This document shows, piece by piece, positions 1 to 41,135 of a stretch of DNA of 41,135 bases. The translations under genes and the position numbers were made by a program. This DNA comes from a virus. Location: positions 1 through 41,135 of the IMG/VR virus record IMGVR_UViG_3300042923_000953. One strand, written 5' to 3'. The notes under the pieces were generated by a model. That model was given only the letters and a program-made list of their open reading frames with translations. It ran no database searches and had not been told where the DNA came from. The first letter of the stretch is position 1, and each line of letters opens with the position of its first letter.

Positions 1-47
1 TGAAGATGAATACTTAGAACCATGATGACTTATTTTTAAATAATCAA
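1..47 (-). pseudogene. comEC: comEC 3' fragment, cut off by prophage insertion
   Basis: Read on the minus strand, these bases encode LKISHHGSKYSSS in frame. This matches the C-terminal metallo-beta-lactamase-like part of ComEC/Rec2, where an HHGS motif is typical. The same LKISHH residues are encoded at the other end of the prophage, where the frame then stops. The piece continues beyond the left window edge. Upstream (48-108) the frame runs into prophage DNA and meets a TAA at 106-108 without an ATG, so no start for this fragment is evident. It is presumably silent while the prophage is present. Confidence 0.85.
21..47. other. attL: attL core (27-bp direct repeat)
   Basis: Twenty-seven bases starting catgatgactta are identical to 40060-40086. 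Flanking bases differ on both sides (c at 20 versus a at 40059; g at 48 versus c at 40087), which fixes the repeat limits. The repeat lies inside comEC codons for the ISHH motif, and joining the outer flanks across one copy restores the comEC frame. Confidence 0.92.
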
Positions 48-147
48 GTATATGTTTTTGTTTTACCTTAATTTGGCCTAAAAATATCTGTATATCTAAT
101 ATATTTTATATATTTAATTTAATTATATGATTTATTATAAACATACG

Positions 148-190
148 TTACAACACATTTTTTATTCACTTTGTTGTAAAATTGTTGTAA
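148..190. repeat. candidate integrase arm-type sites, left arm
   Basis: TGTTGTAA occurs at 172-179 and 183-190, 11 bp apart, with an inverted copy TTACAACA at 148-155. The same octamer occurs twice, 12 bp apart, just after the integrase stop codon at the other end (39992-39999, 40004-40011). Paired repeats at both prophage ends, inside the att cores, are the arrangement expected for the N-terminal arm-binding domain of a tyrosine integrase. The role is inferred from position. Confidence 0.6.
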
Positions 191-196
191 CGAAGT

Positions 197-231
197 AAAA
201 AAGAGTGAGATTTATTTCTCACTCTTTTTTT
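197..231. terminator. bidirectional rho-independent terminator
   Basis: A perfect 9-bp stem (AGAGTGAGA at 202-210, TCTCACTCT at 217-225) is flanked by an A-run on the left and a T-run on the right, so it can end transcripts from either side. It contains the last codons of the minus-strand gene at 212-532 and separates prophage from attL. Confidence 0.85.
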
Positions 232-532
232 GTTCTTCTATTTCTACTCCAGGGAAAACTATATAGTTTTCTCTTATCCAGTAAATTACGTTATAGTCAT
301 CAGTATCATAACCATTAAATAACAAATCTTGGATATACAACTTATTGTAGATAAATGGAAACACAAACCATGAAATTCCAAAAGTGAACAAAGCTGTTAC
401 AAACATATTAAAAGCCCATTTCCAATCTCCACGATAAAGCGCTGGAAAGAAACCAAAAAATAAAGTGGTCCAGCAGAATCCAAATTTGATTTCTTTATAT
501 CTCCCGCTATCATTTTTTAAATAGTATTTCAC
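212..532 (-). CDS. small membrane protein with GFCWTTLFFGFFPALYRGDW motif
   Basis: A 106-aa protein with two hydrophobic stretches (about residues 19-32 and 42-62). The segment GFCWTTLFFGFFPALYRGDW resembles the conserved core of small DUF2628/HrgC-type membrane proteins found in phages and bacterial genomes; this is from memory, not a search. The start is GTG (530-532) preceded by GGAGG at 8-nt spacing. The last codons form the terminator stem. It lies next to attL, outside the late operon, so it is probably a lysogenic-conversion gene. Its function is unknown. Confidence 0.75.
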   Translation of the reverse strand: MKYYLKNDSGRYKEIKFGFCWTTLFFGFFPALYRGDWKWAFNMFVTALFTFGISWFVFPFIYNKLYIQDLLFNGYDTDDYNVIYWIRENYIVFPGVEIEEQKKSEK

Positions 533-561
533 TATAATACCTCCAATATCTCAACAACGCT

Positions 562-834
562 TTATTCCCAATATTTAATTTGTTTTAAATACTCAGTTAC
601 TTTATTTTCCATTTCTTTAATACGCTCATAGATTTCCTCTTTATCATGATTTTCTACCATCACTTGATAAATTTGTTCAAGAAAAAAATCAGCAATTTCT
701 TTGTCAGTAGTATCTTCAGAATACGCATATAGCATTTTAATAGTTGTTTTTCCTTTTCTTACATCACCGTGGCTTGTAAATACCTCCTTATCAAAATCTA
801 CGATTGAATTATAATTTTCAATTGTTTTATTCAT
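562..834 (-). CDS. hypothetical 90-aa acidic protein
   Basis: A soluble, charged, helix-rich protein of 90 aa with no family I recognise. The ATG is preceded by AGGAGGG, a strong Shine-Dalgarno. A promoter-like region lies upstream (about 850-900), where TTGTCGAAA and TTGTCGGAA form a short direct repeat that could be an operator. It precedes the membrane protein at 212-532 with a 29-bp gap, so the two probably form one minus-strand transcript ending at the terminator at 197-231. Confidence 0.65.
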   Translation of the reverse strand: MNKTIENYNSIVDFDKEVFTSHGDVRKGKTTIKMLYAYSEDTTDKEIADFFLEQIYQVMVENHDKEEIYERIKEMENKVTEYLKQIKYWE

Positions 835-1016
835 TTTGTCCCTCCTATTTTTCTATAATTATATAACTTTAATTACTTATCGTTTGTCGAAACTTGTCGG
901 AAATTATCTATAATATCGCAATAGCAACTAATATTACATCGAAAAATCATATGCAGAATCTACAAAATGAAACCTTTTCTTCCTACTTTTTAAATAAAAT
1001 AATTTTCAAATAGTTG

Positions 1017-1045
1017 TTGACTTACTTCGATTATCGTAGTACAAT
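1017..1045 (+). promoter_or_regulatory. sigma-A type promoter for plus-strand accessory operon
   Basis: TTGACT (1017-1022), a 17-bp spacer and TACAAT (1040-1045) form a near-consensus housekeeping promoter, followed by the palindrome CAATTATAATTG (1042-1053). A hairpin GCGGT/ACCGC (1108-1125) lies in the 5' leader of the first gene. The rest of the 835-1141 gap holds nothing else recognisable. Confidence 0.7.
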
Positions 1046-1141
1046 TATAATTGTAAGGAAGATAATAAAATGTGAGTGAAAAAAGGAAACTAAAAACAAT
1101 ATGGTTTGCGGTCAACCTAAACCGCAGAAAGAGGTTTTAAA

Positions 1142-1390
1142 ATGGGAAAATATTTTATTAATTACAACACCGGAGCTGGAAACGAAGAAGTTAATGGAAC
1201 TCTAGATCAAGCAATTGATACAGCAATTAAAGGCATTAGTTACACTGGCGAAAATGTAGACATTTATAATGTTAATGATTTTGAAAATGCTGTTGCTCAA
1301 TTAACCTGGTATGGTACAGAGCCTACTAATGATGATGAACCAATTGCAACAATTGGAAACAGTGGCTTTTATAAGCTAACTACATTTTAA
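1142..1390 (+). CDS. small protein with YFINYNTGAGNE N-terminus
   Basis: An 82-aa acidic protein beginning MGKYFINYNTGAGNE. I recall short proteins with this YNTGAGNE opening and an internal WYGTE motif (here TWYGTEP) from mobile elements of low-GC Gram-positives, but no function is known to me. The Shine-Dalgarno is AGAGG. A leader hairpin precedes it and a second hairpin with the same ACCGC/GCGGT stem (1397-1411) follows it, before the next small reading frame. It is the first gene after the promoter at 1017. Confidence 0.7.
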   Translation: MGKYFINYNTGAGNEEVNGTLDQAIDTAIKGISYTGENVDIYNVNDFENAVAQLTWYGTEPTNDDEPIATIGNSGFYKLTTF

Positions 1391-1425
1391 TTCGAAACCG
1401 CCTTGTGCGGTCTACTAAGGGATAG

Positions 1426-1578
1426 GGTGCTTACAAAAACACTACTGACGACCGTTTAGACCGTTGGTATATCCAACAAATCGATAGCAAGATTGTAGAT
1501 CGTAGTGGGTTGGGCTTTTTTACAAAAAAAGACGCTTTAGAATATGCTAAAGAATACTTTAGAAATAAGGGGGAATAA
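1426..1578 (+). pseudogene. short coding-like frame without a usable start
   Basis: This open frame reads TTDDRLDRWYIQQIDSK and then VDRSGLGFFTKKDALEYAKEY, ending at TAA 1576-1578. The composition and regular helix/strand pattern look like protein. However, no ATG, GTG or TTG precedes the conserved-looking part in frame, and the GTG at 1428 is in the neighbouring frame. Either one base has been lost near 1428-1431, or it starts at a non-standard codon, or it is a remnant. It may be a partner of the preceding 82-aa protein. Confidence 0.4.
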
Positions 1579-1609
1579 ACCCTCTTAAACATTTGCAGGA
1601 GGCGATGTT

Positions 1610-2563
1610 ATGGATGATAGAATACTAGAATTAAGATTAAAAGGTTTATCTTACAAAAGGATCGCTAATCAATTAGGGATATGTAGAACAACGGTTGAAT
1701 ATAGAACAAAAAAAATCTTTGAGACAGCTGATAAGGAAACAAAAGAAAACCTAGAAAATATTAATCAGTTAAACAAAACTACAAAAACGAAACCCATATT
1801 AGATGATGAAATACTAAAATTGAGATTAGAAAAATTAACTTATGAACAAATAGCTAATAAGTTAAGTTATTCAAAAGTTAGTATTGAGAAAAGGCTAAAA
1901 AGTATATATCTACACTCAAATCAAGATATTAAGAATAAGCTAGATAATATCAAATTCGAAACAAGACGTAAGAAACGCATTAACTTAGCTACTATATCAC
2001 CTTATCTTTTGGGAATAATTTGGGGTCTTGGAAGATATAGTGAAGAAGGGGCAATGTTCTTCAGGCACTCAAACAGATACTTCTTGGAGCAATTACAAAA
2101 CCTTTGTGACAATGAAATTACAGAAGGATATTCTAGGACCGGAACACAATACAAGTTGAAATCAGTACTATTTGATATCGATCAACTTAAGCAAATAGGC
2201 TGGACCGAACGTAATGCTGATGAAAGGGATATACCAAAATTAATTGATTATAAGGACTTTCTAAGGTCGTATATAGAGATACATGGATACCTTAGCGAAA
2301 ATAGGAATAACAAGGGTCTACGCCTACGAATATACGGAAATATTGAATTAATACAGTCAATCAATGAAATATTATCTAATAATGCAAAAGTGAGAATTAA
2401 GAGGCTTACTATCTCAAAGAATGAGAAAACGGCAGCTCTATCTTATCAATTGATCAATGAAATACAATCAATCTTCTCTTATATTAGTGGAGAACCAAAA
2501 TATATAGAATATTGGCAAGCTATTGAAGAAAAACTAGAGGTGATACAATATGAACGAAACTAA
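1610..2563 (+). CDS. tandem HTH protein with degenerate LAGLIDADG-like domain
   Basis: A 317-aa protein. Residues 1-50 and about 65-115 are two copies of the same HTH unit (DDRILELRLKGLSYKRIANQ versus DDEILKLRLEKLTYEQIANK). Residues from about 130 resemble a two-repeat LAGLIDADG homing endonuclease fold: YLLGIIWGLGRYSEEG and later FLRSYIEIHGYLSENRNNKG sit where the two LAGLIDADG helices would be. The acidic catalytic residues normally ending those helices are replaced by G/H, so cleavage activity is doubtful and a DNA-binding regulator is more likely, as in WhiA. The Shine-Dalgarno is AGGAGG. It overlaps the XRE gene that follows by 14 nt, implying co-expression. Confidence 0.7.
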   Translation: MDDRILELRLKGLSYKRIANQLGICRTTVEYRTKKIFETADKETKENLENINQLNKTTKTKPILDDEILKLRLEKLTYEQIANKLSYSKVSIEKRLKSIYLHSNQDIKNKLDNIKFETRRKKRINLATISPYLLGIIWGLGRYSEEGAMFFRHSNRYFLEQLQNLCDNEITEGYSRTGTQYKLKSVLFDIDQLKQIGWTERNADERDIPKLIDYKDFLRSYIEIHGYLSENRNNKGLRLRIYGNIELIQSINEILSNNAKVRIKRLTISKNEKTAALSYQLINEIQSIFSYISGEPKYIEYWQAIEEKLEVIQYERN

Positions 2564-2831
2564 ACATTGGCTTCAACAAATTCTTGATGAAAATAATCTG
2601 ACTCGATATCAAGTTTATAAGTCTACTGGATTGTCACAAACAACTATGAGTGATATTCTCAAGAATAATACACGATTCAGCGAAATTAAGGTCACGACGC
2701 TCCATGCCTTAACACTAGCAATTGTGAAAAAGGATTTCACAAAAGATTATCTAGATGTAATTGGCGATATGATGGATAGATTTTTATTAAAAAAGACTAG
2801 GAATAAGGTCACTCAACTTACTAATAATTAG
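2550..2831 (+). CDS. XRE-family HTH protein
   Basis: A 93-aa protein with one helix-turn-helix: LTRYQVYKSTGLSQTTMSDI at about residues 17-36. It has a Cro/CI-like size and lacks a protease or dimerisation extension. The start lies inside the end of the preceding gene, suggesting translational coupling with the tandem-HTH protein. The C-terminal 25 residues are basic. It probably regulates this accessory operon or the prophage itself; the target is unknown. Confidence 0.75.
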   Translation: MNETKHWLQQILDENNLTRYQVYKSTGLSQTTMSDILKNNTRFSEIKVTTLHALTLAIVKKDFTKDYLDVIGDMMDRFLLKKTRNKVTQLTNN

Positions 2832-2847
2832 AATGGAAGTGAGAATA

Positions 2848-3042
2848 ATGAGCAAAACTATCATTGGGAAGATAGTTATTGAAAGTAATTCGGGCTTAGA
2901 GGAATTGCATAGAGAATACAAATTAATGGTTGAGCAAGGGATTGAAATGGAATTAATCAAATACAAAAATGATATAGTGCCATTTGTAGAGTTTGTAGAG
3001 AACACAGTTAAAATAAATAAAAAAATCGGTAAGACTTATTAA
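2848..3042 (+). CDS. hypothetical 64-aa protein
   Basis: A small charged protein beginning MSKTIIGKIVIESNSGLEEL. I prefer the ATG at 2848, because GGAAGTGAG lies just upstream, over an upstream ATG at 2833 that has no Shine-Dalgarno. It is the last gene of the plus-strand accessory operon, and its stop codon lies in the loop of the terminator. No family recognised. Confidence 0.6.
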   Translation: MSKTIIGKIVIESNSGLEELHREYKLMVEQGIEMELIKYKNDIVPFVEFVENTVKINKKIGKTY

Positions 3043-3055
3043 AGCCTTACCTTTT
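3028..3055 (+). terminator. terminator of plus-strand accessory operon
   Basis: GGTAAG (3028-3033) pairs with CTTACC (3046-3051), followed by TTTT. The loop carries the stop codon of the preceding gene. Confidence 0.65.
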
Positions 3056-3082
3056 CATTAAGTGTCAAGAATACAAAATTAT

Positions 3083-3116
3083 AAAAGCTAGGAAATTTAA
3101 TCCTAGCTTTTCTTTT
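3083..3116. terminator. bidirectional terminator between convergent genes
   Basis: AAAAGCTAGGA pairs with TCCTAGCTTTT around an AATTTAA loop, with A- and T-runs outside. It separates the plus-strand operon from the minus-strand XRE gene at 3119-3310. Confidence 0.85.
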
Positions 3117-3118
3117 TA

Positions 3119-3310
3119 CTACCATTTTTTGTTATAGCCGCACAACTCATCTAAAGATATTTTTAAAGCATCTGCAAGTAATATGGCCGTAGTGATATTA
3201 CAATTATTATTACGTTCTATGTTTTCAATTGTTCTAATAGGGACTCCACTATTTTTTGATAACTCAGGAACACTAAGATTTTGTGAAGTTCTAATTTCTT
3301 TAAGATTCAT
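3119..3310 (-). CDS. minimal XRE/Cro-type HTH regulator
   Basis: A 63-aa protein that is almost entirely one helix-turn-helix: LSVPELSKNSGVPIRTIENI at about residues 12-31, then TTAILLADALKISLDELC. The size and pattern match free-standing Cro/CI-type regulators that accompany small membrane proteins in Firmicutes. It directly follows the 55-aa membrane protein at 3313-3480, so the two form a membrane protein/XRE pair. The Shine-Dalgarno is AAGGAATA. What it represses is not visible. Confidence 0.8.
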   Translation of the reverse strand: MNLKEIRTSQNLSVPELSKNSGVPIRTIENIERNNNCNITTAILLADALKISLDELCGYNKKW

Positions 3311-3312
3311 AC

Positions 3313-3480
3313 CTATTCCTTCTTTCTAGAAGAAAATAATATTAAACCAAAATAAACTACTACCAAAGTGATAATTACATAATCAATAACTTTCAGATCG
3401 TTAAAATCAACTACTTTAAGTATAATTACTAATATAAATATTTGAGTGAAAAATTGATTAATTTCCTTAAACTTATTCAT
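3313..3480 (-). CDS. small two-helix membrane protein paired with XRE regulator
   Basis: A 55-aa frame beginning MNKFKEINQFFTQIFILVII. Two hydrophobic segments (about residues 12-22 and 33-49) end in a basic tail, SSRKKE. The stop is 2 nt upstream of the XRE start codon. Membrane protein plus tiny XRE repressor operons are common in Firmicutes, usually autoregulated and of uncertain role. Its ATG lies only about 16 bp from the extended -10 of the antisense RNA promoter at 3496. Confidence 0.65.
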   Translation of the reverse strand: MNKFKEINQFFTQIFILVIILKVVDFNDLKVIDYVIITLVVVYFGLILFSSRKKE

Positions 3481-3495
3481 TTATTTTTGAGTTCG

Positions 3496-3627
3496 TGATA
3501 TAATAATTTTAGCCCCCTTGAGGGGAGGAGAATTATTTTCTCCTCTTGCTCTTACGTTTTGGTTTAGGTTCTCTAAGTTTTGCGGCTATTTGAACTATTA
3601 ACCATAATATCGTAAGGGCTTTTATTA
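3496..3627 (+). ncRNA. candidate antitoxin antisense RNA
   Basis: TGATATAAT (3496-3504) is a perfect extended -10 and would start a plus-strand RNA near 3511. That RNA begins with two strong hairpins, CCCC-TTGA-GGGG (3514-3525) and GAGGAGAA/TTCTCCTC (3525-3545). It then runs antisense through the 34-aa toxin-like gene on the other strand. GCTCTTACG (3549-3557) can pair with CGTAAGGGC (3611-3619), followed by TTTTATTATT, giving a possible end near 3627; otherwise it may continue to the terminator at 3736-3767. Overlap with the whole toxin gene is the geometry of Firmicutes type I antitoxins. Neither end has been verified. Confidence 0.55.
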
Positions 3628-3637
3628 TTATATCCAA
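3533..3637 (-). CDS. candidate type I toxin, 34-aa hydrophobic peptide with basic tail
   Basis: A TTG start (3635-3637) follows a full-strength AAGGAGG at 8-nt spacing. The peptide reads MDIIIKALTILWLIVQIAAK and then LREPKPKRKSKRRK: one transmembrane helix (about residues 3-19) and a strongly basic C-terminus. This is the plan of TxpA/BsrG/Fst and holin-like type I toxins, although I see no sequence match to a named one. It has its own near-consensus promoter (3661-3689) and an overlapping antisense RNA from the opposite strand. It lies next to the end of the late operon, where such toxins often sit in Gram-positive prophages. A short membrane peptide with some other role is the alternative. 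Confidence 0.6.
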   Translation of the reverse strand: MDIIIKALTILWLIVQIAAKLREPKPKRKSKRRK

Positions 3638-3660
3638 CTCTTTCACCTCCTTATACTTAT

Positions 3661-3689
3661 ATAATACCACCTTTAAAGGTGGTTGTCAA
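3661..3689 (-). promoter_or_regulatory. promoter of toxin-like gene with palindromic operator in spacer
   Basis: On the minus strand TTGACA (3684-3689) and TATTAT (3661-3666) are separated by exactly 17 bp. The spacer is filled by an 18-bp perfect palindrome, ACCACCTTTAAAGGTGGT (3666-3683). A palindrome here is well placed for a repressor dimer to block RNA polymerase. Confidence 0.75.
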
Positions 3690-3735
3690 TATGTTTTTGT
3701 AAATATATTTAAAATATTTATTAATTTTAAAGTAA

Positions 3736-3767
3736 AAAAAGGACTAGAAATTAATCTAGTCCTTTTT
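3736..3767. terminator. bidirectional terminator at end of late operon
   Basis: AAAAAGGACTAGA (3736-3748) pairs with TCTAGTCCTTTTT (3755-3767) around AATTAA. It ends the minus-strand late operon, just after the stop codon at 3770, and can also stop plus-strand antisense transcripts. Confidence 0.88.
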
Positions 3768-3769
3768 GA

Positions 3770-4030
3770 TTATCTAGTAAATACAATGTATAACGCCAAA
3801 CCAACAATCGTCACCAATAATACCAAATCAGTTATTGTTATTTTTTTCATAAAACCTATAGGTAATACAATCAATTTTAAGAGGTTTACAAGCGTTTTGA
3901 AAGTCTTTCTTATAATAAATCGAATTAACTCCCACATTACTATTGTCAACACCAAAATTGGATAGAATACCCAAGTGTGGGAGGCAAACACATCCCACAC
4001 TTGTTTTAAATAATCAAATACTACTGTCAT
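3770..4030 (-). CDS. small membrane protein at the lysis-cassette position
   Basis: An 86-aa protein with two clear transmembrane stretches (about residues 20-40 and 64-83) and a basic connecting loop (RKTFKTLVNLLKLIV). It overlaps the preceding membrane protein gene by 4 nt and is the last gene of the late operon. Two-helix proteins here are usually holins. No endolysin accompanies it, so holin is only positional inference and no holin family is recognised. Confidence 0.7.
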   Translation of the reverse strand: MTVVFDYLKQVWDVFASHTWVFYPILVLTIVMWELIRFIIRKTFKTLVNLLKLIVLPIGFMKKITITDLVLLVTIVGLALYIVFTR

Positions 4031-4953
4031 TGATGTATTTTGATGTTGTCTTGTGGATGTTCTGATTGTTGCATTTGCTGTGCCATTTCCAACAATTCTT
4101 GACGTTCTTTTTCTTGTTCCAACACCTTACTAGCGTTAAGTCTTTTGAGTTCTAGATTTGCCATATCCAATTTTTGCTTAATGCCGTTATGATCAACTTC
4201 ACGAATATATGGTTTTACTTTATCAAGCAATTCGTATGCTTCCTTTAATTTTAGTTTAACTTGATCTGGATATGCTTTCACACTTAAGCCGATCAATTCA
4301 TCAACTAATTTATTAAGATTTTCATGGTTGATGCGTTCAATCCATTTTGTTAAAGTTTCTAATCCTCCACCATTAACCGCAAATAAGCCGATGATACTTC
4401 CAAGAGTGGCTAACCCAAATAGGATAAAAAACCATTTGCTTACTAGTTCGTAATTAGCAAAAGTGAAATGATATTTTTCAATTAGTAAATCACCAATCGC
4501 TGCATAAAAACCTAATACTGCAACGTTACCTGCTGATGTTTTAGGATTAGCTTTGAATATGTAAGTTAAAGCATTTATAAATTTTTTCATATACTTACTT
4601 AGTCCTTTCTTTTTAATAAAATAATAAAATTTTTCCCCTTCTTCAAAAGTTGTTCTAATACTCTTTTCTAATCTTTTTGGGTTTTCTAACGTATTAGAAT
4701 GCCTAAAGGATTTAAACATATTCCCAACTCTGATGAATGGTGTATGTATATCGCCAAACTTTTCCAAGATGTACAATCCAAAAGCTGTAATAGCGAAATA
4801 CATCATAACGTTTGCTAAAACTTTGTTTGCTTCTTGTGTTTCTAACAAGCGAAATGAAAAATAGGATAGAAAGCCTTGCACTAAGTGATTGCCTAATATC
4901 CTATTAACTAAATATTTTAATGGTAGCCATATCTTTTTAATTATCCAATTCAT
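4027..4953 (-). CDS. late membrane protein of unknown function
   Basis: A 308-aa protein. Hydrophobic segments lie near residues 45-62, 137-153 and 168-192, and a long charged, probably coiled-coil C-terminus runs from about 205 to 305 (many E, K, Q, ending SEHPQDNIKIHQ). It sits between the tail tip genes and the terminal two-helix protein, where holin and lysin genes normally lie. There is no hydrolase motif. It may take part in virion release or membrane penetration in a host without a murein wall; this is speculation from position. Confidence 0.7.
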   Translation of the reverse strand: MNWIIKKIWLPLKYLVNRILGNHLVQGFLSYFSFRLLETQEANKVLANVMMYFAITAFGLYILEKFGDIHTPFIRVGNMFKSFRHSNTLENPKRLEKSIRTTFEEGEKFYYFIKKKGLSKYMKKFINALTYIFKANPKTSAGNVAVLGFYAAIGDLLIEKYHFTFANYELVSKWFFILFGLATLGSIIGLFAVNGGGLETLTKWIERINHENLNKLVDELIGLSVKAYPDQVKLKLKEAYELLDKVKPYIREVDHNGIKQKLDMANLELKRLNASKVLEQEKERQELLEMAQQMQQSEHPQDNIKIHQ

Positions 4954-4971
4954 GACATTTCACCTCACCTC

Positions 4972-5283
4972 CTAATCATTAAATACAACATTTACCTTTT
5001 CACGTTTCACCGTTGGTTTTCCATTAATATATCCTAAAAATTCTATATAAAACGAACCAATTGTCACAAAAACATGATCAATAAAATATTTACCTGGAAT
5101 GATATCTCCATTAGAATTGCTTGCTTTATTATCACTAGTTAAATCGTTGCTTGATAATTCTACATATTTAATATCGTAAATTTTGAATGTGATGTTTGTA
5201 GGCTCAGCAGGGTTGTTATCAAAGTCTAGGAACTCAATTTCAATTCGTACTGTGTTACCTTTTTCAATTTGCAATTGTATCAC
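4972..5283 (-). CDS. Ig-like/beta-sandwich tail tip accessory protein
   Basis: A 103-aa beta-rich protein beginning MIQLQIEKGNTVRIEIEFLD, with strand-turn-strand spacing like small phage Ig-like decoration or tip proteins. It overlaps the preceding gene by 20 nt. Its position after the fibre genes suggests a virion surface or host-interaction role. No catalytic motif. Confidence 0.6.
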   Translation of the reverse strand: MIQLQIEKGNTVRIEIEFLDFDNNPAEPTNITFKIYDIKYVELSSNDLTSDNKASNSNGDIIPGKYFIDHVFVTIGSFYIEFLGYINGKPTVKREKVNVVFND

Positions 5284-5821
5284 CTTCCTTTAAAGTGATA
5301 TTGATATTTCTTTTTAAAATAAAAACACTATGTTTCATTTTTTTAAATGTCATAGTGTTTTTTCTTAAATTAAATTTTACATTTTGATTCATGCACTTGT
5401 AAGTTACTTGATGTTTACTAGATATATAGTTTACATTCTGTTTAATAATTTGATGATTTATTTTACTTTTAAACATTCTAGTTGTTATGTTAATTTTATC
5501 GATCACATTTGATAAAACTAAAAATGCTTTTTCTGTTGTAGTTTTATTATGCACTTCATCATACATATCAACAACAATTTTTGCTATACCACTTTCAAAT
5601 CCATTTATTTGAACTAAACCTGTGAATTCTTCACCATCTCGGCTTAATATAATTGTAAAATCATTTTTTCCATTGTCGACTGCTTTTGCTTTGTATATAT
5701 CAATGTATTCATTTGATGATACTCGAAATTCCATATATTCGCCTTTACCGATATATCGCGGAGCAAATATTTCAATTTTAGGAGAGATTGTATCAAGTTG
5801 CAAATTAAAATAATTACTCAT
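5264..5821 (-). CDS. tail tip protein with Ig-like N-terminal domain
   Basis: I start at the ATG at 5821 (MSNYFNLQLDTISPKIEIF), which follows GGTGAG, rather than at an upstream ATG inside the previous gene. This gives 185 aa. The opening matches the protein at 6190-6879 (NNFSLILDTTGPASPSIKIN), so both begin with the same LDT-x-x-P strand. A beta-sandwich region to about residue 105 is followed by a very basic, Lys/Asn-rich tail (KSKINHQIIKQNVNYIS). Probably a tail or surface protein. Confidence 0.6.
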   Translation of the reverse strand: MSNYFNLQLDTISPKIEIFAPRYIGKGEYMEFRVSSNEYIDIYKAKAVDNGKNDFTIILSRDGEEFTGLVQINGFESGIAKIVVDMYDEVHNKTTTEKAFLVLSNVIDKINITTRMFKSKINHQIIKQNVNYISSKHQVTYKCMNQNVKFNLRKNTMTFKKMKHSVFILKRNINITLKEGDTIAN

Positions 5822-6176
5822 TCCACTCACCGCCACTTGATTGTGCGTAAATACTTATTGTATACCCACCATCGCCCTGTGATAATTCTTCATCATCAAT
5901 TGTTATTGTTTGATTTGTATTTATTAATAATTTGTAATCATTTGGTGTCACATCTTCTCCACAAGTAAGTGTTTCAGAAGGGTAAAGGGCGTTATCTAAT
6001 TCTACGAGCAAGCCTTTACCCCTGCCGATTTCATTACCACTTTTTACCGCCCTTACTTCAAATCTTTCTAAGGTTGTATTTGTGCACTTGAAAGTAGCGG
6101 TAGATACATCCATATTAGACTCATCGGATATTTTTGACTTATTGAAATTTACAACATCAATAACAGGTACCGCCAT
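5814..6176 (-). CDS. hypothetical tail-region protein
   Basis: A 120-aa beta-rich protein (MAVPVIDVVNFNKSKISDES). It carries a segment typical of Ig-like strands (TATFKCTNTTLERFEVRAVK) and GDGGYTISIYAQSSGGEW near the end. It overlaps the next gene by 8 nt and follows the larger Ig-like protein by 13 nt. Likely another virion-surface Ig-like module; the exact role is unknown. Confidence 0.6.
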   Translation of the reverse strand: MAVPVIDVVNFNKSKISDESNMDVSTATFKCTNTTLERFEVRAVKSGNEIGRGKGLLVELDNALYPSETLTCGEDVTPNDYKLLINTNQTITIDDEELSQGDGGYTISIYAQSSGGEWNE

Positions 6177-6189
6177 TTAACTCACCACT

Positions 6190-6879
6190 TTATACTGACC
6201 AGTTCTGTGCTTGGTCTCTTACGAATACTTTTATTATTTTATTTCCATCACCAGATGAAGCAGTTTCTAGGTCTGACCCATTTATTGTACAATTAATGGG
6301 TGTTTCACATGGGTATGACCCTATACCATTCATGTTTGTAGACCCCATTGTTGTTGGAATTTGAATACCTGTATCGTGAGTTGCGCCAACCGAAGCTACT
6401 ACCTTTATCTTATATTCGAGATAATATGAATCAGGTGTTGATGTAACTGTGAAACTAAATGCTGATTGATTTTTACCAGCCATTACCGAAATTTTTGAAA
6501 CGTCTGGTCCAGTAATTGTTACAGTAGGTCTTGTTGTGTCGAGTGTAATACTATCGCTTACTTGAGCTGACTCATTATAAACATCATCTCGAACCACTAC
6601 ACTAAGTGTTTTATTGCCATCGCCAAGGGATAGCAATATTGATACACCAGTCGAAAAAGCAACCCAAGACGACAACTCTCTAGTAGCTTTATAGTTCAAA
6701 TTATATGTTCCATCAATGTCTCCCCAAATTTTCATTTGGTATCCAGAAGTGACTCCATCTCCCACTGAAATTGTTACTTCTACTAGTCGATCAGTAGCAT
6801 AGGTACTATTGTTGTTGATTTTTATCGACGGACTCGCTGGTCCTGTCGTATCTAATATTAAACTAAAATTATTTGCCAT
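6190..6879 (-). CDS. tail protein with two Ig-like domains
   Basis: A 229-aa protein with two repeats. Residues about 10-115 contain SGYQMKIWGDIDGTYN followed by LSLGDGNKTLSVVVRDDVYN. Residues about 118-229 contain TRPTVTITGPDV and later SSGDGNKIIKVFVRDQAQN. The paired GDGNK(T/I)-x-x-V-x-VRD motif is typical of Ig-like repeats in phage minor tail or fibre proteins that bind cell-surface glycans. The Shine-Dalgarno is AAAGGAAT. Function is inferred from domain type and location. Confidence 0.7.
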   Translation of the reverse strand: MANNFSLILDTTGPASPSIKINNNSTYATDRLVEVTISVGDGVTSGYQMKIWGDIDGTYNLNYKATRELSSWVAFSTGVSILLSLGDGNKTLSVVVRDDVYNESAQVSDSITLDTTRPTVTITGPDVSKISVMAGKNQSAFSFTVTSTPDSYYLEYKIKVVASVGATHDTGIQIPTTMGSTNMNGIGSYPCETPINCTINGSDLETASSGDGNKIIKVFVRDQAQNWSV

Positions 6880-6935
6880 TATATCAATTCCTTTCTATTC
6901 TTGATTTGATCTTTAACGGCTTAGAGTATTTGATT

Positions 6936-7226
6936 TTACTGTGCTTGAAAATAATAAGAGGTACACGGTAAAGGGTCTAACATTCCGTCGGAAGGGTCTC
7001 TCCAATGAGATACTCTCATTATAAATCCAACTGCATATACTGTAGCTGGAATAGCATTTGTAAATATAGTTGTTACTGCACCCTGTGTTTTACAAGTTGA
7101 TGAATAATTAATGCCTGCATCATAACTACCGTTATTAACTCCACTTGTGCCTAAATAAACCCATCTTGTAGCATATACAATTGGTATGATTGTTATTTGA
7201 CTTGCTATAACTCCTATAATCATGCT
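6936..7226 (-). CDS. hypothetical tail-tip protein
   Basis: I choose the ATG at 7226 (MIIGVIASQITIIPIVYATR), which overlaps the stop of the preceding gene and follows GGAG. This gives 96 aa. There is one hydrophobic N-terminal stretch, then a Gly/Ser/Tyr-rich part (YLGTSGVNNGSYDAGINYSS) and a Cys near the end. No family recognised. Coupled to the fibre-like gene upstream. Confidence 0.55.
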   Translation of the reverse strand, partial: SMIIGVIASQITIIPIVYATRWVYLGTSGVNNGSYDAGINYSSTCKTQGAVTTIFTNAIPATVYAVGFIMRVSHWRDPSDGMLDPLPCTSYYFQAQ

Positions 7227-7642
7227 TTCAACGCTCCAATCAATATCCATGTATCAATTAAAATCTTCTTTAATGTTACTGCTTGATATTGTAGATTTAT
7301 TCTTCGCTTTTCACCTTCACTATGTAAAGTAACCCCTGAGTATGGGGTTATAGATACTTCGCCTATACCATATCTACATATAGTAATCTCAGCGCCTATA
7401 GGAAATGCACTATTAACATTAGATGGTATTGTTACAGTTGTTGTGTTTGTTAAATATAAAAAACTATTTAAATGTGAGTTTACATTAAGAACTAAACTAC
7501 CACTTGATGTTGACACTCCACCTCCAGAATTTATTTCGTTAACACAATCTTCTATCCCGCTTTCTATACGATTAAGTTGAGTTGAACTAAGTTTTGTAAC
7601 ACCATTAACCCATATTGTTTTTGCAAATGTTATTAAGCCCAT
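7220..7642 (-). CDS. tail fibre-like protein
   Basis: A 140-aa protein whose N-terminus (FAKTIWVNGVTKLSSTQLNR followed by IESGIEDC) matches the common opening of phage tail and baseplate fibres, W-x-NG-x-T-x-L-x-x-x-x-LN-x-IE. The C-terminus (VTLKKILIDTWILIGALKA) is like the shaft end of short fibres. A beta-rich middle separates them. It probably forms part of the host-adsorption device with the next two upstream proteins. Confidence 0.7.
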   Translation of the reverse strand: MGLITFAKTIWVNGVTKLSSTQLNRIESGIEDCVNEINSGGGVSTSSGSLVLNVNSHLNSFLYLTNTTTVTIPSNVNSAFPIGAEITICRYGIGEVSITPYSGVTLHSEGEKRRINLQYQAVTLKKILIDTWILIGALKA

Positions 7643-7650
7643 TTAATCAC

Positions 7651-8574
7651 CTACTTCACTCGAAAACCATAGATAACGACTGGTTCGTCTGTTCCGTATC
7701 CATAATCTACATACAATACCCCATTTGTTAATTTTGCACTGAATGATATTTGTCTATATAATGTACTGCCACCACTATTTATTGAATCGATCAATTGAAA
7801 ACTTTTATAAATACTATTTAACATAATTCTTGGAATAGTTGTATTAACCGTGTTGTATGTTCCACCATTCTTTCCGACTCTTAATGATACAATAAAATGG
7901 TCAAAGAATTCATCTACTGTGATGTTTTGTTTTTCGGTGCCGATGTATTCATACTTGTGTAAACTATTAAACGCGGATATTATTTGCGCTTCAGTTTTAC
8001 CACCTAATGTACTAGCGTTATCAGCATCAACTGTTTTTGCTACTTTAGTTGTGCCGTTTAATATATTAGATAATTCAATGTGGCTATGTCTTAACGGTAA
8101 TAACATACCACAATAACTATCTTGGTCGCGTTCGTCTATTATGTCCGTTATTGCTACAACGTTACTTCCACCACGATAAATAATTCTTGCTAACGATATT
8201 TCATATATTGTCGAACTTCTTTCAAGAGCAAACGGAACAGATGAAGCACCTTTTTTTACAACAGTTTCTAAAGTTTTAGTTGTTTCATTTAATCTTACAA
8301 TAATTCTATCTGCTCTGTCTGATGAGCCATAATCTATCGTGAGTATTTTTGATTCAGCATTGATGTATAATCTACCGCCTACAAGTGCAGCACCACTTGA
8401 AACCGTTACATTAAGATTGGTGCCATTTGCAGTTATTTTTAATTCACCACCATAACCTTTTAAATAACCATCTTCACGGCCGGCCAATGCACTAAATATA
8501 TCAGCAAATGCTTTAGCTTCATATGTTTTGGGATTATCTACACTTGAATTAAAAAAATAACTTAATTCAGCCAT
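7651..8574 (-). CDS. baseplate/receptor-binding type tail protein
   Basis: A 307-aa protein. The N-terminal half (YFFNSSVDNPKTYEAKAFAD, then VSSGAALVGGRLYINAESK and DYGSSDRADRIIVRLNETTK) resembles upper-baseplate and fibre-anchor proteins of siphophages of Gram-positive bacteria. The C-terminal part is beta-rich and likely host-facing. It directly follows the Gp37-like tail protein, as expected for a tip protein. Confidence 0.72.
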   Translation of the reverse strand: MAELSYFFNSSVDNPKTYEAKAFADIFSALAGREDGYLKGYGGELKITANGTNLNVTVSSGAALVGGRLYINAESKILTIDYGSSDRADRIIVRLNETTKTLETVVKKGASSVPFALERSSTIYEISLARIIYRGGSNVVAITDIIDERDQDSYCGMLLPLRHSHIELSNILNGTTKVAKTVDADNASTLGGKTEAQIISAFNSLHKYEYIGTEKQNITVDEFFDHFIVSLRVGKNGGTYNTVNTTIPRIMLNSIYKSFQLIDSINSGGSTLYRQISFSAKLTNGVLYVDYGYGTDEPVVIYGFRVK

Positions 8575-8583
8575 TTATATCAC

Positions 8584-9573
8584 CTAACCTTTCAATAATT
8601 CTAAGTCTTTTAATCTATTATCAATAACTGATTTAAGAGTGTTTTTATCATAACCTATAGTAATTAACGTTTTCTTTAATCCTTTTTCGTAAAATTCAGT
8701 CACTTTTGTTACTCGTAAATCTTGCTGAGTTTTCTTAGTTTTAATTGTGACTTTATCGCCTAAATAATAATCAGTCCGGAAGAAAGAATTTATTTCGCTA
8801 ATGACCTCTATGTCAAAATTATAGATATTTGAAAGCTCTGCTATTCTTTTATTAGCGTCATCCGATGTACCAGTTATTGCTAATTCTCTACGATTATAAT
8901 CTACCGGTGTGCCAACTTTTGATAAAATTCCATCTTTGACAGCATAAATGAAATTAACATAATTTCTCTTTGACTTAGTTGTTTTAATTCGTATGTTTTT
9001 GAATTCATTTTTGAATAAAATAATATTGTTTTCGGTTTGATTAATTGTTCTATCTTTGCCTTGATATATAATAACTTTTATTTTTTTGTTTATTAAATCG
9101 AGTGCAAATTTCCAACCAATTTCACCGTAAATTGCAAGTTCTTTTACATCATTTAAAAGGTTTGTATTTTTGCGATTGTAATAAGTAATAATCCCTGAAA
9201 AAACTTCGCTAAAGTATAAAGGAATAACCTTTCCAACTGCTGAAAATTGCCTGTTAATTAAATGATACATTTGAGTTCCGGTCGCTGAAGTAGCACTTCC
9301 TGTTTCTTCAACTACACGCCAATTACACATCTTTTTTAGTTCGCTACCTTTAACAATTAATAAGTTGTCATCTTCAATTACATCTTCAACTAAAAAAGGT
9401 TCTTCAGGTCTTATAAAGATATAATCATCAACATCTATTATTTCACTGTTTTCATTAATAGGTAATATAAATTCAAATTCACCACATTCAGAATAAGTGT
9501 GTTCTAATCTTAAAGACTTAAATTCAATTATTTTTGTTTTGAAATTAAAGTCCTTATCAATTACATTAATCAT
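8584..9573 (-). CDS. siphovirus Gp37-like tail protein (tip/hub)
   Basis: I choose the ATG at 9573 (MINVIDKDFNFKTKIIEFKS), which follows GAAGGTGTGTAAG and starts 2 bp past the stop of the distal tail gene, giving 329 aa. The layout matches ReqiPepy6 Gp37-like tail proteins: LRLEHTYSECGEFEFILPIN near the N-terminus, a central hub part with GWKFALDLINKKIKV, and a C-terminal YYLGDKVTIKTKKTQQDLRV segment. No peptidase or murein-hydrolase domain is fused to it, unlike many tail tip proteins. Confidence 0.8.
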   Translation of the reverse strand: MINVIDKDFNFKTKIIEFKSLRLEHTYSECGEFEFILPINENSEIIDVDDYIFIRPEEPFLVEDVIEDDNLLIVKGSELKKMCNWRVVEETGSATSATGTQMYHLINRQFSAVGKVIPLYFSEVFSGIITYYNRKNTNLLNDVKELAIYGEIGWKFALDLINKKIKVIIYQGKDRTINQTENNIILFKNEFKNIRIKTTKSKRNYVNFIYAVKDGILSKVGTPVDYNRRELAITGTSDDANKRIAELSNIYNFDIEVISEINSFFRTDYYLGDKVTIKTKKTQQDLRVTKVTEFYEKGLKKTLITIGYDKNTLKSVIDNRLKDLELLKG

Positions 9574-9574
9574 C

Positions 9575-10429
9575 TTACACACCTTCATATCTTTCATTAT
9601 AGTGAATGATCATCTTTGGTTTTCCACCATTTGATGTTATCTTTAGCGTATTTAATCCTACATCTAATACAAAGAAGTTTGAATTAATATCGATTAAATT
9701 AAATGCTGAAGCAATCACACCGCTTGGATCTACTTTTTTAACTGTATATTTTTGCGTGTCTATTAATAGTTTTTCATTACTTAACAATGATGTTTTTATT
9801 GTGATAAATTCACTTGTTTCTTTTTTAGTGATTGTAATAGGTGATGTTGCTGGTCCTAACGCTTCAATCAATACAGGTGTTTCAATTTGGCCGTTGTTTA
9901 TAATTTTTACTTCTGAATCAGTCATTGCAAATTCTATTGGAAAAGAGAATCCGACACTTTCGACCAATTCAAATCCACCTTGATAATCCTCGAGGATTGC
10001 TATATCTTCAATCGTTTTTAACAGCAAAGGATTAGTTGCGACCATTTCAACAGAAAAGCCTACTTGACCGTTACGCCTAGTAGGTATATCTTCAATTCTT
10101 CTTATGAGGACGCTTGTTTTAACATCAATATGATTGTTAATATATCTGAAAACACCTGGACTATTTTTAGAAGCAAAGATTCGGTTGATTTCCTCTTTTT
10201 TAGCGTACATATCCTTCATGTTGCCAGTTCTTACATCAAACTTCATATTTATTGGTCTAATACCTAAATTAACACTTTCAAAATTAACACCATCAACACC
10301 ATAATTTTGTGTAGTGTTTAGCTGTACATCTTTTCCGCTTAATCCTTTTATTTCAGTCAAAAAATAAGGGAAAGAATATGCTATCGTTATTTCTTGACCT
10401 AATTTATTGGTATAAATTACTTTTTGCAT
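9575..10429 (-). CDS. distal tail protein (Dit-like)
   Basis: A 284-aa protein with typical siphophage distal tail features: IYTNKLGQEITIAYSFPYFL at the start, GVDGVNFESVNLGIRPINMK in the first domain, and RRNGQVGFSVEMVATNPLL before the C-terminal galectin-like half. It is placed between the tape measure and the hub protein, the usual order. Dit forms the ring joining tail tube to tip. Confidence 0.85.
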   Translation of the reverse strand: MQKVIYTNKLGQEITIAYSFPYFLTEIKGLSGKDVQLNTTQNYGVDGVNFESVNLGIRPINMKFDVRTGNMKDMYAKKEEINRIFASKNSPGVFRYINNHIDVKTSVLIRRIEDIPTRRNGQVGFSVEMVATNPLLLKTIEDIAILEDYQGGFELVESVGFSFPIEFAMTDSEVKIINNGQIETPVLIEALGPATSPITITKKETSEFITIKTSLLSNEKLLIDTQKYTVKKVDPSGVIASAFNLIDINSNFFVLDVGLNTLKITSNGGKPKMIIHYNERYEGV

Positions 10430-10440
10430 ATTCTTCCTCC

Positions 10441-11844
10441 TTACTTAAATGCACTTGCCAACGTATTTGCATTATCTTTTTGACTTATCCAAATTTCATA
10501 ATCTGATTTCTCTGATGTGCTATAATTATTAATTTGCGTGATAGAATTACTTGTTGAAGATGTGTTTGCATCTTCGCCACCCGATTTACTAATTAATGAG
10601 CCCAATGAAAATATGCCCATTATTCCATGATCCGTTAGCCAACTAATCCATTCAAAAACTGGTTCTAATTTTTCGAGTACAAAGCCCAAGGCACTAATTA
10701 ATACATCAAGCACTGGTACTAAATACTTATCAATGTACTCAACAAACCTAACAAACAAAGGCATTAGTTTCATACCTAATTCAGCAAACAATCCTTTGAA
10801 TTTTCCCATAGTATCATCCCATTTATCATTTGCTTTTCCTGCTGCTTTTGCTTCTTCGTTTGTGATAATTCCTAATTCACGTTTTTTAGCGATTAAGTTT
10901 TCTATTTCACTTGCTTGTAATTCAAGCATAGGATTAATTTCAGTTGCGAGTTTATCTCCAAAAATAGCATTTGCTATCCCTAGTCTTTCGGTTTCACTTG
11001 ATACTCCACCTAAACCTAATACAATCGTTTTGTATGCTTCATCACTTGACATTGCCAATAAACTCTCTTGACTTATTCCTAATGCTTCAATAGCATTAGT
11101 TGCTTCATTGGTCTTTCCTGTTGCTAAATCACCTAATATAGCATTAGTTTTTACAAATGACTGATTTATCTTTTCGGCTTCAACACCGCTACGTTCAGCT
11201 ACGAAATTCCATTCTTGTAATGCTTCGGCACTGATATTATACTTATTTGCTGTTTCATCTATTTCATCAGCGAGATTAATTTGACTTTTCGCAAATATTC
11301 CAACCGCAACAGTTGCTCCTGCTGCAATAGCTCCAACAGTAGCAACCTTAGCCGCAGTTCCAGTTAATGTAGCAACATTCATTCCGCCTACATTAATACC
11401 TTTAGTTGCTGGTAATCCTCCGAGTTGTACTGCTGATGTATTCGTTACTGGTGATATAGGATTTGCAAGAGGAGTTGTATTGACATCATCTAATTGTCTT
11501 TCATAACCTTTTAGGTAATTAGTAGCTTTGAGTATTTCTGTATTTGTATCTTGCCATTTTCGTAAAGCACCATCATTACCAGCAATAGCGGATTGATGAT
11601 AGGCTTGAGACTGATTTTCTAATTCTTTTAATTTTAGTTTTTGAGTTGATAAGGCTTCACTTAATAACTTTTGTTTTGCGGTTAATAATTCTGTATCAGT
11701 TGGGTCAAATTTTAATCCTTTTTCAACTTCTTTAAGTTGTTTGTTGGTTCCGGTAAGATTAGAATTAATTTTTTTTAAATCACCATCTAATTGCGTCATA
11801 TCTGAACCAATAACGATATTTATACCACGTATGCTTTCCGCCAT
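10441..11844 (-). CDS. tail tape measure protein (short)
   Basis: A 467-aa protein. The N-terminus is coiled-coil rich (LKKINSNLTGTNKQLKEVEK), followed by a hydrophobic Ala/Gly segment around residues 160-185 (VATVGAIAAGATVAVGIFA) and a second hydrophobic region near residues 365-390. This layout, and the position after the frameshifted chaperone gene, identify a tape measure. It is short for a siphophage; at the usual 0.15 nm per residue it implies a tail near 70 nm. No lytic transglycosylase or peptidase domain is visible. Confidence 0.85.
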   Translation of the reverse strand: MAESIRGINIVIGSDMTQLDGDLKKINSNLTGTNKQLKEVEKGLKFDPTDTELLTAKQKLLSEALSTQKLKLKELENQSQAYHQSAIAGNDGALRKWQDTNTEILKATNYLKGYERQLDDVNTTPLANPISPVTNTSAVQLGGLPATKGINVGGMNVATLTGTAAKVATVGAIAAGATVAVGIFAKSQINLADEIDETANKYNISAEALQEWNFVAERSGVEAEKINQSFVKTNAILGDLATGKTNEATNAIEALGISQESLLAMSSDEAYKTIVLGLGGVSSETERLGIANAIFGDKLATEINPMLELQASEIENLIAKKRELGIITNEEAKAAGKANDKWDDTMGKFKGLFAELGMKLMPLFVRFVEYIDKYLVPVLDVLISALGFVLEKLEPVFEWISWLTDHGIMGIFSLGSLISKSGGEDANTSSTSNSITQINNYSTSEKSDYEIWISQKDNANTLASAFK

Positions 11845-11855
11845 ATTTTCACCTC

Positions 11856-12044
11856 CTAGAAGAAACGATCTATATCTTCTTGAGTACCTTTTCTAGTGTT
11901 GCTACCTTTTGAATTAGTGAATGTTTCTACCATTTCCATAAGCAAAGAAAGCGACAAAAATTGAAAATCACTAAGAGTGAGATTCATGTACTTTGTCGCA
12001 ATTAGTACAATTTCAGCAGTTGATGTTACTTCATCATTTGTGCT
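11856..12044 (-). CDS. tail assembly chaperone, -1 frameshift extension (GT part)
   Basis: This frame has no start of its own. It is entered by -1 slippage at the run of nine A at 12044-12052. The extension reads STNDEVTSTAEIVLIATKY and continues to DIDRFF before TAG at 11856-11858, adding about 62 residues to the upstream protein. In tailed phages the gene before the tape measure nearly always makes a G and a GT form this way, with the longer form binding tape measure and tail tube proteins. The open frame fills the whole space between the zero-frame stop and the tape measure start. Confidence 0.82.
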   Translation of the reverse strand, partial: STNDEVTSTAEIVLIATKYMNLTLSDFQFLSLSLLMEMVETFTNSKGSNTRKGTQEDIDRFF

Positions 12045-12373
12045 TTTTTTTTATTTTGTTGAGTGGTTTCAAACACTATTCCAAAACATTTAAAAATCAT
12101 ATCCAAAAAATCTTCATCAAAGAAAAATCCTAATGGAATTGAATTAATAAAATCCTCATAGATTAACTTTCTATTTGCTGAATATGCAATACAGAACAAA
12201 AAATCAACTAAGATTTCAAAATCAGTTTCTTTACTAAGTGTTTTCAAATCTTTCATTAGATCCTTTTTAGTGAGTTGTTTGTAATTAAGCATTACCATAG
12301 CGGATGTATTAATAGGGAAGTCGACTTTCATCAACTCCCCATCAATTTCTTTTTCATATTCAAATTTTCGCAT
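12026..12373 (-). CDS. tail assembly chaperone, zero-frame product (G part)
   Basis: A 115-aa protein starting MRKFEYEKEIDGELMKVDFP and ending QQNKKKAQMMK. It is the usual size and place for the gpG-type chaperone, between the major tail protein and the tape measure. Near the stop the codons AAT AAA AAA AAA GCA provide a classic slippery run for -1 frameshifting into the extension at 11856-12044. It should act in the cytoplasm during tail tube polymerisation and be absent from mature virions. Confidence 0.85.
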   Translation of the reverse strand: MRKFEYEKEIDGELMKVDFPINTSAMVMLNYKQLTKKDLMKDLKTLSKETDFEILVDFLFCIAYSANRKLIYEDFINSIPLGFFFDEDFLDMIFKCFGIVFETTQQNKKKAQMMK

Positions 12374-12374
12374 A

Positions 12375-12950
12375 CTATAAACCTACAGGAGTATATACAG
12401 TATCTAAAAACGTACCGAAAACTAATTCATTAGTTTCATTAGGAATAACAGAAGCCTTAACATATCTATCGTCACTCATACGAGGATTACAAGAGATTGT
12501 TAATGTTTTTTGATTAGCTTCGATTGTCGCTTCTTTTGTCTTTGTACTTTCGCTAGGTCTTCCTATATTGCAATTATAATACCAACACTTGCGATTTTTA
12601 CTATCTCCATCAATCGTGAAACCTAATGCAAATGGTTTAGGAAGTGCTTTACCGTCTTCGATTAATACTCCATTAGTATCTAACTTAAAACCTAGAATAT
12701 CGGTATAAAACCAATCTGGTATTTTATATATTACGACATTACCAGTATAACCGTCATTTACAGTTGCTTCAAAGTAAACACCGTTATCAGCATAGTTTGT
12801 TACTTTTTCACCTTCAGGATCTAGTTGTAATGAAACAGCGCTATATAATTTTTTGGGTGTTGCATATGCATGTAACCCAGTTTCTAAATCAAACGAATAT
12901 GTAGATATACATACGTTCGACAAACCAAATTCTATTTTATTATCATCCAT
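12375..12950 (-). CDS. major tail (tube) protein, phi13-type
   Basis: A 191-aa protein with features of the siphophage phi13-family major tail protein: an N-terminal FGLSNVCISTYSFDLETGLH segment, GYTGNVVIYKIPDWFYTDIL in the middle, and ALGFTIDGDSKNRKCWYYNC near the C-terminal half. It is located between the tail terminator-like protein and the chaperone, as expected. The Shine-Dalgarno is AAGGAGG. Confidence 0.85.
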   Translation of the reverse strand: MDDNKIEFGLSNVCISTYSFDLETGLHAYATPKKLYSAVSLQLDPEGEKVTNYADNGVYFEATVNDGYTGNVVIYKIPDWFYTDILGFKLDTNGVLIEDGKALPKPFALGFTIDGDSKNRKCWYYNCNIGRPSESTKTKEATIEANQKTLTISCNPRMSDDRYVKASVIPNETNELVFGTFLDTVYTPVGL

Positions 12951-12962
12951 GTGAATTCCTCC

Positions 12963-13283
12963 TTATATTTCAAATTCATAAATCGATTGAGTAATATCTT
13001 GGTCTTGATCGTAATAATCTCTTTGTTCAAAGATTATGTTAGCATTTTTTAAGACTTCATCAGTCTTTGTTATTAACGTAGAATCTTGTTTGTGGAATAC
13101 GCTTAATTGCACAGATTGGAATGTTTTATAAATTCCATTATCAGCAAGCAGAATACGATTGTATAATTTTTGGTACACTGCATAAGGAACATTTAAAGGT
13201 TCTCTTTTTGAGCCTTTTGCTACCGTGTTATATATCGATATTCCTATTATTTCTAAAATTGGTTTAAGTTCTTGGAGTGTCAT
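12963..13283 (-). CDS. tail completion/terminator-like protein
   Basis: A 106-aa protein (MTLQELKPILEIIGISIYNT) with PLNVPYAVYQKLYNRILLAD, and FQSVQLSVFHKQDSTL in the middle. Its size and place just before the major tail protein match DUF3168/gp17-type tail terminators, which cap the tail tube and join it to the head. Assigned by order and general pattern. Confidence 0.72.
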   Translation of the reverse strand: MTLQELKPILEIIGISIYNTVAKGSKREPLNVPYAVYQKLYNRILLADNGIYKTFQSVQLSVFHKQDSTLITKTDEVLKNANIIFEQRDYYDQDQDITQSIYEFEI

Positions 13284-13292
13284 TTAAACCTC

Positions 13293-13736
13293 CTAATAAT
13301 CTATCTTTGATGTAGCAATTAATAGCGAATCGCCTTCTTTTTTACCTTTTTCATCAGCTCTACCACTAATAATTAACTCCACATTTTTTACTAATCTTCC
13401 TTGAATTACTTTCTCATACGCTGGCCGTAAAAACGGTTGTGCCAGTACGTGAACGTAACCATTTTTTGTTTTGTGTAAGTGGCCAAATTCAATGATGTGA
13501 GGATAATGTGAACGAACTGGGTTATGTATAATAATTTTTATAACACCTTTAGAAGTTTTTATTGACTTAGTCCAAGTATCAGCCATGTGTATCATACTAT
13601 CATCATCTCTTGGAGCTGTATTTTTTATTTCCTCAATTAATTCATCAGCTGCTTTAATATTTTCATTAATAACTGCTTTTTGAACCTCATCCTTATATTC
13701 TTCAAGTATCTTTTGTAATTGTTTCGCAAAATCCAT
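13293..13736 (-). CDS. HK97 gp10-family head-tail joining protein
   Basis: I start at ATG 13736 (MDFAKQLQKILEEYKDEVQK) after AGGTGATTAAT, giving 147 aa. The motif HIIEFGHLHKTKNGYVHVLA followed by QPFLRPAYEK is the hallmark of HK97 gp10-like proteins. It lies between the head closure and tail terminator genes, the normal place. Confidence 0.85.
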   Translation of the reverse strand: MDFAKQLQKILEEYKDEVQKAVINENIKAADELIEEIKNTAPRDDDSMIHMADTWTKSIKTSKGVIKIIIHNPVRSHYPHIIEFGHLHKTKNGYVHVLAQPFLRPAYEKVIQGRLVKNVELIISGRADEKGKKEGDSLLIATSKIDY

Positions 13737-13745
13737 ATTAATCAC

Positions 13746-14036
13746 CTACCTTTGACTACAAATAAGAGTTATAAAAGCTTCATTCTGTTGATTTGTCCTC
13801 TCAACTTTATAATTTTTATAGTTATAAACAACGGTGGATTCACCTTTGTATGAACTAGCTCTAATAACAAATGTAATTTCCAATTTAATTCCCGCTTGCA
13901 TTGCTAAATAATACTCTTTTTGAGTTACTGATAACTTTTTAGCATCAATAGTTTTCCTATCTAATTCTATTGTTCGCATAATATTATTTTCGTCTTTTTG
14001 TTCGTTTTCTGTGATTAATTCAATTTTTGTGTACAT
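13746..14036 (-). CDS. head closure/head-tail adaptor protein
   Basis: I start at ATG 14036 (MYTKIELITENEQKDENNIM) after GAGGTGATT, giving 96 aa. The family of SPP1 gp16/HK97 head closure proteins has this length, an N-terminal strand and a C-terminal YNYKNYKVERTNQQNEAFIT strand pair, and the same place between connector and gp10. Assigned by these features. Confidence 0.75.
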   Translation of the reverse strand: MYTKIELITENEQKDENNIMRTIELDRKTIDAKKLSVTQKEYYLAMQAGIKLEITFVIRASSYKGESTVVYNYKNYKVERTNQQNEAFITLICSQR

Positions 14037-14066
14037 AATCACCTCTAAAACAATGAAAGAAGGACA

Positions 14067-14366
14067 TCAAATGATGCCCTCCCTCATAATTGTTTTTAAT
14101 TTAAGTTTAAAAGCTATTTTTTGTACAGCTTTTGACAATTTTTCTAGATCAACTTGTTGTCCTGGATATATATCACGAAGTGCAATATATTCAGAAATTG
14201 CTATCAACATTCCAAGTTTTAATAATTCTTTCTCATCATCATTAAGGACCTCTTCTTTAACACCTTTTATCATAAATTCAGCTTTTACAGCATTCATCAT
14301 GGTAATAAGTGATAATTCTGTTTCATCTGTCCGAATATATTCTTTCACTTCATCTATAGTCAGCAT
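14067..14366 (-). CDS. head-tail connector (gp6-like adaptor)
   Basis: A 99-aa helical protein starting MLTIDEVKEYIRTDETELSL, the standard opening of gp6/YqbG-like connector proteins (LT-x-x-E-V-K-x-Y-I/L). Helices such as KELLKLGMLIAISEYIALRD follow. It is positioned directly after the capsid gene. It should form the ring beneath the portal. Confidence 0.82.
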   Translation of the reverse strand: MLTIDEVKEYIRTDETELSLITMMNAVKAEFMIKGVKEEVLNDDEKELLKLGMLIAISEYIALRDIYPGQQVDLEKLSKAVQKIAFKLKLKTIMREGII

Positions 14367-14387
14367 AGGACCACTCCTTTATAGGAT

Positions 14388-15608
14388 TTATAGTGTTAAT
14401 AATGGGCTTAATATAACCTTTGCTGCTTTTGTATCCCAAATACGAGTATCTTGACGAACTATTGCTCTCATAATAGTAGCATTTTTAATAAATCCCGCTT
14501 CTTTTGAAGATGCAACTTCCATTTGTTGTCTATCAAATAATATCATAGCATCTTTTAATGAACCGATAATGAATGGTGCATAATCTTTAGCAAGTTCTGC
14601 CTCACCAATAGTAATATTTGGTAACAGATAATTATCATAAACTTCAACTTTACGGGCCTTGAAACGATAAGGAAATTCTTGTGTTCCATCACCTGTTAGG
14701 TATGGTCTACCGTTTAAATCTTCCAATTGGTCTAAAATATCTAGTCCATCTTGATTAGTTACAATGACAGCCTTTTTAGATATAGTTGTAGGAAACCCTT
14801 TATTTAAGATTGATTTTGCTTTTTTAAATGTTAATGTTTCAGTTAATGTTTCTTTCGCAAATCCACCTACAGTTCCTGCTAAAGCTAAAATACCTTGTGA
14901 TCCTTTTGAACCATCAGAATTTAAAATCATGTCATTATCTGTAGCATATTGCTTTTTAACAAACCAATTTGCAAGATAATCTACTAATCCACCAGTTTCA
15001 TCATTCAATAAGTGGTTAGGAACTGGTAATATCCCACCCAAATCACGAATTTTAAATGTAACTTTATTCCATCCTGGACCATTAACGTTAGGAATATCTG
15101 TTAATTCAGTAATATCAACAAATGGCACGTGTTCAGCATCTTCTTCAATTACTCTGCTACCTTCAACGACTGTAACAGGTTGTACTGTTATTAATGAACG
15201 TAAGGATACATATTCACGTTGTAGAACGTTAATTCTAGTTTGAACATCTTGAGGTATTAAGTATCCACCATCTGGACCAGTTAAACTAGATAATGCAACG
15301 ATTTCATCATTTGTCATTGGATTTTTTGAAATCATTTTTGCAAATGCTCTTACTTGCAATTTGTTATCAATTTGATTGTTAGGTACAAGTGGTGTATGGT
15401 TTTGTTTGTCAGCTTCAAATGAATCTTTTTCAAGGTTATAATCTTCTTGTAAGTCTTTCATTTCATCAAATGCTTTTCTTGCTTTTGCTTTGAAATCAGT
15501 TTTATCAGCATCAGTAACATTTTCGCCTTTTGCTTTAGCTAAAAAATCATTTGCTTCTACTTTCTTAGCGTTGATTTGTTCTAGTAATTCTCGCATTTTT
15601 TTATTCAT
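14388..15608 (-). CDS. HK97-fold major capsid protein
   Basis: A 406-aa protein. The N-terminal ~95 residues are a charged coiled-coil delta/scaffold domain (MRELLEQINAKKVEANDFLA, then DKTDFKAKARKAFDEMKDLQ). The mature HK97 fold follows: LTGPDGGYLIPQDVQTRINV, FKIRDLGGILPVPNHLLNDE, and a C-terminal IIGSLKDAMILFDRQQMEVA. It is downstream of the ClpP-like protease that would remove the delta domain. The Shine-Dalgarno is AGGAGG. Confidence 0.92.
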   Translation of the reverse strand: MNKKMRELLEQINAKKVEANDFLAKAKGENVTDADKTDFKAKARKAFDEMKDLQEDYNLEKDSFEADKQNHTPLVPNNQIDNKLQVRAFAKMISKNPMTNDEIVALSSLTGPDGGYLIPQDVQTRINVLQREYVSLRSLITVQPVTVVEGSRVIEEDAEHVPFVDITELTDIPNVNGPGWNKVTFKIRDLGGILPVPNHLLNDETGGLVDYLANWFVKKQYATDNDMILNSDGSKGSQGILALAGTVGGFAKETLTETLTFKKAKSILNKGFPTTISKKAVIVTNQDGLDILDQLEDLNGRPYLTGDGTQEFPYRFKARKVEVYDNYLLPNITIGEAELAKDYAPFIIGSLKDAMILFDRQQMEVASSKEAGFIKNATIMRAIVRQDTRIWDTKAAKVILSPLLTL

Positions 15609-15626
15609 TGTTTCTTTCCTCCTAAA

Positions 15627-16331
15627 TTATAATAAAAAAGAACTAGATTCAATTTCTAATTCCATTTGTAGTAGTTCAATATCATCATTTTTATTTTTTA
15701 TCACCTCAACTTTTTCAAGTTGTTTAGGCACACGTTTATAATTTTTGAAATTATCTGATATGCATGCTGCTGTATTATTTTCTACTCCAACTTCTATTTT
15801 GAAATAGTTTGCAGCTTCTTTTCCGGTAAGCCATGTTTCATTATTTACAAGTTCTTTAATTTTATCAAGAGTAACTTCATCTTTGATTTTGCCTTCATAA
15901 ACATTAAGAATACCTTCATCAATTTTATCTAAGATATTGGCCATTTCTCGCATATCATTGGAATTACCACGTGTATAATTCCAAGCTTTATGGATCATCA
16001 AATAGGCATTACTTGGAATGACTATTTTATCTCCAACCATAGCAATAACTGAAGCAATACTTGCGGCGATGCCATCGATATAAACTGTTTTATGTGCTTT
16101 ATGTCTTTTAAGCATGTTGTAAATTGCCATACCACTAAATACAGATCCGCCATCACTGTTGATATAAATATTTAAGTTCGTTACATCATCAATTGTTTTA
16201 AGAAAATCGCGAATTTCAGTAGAAGTTACATCACTATCCTCCCATTTCCAGTCTCCACTAATAATGACCCCATAAATATATAAATCGGCGCTGTTTTGAG
16301 TTTGGTTCTTAATTCTTAGGTACTTGTCCAC
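15627..16331 (-). CDS. ClpP-type prohead maturation protease
   Basis: A ClpP-like serine protease fused in position to the head genes. GGSVFSGMAIYNMLKRHKAH precedes IDGIAASIASVIAMVGD, which holds the catalytic Ser, then YLMIHKAW holds the catalytic His. The NNETWLTGKEAANYFKIEVG segment is typical of phage members. The start is uncertain. The open frame begins at 16355, but Gly codons of the portal tail create a dense GGAGGAGGTGG array just before GTG 16329-16331, which I favour. It should cleave the capsid delta domain during prohead maturation. Confidence 0.88.
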   Translation of the reverse strand: MDKYLRIKNQTQNSADLYIYGVIISGDWKWEDSDVTSTEIRDFLKTIDDVTNLNIYINSDGGSVFSGMAIYNMLKRHKAHKTVYIDGIAASIASVIAMVGDKIVIPSNAYLMIHKAWNYTRGNSNDMREMANILDKIDEGILNVYEGKIKDEVTLDKIKELVNNETWLTGKEAANYFKIEVGVENNTAACISDNFKNYKRVPKQLEKVEVIKNKNDDIELLQMELEIESSSFLL

Positions 16332-17565
16332 CTCCTCCACCTCCTCCCATTGCATTATCTTTAATAGCTTTTAATGGTGATAAATTTCGTGTCATATATG
16401 GTTCATCAGCTTCTGGTAATTCCAACTTATTGAAATCTTCTTTTTCTCGTATTTCGTTTGGAGTTATACCAGCTATTTCCATTAAGCCTTTATATGCAGT
16501 AACACGAGATTGCATATCACCACGTAAAGCGCTTGACATGTTGAATTTAACATAGTATTTATTTTGCTCACTTAGAGTAAAAAACTTATAGTTAAATTCT
16601 TCCTCACAAGCTATAACATCAGGCAACATACAATTTTCACCAAATAATAACTTCATTTGTTCAAAATTATTAAATGTTGCTTTTTCCATATCATTCAGCA
16701 TAAACACTGGTACATTAAAGATATTTGCTATTTCAATTTGATTCATTTTCTTTGACATAATAAATTCTGCATCTTTAAGTGGCATTGAAATATCTTTAAA
16801 ATCTAGCCCAAACGGCAATATAGGAATTTTACCAGCATTATTTCCTCCGGCATTACGCGTAGCCCACATATTTTGTAGCGTAGTTATTTCATCTTCTCCA
16901 AGTTCTTCTTGTGTTGTTAATGCACCTTGGACTAGAGCACCGTTCTTATAGAAATTGCCTTCAAATCTTTGAATAGCCTGCAAATTACCAATATTTTCTC
17001 GCGCAACCGTTAGTGGAGCCTTCCCAACTTTTCCATCTAAAGTGGTGTAGGGTATATGTGCAATTTCATCCTCACAATATTGTAATAACTCTCCCTTATC
17101 ATTTCGATACTCATACCAATAATCCCCATTATTATCTTTTTGTATCGTAACTTTCGATGGGACTAATGGTTTTAAAGCAGTGTGAAAACCAAAATTATCA
17201 AACTCTTGTAAAATAAAGGAATTACCCCAAAGCATAAGTGATGCTTCTATAAATTTTTTAAATTGCGAAGGTGTTTGATATTTATTTGGCCTTTTTCCCA
17301 TTAGATAAACTAATCTATGTTGACGTTCTCGCTCATTACCTTTATTGGTGTGTTTGAATAATTGTAACGGAAGTTTTGAGAAAGCATTGCATCTAATATT
17401 AATACAAGCAAACACATAACTAAGATTTGTAAATGAACCTTCAGCTGTTACGGTTTCGCCACTATAAGTAGTAGAAGTAAATGCACCTAATAATGTTTTC
17501 CATTTTTCATCATCAACTACTATTTCATTTTTGATTGTATTATTGACTATTCTTCTTCCCAGCAA
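16309..17565 (-). CDS. portal protein, HK97 type
   Basis: A 418-aa protein with the phage portal pattern: FVCINIRCNAFSKLPLQL-like helix near residue 50 (AFACINIRCNAFSKLPLQLF with small differences), AHIPYTTLDGKVGKAPLTVA, and MNQIEIANIFNVPVFMLNDM in the C-terminal third. It overlaps the protease frame and ends in an unusual GGGGGGGQVPKN tail. It forms the dodecameric DNA entry vertex. Confidence 0.9.
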   Translation of the reverse strand: MLGRRIVNNTIKNEIVVDDEKWKTLLGAFTSTTYSGETVTAEGSFTNLSYVFACINIRCNAFSKLPLQLFKHTNKGNERERQHRLVYLMGKRPNKYQTPSQFKKFIEASLMLWGNSFILQEFDNFGFHTALKPLVPSKVTIQKDNNGDYWYEYRNDKGELLQYCEDEIAHIPYTTLDGKVGKAPLTVARENIGNLQAIQRFEGNFYKNGALVQGALTTQEELGEDEITTLQNMWATRNAGGNNAGKIPILPFGLDFKDISMPLKDAEFIMSKKMNQIEIANIFNVPVFMLNDMEKATFNNFEQMKLLFGENCMLPDVIACEEEFNYKFFTLSEQNKYYVKFNMSSALRGDMQSRVTAYKGLMEIAGITPNEIREKEDFNKLELPEADEPYMTRNLSPLKAIKDNAMGGGGGGGQVPKN

Positions 17566-17584
17566 GGATTTTCACCTCCTTTTA

Positions 17585-17782
17585 TTACTTTTTAACTTTG
17601 TTTTCGACAATTTCCCTAGGATTTCTTGATAAAAGTAATCCGATTATAAATAAAATAAGACCAAGCAAATAGATTGCAATGATCTCATTAAGTAAATATG
17701 TTTGATAAATAATAAGTCCTAGACCACCTAAAATAAAATAATCTTCTAGAAATAGGCTTAAAAATTTTATTAACTTTTTCAA
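17585..17782 (-). CDS. small two-helix membrane protein between terminase and portal
   Basis: A 65-aa protein with hydrophobic helices at about residues 10-27 and 31-50 (IYQTYLLNEIIAIYLLGLIL), then a charged tail (RNPREIVENKVKK). It overlaps the large terminase stop by 4 nt. A small membrane or hydrophobic protein at this place occurs in many HK97-like phages, with unknown function. Confidence 0.65.
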   Translation of the reverse strand: MKKLIKFLSLFLEDYFILGGLGLIIYQTYLLNEIIAIYLLGLILFIIGLLLSRNPREIVENKVKK

Positions 17783-19515
17783 AACATTTTATACTTCCCT
17801 TCTTTTAATGCATATGATAGACTTGGTTTTACCTTAACGTTCATAGTTCTATGATGACTGTCTATAATTGCTGCAACCGGGTCTATGCGATCTATCGATT
17901 TTGATTTATCTAACATAATATTTTCTTTTGTATCAATAATGGTTACTGCATTGCCCATTGCCCAACCCAATACAGGATTACCATCATGTTCCACATTTCC
18001 CATATATACTTGTTCTCTAAAATCTTTAGTTGGACCAGTTAATGTAGGCATTGTCTGTGGAACTTCAATACATTTATTTTTGAATCCTTCAAACTGCAAA
18101 TCATTGATCATTGATGTTGAATTCCATGTATCAAAACAAATCTCATTAACTTGAATCTTGAAATTTGTTTTTAGCCCATGTATCCATTTCTTAATATAAT
18201 TATAATCTACAACTGAACCAGGAGTAGTTGTTAACCAACCATTTTTTTCCCAAATATCAAAATTTTGCTTATCTGTTTTAATTCTTTCTTCCAACTTTTC
18301 TTGAGGAATAAATGAATGAGAGAATATAAAGTATTTAGGTTTATCTTCAAATATCTTTTTAAATTCTGCACATACACTTGTTAAGTCTATTTTAGAAGAT
18401 AAGTCAACTCCAACTATACATTCTTGACCTTGGAACTGTTCTAATTTGAGGTTTTTATTCTCACACTTTTTCCATTTTTCCAGGTCCATGTAGCCATTTT
18501 CCCGCTTATTTATCCAAATGTTTAATGTTTTTGTTAGGTAGGAACGCATATATAAATCAGGTGCTTCTACAGCTTGCTTTAAATCATATCTTAATGCATC
18601 CATACCTTCAGAGAATGTAGCTACTAACGGGTTACATTTAATCCAAACTGATTCATCTTTATAATCATCGTCTTTATCTAATTCACATATCATTACAAAG
18701 TATTCATCATCAACTATTGGATTGTTAGGATCCAGTATTTGTTTACATCGTTCATACTCTTTGTAACAAGGAAACGTTAGATTAAAACCAGCTGTAGTAA
18801 TAATTATTCCTAGACGGTTAGGTTTTAGTTTCATCCCGGTCCACAATGAGTCTACAATTTCTGTTGTTTCGTGATTATGATATTCATCAACTATATACAC
18901 GTCTGGATTACTTGAATCACCGGTTTTTCTTGCTTCATGAGATAATGGTTGAATAAAGCTTTCGCTTTTTATGTGAGTTATTTTACCATACGCTGGTGTA
19001 TATTTCCCTTTAAGAAAAGGGCAGTTTTCAAAATAAGTTTTTAGTTGATTAAAACCAGCGTTAGATTGATCTTTAACCCATCCAGCTATATAAATCTCTT
19101 TTTTACCTTTACCATTAAAGCCTAAGTATGATGAAAGTAATGCTACAATACCTGTTTTCCATTGTTTTCTAGCTGTCTGAATATAGACTTTTTTAAATTT
19201 TCTATATCCACTAACTTTTAATTTCCAGCATAATATGTTTGCACATATGAATAAGTGAAAATCAGTTAATATTAATTGTTCACCAATATGAATGCCATCA
19301 AAATATTTAAATAATCTTGACCATTTATAGAACTTATACAGTTCATCTGCATCAAAATAAAAAGGGCAATCTTCATTTTCTAATAAAGATATGTCCTTTA
19401 AAAATCTATCGCATGCCCAACTTTCACTTTGACCAGTTACTTTTCTTCTTTCAACAACATCCAGTGCATGATTGTATAACCTGGTTACTAATTCCTCAAT
19501 GGTTTCATCTCTCAT
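17779..19515 (-). CDS. terL: terminase large subunit
   Basis: A 578-aa protein, the normal length. The ATPase part contains VYIQTARKQWKTGIVALLSS (a Walker A variant) and NPDVYIVDEYHNHETTEIVD (Walker B with catalytic acid). The nuclease part starts at IVGVDLSSKIDLTS with the first metal-binding Asp. The family is that of HK97/P27-associated terminases. It overlaps the small subunit by 4 nt. It packages concatemeric DNA through the portal. Confidence 0.95.
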   Translation of the reverse strand: MRDETIEELVTRLYNHALDVVERRKVTGQSESWACDRFLKDISLLENEDCPFYFDADELYKFYKWSRLFKYFDGIHIGEQLILTDFHLFICANILCWKLKVSGYRKFKKVYIQTARKQWKTGIVALLSSYLGFNGKGKKEIYIAGWVKDQSNAGFNQLKTYFENCPFLKGKYTPAYGKITHIKSESFIQPLSHEARKTGDSSNPDVYIVDEYHNHETTEIVDSLWTGMKLKPNRLGIIITTAGFNLTFPCYKEYERCKQILDPNNPIVDDEYFVMICELDKDDDYKDESVWIKCNPLVATFSEGMDALRYDLKQAVEAPDLYMRSYLTKTLNIWINKRENGYMDLEKWKKCENKNLKLEQFQGQECIVGVDLSSKIDLTSVCAEFKKIFEDKPKYFIFSHSFIPQEKLEERIKTDKQNFDIWEKNGWLTTTPGSVVDYNYIKKWIHGLKTNFKIQVNEICFDTWNSTSMINDLQFEGFKNKCIEVPQTMPTLTGPTKDFREQVYMGNVEHDGNPVLGWAMGNAVTIIDTKENIMLDKSKSIDRIDPVAAIIDSHHRTMNVKVKPSLSYALKEGKYKMF

Positions 19516-20036
19516 ACATTATCAAACAACTCTTCCTCTTCTGTCTTTTCTTTTTTCTTTGCATGAGGAATTGCTAATCTTGCTCTTGACTGAGGAGTAA
19601 GACCAAACTCAATTGCATACTTACGAATGTTATCAGCAATGCTTAATTTTTTAGAAGTGTAGTTAATGATCATTTTGTTAATGTTCATTTGAGTTTTAAC
19701 TTGAACTTCAATATCTTCTATTTTTTCAGCTTTTTCATATAGTTCGTTAAGCCTTTCAATTTCATTTTCAAACTCTGAATATTTTATTACTGAATCGCAG
19801 TACACCGCGAGAGTGTTAACATCAAGGTTGTTTATTATTTTTATTTTTTTGAGTTCGTCAACACTTTTTTTAAATAACTTCTTTGCTTCCTCACTTAGCC
19901 AAGTTGGAGGCTTTACACTGTTCGATGGGGCTTGAAGTTTTTCTTCGTTCTTTTTTCTTTTGTCAATAAATTCATTAGATCTATGAGGCTTATTTACAGA
20001 TGTTTTAATCAAATACTGAATTGGTTGATTCGGCAT
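19512..20036 (-). CDS. terS: terminase small subunit, P27 family
   Basis: A 174-aa protein with P27-type features: LQAPSNSVKPPTWLSEEAKK near the N-terminus, NLDVNTLAVYCDSVIKYSEF in the middle and FGLTPQSRARLAIPHAKKKE at the C-terminus. It is directly upstream of terL in the same transcript and downstream of an HNH gene, as in cos-type phages. The Shine-Dalgarno is AAGGAAGGAG. Confidence 0.92.
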   Translation of the reverse strand: MPNQPIQYLIKTSVNKPHRSNEFIDKRKKNEEKLQAPSNSVKPPTWLSEEAKKLFKKSVDELKKIKIINNLDVNTLAVYCDSVIKYSEFENEIERLNELYEKAEKIEDIEVQVKTQMNINKMIINYTSKKLSIADNIRKYAIEFGLTPQSRARLAIPHAKKKEKTEEEELFDNV

Positions 20037-20087
20037 ATATGCAACTCCTTCCTTTAATAAAAATAAAAAGTTTGAAAAGGGGAGTTT

Positions 20088-20165
20088 TTACGTACAAGCT
20101 TCCCTCTTCGTACCCTAAGGTACAAAATTATTATTTTTAGTACCGGGGGGATGTAATATATCTAA
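20088..20165. other. candidate cos (packaging) site
   Basis: Between the HNH and terS genes lies a stretch with GTACC/GGTAC repeats (about 20110-20145) and a run ACCGGGGGGAT (20142-20152) that is strikingly GC-rich for this genome. In HNH-terS-terL phages of Gram-positives the cohesive end site lies in just this interval and usually has a GC-rich overhang. The exact nick positions cannot be read. Confidence 0.4.
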
Positions 20166-20191
20166 CACTTTGTGTGTAGAAACACACTATT

Positions 20192-20575
20192 TCAACTTTC
20201 TTCCTCCTTACCTTTATGAATTGTGTTGTGACATGCTTTACATAAGCTAATTAAATTGCTCATAGTCAATCTTAGATGCCAATGTGTTTTTAAAAACTTA
20301 ATGTGATGTACTGTTTCAGCTGGTTTAATTATCTTATTTTTAAAACAATGTTGACACATATAATTGTCTCTTATTAACACTTGTTCCTTTGTCCGTTTCC
20401 AACCAGGCGTCTTATAGAATGCTTGTTCTTTAATATCGGTACGTGTTTGATTGTAATGCTGATGCATCCATTCTTTTTGCTCATCGAGTATATAAGAGTG
20501 TTGTTCACAATAACCATTGCGAGTTAGTTCAGTGCAACCGAACTTATTACATTGTTTTAGTGGCTTATCTGGAAT
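20192..20575 (-). CDS. HNH endonuclease of the packaging module
   Basis: The open frame with ATG covers only 91 aa. However, reading continues upstream in the same frame as IPDKPLKQCNKFGCTELTRN and GYCEQH, which is the standard N-terminus (PxKPxxxCxxxGC...) of phage HNH proteins that pair with P27 terminases. It begins at ATT 20573-20575, five bases after GAGAGGTG. I therefore annotate 127 aa with an ATT start. Metal and catalytic residues: CQHCFKNK, VHHIKFL, and LCKACHNTIH. These HNH proteins stimulate cos cleavage by terminase. A mutated ATG is the alternative explanation for ATT. Confidence 0.85.
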   Translation of the reverse strand: MPDKPLKQCNKFGCTELTRNGYCEQHSYILDEQKEWMHQHYNQTRTDIKEQAFYKTPGWKRTKEQVLIRDNYMCQHCFKNKIIKPAETVHHIKFLKTHWHLRLTMSNLISLCKACHNTIHKGKEEES

Positions 20576-20601
20576 ATTATCACCTCTCTTAATAAAATAG
20601 C

Positions 20602-20635
20602 AAAAAGAGTAATCAATTAATGATTACTCTTTTTG
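20602..20635. terminator. bidirectional terminator
   Basis: AAAAAGAGTAATCA (20602-20615) pairs with TGATTACTCTTTTT (20621-20634) around ATTAA. It separates the tRNA-like/small peptide unit from the HNH-terminase genes, so the late genes to its left need a promoter after it or antitermination. Confidence 0.88.
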
Positions 20636-20639
20636 GAAG

Positions 20640-20735
20640 TTATACAGCACTAACACCGAAATATATTAGTGATCTAAGTATAAGTAGGAAAGTTATAAAA
20701 CGGACAGGAGGTCCAGTTAAAACGGAGCCAATCAT
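20640..20735 (-). CDS. 31-aa hydrophobic peptide downstream of tRNA-like gene
   Basis: The frame reads MIGSVLTGPPVRFITFLLIL and RSLIYFGVSAV: a single hydrophobic helix with two Arg. It starts 11 nt after the tRNA-like 3' end and stops just before the terminator, so all three would lie on one transcript. There is no clear Shine-Dalgarno, which lowers confidence. Confidence 0.35.
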   Translation of the reverse strand: MIGSVLTGPPVRFITFLLILRSLIYFGVSAV

Positions 20736-20745
20736 CTTGGAATAA

Positions 20746-20824
20746 TGGTGGCAACGGTAGGAATCGAACCTACAAACATAAAATTTAATATATTTTATCG
20801 CTATACCAATTTGCGTACAGAGCC
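20746..20824 (-). tRNA. tRNA-like gene, anticodon ATT (possible Asn)
   Basis: The minus strand folds as a cloverleaf: perfect T-arm GTAGG-TTCGATT-CCTAC, D-arm CGC-AAATTGGTATA-GCG, anticodon stem AAAAT/ATTTT with loop ATATTAA, and an encoded CCA end. The loop gives anticodon ATT (Asn codon AAT), unusual because bacterial tRNA-Asn normally has GTT. The acceptor stem GGCTCTG/CGTTGCC has two mismatches, and the anticodon stem is all A-T. It could be a diverged phage tRNA or a non-functional remnant. A hairpin AGAGCAG/CTGCTCT (20832-20852) sits just upstream. Confidence 0.6.
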
Positions 20825-20965
20825 ATTATATAGAGCAGTAATTAGCTGCTCTATTGGAGAGATTGTTTGAAAGGATTTTTGGGATATAATATATAGGAAG
20901 ACGATTACGAGTAGAACCAGGGTGAAATTCTACAATACTATATTATCTTGAAATATACATTAAAA

Positions 20966-20994
20966 ACTGTCAATTTACTGTCAATTTACTGTCA
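20966..20994. promoter_or_regulatory. 11-bp direct repeats with -35-like boxes after arpU-like gene
   Basis: ACTGTCAATTT occurs at 20966-20976 and 20977-20987, followed by a third partial copy (ACTGTCAT). On the minus strand each repeat reads as TTGACAGT, a -35 consensus, repeated once per helical turn. The repeats lie directly after the late-regulator gene and upstream of the tRNA/HNH/terminase block, so they may be the binding site from which the ArpU-like protein activates late transcription. The rest of 20825-20965 shows no gene. Confidence 0.45.
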
Positions 20995-21399
20995 TTATTC
21001 CACTACTAAACCCCATAATGATATTACTTCCGCTAATTGCTGCTGTGCTTCTTTTAACCTTCTAAAATATGTTTCACAACTAAATCCTATCATGATGCTA
21101 ATTCTTACAGCTGAATAATGTGGTTGCATCACATATCGATATGTGATTATATCTTGATATGGTCTTTCTTCAGAATTTTCTAGTTGTTCTATAGCCTTAT
21201 TCAGGACCTTAATGTAGAATTCAGCATCAGCTTTATTAATTATCATCTTTTCAAATGTATTTTCTTTAATCCCTCCACCAACTACTACACTTTGAAATGA
21301 CTGTGTTAACTTTTGATTTATTGGATTTTCAAAAATTTTTTTCATTCGTTCATATTTTCTAAATGCCTTATATAACGTATTTTTGTATTCTTCCATCAA
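20995..21399 (-). CDS. ArpU-family late transcription regulator
   Basis: A 134-aa protein with the ArpU/DUF1492-type sigma-like pattern: RKYERMKKIFENPINQKLTQ, PYQDIITYRYVMQPHYSAVR, and IMIGFSCETYFRRLKEAQQQ as the C-terminal HTH. It is the last early gene before the late block, the usual place for the protein that switches on late genes in Gram-positive phages. Confidence 0.82.
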   Translation of the reverse strand: MMEEYKNTLYKAFRKYERMKKIFENPINQKLTQSFQSVVVGGGIKENTFEKMIINKADAEFYIKVLNKAIEQLENSEERPYQDIITYRYVMQPHYSAVRISIMIGFSCETYFRRLKEAQQQLAEVISLWGLVVE

Positions 21400-21407
21400 G
21401 TTCCTCC

Positions 21408-21620
21408 TTAAAAAGTTTCTCCAGTTATCTTAATACCTTGTAATACTACAACTTCAATATCATTCAATGGTTTTAAACCAAATATTTGTCTAGCTTGATT
21501 GACTGTTAACTCTCCATTTTGATACATTGTAAATATATTGTCAGTTACAAACCCAAACTGCAAACAATCAACATCTTCTTTCTCATTATGAGTGATACAA
21601 AAATTAAATTTATCTTTCAT
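21408..21620 (-). CDS. hypothetical 70-aa early protein
   Basis: A small protein (MKDKFNFCITHNEKEDVDCL) with a C-terminal part NGELTVNQARQIFGLKPLND that resembles a short helical repeat seen in phage portal C-termini and other phage proteins. It overlaps the gene upstream by 4 nt. Function unknown. Confidence 0.6.
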   Translation of the reverse strand: MKDKFNFCITHNEKEDVDCLQFGFVTDNIFTMYQNGELTVNQARQIFGLKPLNDIEVVVLQGIKITGETF

Positions 21621-21838
21621 ATCCTATGCCCCTTTCTTTTTTTCAACATGATTCGTTTGGCTTTAGTGTAACATTTATGTTTATACCACATATCTAACAC
21701 CATCGCTTTTCTTAGTTGTTCTATAGCCAGCGCTTTACCATTTGTTCTTCCAAACTTTACAATAGCATCCATTCTTTGCTCGGGTGTTAATTTTATATAC
21801 TTATCAATAAAGTCTTTATGATATTGGTATAATTTCAT
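21617..21838 (-). CDS. hypothetical 73-aa basic protein (copy B)
   Basis: A basic protein ending YTKAKRIMLKKRKGHRI. The preceding gene's protein ends YTNAKRIMLRKKKGYKL, so the two adjacent genes share a 17-residue C-terminal motif and probably arose by partial duplication. The KRIML(K/R)K(R/K)KG tail suggests nucleic acid binding. It overlaps its neighbours by 4 nt on each side. Confidence 0.6.
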   Translation of the reverse strand: MKLYQYHKDFIDKYIKLTPEQRMDAIVKFGRTNGKALAIEQLRKAMVLDMWYKHKCYTKAKRIMLKKRKGHRI

Positions 21839-22116
21839 AACTTATATCCCTTCTTTTTCCTTAACATTATCCGCTTAGCATTGGTGTATTTTTGATGATT
21901 TTGATAAAATTCTAATAATACAGGATTTGCTTTAATTACTGATAGTGGATAATATCTCACATCTGTTATAATAACTTTCCCGTTTTCATATTTCGCTTTA
22001 ACTTCACAAGTTAAGTCTGTTCCATTTGAATAATCAATACCTAGTAATCTTTTGTGTTTCTTATGAATACCAAAACACTTAAAAATCATATTTTTTTGCC
22101 ATCGTTGTAATGTCAT
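21835..22116 (-). CDS. hypothetical 93-aa basic protein (copy A)
   Basis: Starts MTLQRWQKNMIFKCFGIHKK. A middle part (DLTCEVKAKYENGKVIITDV) precedes the shared basic tail YTNAKRIMLRKKKGYKL. It precedes its relative at 21617-21838 with a 4-nt overlap. No family recognised; a nucleic-acid role is only suggested by charge. Confidence 0.6.
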   Translation of the reverse strand: MTLQRWQKNMIFKCFGIHKKHKRLLGIDYSNGTDLTCEVKAKYENGKVIITDVRYYPLSVIKANPVLLEFYQNHQKYTNAKRIMLRKKKGYKL

Positions 22117-22125
22117 ATATCCTCC

Positions 22126-22308
22126 CTAAATAACTAATATTACATTATCAATTGGATGTTCAATAACTTTGAGTCCCGCTATTCTTAGATGTATTACATC
22201 CATATTCATATAATCACAACTAACTATTTCTAGTAGGTCTTTGCCTATTACAACATTTTACGGATTGTGGTTTAACTTTGTTAGTTCGATCGTTTTTGTT
22301 AAATTCAT
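22126..22308 (-). pseudogene. small early gene with in-frame stop
   Basis: From ATG 22306-22308 the frame reads MNLTKTIELTKLNHNP, then TAA (22258-22260), then continues in the same frame as NVVIGKDLLEIVSCDYMNMD and VIHLRIAGLKVIEHPIDNV to TAG at 22126. The part after the stop looks like protein and fills the space between neighbours. A single substitution (for example AAA or CAA to TAA) explains it; readthrough is less likely. About 60 codons in total. Confidence 0.55.
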
Positions 22309-22319
22309 TCGTCCACCAA

Positions 22320-22604
22320 TTATTCATCACCAAATTTAATACTTTCATCTGCATCTTCTTGCATTGTATTAAAAATATTATCTAGTAACCTATGAAAATC
22401 TGTTAATCCAGCTTCCTGATCTTCGTCCATCTCAATATGTCTAGCAACACTTTCAGCAAACTTCTTTTTATTTTTTACTTTATCTTCATTACAGTTATCT
22501 GGATGATTTTCAAAAGCATAGACTAATGTATCAATTGGAACTTTTATTGTTAATTTCTTTCCTATTACTTTAACTTGTACACCTTGATTTTTTTCATCAC
22601 TCAT
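22320..22604 (-). CDS. hypothetical 94-aa acidic early protein
   Basis: I start at ATG 22604 (MSDEKNQGVQVKVIGKKLTI) after GAGGTGAAAGA, not at an in-frame upstream codon that lies inside the preceding gene. A beta hairpin-like start precedes a helical acidic part (FHRLLDNIFNTMQEDADES). Its start overlaps the stop of the zinc-ribbon gene (ATGA). Unknown function. Confidence 0.65.
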   Translation of the reverse strand: MSDEKNQGVQVKVIGKKLTIKVPIDTLVYAFENHPDNCNEDKVKNKKKFAESVARHIEMDEDQEAGLTDFHRLLDNIFNTMQEDADESIKFGDE

Positions 22605-22780
22605 TCTTTCACCTCTAACGGGCACCAACTAGGTGTTAAGTTACTTTTAACTATTCTTCCGTATTTTTCACCGCGATTACTTGTTATCTTAGGATGCTTA
22701 CAAACATACTTTGATTCAAGTGTATTTTTATCAAACCATTTACTGCTTTTCTTACAGGTTGTACAATTCATTTTTTCCAT
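22601..22780 (-). CDS. small zinc-ribbon-like protein
   Basis: A 59-aa frame beginning MEKMNCTTCKKSSKWFDKNT, with Cys at CTTC, VCKH and WCPL, consistent with one metal site. The Shine-Dalgarno is CGGAGGT. It overlaps the upstream gene by 13 nt and the downstream start by 4 nt, a tight early-gene packing that supports it. Function unknown. Confidence 0.65.
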   Translation of the reverse strand: MEKMNCTTCKKSSKWFDKNTLESKYVCKHPKITSNRGEKYGRIVKSNLTPSWCPLEVKE

Positions 22781-23067
22781 ACCTCCGAAAATACATTATT
22801 AAAGTTTACTCCATTTTTATATGCATTGATTAATGTTGATTGTTCTATTCCACTTTCAGTTCTTTTAAGTAAGTAACTTAATGTTTCATTAGCAAAATTA
22901 CAATTTATCCCGCTAATTAAACCTGCATAAAACGCTATAGCTTTTCTTCCTTCTAAATCAGTATCCATTCTTAACGTGAAATATTCAGCTATAGGATCTA
23001 CTGGAGTACCATCTGCTTTTTGAATTATATACTTATTATATAATCCTTTAGGATTTTCATAACTCAC
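22768..23067 (-). CDS. small early protein with KYIIQKADGTPVDP motif
   Basis: The start is GTG 23065-23067 (MSYENPKGLYNKYIIQKADG), seven bases after GAAGGAGG, giving 99 aa. The segment TPVDPIAEYFTLRMDTD, followed by RKAIAFYAGLI, is a pattern I recall from many small phage and Gram-positive proteins of unknown function. Its start overlaps the stop of a tiny upstream frame (TGA within GTGAG), suggesting coupled translation. Confidence 0.68.
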   Translation of the reverse strand: MSYENPKGLYNKYIIQKADGTPVDPIAEYFTLRMDTDLEGRKAIAFYAGLISGINCNFANETLSYLLKRTESGIEQSTLINAYKNGVNFNNVFSEVWKK

Positions 23068-23162
23068 TTTATTTCCTCCTTCAACCAACCTTGTAAAGAA
23101 CGGTTTAATTGTTGTCCCTGTCTATTTCTTTTATCGATATATTTAATTTTTTCTGTTGATAT
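23064..23162 (-). CDS. tiny early frame with ATA/ATT start
   Basis: After a strong AGGAGGG the frame reads ATT ATT ATA then STEKIKYIDKRNRQGQQLNR and SLQGWLKEEIK, ending in a TGA that overlaps the GTG of the next gene. No ATG, GTG or TTG is available in frame before the coding-like part. It may use ATA or ATT, or be inactivated. It is the first minus-strand gene left of the plus-strand moron. Confidence 0.4.
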   Translation of the reverse strand: MSTEKIKYIDKRNRQGQQLNRSLQGWLKEEIK

Positions 23163-23195
23163 AATAATCCCTCCTAAAAATAAATTATAGATTAG

Positions 23196-23224
23196 TTGTT
23201 TTATCTTGTCATATGTTGTAAAAT
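23196..23224 (+). promoter_or_regulatory. promoter of plus-strand moron
   Basis: TTGTTT (23196-23201), 17-bp spacer, TAAAAT (23219-23224), followed within 25 bp by AGGTGGTGAG and the ATG at 23249. It is the only promoter-like element on this strand in the region and would give the gene expression in the lysogen independent of the early operon. Confidence 0.55.
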
Positions 23225-23248
23225 TAAATAAATAAGGTGGTGAGAAAA

Positions 23249-23779
23249 ATGAGCCAAGAAAATTTAAAAAAATTAAGAAAACAGATACTTTTATTGTTTT
23301 ATCAAAAAGGTCTTGATATCGGTAAATTTAAAATAGAATTTTCTGAAGCTTTTAAAGAAAAGCTTTATGAATTGGAAGGTACAAACGAAAAAAATATCAT
23401 TCATTCTATTTTTTATCTTGAAGATTCGGGTTATTTAAAGCATTCTAAATCTGGTAATCAGTTTTTTGCAGAAATAACTGTAAAGGGCATCGACCTAGTG
23501 GAATCTTCCGATGAAAAAATAAATCAAGTTTTCAATATATACAATTCACATATTGGTACTTTGACAGGTGATGTTTATATTGAAAAATATATAAATGAAA
23601 TACTTGAAGATCATAAAGAGCAGCTGGATAGTATTTACCAAGAGTCAGATGCTGAAAAGAAAAAGAAAACTATTAAGGAATTAGCTACATCAATAATTAA
23701 AAAAAGTGGTGAAATATCCATAGATATTGCAACTAATGTTTTAATTGCATATTTAAATAATAAAATGGGGCTTAGCTAG
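23249..23779 (+). CDS. moron: winged-helix-like protein of unknown function
   Basis: A 176-aa protein starting MSQENLKKLRKQILLLFYQK; the ATG at 23249 follows AGGTGGTGAG. Residues about 8-80 look like a winged helix (NIIHSIFYLEDSGYLKHSKS, then FFAEITVKGIDLVES). A charged helical part and a C-terminal hydrophobic helix (IDIATNVLIAYLNNKMGL) follow. It is a lone plus-strand gene with its own promoter and terminator inside the minus-strand early operon, the definition of a moron. Such genes often act in the lysogen, for example against other phages; no specific function is shown. Confidence 0.72.
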   Translation: MSQENLKKLRKQILLLFYQKGLDIGKFKIEFSEAFKEKLYELEGTNEKNIIHSIFYLEDSGYLKHSKSGNQFFAEITVKGIDLVESSDEKINQVFNIYNSHIGTLTGDVYIEKYINEILEDHKEQLDSIYQESDAEKKKKTIKELATSIIKKSGEISIDIATNVLIAYLNNKMGLS

Positions 23780-23803
23780 ACGTATGTAACGTCTAGCTTT
23801 TTT
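23774..23803 (+). terminator. terminator of moron
   Basis: AGCTAGACGT (23774-23783) pairs perfectly with ACGTCTAGCT (23789-23798) around ATGTA, followed by TTTTTT. It lies directly after the moron stop codon and overlaps the 3' end of the convergent gene. Confidence 0.85.
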
Positions 23804-24212
23804 CTTTTTTAGGTAGTTCGAAAACTCCGTTTACACCTTTTAAAAGGTCTAAGACTTGGTGTGGCATGATTTGAATAATTTCAACATCGCTTAATTTATC
23901 GTATTCAAAATCGTTAATGTAAACAAATTCATCATCAACTTCCTCTACAAATCCTTTAACTTCTTCAAATTCTTCTTCGTAAGTATCCCATTTTATGTGA
24001 ACATAATCCCCAACTTCTAACGTTTCAATCGCGCGTTGAGGGATTGATAGAAGTTTTACCATTGTTTCAAACGCTTGGACATCATTTTTGGTTCTTTTTA
24101 TGCAATTTTCTCTAAACGATTCTTTGTCATTGTAAGTTAGCATATCTTCAAGAATTGCATTATATGATTTTATCTTTTTTTGAAAATATTCAATCTTTTC
24201 TTCTTTATTCAT
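23793..24212 (-). CDS. hypothetical acidic protein with SH3-like middle
   Basis: I start at ATG 24212 (MNKEEKIEYFQKKIKSYNAI) after GGAGAGTGAT, giving 139 aa. A coiled-coil N-terminal half is followed by LEVGDYVHIKWDTYEEEFEE and then GFVEEVDDEFVYINDFEY, a compact strand pattern like SH3/KOW-type folds. The same VGD-x-V motif appears in neighbouring early genes (24688, 29069). Unknown function. Confidence 0.62.
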   Translation of the reverse strand: MNKEEKIEYFQKKIKSYNAILEDMLTYNDKESFRENCIKRTKNDVQAFETMVKLLSIPQRAIETLEVGDYVHIKWDTYEEEFEEVKGFVEEVDDEFVYINDFEYDKLSDVEIIQIMPHQVLDLLKGVNGVFELPKKEKS

Positions 24213-24327
24213 CACTATCACTCTCCTTAAATAATTTTTCAATTTGTTTATTTGATTTATATATATGAATGTTTGAGTATATTAAAGCAATAATTATTCC
24301 TAACAAAAAACATAATAGATATTTCAT
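24205..24327 (-). CDS. 40-aa membrane peptide
   Basis: The frame reads MKYLLCFLLGIIIALIYSNI and HIYKSNKQIEKLFKESDSDE: one N-terminal transmembrane helix and a charged tail. The Shine-Dalgarno is GGAGAGTGATGAAGA. It overlaps the next start by 8 nt. Confidence 0.6.
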   Translation of the reverse strand: MKYLLCFLLGIIIALIYSNIHIYKSNKQIEKLFKESDSDE

Positions 24328-24341
24328 TCTTCATCACTCTC

Positions 24342-24524
24342 CTATATCCATAAAATAATATTTAATTCTTTTGTTACTTTGTTGTATTTAAAACTTTTAA
24401 CATCTTCACTTAAATCTCTTTTTGGAGATGAATGAACATATTCGTTATCAGCATTATAAATATTTATGCTTTTTATAGGCGTGCTTTTAATAGTGTATCT
24501 TTGCATTAATCGGTATAATGTCAT
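24342..24524 (-). CDS. hypothetical 60-aa early protein
   Basis: Starts MTLYRLMQRYTIKSTPIKSI. A basic N-terminus is followed by a strand-rich C-terminus (SFKYNKVTKELNIILWI). The start overlaps the upstream stop (ATGA). No family recognised. Confidence 0.55.
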   Translation of the reverse strand: MTLYRLMQRYTIKSTPIKSINIYNADNEYVHSSPKRDLSEDVKSFKYNKVTKELNIILWI

Positions 24525-24700
24525 TCTTCTTCACTCTCCAATCTGTTAAGTTCACGTTCATAAAGTTCGATTTTAATTTTTGCTAGTATTACTAGTTGAT
24601 GTTCTGGAAAGTCTACACTGTAATATTTAATAAATTCTTTTTCATAGATGATTTGACTTGTTAATAATTCAATCTTCTCTTGCTTTGTTAATTCACCCAT
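24521..24700 (-). CDS. 59-aa coiled-coil early protein
   Basis: The frame reads MGELTKQEKIELLTSQIIYE and continues through DFPEHQLVILAKIKIELYER to an acidic end (NRLESEEE). Mostly helix. It overlaps the upstream gene by 13 nt and shares 4 nt with the next start. The upstream sequence carries GAGGTGAAAGA as Shine-Dalgarno. Confidence 0.6.
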   Translation of the reverse strand: MGELTKQEKIELLTSQIIYEKEFIKYYSVDFPEHQLVILAKIKIELYERELNRLESEEE

Positions 24701-25082
24701 TCTTTCACCTCTTGAATAACTCGGTTTTCGTGTAGTTCGATTGCGGTGATTTTTCCATCACAATTATAAATTTGATGTTTTATTTGATGGATGTCACTAC
24801 TGTCTTTTATAGTTATTTCAAATGGTCTAACTCCACTTTTAGCACCTATATAATTTTTATCCTTAATATTTTGATAATAATTCCCATGCACTATATCTCC
24901 AACCTCTAACAAATCTTCTAGGTTGTCGGCTGTTTTGATGTCTTTTGTGTCTAATAAATAATCATCATCAATAACAACGAGTTTAAACTTGTCATCTATT
25001 TTTGTAAGTTTTCCTAATACAGTTTTTTAACGCTTCCTTCAAAGCAATAACCTCTCGCCCATTGTCCTACTTTAATATCCAT
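24688..25082 (-). pseudogene. VGD-type early gene split by a one-base frame lesion
   Basis: From ATG 25080-25082 the frame reads MDIKVGQWARGYCFEGSVKK, then a run of six A, and stops at TAG (25014-25016). Shifting by one base at the A-run gives TVLGKLTKIDDKFKLVVIDD and onwards to LLEVGDIVHGNYYQNIKDKN, ending at 24688. One missing A restores a continuous protein of about 131 aa; the right-hand part alone would be 74 aa from 24912. Cause: real decay, homopolymer sequence error, or frameshifting. The same TAAAAAACTG string breaks the xis-like gene. Confidence 0.6.
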
Positions 25083-25090
25083 TTATTTTC

Positions 25091-25195
25091 CTATTCTTCT
25101 CTTCTCGATTCTCTACCGCTAATAATAAAACATGGATAAATTACTATAATACCTACTACATAAATCACTCCTAAAATAATATAAAATATTGTCAT
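25091..25195 (-). CDS. 34-aa membrane peptide
   Basis: The frame reads MTIFYIILGVIYVVGIIVIY and PCFIISGRESRREE: one transmembrane helix with a charged end. The Shine-Dalgarno GGAGGGG precedes the ATG by 3-4 bases. It follows the E2-like gene by 9 nt in the same direction. Confidence 0.58.
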   Translation of the reverse strand: MTIFYIILGVIYVVGIIVIYPCFIISGRESRREE

Positions 25196-25204
25196 ATTCC
25201 CCTC

Positions 25205-25804
25205 CTATAATAAAGTTTTTAATATCCGCTTATTTTCATAAGTCTTCTTAAATCCATTGGCTTGTACATCCCTTAAAGTTTTAACATCTTCCGCATGTCT
25301 TACCGGATAGCAAATTAGTTCTTTGAAGTAAGCTTCAGGATTATTAAAATCAATAACCTTTTTATATGTTCCTAAACAAACACTCCCCTGATCGTTAACA
25401 TGTCCAATTCTAAGAGGATATAATTTAGAATCAGGATTCAATTGTTCGTTGTCGTCTATATAGAATAGATAGATTGATTGTTTCTTTTTGACTGCTACTA
25501 TATCCGGTAACTTACATTCAAACACTAGTGTTTCATCTTTGCTTGATACAAACGGAATATAGTAAGTATCTTCAGGTAATACCATAATGATTGAATCTGT
25601 GTCCACGTCATACATATACGCATTCTTAGGTGGTTGCAGCCATTTAATCGGTTTCTCTGAATTCTTTTTGTTTAGGATGTCTTTCACATTGTCCAGTACC
25701 TTAATACAATCCTTTGGATCAATGTAACCCTTCTTTGTGAAATCACCATGTTTGTATTTTATCTCCGGTAATCCTTTATCTTTGATTGTCAATTGAAACT
25801 CCAT
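25205..25804 (-). CDS. E2-like/PRTRC-B-type conjugation protein
   Basis: A 199-aa protein. The N-terminal part is beta-rich. The centre, DSKLYPLRIGHVNDQGSVCL followed by GT (Cys143), resembles the P-x-x-N-x-x-x-x-G-x-V-C-L-G motif of PRTRC system protein B and other bacterial E2-like proteins, where the Cys would accept the ubiquitin-like modifier. A helix follows (NNPEAYFKELICYPVR). It ends the four- to five-gene block starting with the Ubl and E1 genes. Homology is judged by motif and context only; if the Cys is structural, the protein could be a non-catalytic partner. Confidence 0.68.
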   Translation of the reverse strand: MEFQLTIKDKGLPEIKYKHGDFTKKGYIDPKDCIKVLDNVKDILNKKNSEKPIKWLQPPKNAYMYDVDTDSIIMVLPEDTYYIPFVSSKDETLVFECKLPDIVAVKKKQSIYLFYIDDNEQLNPDSKLYPLRIGHVNDQGSVCLGTYKKVIDFNNPEAYFKELICYPVRHAEDVKTLRDVQANGFKKTYENKRILKTLL

Positions 25805-26152
25805 TTAAAACAACACCTCATCTTTCTGATTAAGTCTAATATAATCATCCTTTTGTTCTAACCGCCTTAAATATTCGCTAAAATCAACCATTCTATCAAA
25901 ATCATTCATTTGGTCACATATTTGCTCTAATACATAAGCAATATCTTTTCGCAGTAGAGGTTCTTCAATTCTAAGTAAAATTACTTCAAAATTTTCTTTG
26001 TCAGAAATTGCAACTAAATAATCTACAACATCCTTATAGGTCCGGGTTTTCAATATCCCTTGCCTCGTTAGTTGTTTCTTCTTGATTTCGTAAGTACCAG
26101 GATGTACTACATTTGTCAGCAAATCTTGAAATTTCTTGGTAGAAGAGTCCAT
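25805..26152 (-). CDS. unknown protein of Ubl cassette (115 aa)
   Basis: Starts MDSSTKKFQDLLTNVVHPGT after GGAGGGAAG. The first ~39 codons overlap the end of the preceding gene in another frame. The C-terminal half is helical and charged (VLEQICDQMNDFDRMVDFSE). Its stop abuts the start of the E2-like gene (25804), so the two are likely coupled. No family recognised; its place between E1 and E2 genes suggests a cassette component. Confidence 0.6.
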   Translation of the reverse strand: MDSSTKKFQDLLTNVVHPGTYEIKKKQLTRQGILKTRTYKDVVDYLVAISDKENFEVILLRIEEPLLRKDIAYVLEQICDQMNDFDRMVDFSEYLRRLEQKDDYIRLNQKDEVLF

Positions 26153-26615
26153 TTACTTCCCTCCCTTCATCGATTAACCCAACATGTACCACTCTGCCTT
26201 GATATGAAATTGAAGTAGACGGAATAGTACAGTTCTTTTGCCAATCAACTACACCTGATAGATACCAGGATACTCCTAACACATATATTTCAGCATGAGG
26301 TAACTTATTAAATAATTTTGGATATTCAACCTCTAAGATGCTTCTGTGCATGGGTATTACTTTGTGACAGTTCCATTTTTTGTTTAGAGAGAATTCATCA
26401 TTATATGAAAGTATCTTGCAAATTTCATTTATACTTCCTAACAGAGTGAAATCATCTTTACTTTTCATTGATTCGTACAAATTCATAGTTACTTCATTCC
26501 TATAGTTTCTAGGTGGAACTTTTGAGTCCTTCAATTTGTTGATGAAGTCCATTCTTTCGTTATGGCTTTTTTTGAAGAATGGATTCTCCAGTAGACTATC
26601 TAATTTCGACGACAC
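26034..26615 (-). CDS. unknown protein of Ubl cassette (193 aa)
   Basis: Starts MSSKLDSLLENPFFKKSHNE and overlaps the E1 gene by 20 nt. A helical N-terminal half precedes a possible mixed-fold part (LPHAEIYVLGVSWYLSGVVD, then YQGRVVHVGLIDEGREVNG). I looked for the H-x-H...S...D metal site of JAB deubiquitinase-like peptidases (PRTRC-A type) and do not see it. The last ~39 codons overlap the next gene in another frame. A cassette-specific partner is the best description. Confidence 0.62.
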   Translation of the reverse strand: MSSKLDSLLENPFFKKSHNERMDFINKLKDSKVPPRNYRNEVTMNLYESMKSKDDFTLLGSINEICKILSYNDEFSLNKKWNCHKVIPMHRSILEVEYPKLFNKLPHAEIYVLGVSWYLSGVVDWQKNCTIPSTSISYQGRVVHVGLIDEGREVNGLFYQEISRFADKCSTSWYLRNQEETTNEARDIENPDL

Positions 26616-27312
26616 GACTAATCACCTCACCAAAATATATTATTCCTACTCTTGTGGTTCCTCGAATATAATCGTTAATGAGTTCTAATGCTGTTATAGC
26701 TGCTTTTCGATTTGCGATTATCGTTTGATCATTACCAGCTGCAACTTCATCAGAACAACTAGCTTCATCTTCAACTACTAACTTTTCGGTTCCTGATTTA
26801 TCTTCCAGAACATTAGGATCATATTCACTTCTAAAAGCACCTTCAAATATATTTTCTTCTGAACCATATTTAATGTACACCGCAACAACTTCACCGGTCT
26901 TTTGACCATTAGCACAATCAACGTAATAATAGTTACTATTTCCTTTCAAGTACTCTTCAATTAATTTTCTTGTTGGATGATTATCAACACAACCTACGAT
27001 AATTTTCTTTCGATAATCCCAATTTTGTAATTTACTAAAAATTCCAATGGCATTTAATTCATTCACATATTCATTACAATAGTACAAATTACTTAACCCT
27101 AATGCAGCTGTAGCTGTATCTACTAAGCATTCAGCCTTAAATTTTTTAACGTGCTTTTTGCTAAAATGCTGTCTTCCTATATTTTTTGTTTGTACCCTGT
27201 CACCATCTACAAGATATATATCAGCTTTGATATCGCATCTGACTAGATCCTGGAACAGAGCGGAACCAGTTCCGCCTGCTCCAATAATCATAATTCCAAT
27301 ATTATTCCCCAT
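26596..27312 (-). CDS. ThiF/E1-like activating enzyme (PRTRC ThiF type)
   Basis: A 238-aa protein. The Rossmann ATP-binding loop GAGGTGS lies at residues 11-17, followed by IYLVDGDRVQTKNIGRQHFS with the metal/ATP residues. GCVDNHPTRKLIEEYLKG is the adenylation-domain signature, and EASCSDEVAAGNDQTIIANR carries Cys186, matching the CS-x-(A/E)...Q-x-x-x-x-N-x pattern of PRTRC-type ThiF proteins. It should adenylate the C-terminal Gly of a ubiquitin-like protein and perhaps form a thioester. It is 6 nt from the Ubl-like gene upstream and overlaps the next gene. No MoeB-type zinc CxxC pairs are seen. Confidence 0.88.
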   Translation of the reverse strand: MGNNIGIMIIGAGGTGSALFQDLVRCDIKADIYLVDGDRVQTKNIGRQHFSKKHVKKFKAECLVDTATAALGLSNLYYCNEYVNELNAIGIFSKLQNWDYRKKIIVGCVDNHPTRKLIEEYLKGNSNYYYVDCANGQKTGEVVAVYIKYGSEENIFEGAFRSEYDPNVLEDKSGTEKLVVEDEASCSDEVAAGNDQTIIANRKAAITALELINDYIRGTTRVGIIYFGEVISRVVEIR

Positions 27313-27318
27313 AATCTA

Positions 27319-27741
27319 TTACCCCTTTGAATTGCCTTGAATAGTAACCGCTAAGATCCCACGTTCTTCGTTATATGCAAAGTTTGTTTTACCTTCTTTA
27401 AATTCATAATAGCCATTAGCATTTAGTCTATCTATCAATTGTTTTTCGGTGTATTCAGTGTTTTCATCTATACCAATTTCATTGTAGATGTCGGTTGCTC
27501 CATATCTAAATACTTTGATGTCTTTATAGGTTTTTGATTTAGTAGCTGGAATAGTAGGTTTTTTCCCTTCAGGTTTATCTTCAGATTCTTCAACATCTTC
27601 GTTTTCTTCATCGTCTACTGGTTCAGGTTCTGTGACTATTGATGGTTTTTCAATAACTGGTTTAACTTTAATTTCTTCTATTTTTTCTATAATTTCACCT
27701 GATTCAAAATCAAATGTTAATTCTTTTTCATTATTTTTCAT
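27319..27741 (-). CDS. ubiquitin-like (PRTRC-C-type) protein with acidic N-terminal tail
   Basis: A 140-aa protein in two parts. Residues 1-70 are a low-complexity Glu/Pro/Lys tail (VEESEDKPEGKKPTIPATKS). Residues about 71-140 look like a beta-grasp domain (KTYKDIKVFRYGATDIYNEI, then LLIDRLNANGYYEFKEGK-type helix and strands) ending GILAVTIQGNSKG. PRTRC system protein C likewise ends in GTKG beside a ThiF gene. The terminal Gly adjacent to an E1 gene suggests it is the activated modifier. Shine-Dalgarno is GAGGTGG; it overlaps the upstream gene by 11 nt. Confidence 0.65.
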   Translation of the reverse strand: MKNNEKELTFDFESGEIIEKIEEIKVKPVIEKPSIVTEPEPVDDEENEDVEESEDKPEGKKPTIPATKSKTYKDIKVFRYGATDIYNEIGIDENTEYTEKQLIDRLNANGYYEFKEGKTNFAYNEERGILAVTIQGNSKG

Positions 27742-28057
27742 TTAATCCACCTCTATTTATATTATCTTCTAATTTTGGCTCTTGAGATTTAACCCATTTT
27801 TCAAAAGATTTAATGATATTTAGCATCTCAATATAATCCTTTTCAGTCATATTAGCATTAATGATAAAATGTTTGAAAAACTTACCTCTATAAGCATAAA
27901 TTGATATTACATAGCCTTCATCACCGCTATATATTGAAATATTTACGTTATCCTTAATTCCATCTATTTCTTCATTTAAGCGTTTATAAAACCATTCATT
28001 TACACTTTCATAATAATAGTCATTTAAAATTAGAAACTTTTTAAGGTTCTCTATCAT
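27731..28057 (-). CDS. hypothetical 108-aa early protein upstream of Ubl gene
   Basis: Starts MIENLKKFLILNDYYYESVN. A mixed fold with NISIYSGDEGYVISIYAYRG and a helical C-terminus (LNIIKSFEKWVKSQEPKLED). It overlaps the Ubl gene start by 11 nt, so it may belong to the cassette transcript, but it shows no cassette-specific motif. Confidence 0.6.
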   Translation of the reverse strand: MIENLKKFLILNDYYYESVNEWFYKRLNEEIDGIKDNVNISIYSGDEGYVISIYAYRGKFFKHFIINANMTEKDYIEMLNIIKSFEKWVKSQEPKLEDNINRGGLNEK

Positions 28058-28069
28058 TTCTACCTCCCG

Positions 28070-28729
28070 CTATTTTAGTAACTCTATTTTAACCTCATAA
28101 TAAATTGGCTTAACATGGTTTTTAGTACAAAATTTCTCCCGGCTCATTGAATGTGATTTTGTATGACATATCCGGCATAATGCCATTTTACGTTTATCTG
28201 AATCATCTATTGTTTTACGATTGTTTCCCATTCCTATTGTGTCATAGTGATGCACTTCTGCATACTTACCACAAATGCAGCATCTATTGTGTTTGATACA
28301 TTTCCATTGCCACTGTTCCTGATCCTGAAATTCTTTTATCGTATCGTAGTTAAGTGGGATGTTATAATCAAAGGCAGTTGTAATTAATAAATCGATTAAT
28401 AAATTTGCTTCTGTTATACTACAATCACTTAGGCTAAAGCATTCATGTACTAGGTCCATATCAATTAATTGTTTTTTATACAATGTTTTGTAATAAGCTG
28501 TTAATAACTTACTTACATGTCCGTTTACATGTTTTGATATGTCACTTATGATTGCATATATAAATGATCTTTGAGTTGCAGTAATCTTTCTTCCATCATC
28601 TATATCTATCCATGCATCAGCTACATCATTTGTAAAATACTTATCTACTTGTTGAAAGTCTGGAATGTAGCATAATAACCACGCTCCACCTTCCTTTGTT
28701 AGTAACTTTTTCTTTACTTTTATTTTCAT
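28070..28729 (-). CDS. putative HNH nuclease of the replication region
   Basis: A 219-aa protein. The N-terminal part (WIDIDDGRKITATQRSFIYA) is typical of phage HNHc nucleases of the replication/recombination region. The C-terminal domain has CCICGKYAEVHHYDTIGMG and ALCRICHTKSHSMSREKFC with paired Cys ligands and the HH catalytic pair. Such genes often sit beside replisome organisers in Firmicutes prophages. Confidence 0.82.
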   Translation of the reverse strand: MKIKVKKKLLTKEGGAWLLCYIPDFQQVDKYFTNDVADAWIDIDDGRKITATQRSFIYAIISDISKHVNGHVSKLLTAYYKTLYKKQLIDMDLVHECFSLSDCSITEANLLIDLLITTAFDYNIPLNYDTIKEFQDQEQWQWKCIKHNRCCICGKYAEVHHYDTIGMGNNRKTIDDSDKRKMALCRICHTKSHSMSREKFCTKNHVKPIYYEVKIELLK

Positions 28730-28755
28730 ATTTATTCCCGCTATTTAAGTAGCTA

Positions 28756-29079
28756 CTATAAAGCAACTTTTATTTTGCGGTAATGAACTTGTCCAAAATC
28801 ACTATAATAAATAGTTTCCTTGTCTGTAATACTAGTTCCTATTACTTCATGTTTTGAGTTTAATCGTTCAATTATTTCATTTGCTTTTTTATGACTAGCT
28901 AAATGATATTCTTCAGTATTTTCCAATTCGGTTGAATCTAAGTATTTTATTTCGTATATAATTACTGGTTGATTAATCAATTTTTGTAGTTTACTTAATA
29001 ATTCATAATCTAAGGCATTTTTATTTGGTTTTTCATCTAATGCTTTTCTTAATACAATTAGCTCATTTCTATTTAACAT
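28756..29079 (-). CDS. hypothetical 107-aa early protein
   Basis: Starts MLNRNELIVLRKALDEKPNK. A helical N-terminus precedes a strand/helix C-terminus (EYHLASHKKANEIIERLNSK, ending YRKIKVAL). It overlaps the upstream gene by 11 nt. No family recognised. Confidence 0.6.
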   Translation of the reverse strand: MLNRNELIVLRKALDEKPNKNALDYELLSKLQKLINQPVIIYEIKYLDSTELENTEEYHLASHKKANEIIERLNSKHEVIGTSITDKETIYYSDFGQVHYRKIKVAL

Positions 29080-29833
29080 CTTCTTTCACCTCATTGTAAA
29101 AGTCATCAATTACTTGTTTCGCTTTATCTAATGATTCTTTAGCAAGCTTTTGATTAAAATATTCTTTGTTAGTTCTTACTCTTGTTCTATAAACTGTGAA
29201 GCAATCTTCTAATTTCATTAATTGTTTATGATAATTTGGCTTTTCTTTTCTTTCCCAAATCACTTCACCGTTGAATGATACTTGCATGATGTCGTGATGT
29301 GGGTTTTTATCTTTATATCTTTCATATTCTAAATTATAATTATAAGATTTTAGAAAGTTTCCTCCACTTCCATTTGTGTAAAACACTATCTTATCTTGAA
29401 TAACTGCTGTAACTTCACCATTTCTCAAAATACAAATCATTCCATCTTTTAAATCATCTTTTGTAAATGGTTTAGGGGTTATTAATTGTAAATATTTTAT
29501 ATTGATTGTACGTTTAATTTTTTTACCAAAACAATCAAACTCTATATCGCAATCATCTCCACCAATTGCGACAATAATACCACAACGATTTTTAAACCAT
29601 TCCTCGACGCAGAAAGTTACTTCCACCTCATTACCGACTTTAAATGATGGGTTAGGTGTGATTAATTTTAGTTCATCATCTTGATATATCACTTCGCCTC
29701 CACCTTTTAATTTGTATCCTTTACCATAGTAATTTTTACCATATTCTGTGATAATTGTTCTTGTACCTTTGATTAATTTACAATATGCTTTTCTTATAAT
29801 GACTTCTACTTCATTACCAATTTCATATTTCAT
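29069..29833 (-). CDS. early protein with two repeated SH3-like modules
   Basis: A 254-aa protein. YEIGNEVEVIIRKAYCK...ELKLITPNP and FKVGNEVEVTFCVEEWF...YLQLITPKP are two copies of a ~55-residue module. A YopX-like third part (DLKDGMICILRNGEVTAVIQ) and a helical C-terminus follow. The repeated GNEVEV strand suggests SH3/KOW-type barrels. Function unknown; its tail overlaps the next start by 11 nt. Confidence 0.65.
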   Translation of the reverse strand: MKYEIGNEVEVIIRKAYCKLIKGTRTIITEYGKNYYGKGYKLKGGGEVIYQDDELKLITPNPSFKVGNEVEVTFCVEEWFKNRCGIIVAIGGDDCDIEFDCFGKKIKRTINIKYLQLITPKPFTKDDLKDGMICILRNGEVTAVIQDKIVFYTNGSGGNFLKSYNYNLEYERYKDKNPHHDIMQVSFNGEVIWERKEKPNYHKQLMKLEDCFTVYRTRVRTNKEYFNQKLAKESLDKAKQVIDDFYNEVKEDVK

Positions 29834-30095
29834 TTGTGCCCTCCTTACTAACTTCTATATTTGGATTGCATTTATAACAATCCCTAAACCATGTATCATT
29901 TCCTTTATACTTTTCTAAGGTAATACATATAAAATCTTCATCATTAATCCATAGACCCCAAAATCTAATATTAGGTATCATTTTATTAGTTCCAAATATG
30001 CAAGTAGGATTATAATTTCTATGCAAACTATACTCTCCTTTTTTAATAAAACATCCTGATGTAATCTCATAATCTTTTTTAAAAATTACTTTCAT
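29823..30095 (-). CDS. hypothetical 90-aa early protein
   Basis: Starts MKVIFKKDYEITSGCFIKKG, a short beta-rich opening resembling small phage SH3-like proteins. CYKCNPNIEV near the C-terminus could bind metal with other Cys residues. It overlaps the following gene by 11 nt. Confidence 0.58.
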   Translation of the reverse strand: MKVIFKKDYEITSGCFIKKGEYSLHRNYNPTCIFGTNKMIPNIRFWGLWINDEDFICITLEKYKGNDTWFRDCYKCNPNIEVSKEGTNEI

Positions 30096-30105
30096 TTTTT
30101 ACCTC

Positions 30106-30972
30106 CTACTTCATCCATGATTGATAACCACCTGAACCAAATATATCCTCTGATTCTTTTTTAAATTTTTCGTTCTCTACTTTTCTTTTTTCATTATCTT
30201 CTTTAGTTGGATGAATTAATTTTTTTACATCTTCCACCGTATAATTTTTTAAAGCCCATGATCGTAGAATTGTATCTGTATATTTGATATTAGATTTTTT
30301 GTAAATTGCTGTTTCTTTAATCGCATGAAAAATTAGCTCTGGATCATACAGATCAAACCATCCTTTAATGAATTCAAAATCAAATGAATTTAAGTTAGGA
30401 TTGATAGTGTTTTGGACTAAATCAACACATTTTTGAAAAGTCAATTTTTCTTGTGTGCGCGTGTTGTTATTTATAGAAGTAGTAGTATTTTCTATATCTT
30501 CTTCTACTTCTTCTTCTATTGCGTGACTTGGCGTGACTTCGTTTGTGACTGTCACGTTACTGTCACGTGACATACTTATTAACCCTTGTTTCTTTCTTTT
30601 ACGTTCATTTTCCTTTCTAATTCGACCTTGTTCACGTATTTGGTCCAATTTATCAATACTTTGATGTTTCTCCCAATTTGGTAAGTAATATTTATCATCA
30701 ATAATCTCAATCATTTCTAAGTTTTGAAAAGTTTTTAATGCAAGCATGACTGTTTTCATGGGCCGATTAAAAACTGAAGATAACATTTCGTCTGTATAAG
30801 CAATTGCATCTGTCATCATCAAAAGCCCACCCTGATTAGATTTGCCGCACATGCACAAAATTTTGAACCAAATTACGATTAATGTATCACCCTGGGGCAT
30901 TGTTTCTATATATTTGATTTTTTCATCATCAAATATATCAGTTACTATCTTGATCCATTTTACTTCCGCCAT
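30106..30972 (-). CDS. phage replisome organiser / DnaD-like replication protein
   Basis: I start at ATG 30972 (MAEVKWIKIVTDIFDDEKIK) after GGTGAGGA, giving 288 aa. This is the classic N-terminus of phage replisome organisers: winged helix with TMPQGDTLIVIWFKILCMCG and VFNRPMKTVMLALKTFQNLE. A charged linker (about residues 125-175) precedes a DnaD-like C-terminus (FIKGWFDLYDPELIFHAIKE). It should recruit the host helicase to the phage origin. Runs such as GTCACG/CGTGAC near 30540-30570 in its linker codons may include an origin, unproven. Confidence 0.88.
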   Translation of the reverse strand: MAEVKWIKIVTDIFDDEKIKYIETMPQGDTLIVIWFKILCMCGKSNQGGLLMMTDAIAYTDEMLSSVFNRPMKTVMLALKTFQNLEMIEIIDDKYYLPNWEKHQSIDKLDQIREQGRIRKENERKRKKQGLISMSRDSNVTVTNEVTPSHAIEEEVEEDIENTTTSINNNTRTQEKLTFQKCVDLVQNTINPNLNSFDFEFIKGWFDLYDPELIFHAIKETAIYKKSNIKYTDTILRSWALKNYTVEDVKKLIHPTKEDNEKRKVENEKFKKESEDIFGSGGYQSWMK

Positions 30973-31102
30973 CTTCCTCACCTACTATTTTTTCACATTC
31001 AATACATACATATGGATAAATAAGGTCCTCTTCAGATTTAAAAATTCTTCCACACTTATGGCAAATATAATCTTTTAATGGTCTCCCTTTATAATAATCC
31101 AT
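30938..31102 (-). CDS. 54-aa zinc-ribbon protein
   Basis: The frame MDYYKGRPLKDYICHKCGRI continues with FKSEEDLIYPYVCIECEK: two CxxC knuckles forming one zinc ribbon. I choose ATG 31100-31102, six bases after GAGGTG. Its 3' end overlaps the start of the replisome organiser by 35 nt. Probably nucleic acid or protein binding; role unknown. Confidence 0.65.
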   Translation of the reverse strand: MDYYKGRPLKDYICHKCGRIFKSEEDLIYPYVCIECEKIVGEEDGGSKMDQDSN

Positions 31103-31113
31103 TCATTTCACCT

Positions 31114-31212
31114 CTAATTTTGTTTTGCTTTCTTATGATTGTTTACTTTAAATTTTGCATAATCATGGCAAGTAGAGTGGCAGTTTCTAAACTTGCCATC
31201 TACTTCACCTTC
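31114..31212 (-). pseudogene. tiny Cys/His-rich frame without standard start
   Basis: Following AAGAAGGTGAA the frame reads EVDGKFRNCHSTCHDYAKFK and VNNHKKAKQN. The RNCHSTC-x-x-Y-x-x-(F/W)K pattern is one I recall from many small phage proteins. In this copy the position expected for Met reads GTA (before DGKF), and the only ATG nearby is in another frame. Start-codon mutation or non-standard initiation is implied. Confidence 0.45.
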
Positions 31213-31445
31213 TTAACAAGTTCTAATTCAAGTACTATTTCTTTAAAATCATTAAAGGTATATTTTAAAATTTGGTACTTTTTGTTATCAAATTCAATGA
31301 TCATATTAACTTTTTTATTTTGATAAAAATCTAATACTTTTTTAAGTTCATATTTATCGTTGATGTTGATGGTAAATTCATCTACATTTAAAGTAGTTGG
31401 TCCAATATCACGAGCATCCTTTTTCATCTTGATTACTTTATTCAT
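31200..31445 (-). CDS. hypothetical 81-aa early protein
   Basis: Starts MNKVIKMKKDARDIGPTTLN. Alternating strands and helices (NINDKYELKKVLDFYQNKKV, then FDNKKYQILKYTFNDFKEIV). No family recognised. It overlaps the upstream gene by 8 nt. Confidence 0.58.
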   Translation of the reverse strand: MNKVIKMKKDARDIGPTTLNVDEFTININDKYELKKVLDFYQNKKVNMIIEFDNKKYQILKYTFNDFKEIVLELELVKKVK

Positions 31446-31728
31446 TAGTTTTCACCTCACACTTTATAATTCCATTTTTAAGATGTTCTTTTTCTTTTAT
31501 TAATAGTTGATTATCTTGTTCTAATTTACTTATCACCATTTTTTGAGTTTTTGAAACTAATATCGCTATAGCGCATTCATTGTTTACTTTTAAATGATTT
31601 TGATATAAGTTTTTATATTTGGACCACAATTTGCTATAGGCTATTCTAAGCCCCTTTTTGCTTTCCCCTAGCTTGTACGCAGCGTAATCAGTAAATAGCA
31701 TTGCTATTATCAATAAAGCATATTCCAT
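31438..31728 (-). CDS. membrane-anchored coiled-coil protein
   Basis: A 96-aa protein. An N-terminal hydrophobic helix (YALLIIAMLFTDYAAYKLG) is followed by a coiled coil (ISKLEQDNQLLIKEKEHLKN). One anchored small protein; function unknown. The Shine-Dalgarno is AGGAGTG. Confidence 0.6.
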   Translation of the reverse strand: MEYALLIIAMLFTDYAAYKLGESKKGLRIAYSKLWSKYKNLYQNHLKVNNECAIAILVSKTQKMVISKLEQDNQLLIKEKEHLKNGIIKCEVKTNE

Positions 31729-31745
31729 GGCACTCCTCCTAAAAG

Positions 31746-32480
31746 TTATTCATGTTCATTTATTTCAATTTCATTATCAACAACTTCTGGGTCTATATCT
31801 AACTCAATTTCAGTTTTAGAAAGATATAGATTAACTAATAAGGCTTCAAAAGTACTTAAATCTCCAATAATCATAGATTTTTTGTAATCTACATCATTTA
31901 TGGTTAATGAAAATATACGAGATTTATTATCATGAATATTAATTCCAATTCTATATTTACAGCTATATTTGCTCTTATCTTCTTCAGCATCTATAGAGAT
32001 CCAATAACCACCATAATTTGATTTTTCAACATCAATAGTACATTCTGCATGAGCATATCCATCATCAAAATCTAAATCATCTTTATCCAGATTATCAGCA
32101 GCTTCATCCTTGAAATTCTTAATTAACTCGCTAAATTTATATATCTTTCCTTGGGGTGTAATAAATTTCTCAATCTCATCGTTCACTTTTTCAATTAATG
32201 TGTCGTTCATTATACCAGTTAACTTTCTTTGAATCATTTCAGCTACGATCGTGTTATATGCTGGTAAAGAAATATCTCCAACTGTAGGTAATACAATCTT
32301 ACTTTTAATAATCTCTTTTATTTGTTTATAACCTTCACCACTATAACCAAACACATTATCCAGTGCATCTTTAACAATTCCATTAACATGTTTTTCAACT
32401 TGTTCATTGACATATGCAGCAAGTTTTTCACTCGCAATAACCTCAGCTACTTTTTGATTAATAATTTCATTTATATTCAT
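31746..32480 (-). CDS. hypothetical 244-aa early protein
   Basis: Starts MNINEIINQKVAEVIASEKL. The N-terminal half is helical (YVNEQVEKHVNGIVKDALDN). The C-terminal half is acidic and beta-rich (NYGGYWISIDAEEDKSKYSC), with a helical stretch STFEALLVNLYLSKTEIELD. It neighbours the clamp-like protein by 12 nt in one transcript, so a DNA metabolism role is possible but not shown. Confidence 0.62.
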   Translation of the reverse strand: MNINEIINQKVAEVIASEKLAAYVNEQVEKHVNGIVKDALDNVFGYSGEGYKQIKEIIKSKIVLPTVGDISLPAYNTIVAEMIQRKLTGIMNDTLIEKVNDEIEKFITPQGKIYKFSELIKNFKDEAADNLDKDDLDFDDGYAHAECTIDVEKSNYGGYWISIDAEEDKSKYSCKYRIGINIHDNKSRIFSLTINDVDYKKSMIIGDLSTFEALLVNLYLSKTEIELDIDPEVVDNEIEINEHE

Positions 32481-32492
32481 TTCTTTCTCCTC

Positions 32493-33038
32493 CTAATCAA
32501 TTCTTTTCGGTAATATAATGTGATTAACTTCTGTATAATCACTAACACCTTGAATATAAGCTGGATCAACATTATTTGGTGTTAAACATAATATAAAACT
32601 ATCCATTCCCTGGGTGGCTCTCTCAATTTCCTTTTTACTGAACATAATTTTGTAATTAACGTTTTCAGTTTTCCAAAATTTTGAGGTATTTGGGTATTTA
32701 CCATCAAACTGCCTTAATCTAAGTGTTATTACACCAGTGCTATAAACATTGTTCTTGCCATCTGCTGTGATTACTAGTTCAGTAGGAATTATTCCCTTTG
32801 CTGGCTTTGGAAAGTATCTAAAGTCATTAGAATCTAATAAAATATCTATATCTTTGATTTTGCTTATTAACTTAATTTTTGATTGCCACACTATATATGA
32901 GTTTGTACATTCGAAATATAGGTAATTTTCTTTGCTATATAATTTAATGAAAGTTAATATTGGTCGTGTCACGTTTCCAACACACTTTCTTGCTTTTGTA
33001 AATTCTTTGTAAAATGTTTTATAATCTACAGTGATCAT
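32493..33038 (-). CDS. sliding-clamp (DNA polymerase III beta)-like protein
   Basis: A 181-aa protein. KARKCVGNVTRPILTFIKLY and YLYFECTNSYIVWQSKIKL match the start of a beta-clamp domain (R-x-x-LP-I-L...L-x-x-x-A-T-D). KGIIPTELVITADG and LRQFDGKYPNTSKFW match the end of a second clamp-like domain (I-DG-x-(F/Y)P-x). Bacterial clamps have about 370 aa in three domains, so this is a shortened phage form, perhaps a trimeric or decoy clamp. The family assignment rests on these motifs. Confidence 0.6.
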   Translation of the reverse strand: MITVDYKTFYKEFTKARKCVGNVTRPILTFIKLYSKENYLYFECTNSYIVWQSKIKLISKIKDIDILLDSNDFRYFPKPAKGIIPTELVITADGKNNVYSTGVITLRLRQFDGKYPNTSKFWKTENVNYKIMFSKKEIERATQGMDSFILCLTPNNVDPAYIQGVSDYTEVNHIILPKRID

Positions 33039-33067
33039 TAAATAAACCCTCCTAATATCGCTGTTTA

Positions 33068-33096
33068 TTGCATAATCTAATTAAAAATGTTATAAT
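33068..33096 (+). promoter_or_regulatory. strong plus-strand promoter in early operon
   Basis: TTGCAT (33068-33073), 17-bp spacer, TATAAT (33091-33096) with the extended -10 TGT just before it (33088-33090). No plus-strand gene follows; instead a structured, terminated segment does. Confidence 0.8.
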
Positions 33097-33102
33097 GATA
33101 AC

Positions 33103-33203
33103 AGACATATAAAAATGTCTTGCTAACATTTACAAATAGTAACGTCGCCTAACTGTTGACTATTTGTAATCATTGAGAACTTGTTGAAGCAAGTTCTTTT
33201 TTA
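33103..33203 (+). ncRNA. predicted small RNA antisense to the early operon
   Basis: About 100 nt downstream of the strong promoter at 33068-33096. Three hairpins can form: AGACAT/ATGTCT (33103-33120), a 9-bp stem ACAAATAGT/ACTATTTGT (33132-33140 with 33159-33167), and an intrinsic terminator AGAACTTG/CAAGTTCT (33176-33197) followed by TTTTTT. Its 3' end overlaps and is antisense to the last codons of the gene at 33170-33463. No protein-coding frame is evident. This fills the gap between the clamp-like and Spo0A-C-like genes. Confidence 0.7.
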
Positions 33204-33463
33204 TTTGTTTTAATATACTCATTTTGAATTGCTATTAAAGCCTCAGTATTTGTTAATTTGCCATATTTAGTAAAACTTATTGCAGTCTTAATATTTCTTT
33301 CAACTGAACCACCAGTACATTTCATTCTTCTTCCTATTTCTGAATATACTTTCATCGTTTTTAATGGTGGTTGTAAATTCAATTTAAAAAATTCAACAAT
33401 ACAGTACGTTCCTGATAGATTTAATTTAAATCCCTTTTTTTCTAAGAATTCTATTTCGTTCAT
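33170..33463 (-). CDS. Spo0A C-terminal domain-like DNA-binding protein
   Basis: A 97-aa protein. The region LKTMKVYSEIGRRMKCTGGS then VERNIKTAISFTKYGKLTNT follows the Spo0A effector domain pattern (L-Y-x-x-IA-x-(K/R)-x-x-T-x-(S/G)-x-VER-x-I-R-x-A-I). Phages use free-standing copies as regulators, and a sporulation role is not implied. It is coupled to the 29-aa frame upstream (TAATG overlap). Confidence 0.72.
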   Translation of the reverse strand: MNEIEFLEKKGFKLNLSGTYCIVEFFKLNLQPPLKTMKVYSEIGRRMKCTGGSVERNIKTAISFTKYGKLTNTEALIAIQNEYIKTNKKELASTSSQ

Positions 33464-33552
33464 TACTTTTCCCTCCGTTTCTTTAACATTTCTTTGATAT
33501 TTTTAAACTCACTACTTGTCCATATCTTAGATTTTTTTAATGGATAGCACAT
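33463..33552 (-). CDS. 29-aa basic peptide
   Basis: The frame reads MCYPLKKSKIWTSSEFKNIK and EMLKKRREK. The Shine-Dalgarno GGAGAG precedes the ATG. The stop overlaps the next start (TAATG), suggesting a translated leader or a small basic protein. Unknown function. Confidence 0.5.
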   Translation of the reverse strand: MCYPLKKSKIWTSSEFKNIKEMLKKRREK

Positions 33553-33566
33553 GTTTATCTCTCCTT

Positions 33567-33632
33567 TCAACGTAATTTAAGTGGTTCGATATTCATTTTA
33601 GGTTCTAGGTTAATAACAACAGGTTTAATAAT
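33567..33632 (-). pseudogene. short coding-like segment without standard start
   Basis: In the frame ending at TGA 33567-33569 the bases read KIIKPVVINLEPKMNIEPLK then LR, a strongly protein-like string. The only in-frame candidate starts are ATT 33630-33632 or 33627-33629, or a late ATG. The string begins directly at the stop of the preceding 83-aa gene and is in its +1 frame, so a fusion through frameshift or a non-standard start are both possible. Confidence 0.35.
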
Positions 33633-33633
33633 T

Positions 33634-33885
33634 TTATTTTTCTTCTTTCAAGTAATCATTAATTTTAGAAATTACATCATCAAAGTTTAAACCGATTGAT
33701 AGTAATACTTTAGCTGCACCATAAATCCATTTTTCACATAAATGCCATTGGCCGAGCTTGTCCACGAAATATTCTTTGCCTTTGAAATAAAAATGGAATT
33801 CGTTATGTTCAAAGAATGGTTTGGTGTTTTTGTCATAGTTGATCTGATCAAAAAGTTGTCTAAATTGTTTTGGAGTTGGTTCCAA
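33634..33885 (-). CDS. hypothetical 83-aa early protein, TTG start
   Basis: The TTG start (33883-33885) follows GGAGG at 8 nt. The protein (MEPTPKQFRQLFDQINYDKN, then FYFKGKEYFVDKLGQWHLCE) is mixed alpha/beta, with a final helix. No family recognised. It is the first minus-strand gene left of the plus-strand NDT-like moron. Confidence 0.62.
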   Translation of the reverse strand: MEPTPKQFRQLFDQINYDKNTKPFFEHNEFHFYFKGKEYFVDKLGQWHLCEKWIYGAAKVLLSIGLNFDDVISKINDYLKEEK

Positions 33886-33966
33886 CTAAATTTCCTCCTT
33901 TTATAATTAAATAATTCCAATTTCTCCCCATTTAGTGTAAAATTATGTCGAGGGGAGGTGATGAAT

Positions 33967-34659
33967 GTGAGAAAATGTTTTATAGTTTGTCCTATCGGTG
34001 AAGAAAATTCTCCAACAAGAACACGTTCAGATAAATTGTTAAGACACATTATTACACCAGTATGTGAAGCTTGCGGTTATGAAACAATTCGTGTAGATAA
34101 GGTAAATCATAATGAATCGATTACCGAAAAAATAATTAACTATCTAGAAGAAAGTGATTTAGTAATTGCAGATGTTACAGATGTCAATCCGAATGTATTT
34201 TTTGAAATTGGCTATAGAAAAGCACTTGGAAGGCACATAATACATTTAAGCGAGAAAACTACTAAGTTACCTTTTGATATTGCAACAATCAATACTTTTC
34301 CATATGATTTAAATGATCTAGATTCGGTAGAACAACTCAGAGAAAGATTAACTCAAACTATTAATGCTCTAAACTACGATTCAATTGAAAGTATAGTTAA
34401 ATCAAAATCATATTCAGAAAATCTAAATACACAAATTCTCTCAGAATTATTTAAAATTCAAGATTCGATAAAAAAGCTCAGTGAGTCAATTTCTTATAAA
34501 GATAATTCTGCACTTTCAGTTTTAGCTGACAAATTAGTAAATACTTCTAGTTCTTCAATTGATTCCAAACTTACCGAAACTATGCTTAAAACCGTCTTTG
34601 ATGACCCAGATAAATTATTCAAATTTGTCGAAATAGCAAACAAAATTAATAAAAAGTAA
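33967..34659 (+). CDS. moron: nucleoside 2-deoxyribosyltransferase/TIR-like domain protein
   Basis: The best start is GTG 33967 (MRKCFIVCPIGEENSPTRTR), 8 bases after GGAGG; ATG 33961 is too close to it. This gives 231 aa. Residues about 1-115 are a Rossmann-like domain with VCPIGEE, ESDLVIADVTDVNPNVFFEI and GYRKALGRHIIHLSEKTTKL, the pattern of nucleoside 2-deoxyribosyltransferase-like and related TIR-like nucleotide-processing domains (Glu in E-I-G as likely catalytic residue). A helical C-terminus follows. The opposite strand to all neighbours and a strong Shine-Dalgarno mark it as a moron. Such domains are frequent effectors in anti-phage systems; function here is inferred. Confidence 0.72.
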   Translation: MRKCFIVCPIGEENSPTRTRSDKLLRHIITPVCEACGYETIRVDKVNHNESITEKIINYLEESDLVIADVTDVNPNVFFEIGYRKALGRHIIHLSEKTTKLPFDIATINTFPYDLNDLDSVEQLRERLTQTINALNYDSIESIVKSKSYSENLNTQILSELFKIQDSIKKLSESISYKDNSALSVLADKLVNTSSSSIDSKLTETMLKTVFDDPDKLFKFVEIANKINKK

Positions 34660-34875
34660 TTAAATCTTCTCTTTTATGTCATTAAATAGTGTGGTTAAGA
34701 AATCTTGAACCGTAGATTTTTTAAGCTTATCAACATTTACTAATTTTATTGTTAGTGAAATTTCTTCGTTTTTTTGTGTTTTAATTTCTTGTGAAAATAT
34801 TTTTATAGAATTTTCGTCAAAATAAGAGTTTACAACTTCATCAACAAGTTGGGGCTCTTTTTTATTCTCGATCAT
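34660..34875 (-). CDS. hypothetical 71-aa early protein
   Basis: Starts MIENKKEPQLVDEVVNSYFD. The strand-rich centre (NEEISLTIKLVNVDKLKKST) ends in a helix. It converges with the moron stop (34659), with no clear terminator between them. The Shine-Dalgarno is AAGGAGAG. Another nearby gene also starts MIENK (35313), probably chance. Confidence 0.58.
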   Translation of the reverse strand: MIENKKEPQLVDEVVNSYFDENSIKIFSQEIKTQKNEEISLTIKLVNVDKLKKSTVQDFLTTLFNDIKEKI

Positions 34876-34898
34876 TTGAACTCTCCTTTCTAAAAATA

Positions 34899-34926
34899 TT
34901 GATATATCAACAAATTTTGTTATAAT
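34899..34926 (+). promoter_or_regulatory. promoter with palindromic -35 region
   Basis: TTGATA (34899-34904), 16-bp spacer, TATAAT (34921-34926). The -35 is part of a 12-bp perfect palindrome TTGATATATCAA (34899-34910), a possible operator. It drives the zinc-ribbon gene at 34964. Confidence 0.65.
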
Positions 34927-34963
34927 AATCTTGTAGAGACTGTAAGAATTTTGGAGGTATATT

Positions 34964-35176
34964 TTGAATTTTAAATTTGACTTAGATACAAAACAACTTA
35001 TGAAAGATATAAAGCAATCTGTAAAAAAAGATTTACAAGATGGTGTTGTTATGGACGTTGATTGCCCATATTGTGAAAAACTAATAACTGACGCTGAAAT
35101 AAAAGATAAAGTAAATTACACTTGTCCTTTCTGCCAAAAGGAATTTAGTGTTGATTTAGATTTCAGCAAGTTTTAA
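34964..35176 (+). CDS. zinc-ribbon protein, TTG start
   Basis: A 70-aa protein. TTG 34964-34966 follows GGAGG at 7-8 nt. The N-terminal half is a charged helix (DTKQLMKDIKQSVKKDLQDG). Two knuckles, DCPYCEKL and TCPFCQKEF, form a zinc ribbon. It is a lone plus-strand gene with its own promoter, stopping in overlap with the convergent coiled-coil gene. Function unknown. Confidence 0.7.
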   Translation: MNFKFDLDTKQLMKDIKQSVKKDLQDGVVMDVDCPYCEKLITDAEIKDKVNYTCPFCQKEFSVDLDFSKF

Positions 35177-35313
35177 CTATTTTTTACTGTCTCTACATTC
35201 TTAATTTTTAATTCAAAATTCTCAATCTTTGTTAAGATAACTTCTAACTCGTTTAGAAGTTCTTTTAATTCATCGATATTTGTTGAAATGTTTAACACTT
35301 TATTCTCGATCAT
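35173..35313 (-). CDS. 46-aa coiled-coil protein
   Basis: The frame reads MIENKVLNISTNIDELKELL and NELEVILTKIENFELKIKNV: one long heptad-repeat helix. The Shine-Dalgarno is AAGGAGGA. The start overlaps the stop of the HTH gene upstream by 4 nt and the 3' end overlaps the convergent zinc-ribbon gene. Confidence 0.6.
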   Translation of the reverse strand: MIENKVLNISTNIDELKELLNELEVILTKIENFELKIKNVETVKNS

Positions 35314-35501
35314 GCTTGTCCTCCTTTATTATTATTTTTGTTTATAAAAACATTTAATTGGTCTTCACTAATTCGATATGTAGGTCTCAAAGAACTGCCT
35401 ACATTAAAGGCTAACAAATCATTACTATGTATTGCTTTTCTAATTGTTTTTGGGCTGACGTTCCATAACTCTGCAACTTGGTTCACCGAATAGGATTTCA
35501 A
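35310..35501 (-). CDS. excisionase-like HTH_17 DNA-binding protein
   Basis: A 63-aa winged-helix protein: SYSVNQVAELWNVSPKTIRK then AIHSNDLLAFNVGSSLRPTY and RISEDQLNVFINK. This is the MerR-like/HTH_17 fold used by excisionases and small phage regulators. It is intact, unlike the xis-like gene beside int, and might serve as excisionase or as a control protein. It overlaps the antirepressor gene by 4 nt. Confidence 0.75.
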   Translation of the reverse strand: MKSYSVNQVAELWNVSPKTIRKAIHSNDLLAFNVGSSLRPTYRISEDQLNVFINKNNNKGGQA

Positions 35502-36256
35502 TTGATATCAACTCCATATTTAACTGCATATTCTTTAATAATTGCGATGAAGATTTCTTTAAGTTTTTTGTCATCTTCAATTACATCTAGATAATTTAAC
35601 TTTTCAATTTGTGTTTTAGACATTCCTTTTTCTTCTGCTCTATCTTTTAAATTTTGTAATCTTCGTTTAATATCAGTTCCAGCTCTACGATCTAATTCTT
35701 TATACAACTTTTGTCTAAACTCTCTAAAGTTTCCTTCTATTTTAGCTATTGCTGTTATGACATTATTTGTTTGTTCTCTCCAATCATCTTTATATTCTTT
35801 AACAACATTTTCTTTAATGTTTGCTATATCTGATTTAACTTGTTTAAGTTCTAACTCTTGGGCTACTACGTTATCAAATATTTGTTTAAACATTTGTAAT
35901 TGTGGGCTTAGATTAGCGTAAACATTAAAACGATTTTCTAATTCTATAAAGTATCTTCTAATTTGTTTACCTTTATCGTTGTTTTCTACCATTGCAATCT
36001 CTTTTGCGGTATCAATTTTTAAAATGTAATCTTTTCTAACTGTTCCACCTGTGCTCGTTTCATAATTTTGTGAAACGAGAGTATAGTCTGTGTTTTCAAC
36101 AAACCCATACTTTTCAATTCTGTCTTTTATCCAATCAGCAAATTGTCTTTTGCTTTCGATAAACTCATGTAACTCTCTAGCGTTTACTAGGTGTTGTTTT
36201 TGATTGTTCTCATAAATTGGTATCAATTGATTTTCAATTATTCTTAATTTAATCAT
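35498..36256 (-). CDS. AntA/AntB-type antirepressor
   Basis: A 252-aa protein. The N-terminal domain is a standard AntA/AntB domain: LVNARELHEFIESKRQFADW, IKDRIEKYGFVENTDYTLV, and LKIDTAKEIAMVENNDKGKQ. The C-terminal part is a helical coiled coil (NRFNVYANLSPQLQMFKQIF). Placed right after the Cro-like gene in the early operon, it should counter the CI repressor. An operator copy (36302-36318) lies 46 bp upstream of its start. Confidence 0.88.
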   Translation of the reverse strand: MIKLRIIENQLIPIYENNQKQHLVNARELHEFIESKRQFADWIKDRIEKYGFVENTDYTLVSQNYETSTGGTVRKDYILKIDTAKEIAMVENNDKGKQIRRYFIELENRFNVYANLSPQLQMFKQIFDNVVAQELELKQVKSDIANIKENVVKEYKDDWREQTNNVITAIAKIEGNFREFRQKLYKELDRRAGTDIKRRLQNLKDRAEEKGMSKTQIEKLNYLDVIEDDKKLKEIFIAIIKEYAVKYGVDIN

Positions 36257-36301
36257 CTAATCATTCCTTTCTAGTATTATTTGCTATTATTTTGTATTGT
36301 T

Positions 36302-36318
36302 GTGTCTTATTTAGACAC
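36302..36318. promoter_or_regulatory. repressor operator copy, GTGTCT-N5-AGACAC
   Basis: GTGTCT-TATTT-AGACAC inverted repeat. It overlaps the last codons of the Cro-like gene and precedes the antirepressor gene. The same inverted repeat with TCATT centre lies at 36544-36560. Confidence 0.75.
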
Positions 36319-36513
36319 AAAGTCATTAAAAAAAATTTCATTTATACCTATCCCTAATACTCTACTGATAGCAAAAGCTTCATCAATGTAAAACCTAGAT
36401 TTTCCTAACTCTTTTTTTACATATGTTGTTGTAGGTAAGTTAATTTCTCTAGCCATATCTTCTTGACTTAAGCCTTTCGTTTGTCGTAATATTTTTAATT
36501 TTATGTTAGCCAC
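36307..36513 (-). CDS. Cro-like HTH regulator, GTG start
   Basis: A 68-aa protein starting at GTG 36511-36513 after AGGAGGTG. The single HTH, LRQTKGLSQEDMAREINLPT, occupies residues 9-28, followed by a short tail. It is the first gene of the lytic (minus-strand) transcript opposite the CI repressor. It should bind the same GTGTCT operators and turn off the repressor. Confidence 0.85.
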   Translation of the reverse strand: MANIKLKILRQTKGLSQEDMAREINLPTTTYVKKELGKSRFYIDEAFAISRVLGIGINEIFFNDFVSK

Positions 36514-36543
36514 TATTCAACACCTCCTTTTATATCTTTTAAT

Positions 36544-36593
36544 GTGTCTTCATTAGACACTTACAGTATAAAACATATGTCGAATTATGTCAA
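36544..36593 (-). promoter_or_regulatory. early lytic promoter with operator
   Basis: On the minus strand TTGACA (36588-36593), 17-bp spacer and TATACT (36565-36570) drive the Cro-like gene. The inverted repeat GTGTCT-TCATT-AGACAC (36544-36560) begins 5 bp after the -10, covering the transcription start, as expected for CI repression. Confidence 0.82.
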
Positions 36594-36623
36594 CGCTTTT
36601 ATATAAATATTTTCCTTTTTTTA

Positions 36624-36652
36624 TTGTAATGTGTCTTTTTGTGGGGTATAAT
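36624..36652 (+). promoter_or_regulatory. repressor promoter with operator half-site
   Basis: TTGTAA (36624-36629), 17-bp spacer, TATAAT (36647-36652). A half operator GTGTCT (36631-36636) is inside the spacer, so CI or Cro may bind here weakly. It drives the CI gene at 36686. Confidence 0.78.
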
Positions 36653-36685
36653 AAATATATATTAATAAAAAAAGGAATGATATAT

Positions 36686-37366
36686 ATGACAAATAGTAAT
36701 AGTTTTTATAAAGTTATAGGCAAAAAAATAAAAGAAATACGGACAAAAAAAGGTTGGAGTTTAGAAAGACTTGGAGAACAAATCGGAAAAACTAAAAAAA
36801 CTGTACAAAGATATGAGAATGGCGAACACAAACTACCACTCGAAACAATGAAACAGATTACAGACGCTTTAGATTACGATTGGAAAGACTTTGAAGTTTT
36901 TATGACTAATGAATTTAATAACACAAATCAATTTATCGAAGAACCAGCAACACCTTATGTTTTAAACAAAGGATATTTAAAAGTCTACGGCAAAATTTGT
37001 GCTGGAAACGGAAAGTTTGCATTTGAAGATTTAATAGATGAAATAATTTGCCCTTACCCAAGAGCAAAAGGAGATATGATTGCATTACAGGTCGATGGAG
37101 AGAGCATGAATAAAATTATTCCTAATGGAGTATATGCAATGCTAAACTTACAACCTACTGTAGAAAACGGGCAGATAGTAGCGGTAATAATTGATCATGA
37201 AGACGCTATGCTAAAAAGATTTTATAAAGTAGATGATGAAACAATTATGTTAAAGCCAGAGAGCAACGATACAAGTTTTAAAGCCAAAACATTTATAGGT
37301 GAGGAAATTAATAAGTTAAAAATTATAGGGAAATATATCGGTTATGTAACACCTTATGTTGATTAA
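36686..37366 (+). CDS. LexA-type CI repressor (HTH + S24 peptidase)
   Basis: A 226-aa protein starting MTNSNSFYKVIGKKIKEIRT at ATG 36686. The HTH is at residues 24-45 (WSLERLGEQIGKTKKTVQRY). The cleavage site is Ala106-Gly107 (KICAGNGKF), the catalytic Ser140 is in DGESMN and Lys177 is in AMLKRF. This indicates RecA-stimulated self-cleavage on DNA damage. It is the main lysogeny repressor, opposite the Cro gene. Confidence 0.93.
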   Translation: MTNSNSFYKVIGKKIKEIRTKKGWSLERLGEQIGKTKKTVQRYENGEHKLPLETMKQITDALDYDWKDFEVFMTNEFNNTNQFIEEPATPYVLNKGYLKVYGKICAGNGKFAFEDLIDEIICPYPRAKGDMIALQVDGESMNKIIPNGVYAMLNLQPTVENGQIVAVIIDHEDAMLKRFYKVDDETIMLKPESNDTSFKAKTFIGEEINKLKIIGKYIGYVTPYVD

Positions 37367-37411
37367 CATAAGTGGGTTTAATATTAAAAATAAAAGGGAG
37401 AATATTAAAAT

Positions 37412-38665
37412 ATGAAAAGAAGTTATATTGCATTATTAATGATCTTAACCATGTGGTTTGGTTTTACTGGTATTCAGCGTTTTATTAAAAAACAATATTT
37501 TATAGGGGCGGTATACTTATTAACTTTTGGTTTGCTTGGCGTTGGTTGGCTTTACGACATTATAAAAGTAATTATATGGTCATTTAAAGCATGGCCTAAA
37601 GACAAAATTCAGTTAATAAAACTAAAAGAAAAACAAATACAAAATAGACAAATCAATAAGGATCTACCCACTAAAAAAGAAAAAGAAAAACCAAAGAAAA
37701 TAACGCAATCATCAATTGCATTTATTAACCAGTCAGCCTTAGAATACGAAAAATGTTATTTATTGCCTACTGATTTTGTTGTATTAGATTTTGAAACAAC
37801 TGGTTTTTCGTATAACGCTGATGAAATAATAGAAATTGGAGCAATAAAATATATAAATTTTGAAGTAGTAGATAAATTTGAAACAATTGTCAATCCAGGG
37901 ATTGAAATTTCTAAAAAGATACAATCAATAACTGGCTTAACTAACGAAGAGTTAAAACGTGGACCATTTATTGATTTTGTATTACCTAAGCTATTAGATT
38001 TTATTGGTGATGATATCATTATTGCTCATAATGCTCCTTTTGATGTGAAATTTTTGCTGTGGAATATAGCAAGATTAAATATTTCATACAAAAAATTTAA
38101 AGCAATAGATACTCTTAAAATGGCGCAAAAATTAATACCGACTGAAAATCATCAACTTGAAACTTTAAAGAATTATTTGAATTTAAACAATCATAAGTCA
38201 CATAGTGCCACAGAAGATTGTTTTGTTACTGGGGAATTATACAAACATTGTTATAATTTAGTAAATAAGCCTATTGACGAAGAAAAAACGAAATATTTTA
38301 ATAATGTAAAGCAAATTTTATTAAAAAATAACTTAGATATTAGTCTTTTAAAATTCAACGAAACACAAGACAAATATAATTTTATTAAATACTACTACCC
38401 TATTTTTGAATTTAAGACAGGCAAAAAAATATACGGACTTACTAAAAAATCTAAAGAAGAGGTATTAGTAATTTGGAATGAGGCTGTATTAGAGGACTCA
38501 ACAAAAAGCGAGCACGGCAATACTAGAATTATTTTAAATAGTCCTGATGATATTTTTAAAGTAGCTGATATTATTCTTGAAAATTATCGTCAAGTAATAA
38601 AAAGAATGGAAGAAGAAAATCTGTTTTCTTGTAGTGGTGAATACTTAAAAGGATATTATTATTAA
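37412..38665 (+). CDS. TM2-type membrane protein fused to DEDDh exonuclease
   Basis: A 417-aa protein. Residues 1-58 are a two-helix TM2-like membrane anchor (MWFGFTGIQRFIKKQYFIGA then GLLGVGWLYDI). A charged linker is followed by a DnaQ/DEDDh 3'-5' exonuclease at about 121-280: D126 and E128 in LDFETTG, D211 in HNAPFD, H264 and D269 in SHSATED. All five catalytic residues are present. A C-terminal 130-residue part is unknown. The gene follows CI in the same direction, so it should be expressed in the lysogen. A membrane-held nuclease is a good candidate for superinfection exclusion; that is inference. Confidence 0.78.
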   Translation: MKRSYIALLMILTMWFGFTGIQRFIKKQYFIGAVYLLTFGLLGVGWLYDIIKVIIWSFKAWPKDKIQLIKLKEKQIQNRQINKDLPTKKEKEKPKKITQSSIAFINQSALEYEKCYLLPTDFVVLDFETTGFSYNADEIIEIGAIKYINFEVVDKFETIVNPGIEISKKIQSITGLTNEELKRGPFIDFVLPKLLDFIGDDIIIAHNAPFDVKFLLWNIARLNISYKKFKAIDTLKMAQKLIPTENHQLETLKNYLNLNNHKSHSATEDCFVTGELYKHCYNLVNKPIDEEKTKYFNNVKQILLKNNLDISLLKFNETQDKYNFIKYYYPIFEFKTGKKIYGLTKKSKEEVLVIWNEAVLEDSTKSEHGNTRIILNSPDDIFKVADIILENYRQVIKRMEEENLFSCSGEYLKGYYY

Positions 38666-38677
38666 TAGGAGGATTAT

Positions 38678-38862
38678 ATAGAAGAAATATTAACTATCAA
38701 AGATATAGTGGAACACCTTAAAATCAATAAAAAACTGCTTATAAGCTAATAAAAGATGGAATAACAACAGGAATCAATATTGAAACAGACCAAAGACCTC
38801 AATATCAAATCCTAAAAGAGGATTTTGAGATGTTTCTAAATAATAATAAATTAAAAGGGTGA
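38678..38862 (+). pseudogene. xis-like excisionase gene with damaged start and frame
   Basis: After AGGAGG the frame starts ATA (38678-38680) and reads EEILTIKDIVEHLKINKK. A run of six A then puts the rest, TAYKLIKDGITTGINIETDQ and RPQYQILKEDFEMFLNNNK, in another frame, ending at TGA 38860. One extra A would restore a continuous HTH_17 excisionase-like protein of about 61 aa placed 4 nt before int. As read, it has neither ATG nor an open frame. The length from ATA to TGA is one base short of a codon multiple. Confidence 0.7.
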
Positions 38863-38866
38863 TATA

Positions 38867-39991
38867 ATGGCAACCATTATCAAAAGAGAAGGCGTTAAAG
38901 GCACATCATTTCAAGTCAGGTATAGAATTGATGGAAAGCAGAGAACCAAATCGTTTGCTGTTACAGATAATACAAAAAAAGCAATCGAATCAACTAAAAA
39001 AGACGCTGAAAAATTTGCAAATAATATTGAAGCTAAAAAGACGCTTGGTGAGGCCAAAGATGAGAGTAATATAACTTTTGGCAAATATGCAGAAACTTTT
39101 ATGAAAATTTATCTTGGAAAAAGAAAAACAACGACTAAAAAAAGTTATTTGAGTTTACTCAATATGTTAAACAAAGATTTAAGCAACAAGAAAATAAAAA
39201 ATATATATGCGCAAGAATTAGATAATCTTTTTTTAAAATATCAAGAAAAGTATACACTAAACACCATGAAAGTTCTGTACACAATATTAAATTTAATTTT
39301 TAATTCAGCAGTTAAAAAAGATGTTATTTTATATAATCCTACAACAAAAATGGATTTTAAATTTATTGAAGAGGATAACATTGATAAAAAGAGTAAGGTT
39401 TTAGATATTTACCTAATTAATCAAATAATTAATTTTTTAAATTCATCAAGTCTAAAATACAAACACTTTGTACAAGTTGCAATTAATACAGGTATGCGTC
39501 GAGGTGAAGTTTTAGCGATAAAATGGATAAATATTAATTTAAAAGAAAATTATATATTGGTAAGTGAAAATTACAATAAATATAATGAAGTTACAAGTAC
39601 AAAAAATAAAAGGAAACGTATTATTCCTATTAATAAAACATTCAAAAATACATTACTTGATATAAAAAAATATCAAGATGAAATGAAACAAATCTTTGGT
39701 TTAAATTATTGTGATAATGATCTAGTTGTTTGCCACGAAAATGGAAATTATTTGTGGTATGGTTCGATTGATTTATTATTCACAAAGATAACTAATGAAT
39801 TTAGACACGTCACAGCTCATATGTTACGTCATACATTTGGAACCATGCTCCGAGGAACAGAAATAAAAGACGTTCAAGAAATGTTCGGACATGCAAAGCC
39901 TGAAACAACTGTAAATATTTACCAACATCATGATGAATTTAAAAAAGAGACAATTAACGCTTTAGATAAAAAATTTAAGTTTATTAATTAA
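38867..39991 (+). CDS. int: tyrosine integrase
   Basis: A 374-aa protein. The N-terminal arm-binding region is followed by a core-binding SAM-like part (FGKYAETFMKIYLGKRKTTT) and the catalytic domain: R211/R212 in NTGMRRGEVL, HMLRH at 318-322, H342 in GHAK, and nucleophile Y352 in NIYQHH. The Shine-Dalgarno is AAAGGGTG. It ends 69 bp before the attR core, with arm-type repeats in between. It recombines attL/attR inside comEC. Confidence 0.96.
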   Translation: MATIIKREGVKGTSFQVRYRIDGKQRTKSFAVTDNTKKAIESTKKDAEKFANNIEAKKTLGEAKDESNITFGKYAETFMKIYLGKRKTTTKKSYLSLLNMLNKDLSNKKIKNIYAQELDNLFLKYQEKYTLNTMKVLYTILNLIFNSAVKKDVILYNPTTKMDFKFIEEDNIDKKSKVLDIYLINQIINFLNSSSLKYKHFVQVAINTGMRRGEVLAIKWININLKENYILVSENYNKYNEVTSTKNKRKRIIPINKTFKNTLLDIKKYQDEMKQIFGLNYCDNDLVVCHENGNYLWYGSIDLLFTKITNEFRHVTAHMLRHTFGTMLRGTEIKDVQEMFGHAKPETTVNIYQHHDEFKKETINALDKKFKFIN

Positions 39992-40011
39992 TGTTGTAAA
40001 ATATGTTGTAA
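39992..40011. repeat. candidate integrase arm-type sites, right arm
   Basis: TGTTGTAA occurs at 39992-39999 and 40004-40011, matching two direct copies and one inverted copy near attL. The first copy overlaps the end of int. Confidence 0.62.
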
Positions 40012-40054
40012 GGGAAAGACTCGCTTAATATATTTAAAGCATATATATAATATT

Positions 40055-41135
40055 CTATACATGATGACTTATTTTTAAATAATCAACATTAAGTTGATAA
40101 TCGTTGATCAATTCTTCCTCAATACTTTGACCTATATCACCTGTAAATAAAAAATGATCTCCATTAAAAACAAAAAATAATACTAAAGAATTGTCATTAC
40201 CAGTATTACTATCGTTAAATGGATTTAATACATTAATCTCAATTTCACCACATCTTACTTTATGATATGCCTGAATCTCAATAACGTTAATTCCATTCTC
40301 GGAGGCAACCTTTTTAATCTCATTTCCTAAATCTGAAGTATCAAATTTATTTAAAACAATATTTTTTACATTTATCTGATCAATTATATATTTATAATCA
40401 CCTGCATGATCTTCATCGCTATGACTGATAAATAAATAATCTAACGTACTCATTTGCATTGACTTTAAATAAGGTACAACATTTCTTTCACCAGGATGGT
40501 AGGTTGAACTAGAAAAATCACCAATTCCACCTGTATCAATTATCGCTGTACAATTATTTGAATCACTTTTAATTAATGCACTGTCACCTTGTCCTACATC
40601 AATATAAGTCACTTCATCTATAATACTAAATTTATGGTAAAAAAGCATGACCAATAAAAAAATAAAACTTATTTGTTTAATCTTTTTTTTGACCTCAAGG
40701 TTTTTTAAAATATGATATAAACAAAAATAATAAAAACAAGTACGCAATACACTAAAATAGCCAATATTATAATCTAATATTGTAATTTTATTAAATAGAA
40801 AAATCAATTCTTCAAAGAAGATAATAAAATACTTTAGAAAGACCTCTGATTTTTTAAAAAATGTTAGAAAAATCGAAACTGGAAAAATGATATAAGTATA
40901 ATATAATCCCAGTACTGGACTTAAGAATACACTTAAGAAATTAAAACTAAAGTCAAAATTTGCGGTAATGGGTAAAGAAAATAATTGGGCTATTAAACTT
41001 ATTTTAAATGGACTTAACCATTTATTTTTACTATATAAAAGTTTATGACTCATCAACAAAACGAAAGTGATTAAATATGATAATTGAAAGCCTGTATCAT
41101 AAATTAGAAAAGGATTGATATATAAATTGATGAGA
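40055..41135 (-). pseudogene. comEC: comEC, large 5'/middle part interrupted by prophage
   Basis: The minus-strand frame is open to the window edge: IYDTGFQLSYLITF near 41100 is the ComEC competence-domain motif (GFQLSY). Membrane helices follow. Then comes the metallo-beta-lactamase-like domain with TYIDVGQGDSALI, DTGG and FISHSDEDHAGD. Translation ends LKISHHV-TAG at 40055-40060 at the att core, where an intact protein would read HHGSKYSSS. ComEC moves single-stranded DNA across the membrane in transformation. The encoded protein lacks the end of the Rec2/nuclease-like domain and may be unstable or inactive. The true start is beyond the right edge. Confidence 0.92.
40060..40086. other. attR: attR core (27-bp direct repeat)
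   Basis: Identical over 27 bases to 21-47 and located inside comEC codons. The phage side of the core supplies a V and stop codon (GTA TAG) to the comEC frame. It lies 69 bp after the int stop. Confidence 0.92.

Follow-up and report, generated by a model that had tools for sequence, protein, structure and literature searches.

The nearest described relatives of the locus analysed here are the PRTRC, or type 6d, systems, which were predicted in 2006 (Iyer 2006, PMC1779556). In the open-licence literature, the papers we found describe no function for them, and no paper was found on phage cassettes of the present kind. The window, by which we mean the whole 41,135-nucleotide stretch of viral DNA in IMG/VR record IMGVR_UViG_3300042923_000953, carries five minus-strand genes in the order Ubl, E1, X, Y, E2, spanning 27741 to 25205. 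We consider it likely that this is a compact JAB-less variant of PRTRC (Iyer type 6d) conjugation, lying in the leftward early region of a temperate Firmicute prophage and tagging near the phage replisome. The original prediction was of a phage-borne, PRTRC-like Ubl/E1/E2 cassette of five ORFs, and all five lie at 25205-27741 on the minus strand as it said; that the cassette is more than a chance arrangement is upheld by the family matches of E1 and E2 and by homology of Ubl to a Ubl-JAB fusion.

Ubl (27319..27741, 140 aa) has a conserved N-terminal EKELTFDFESGEI, a charged linker to about residue 70, and the Ubl domain at 71-140 with the end NSKG (Gly140). Its stop is 6 nt from the start of E1 (26596..27312, 238 aa). 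X (26034..26615, 193 aa) overlaps the end of E1 by 20 nt with its start, and Y (25805..26152, 115 aa) overlaps the end of X by 119 nt in the +1 phase; no family is assigned to either. E2 (25205..25804, 199 aa) follows directly after Y, and the nucleotides GAGGTG within the last codons of Y are its candidate Shine-Dalgarno. The conserved C-terminal EV[IL][FLM] of Y/X280 is rejected as a binding peptide, GAGGTG being likely the E2 Shine-Dalgarno instead. The expected early, replication-region position is borne out by the context, which includes a DnaD-like replisome organiser or helicase loader at 30106..30981 (minus strand). Overlapping the Ubl start is a 108-aa gene (27731-28057) with very weak KwaB similarity (E 0.0097); it is not found beside the closest related cassette, that of the prophage L089.

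E1 is ThiF-like, passing PF00899 at 5e-16, and its best family is TIGR03736 (PRTRC_ThiF) at 1.5e-22, where its 80.1 bits are below the curated cut-off of 144.75. It carries GAGGTG, N44/R47/Q48/K59, DNHPTR and Cys186, the last invariant across distant relatives. A PDB search with E1 finds similarity to the adenylation domains of Cap2 and BubCD. PADLOC applied to the cassette gives generic E1-E2 matches only, with no system-specific partner and with the remaining cassette proteins unmatched. Scanning IMG/VR with the single window proteins E1 and X gave no match, and the mixed E1 alignment is too divergent to serve as a scan query.

E2 scores 25.2 bits against PF14460 (Prok-E2_D), just above the cut-off of 25.0, and this family is matched by 36 of 38 E2 relatives. 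A profile made from 45 other loci alone recovers the window E2 at 1.2e-7. Against PRTRC_B its 15.4 bits do not reach the curated cut-off of 131.45. The relatives exhibit a P-N-x(7)-C motif, such as FPNVDSNGSIC in L040, with an Asn-to-Cys spacing that is that of the E2 HPN...C motif; the Asn is replaced by His in the window, in GHVNDQGSVCLG, and likewise in the L020 E2. Cys143, within GSVCLGT, is invariant in the relatives and His170 is invariant in A6. A conserved downstream His was named for the type 6d E2 (Iyer 2006, PMC1779556), and the window E2 has it. The profiles and the active-site motif point to an E2-like identity, one that just passes the Pfam threshold. The E1 and E2 motifs read by the original prediction are all in place, and the two residues that it proposed as catalytic, Cys186 and Cys143, are both invariant.

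Ubl has no outstanding match in Pfam, NCBIfam or PHROG. Its homologue in L020 (1e-11) is the leading portion of a Ubl-JAB fusion; the alignment ends at STKG of L020, where JAB is about to begin, and this point coincides with the NSKG terminus of the window protein. The family is present at 27 loci, with a near-universal -KG end. AlphaFold2 gives a confident domain at residues 71-137, running strand-strand-helix-strand-strand, with pLDDT of about 92 over most of 71-134 and a disordered tail. Foldseek with this model returns nothing significant, the best being POTRA and protein G domains at E 0.3 or worse; hence we term the domain compatible with a beta-grasp, not proven to be one. HHalign comparison with PRTRC_C-type Ubls does not rise above column-shuffled controls. 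The 70-residue acidic tail had been called unusual, which does not hold, as an N-terminal tail is present in about 30 relatives and is typically charged in this family. Bacillus phage KLEB27-3 gp199 (L002:676-1425) is an apparent head-to-tail poly-Ubl, with four repeats of ~57 aa each ending GVKG, near E2, JAB and E1 genes.

Whether a JAB peptidase is really missing depends on the boundaries of the element. A 27-bp att core occurs at 21..47, with the codons DYLKISHHG, and again at 40060..40086, both copies within what we take, by eye from the sequence, to be comEC. This repeat indicates that the window contains a prophage in full, 40,039 bp long, whose insertion truncates ComEC, a competence DNA-uptake gene (comEC is also at 40055-41134). 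The JAB profile matches none of the window ORFs, and because the prophage is complete we regard the absence as real. The original prediction had reported neither JAB nor ParB, and neither is found near the cassette.

Of the 47 loci where a Ubl was recognised, 34 have an exposed -KG end without JAB and 4 have one with JAB; an extended or fused end occurs with JAB in 9 and without it in none (Fisher 5e-7, uncorrected for shared descent, and with a few loci being overlapping copies of one contig). This pattern suggests that a Ubl born mature makes JAB dispensable. Judged from the tree, JAB is lost at least twice, since the two nearest viral relatives of the window keep it and the other clade without JAB occupies a different position. 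Apparent direct Ubl-JAB fusions in plasmids and one phage (L004:5940-6914, L006:5496-6887, L020:7151-8011) suggest self-processing precursors.

The relatives were drawn from a sample of 82 loci with a PRTRC-type E1. L020 has the order clamp, Ubl-JAB, E1, X, Y, E2, and L019 the order ParB, Ubl, JAB, E1, X, Y, E2. Because these closest viral relatives have JAB, fused to Ubl in L020 and adjoining it in L019, and because L019, alone among the relatives, also has ParB, the window form would be a PRTRC relative that has been pared down and not one that arose independently. A ParB/KorB-like protein lies directly upstream of the cassette at L019:5137-7032, on a high-GC viral contig, and ties the L019 lineage to plasmid PRTRC. 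The closest cassette of all (L089/L100) is in a prophage of a 3.2-Mb chromosome from the same taxonomic class as Amedibacillus, with five genes in the window's order, no JAB among them, and an E1 that is 78% identical. By eye, the L089 phage backbone looks unlike the window's, having RecT-like and SMC-like genes, so the cassette probably moves between phage backbones. A strongly supported sister clade of 21 E1 rows, mainly from Firmicute phages, has a clamp, RusA or another gene, then Ubl, E1, a protein of ~280 aa, and E2, again with no JAB. Elsewhere in the sample, two in-frame TGA codons occur in the PRTRC-like E1 of L093, whose organism, with a genome of 1.3 Mb, probably reads TGA as Trp, and L078, a contig assigned to a Thermoplasmata archaeon MAG, carries a cassette in the order E2-JAB-E1.

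In X and Y the original prediction recognised nothing; that stands, in that no PRTRC family matches them, but they are not stray ORFs. As the same five genes, X (47% identical) and Y included, occur in the second prophage (L089/L100), we take both for genuine conserved parts of the cassette. Their 119-nt overlap is also a conserved arrangement, its phase being kept in L020 and the overlap itself being present in L089. Reading X and Y as one frameshifted gene is rejected on the phase in L020 and on the genes being separate in L089. With shallow profiles, no homology was detected from X or Y to the ~280-aa protein of the sister cassettes, to the plasmid-type proteins of ~165 and ~110 aa, or to PRTRC_F, and in such comparisons even two PRTRC_F-like sets did not match each other. 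The ~280-aa protein gives a moderate model (pTM 0.77) with no match in the PDB.

The anatomy of the cassette supports an ATP-dependent relay in which E1 hands Ubl to E2 and E2 hands it on to a target. The exposed Gly140 would be adenylated by E1, Ubl would be loaded on Cys186 and then passed to Cys143, and E2 would attach it to lysines of the target, with X and Y possibly serving as cofactors or substrate adaptors. Because Ubl is made already mature, no maturase would be needed, and the phage itself could presumably not remove the tag. We prefer the phage replication machinery as the most likely site of action.

The reason for looking to the replisome is the sliding clamp. The window has a clamp-like protein at 32493..33038 (minus strand, 181 aa), a partial match to phrog_947, DNA polymerase processivity factor (5.3e-8); it lies 4.8 kb upstream, outside the cassette proper, and is a possible partner. 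Counting cassette loci alone, a DnaN-like gene is beside or near the cassette in four E1 lineages and three arrangements: it abuts or overlaps Ubl in L020 and in most sister-clade members that have a clamp, shares 4 nt with the end of E1 in L005, L073 and L077, and is just upstream of the cassette in L004. The sister-clade clamps are divergent and homologous to canonical DnaN in a profile comparison (Prob 96.6, E 6e-10). In about ten phages RusA or another gene is in the clamp's place, and no clamp gene is near the cassette of L089, the nearest relative. Searching back from the clamp family yielded four contigs only, all already in the set, and so adds no independent support.

The Ubl tails contain isolated hydrophobic peptides, several of which (QFSLF as in L017, QLDLF as in L013, QLALF, QTSLF, QTDIF or QMSFF) resemble QLxLF, the consensus published for beta-clamp binding (PMC4549789). 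The pattern Q..[LMIF][FL] occurs in 8 of 31 Ubl tails against 0.74 expected from shuffles, and Q[LFMT][SDAT][LIF]F in 7 of 31, against 9 occurrences in 325,283 aa of other ORFs (0.028 per 1000 aa), figures that overstate the case because both patterns were picked after looking at the tails. The conserved segment in the window and L089 is ELxFDFxSGEI, in which the window's ELTFDF is only a degenerate form, not a canonical clamp-binding motif. The canonical PRTRC_E of Rhodoferax (L007:3295-3804) has a short acidic-hydrophobic tail ending ADELF. From the clamp genes adjoining the cassette in relatives and the clamp-binding-like peptides, tagging might equip a protein with an arm that binds the clamp. 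More specifically, though this is a tentative proposal that we would not bet on, the flexible N-terminal arm of Ubl would bear a clamp-binding peptide, so that conjugation arms any substrate or modifies the clamp, irreversibly, the deconjugase having been dropped.

A still less probable reading, but one to be taken seriously, keeps the same chemistry and directs it at host defence proteins or those of competing phages, for counter-defence or superinfection exclusion, with the replication context reflecting early expression only. The early-region position in a temperate phage would suit that purpose, as would the presence of the cassette in unrelated phage backbones (the window versus the G057 prophage); no substrate gene co-travels in all cases, and the PADLOC matches amount to generic E1-E2 similarity. 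It leaves unexplained, however, the clamp adjacency in three gene orders and the clamp-binding-like tail peptides, for which action at the replication machinery, our preferred reading, has a place.

Since E1 is a ThiF relative, one could also suppose a sulfur carrier like ThiS or MoaD, in which E1 makes a Ubl thiocarboxylate as sulfur donor and no protein is tagged. This is very improbable: an E2 with an invariant Cys is beside E1 at 72 of the 82 loci, several of the remainder being cut off, and the window has one; Ubl ends in -KG, not the -GG of such carriers, and has a long charged tail; and the cassette contains no rhodanese, cysteine desulfurase, cofactor gene or other sulfur-transfer partner. 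A non-functional, decayed remnant with JAB lost and X/Y frameshifted, to which the missing JAB, the lost HPN Asn of E2 and the 119-nt overlap might point, is similarly implausible and largely refuted by selection, as the overlap is in phase in L020 and present in L089, elsewhere there are many cassettes without JAB and these are conserved, and the five ORFs are intact in the distant L089 prophage with dN/dS of 0.10-0.20 against the window for every gene (dS being near saturation), so that purifying selection acts on all five.

Compared with PRTRC (NCBIfam TIGR03734-TIGR03742) or type 6d, the likeness is in separate genes for Ubl, a ThiF-like E1 and a Prok-E2_D E2 with a downstream conserved His, in rapidly diverging accessory proteins, and in the mobile-element setting. 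Of the features that define type 6d, the window has the stand-alone E1 and E2 with the conserved Cys and downstream His; on the side of Ubl it has the C-terminal Gly, as KG, with a predicted domain that is compatible with a beta-grasp only in its order of strands and helix; and the JAB of the operon is absent from the complete prophage. NCBIfam profiles for ParB, PRTRC_A (JAB), C, D, E and F match none of the seven genes around the cassette, E1 and E2 do not reach the cut-offs of their PRTRC families, Ubl bears a charged tail and stops precisely at -KG, the order is Ubl-E1-X-Y-E2, and X and Y are outside the PRTRC families. Because the cut-offs fail and JAB and ParB are missing, we do not file the cassette as PRTRC; most likely it is related to type 6d and works like it. 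In phage variants the system would then consist of just Ubl, E1 and E2 with an accessory protein or two, and these variants point to a role at the replication fork.

Thermoanaerobacterium pMU3262 (L003), Rossellomorea p25 (L004) and Bacillus phage KLEB27-3 (L002) share with the window Ubl, E1, E2 and small uncharacterised neighbors, and pMU3262 resembles it further in the absence of JAB and in a Ubl that has a tail and a KKG end. They differ in gene order, in the JAB of L004 and L002, and in accessory proteins without detectable homology to X or Y. With CBASS Cap2 E1-E2 and bacterial Bub/Bil the common element is the E1 adenylation domain; in the window E1 and E2 are separate, there is no cyclase or effector, Ubl is of a different family, and the cassette is phage-borne, not a host defence locus. 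In eukaryotes, PCNA ubiquitination and SUMOylation link a ubiquitin-like tag to the sliding clamp. That is an analogy only, as here the tail of Ubl itself would bind the clamp, and modification of the clamp is hypothetical. If our preferred reading is true, the cassette would be a phage-borne bacterial parallel of sliding-clamp tagging, and if the clamp-binding arm is real as well, a bacterial equivalent of PCNA ubiquitin/SUMO signalling in which the logic is reversed.
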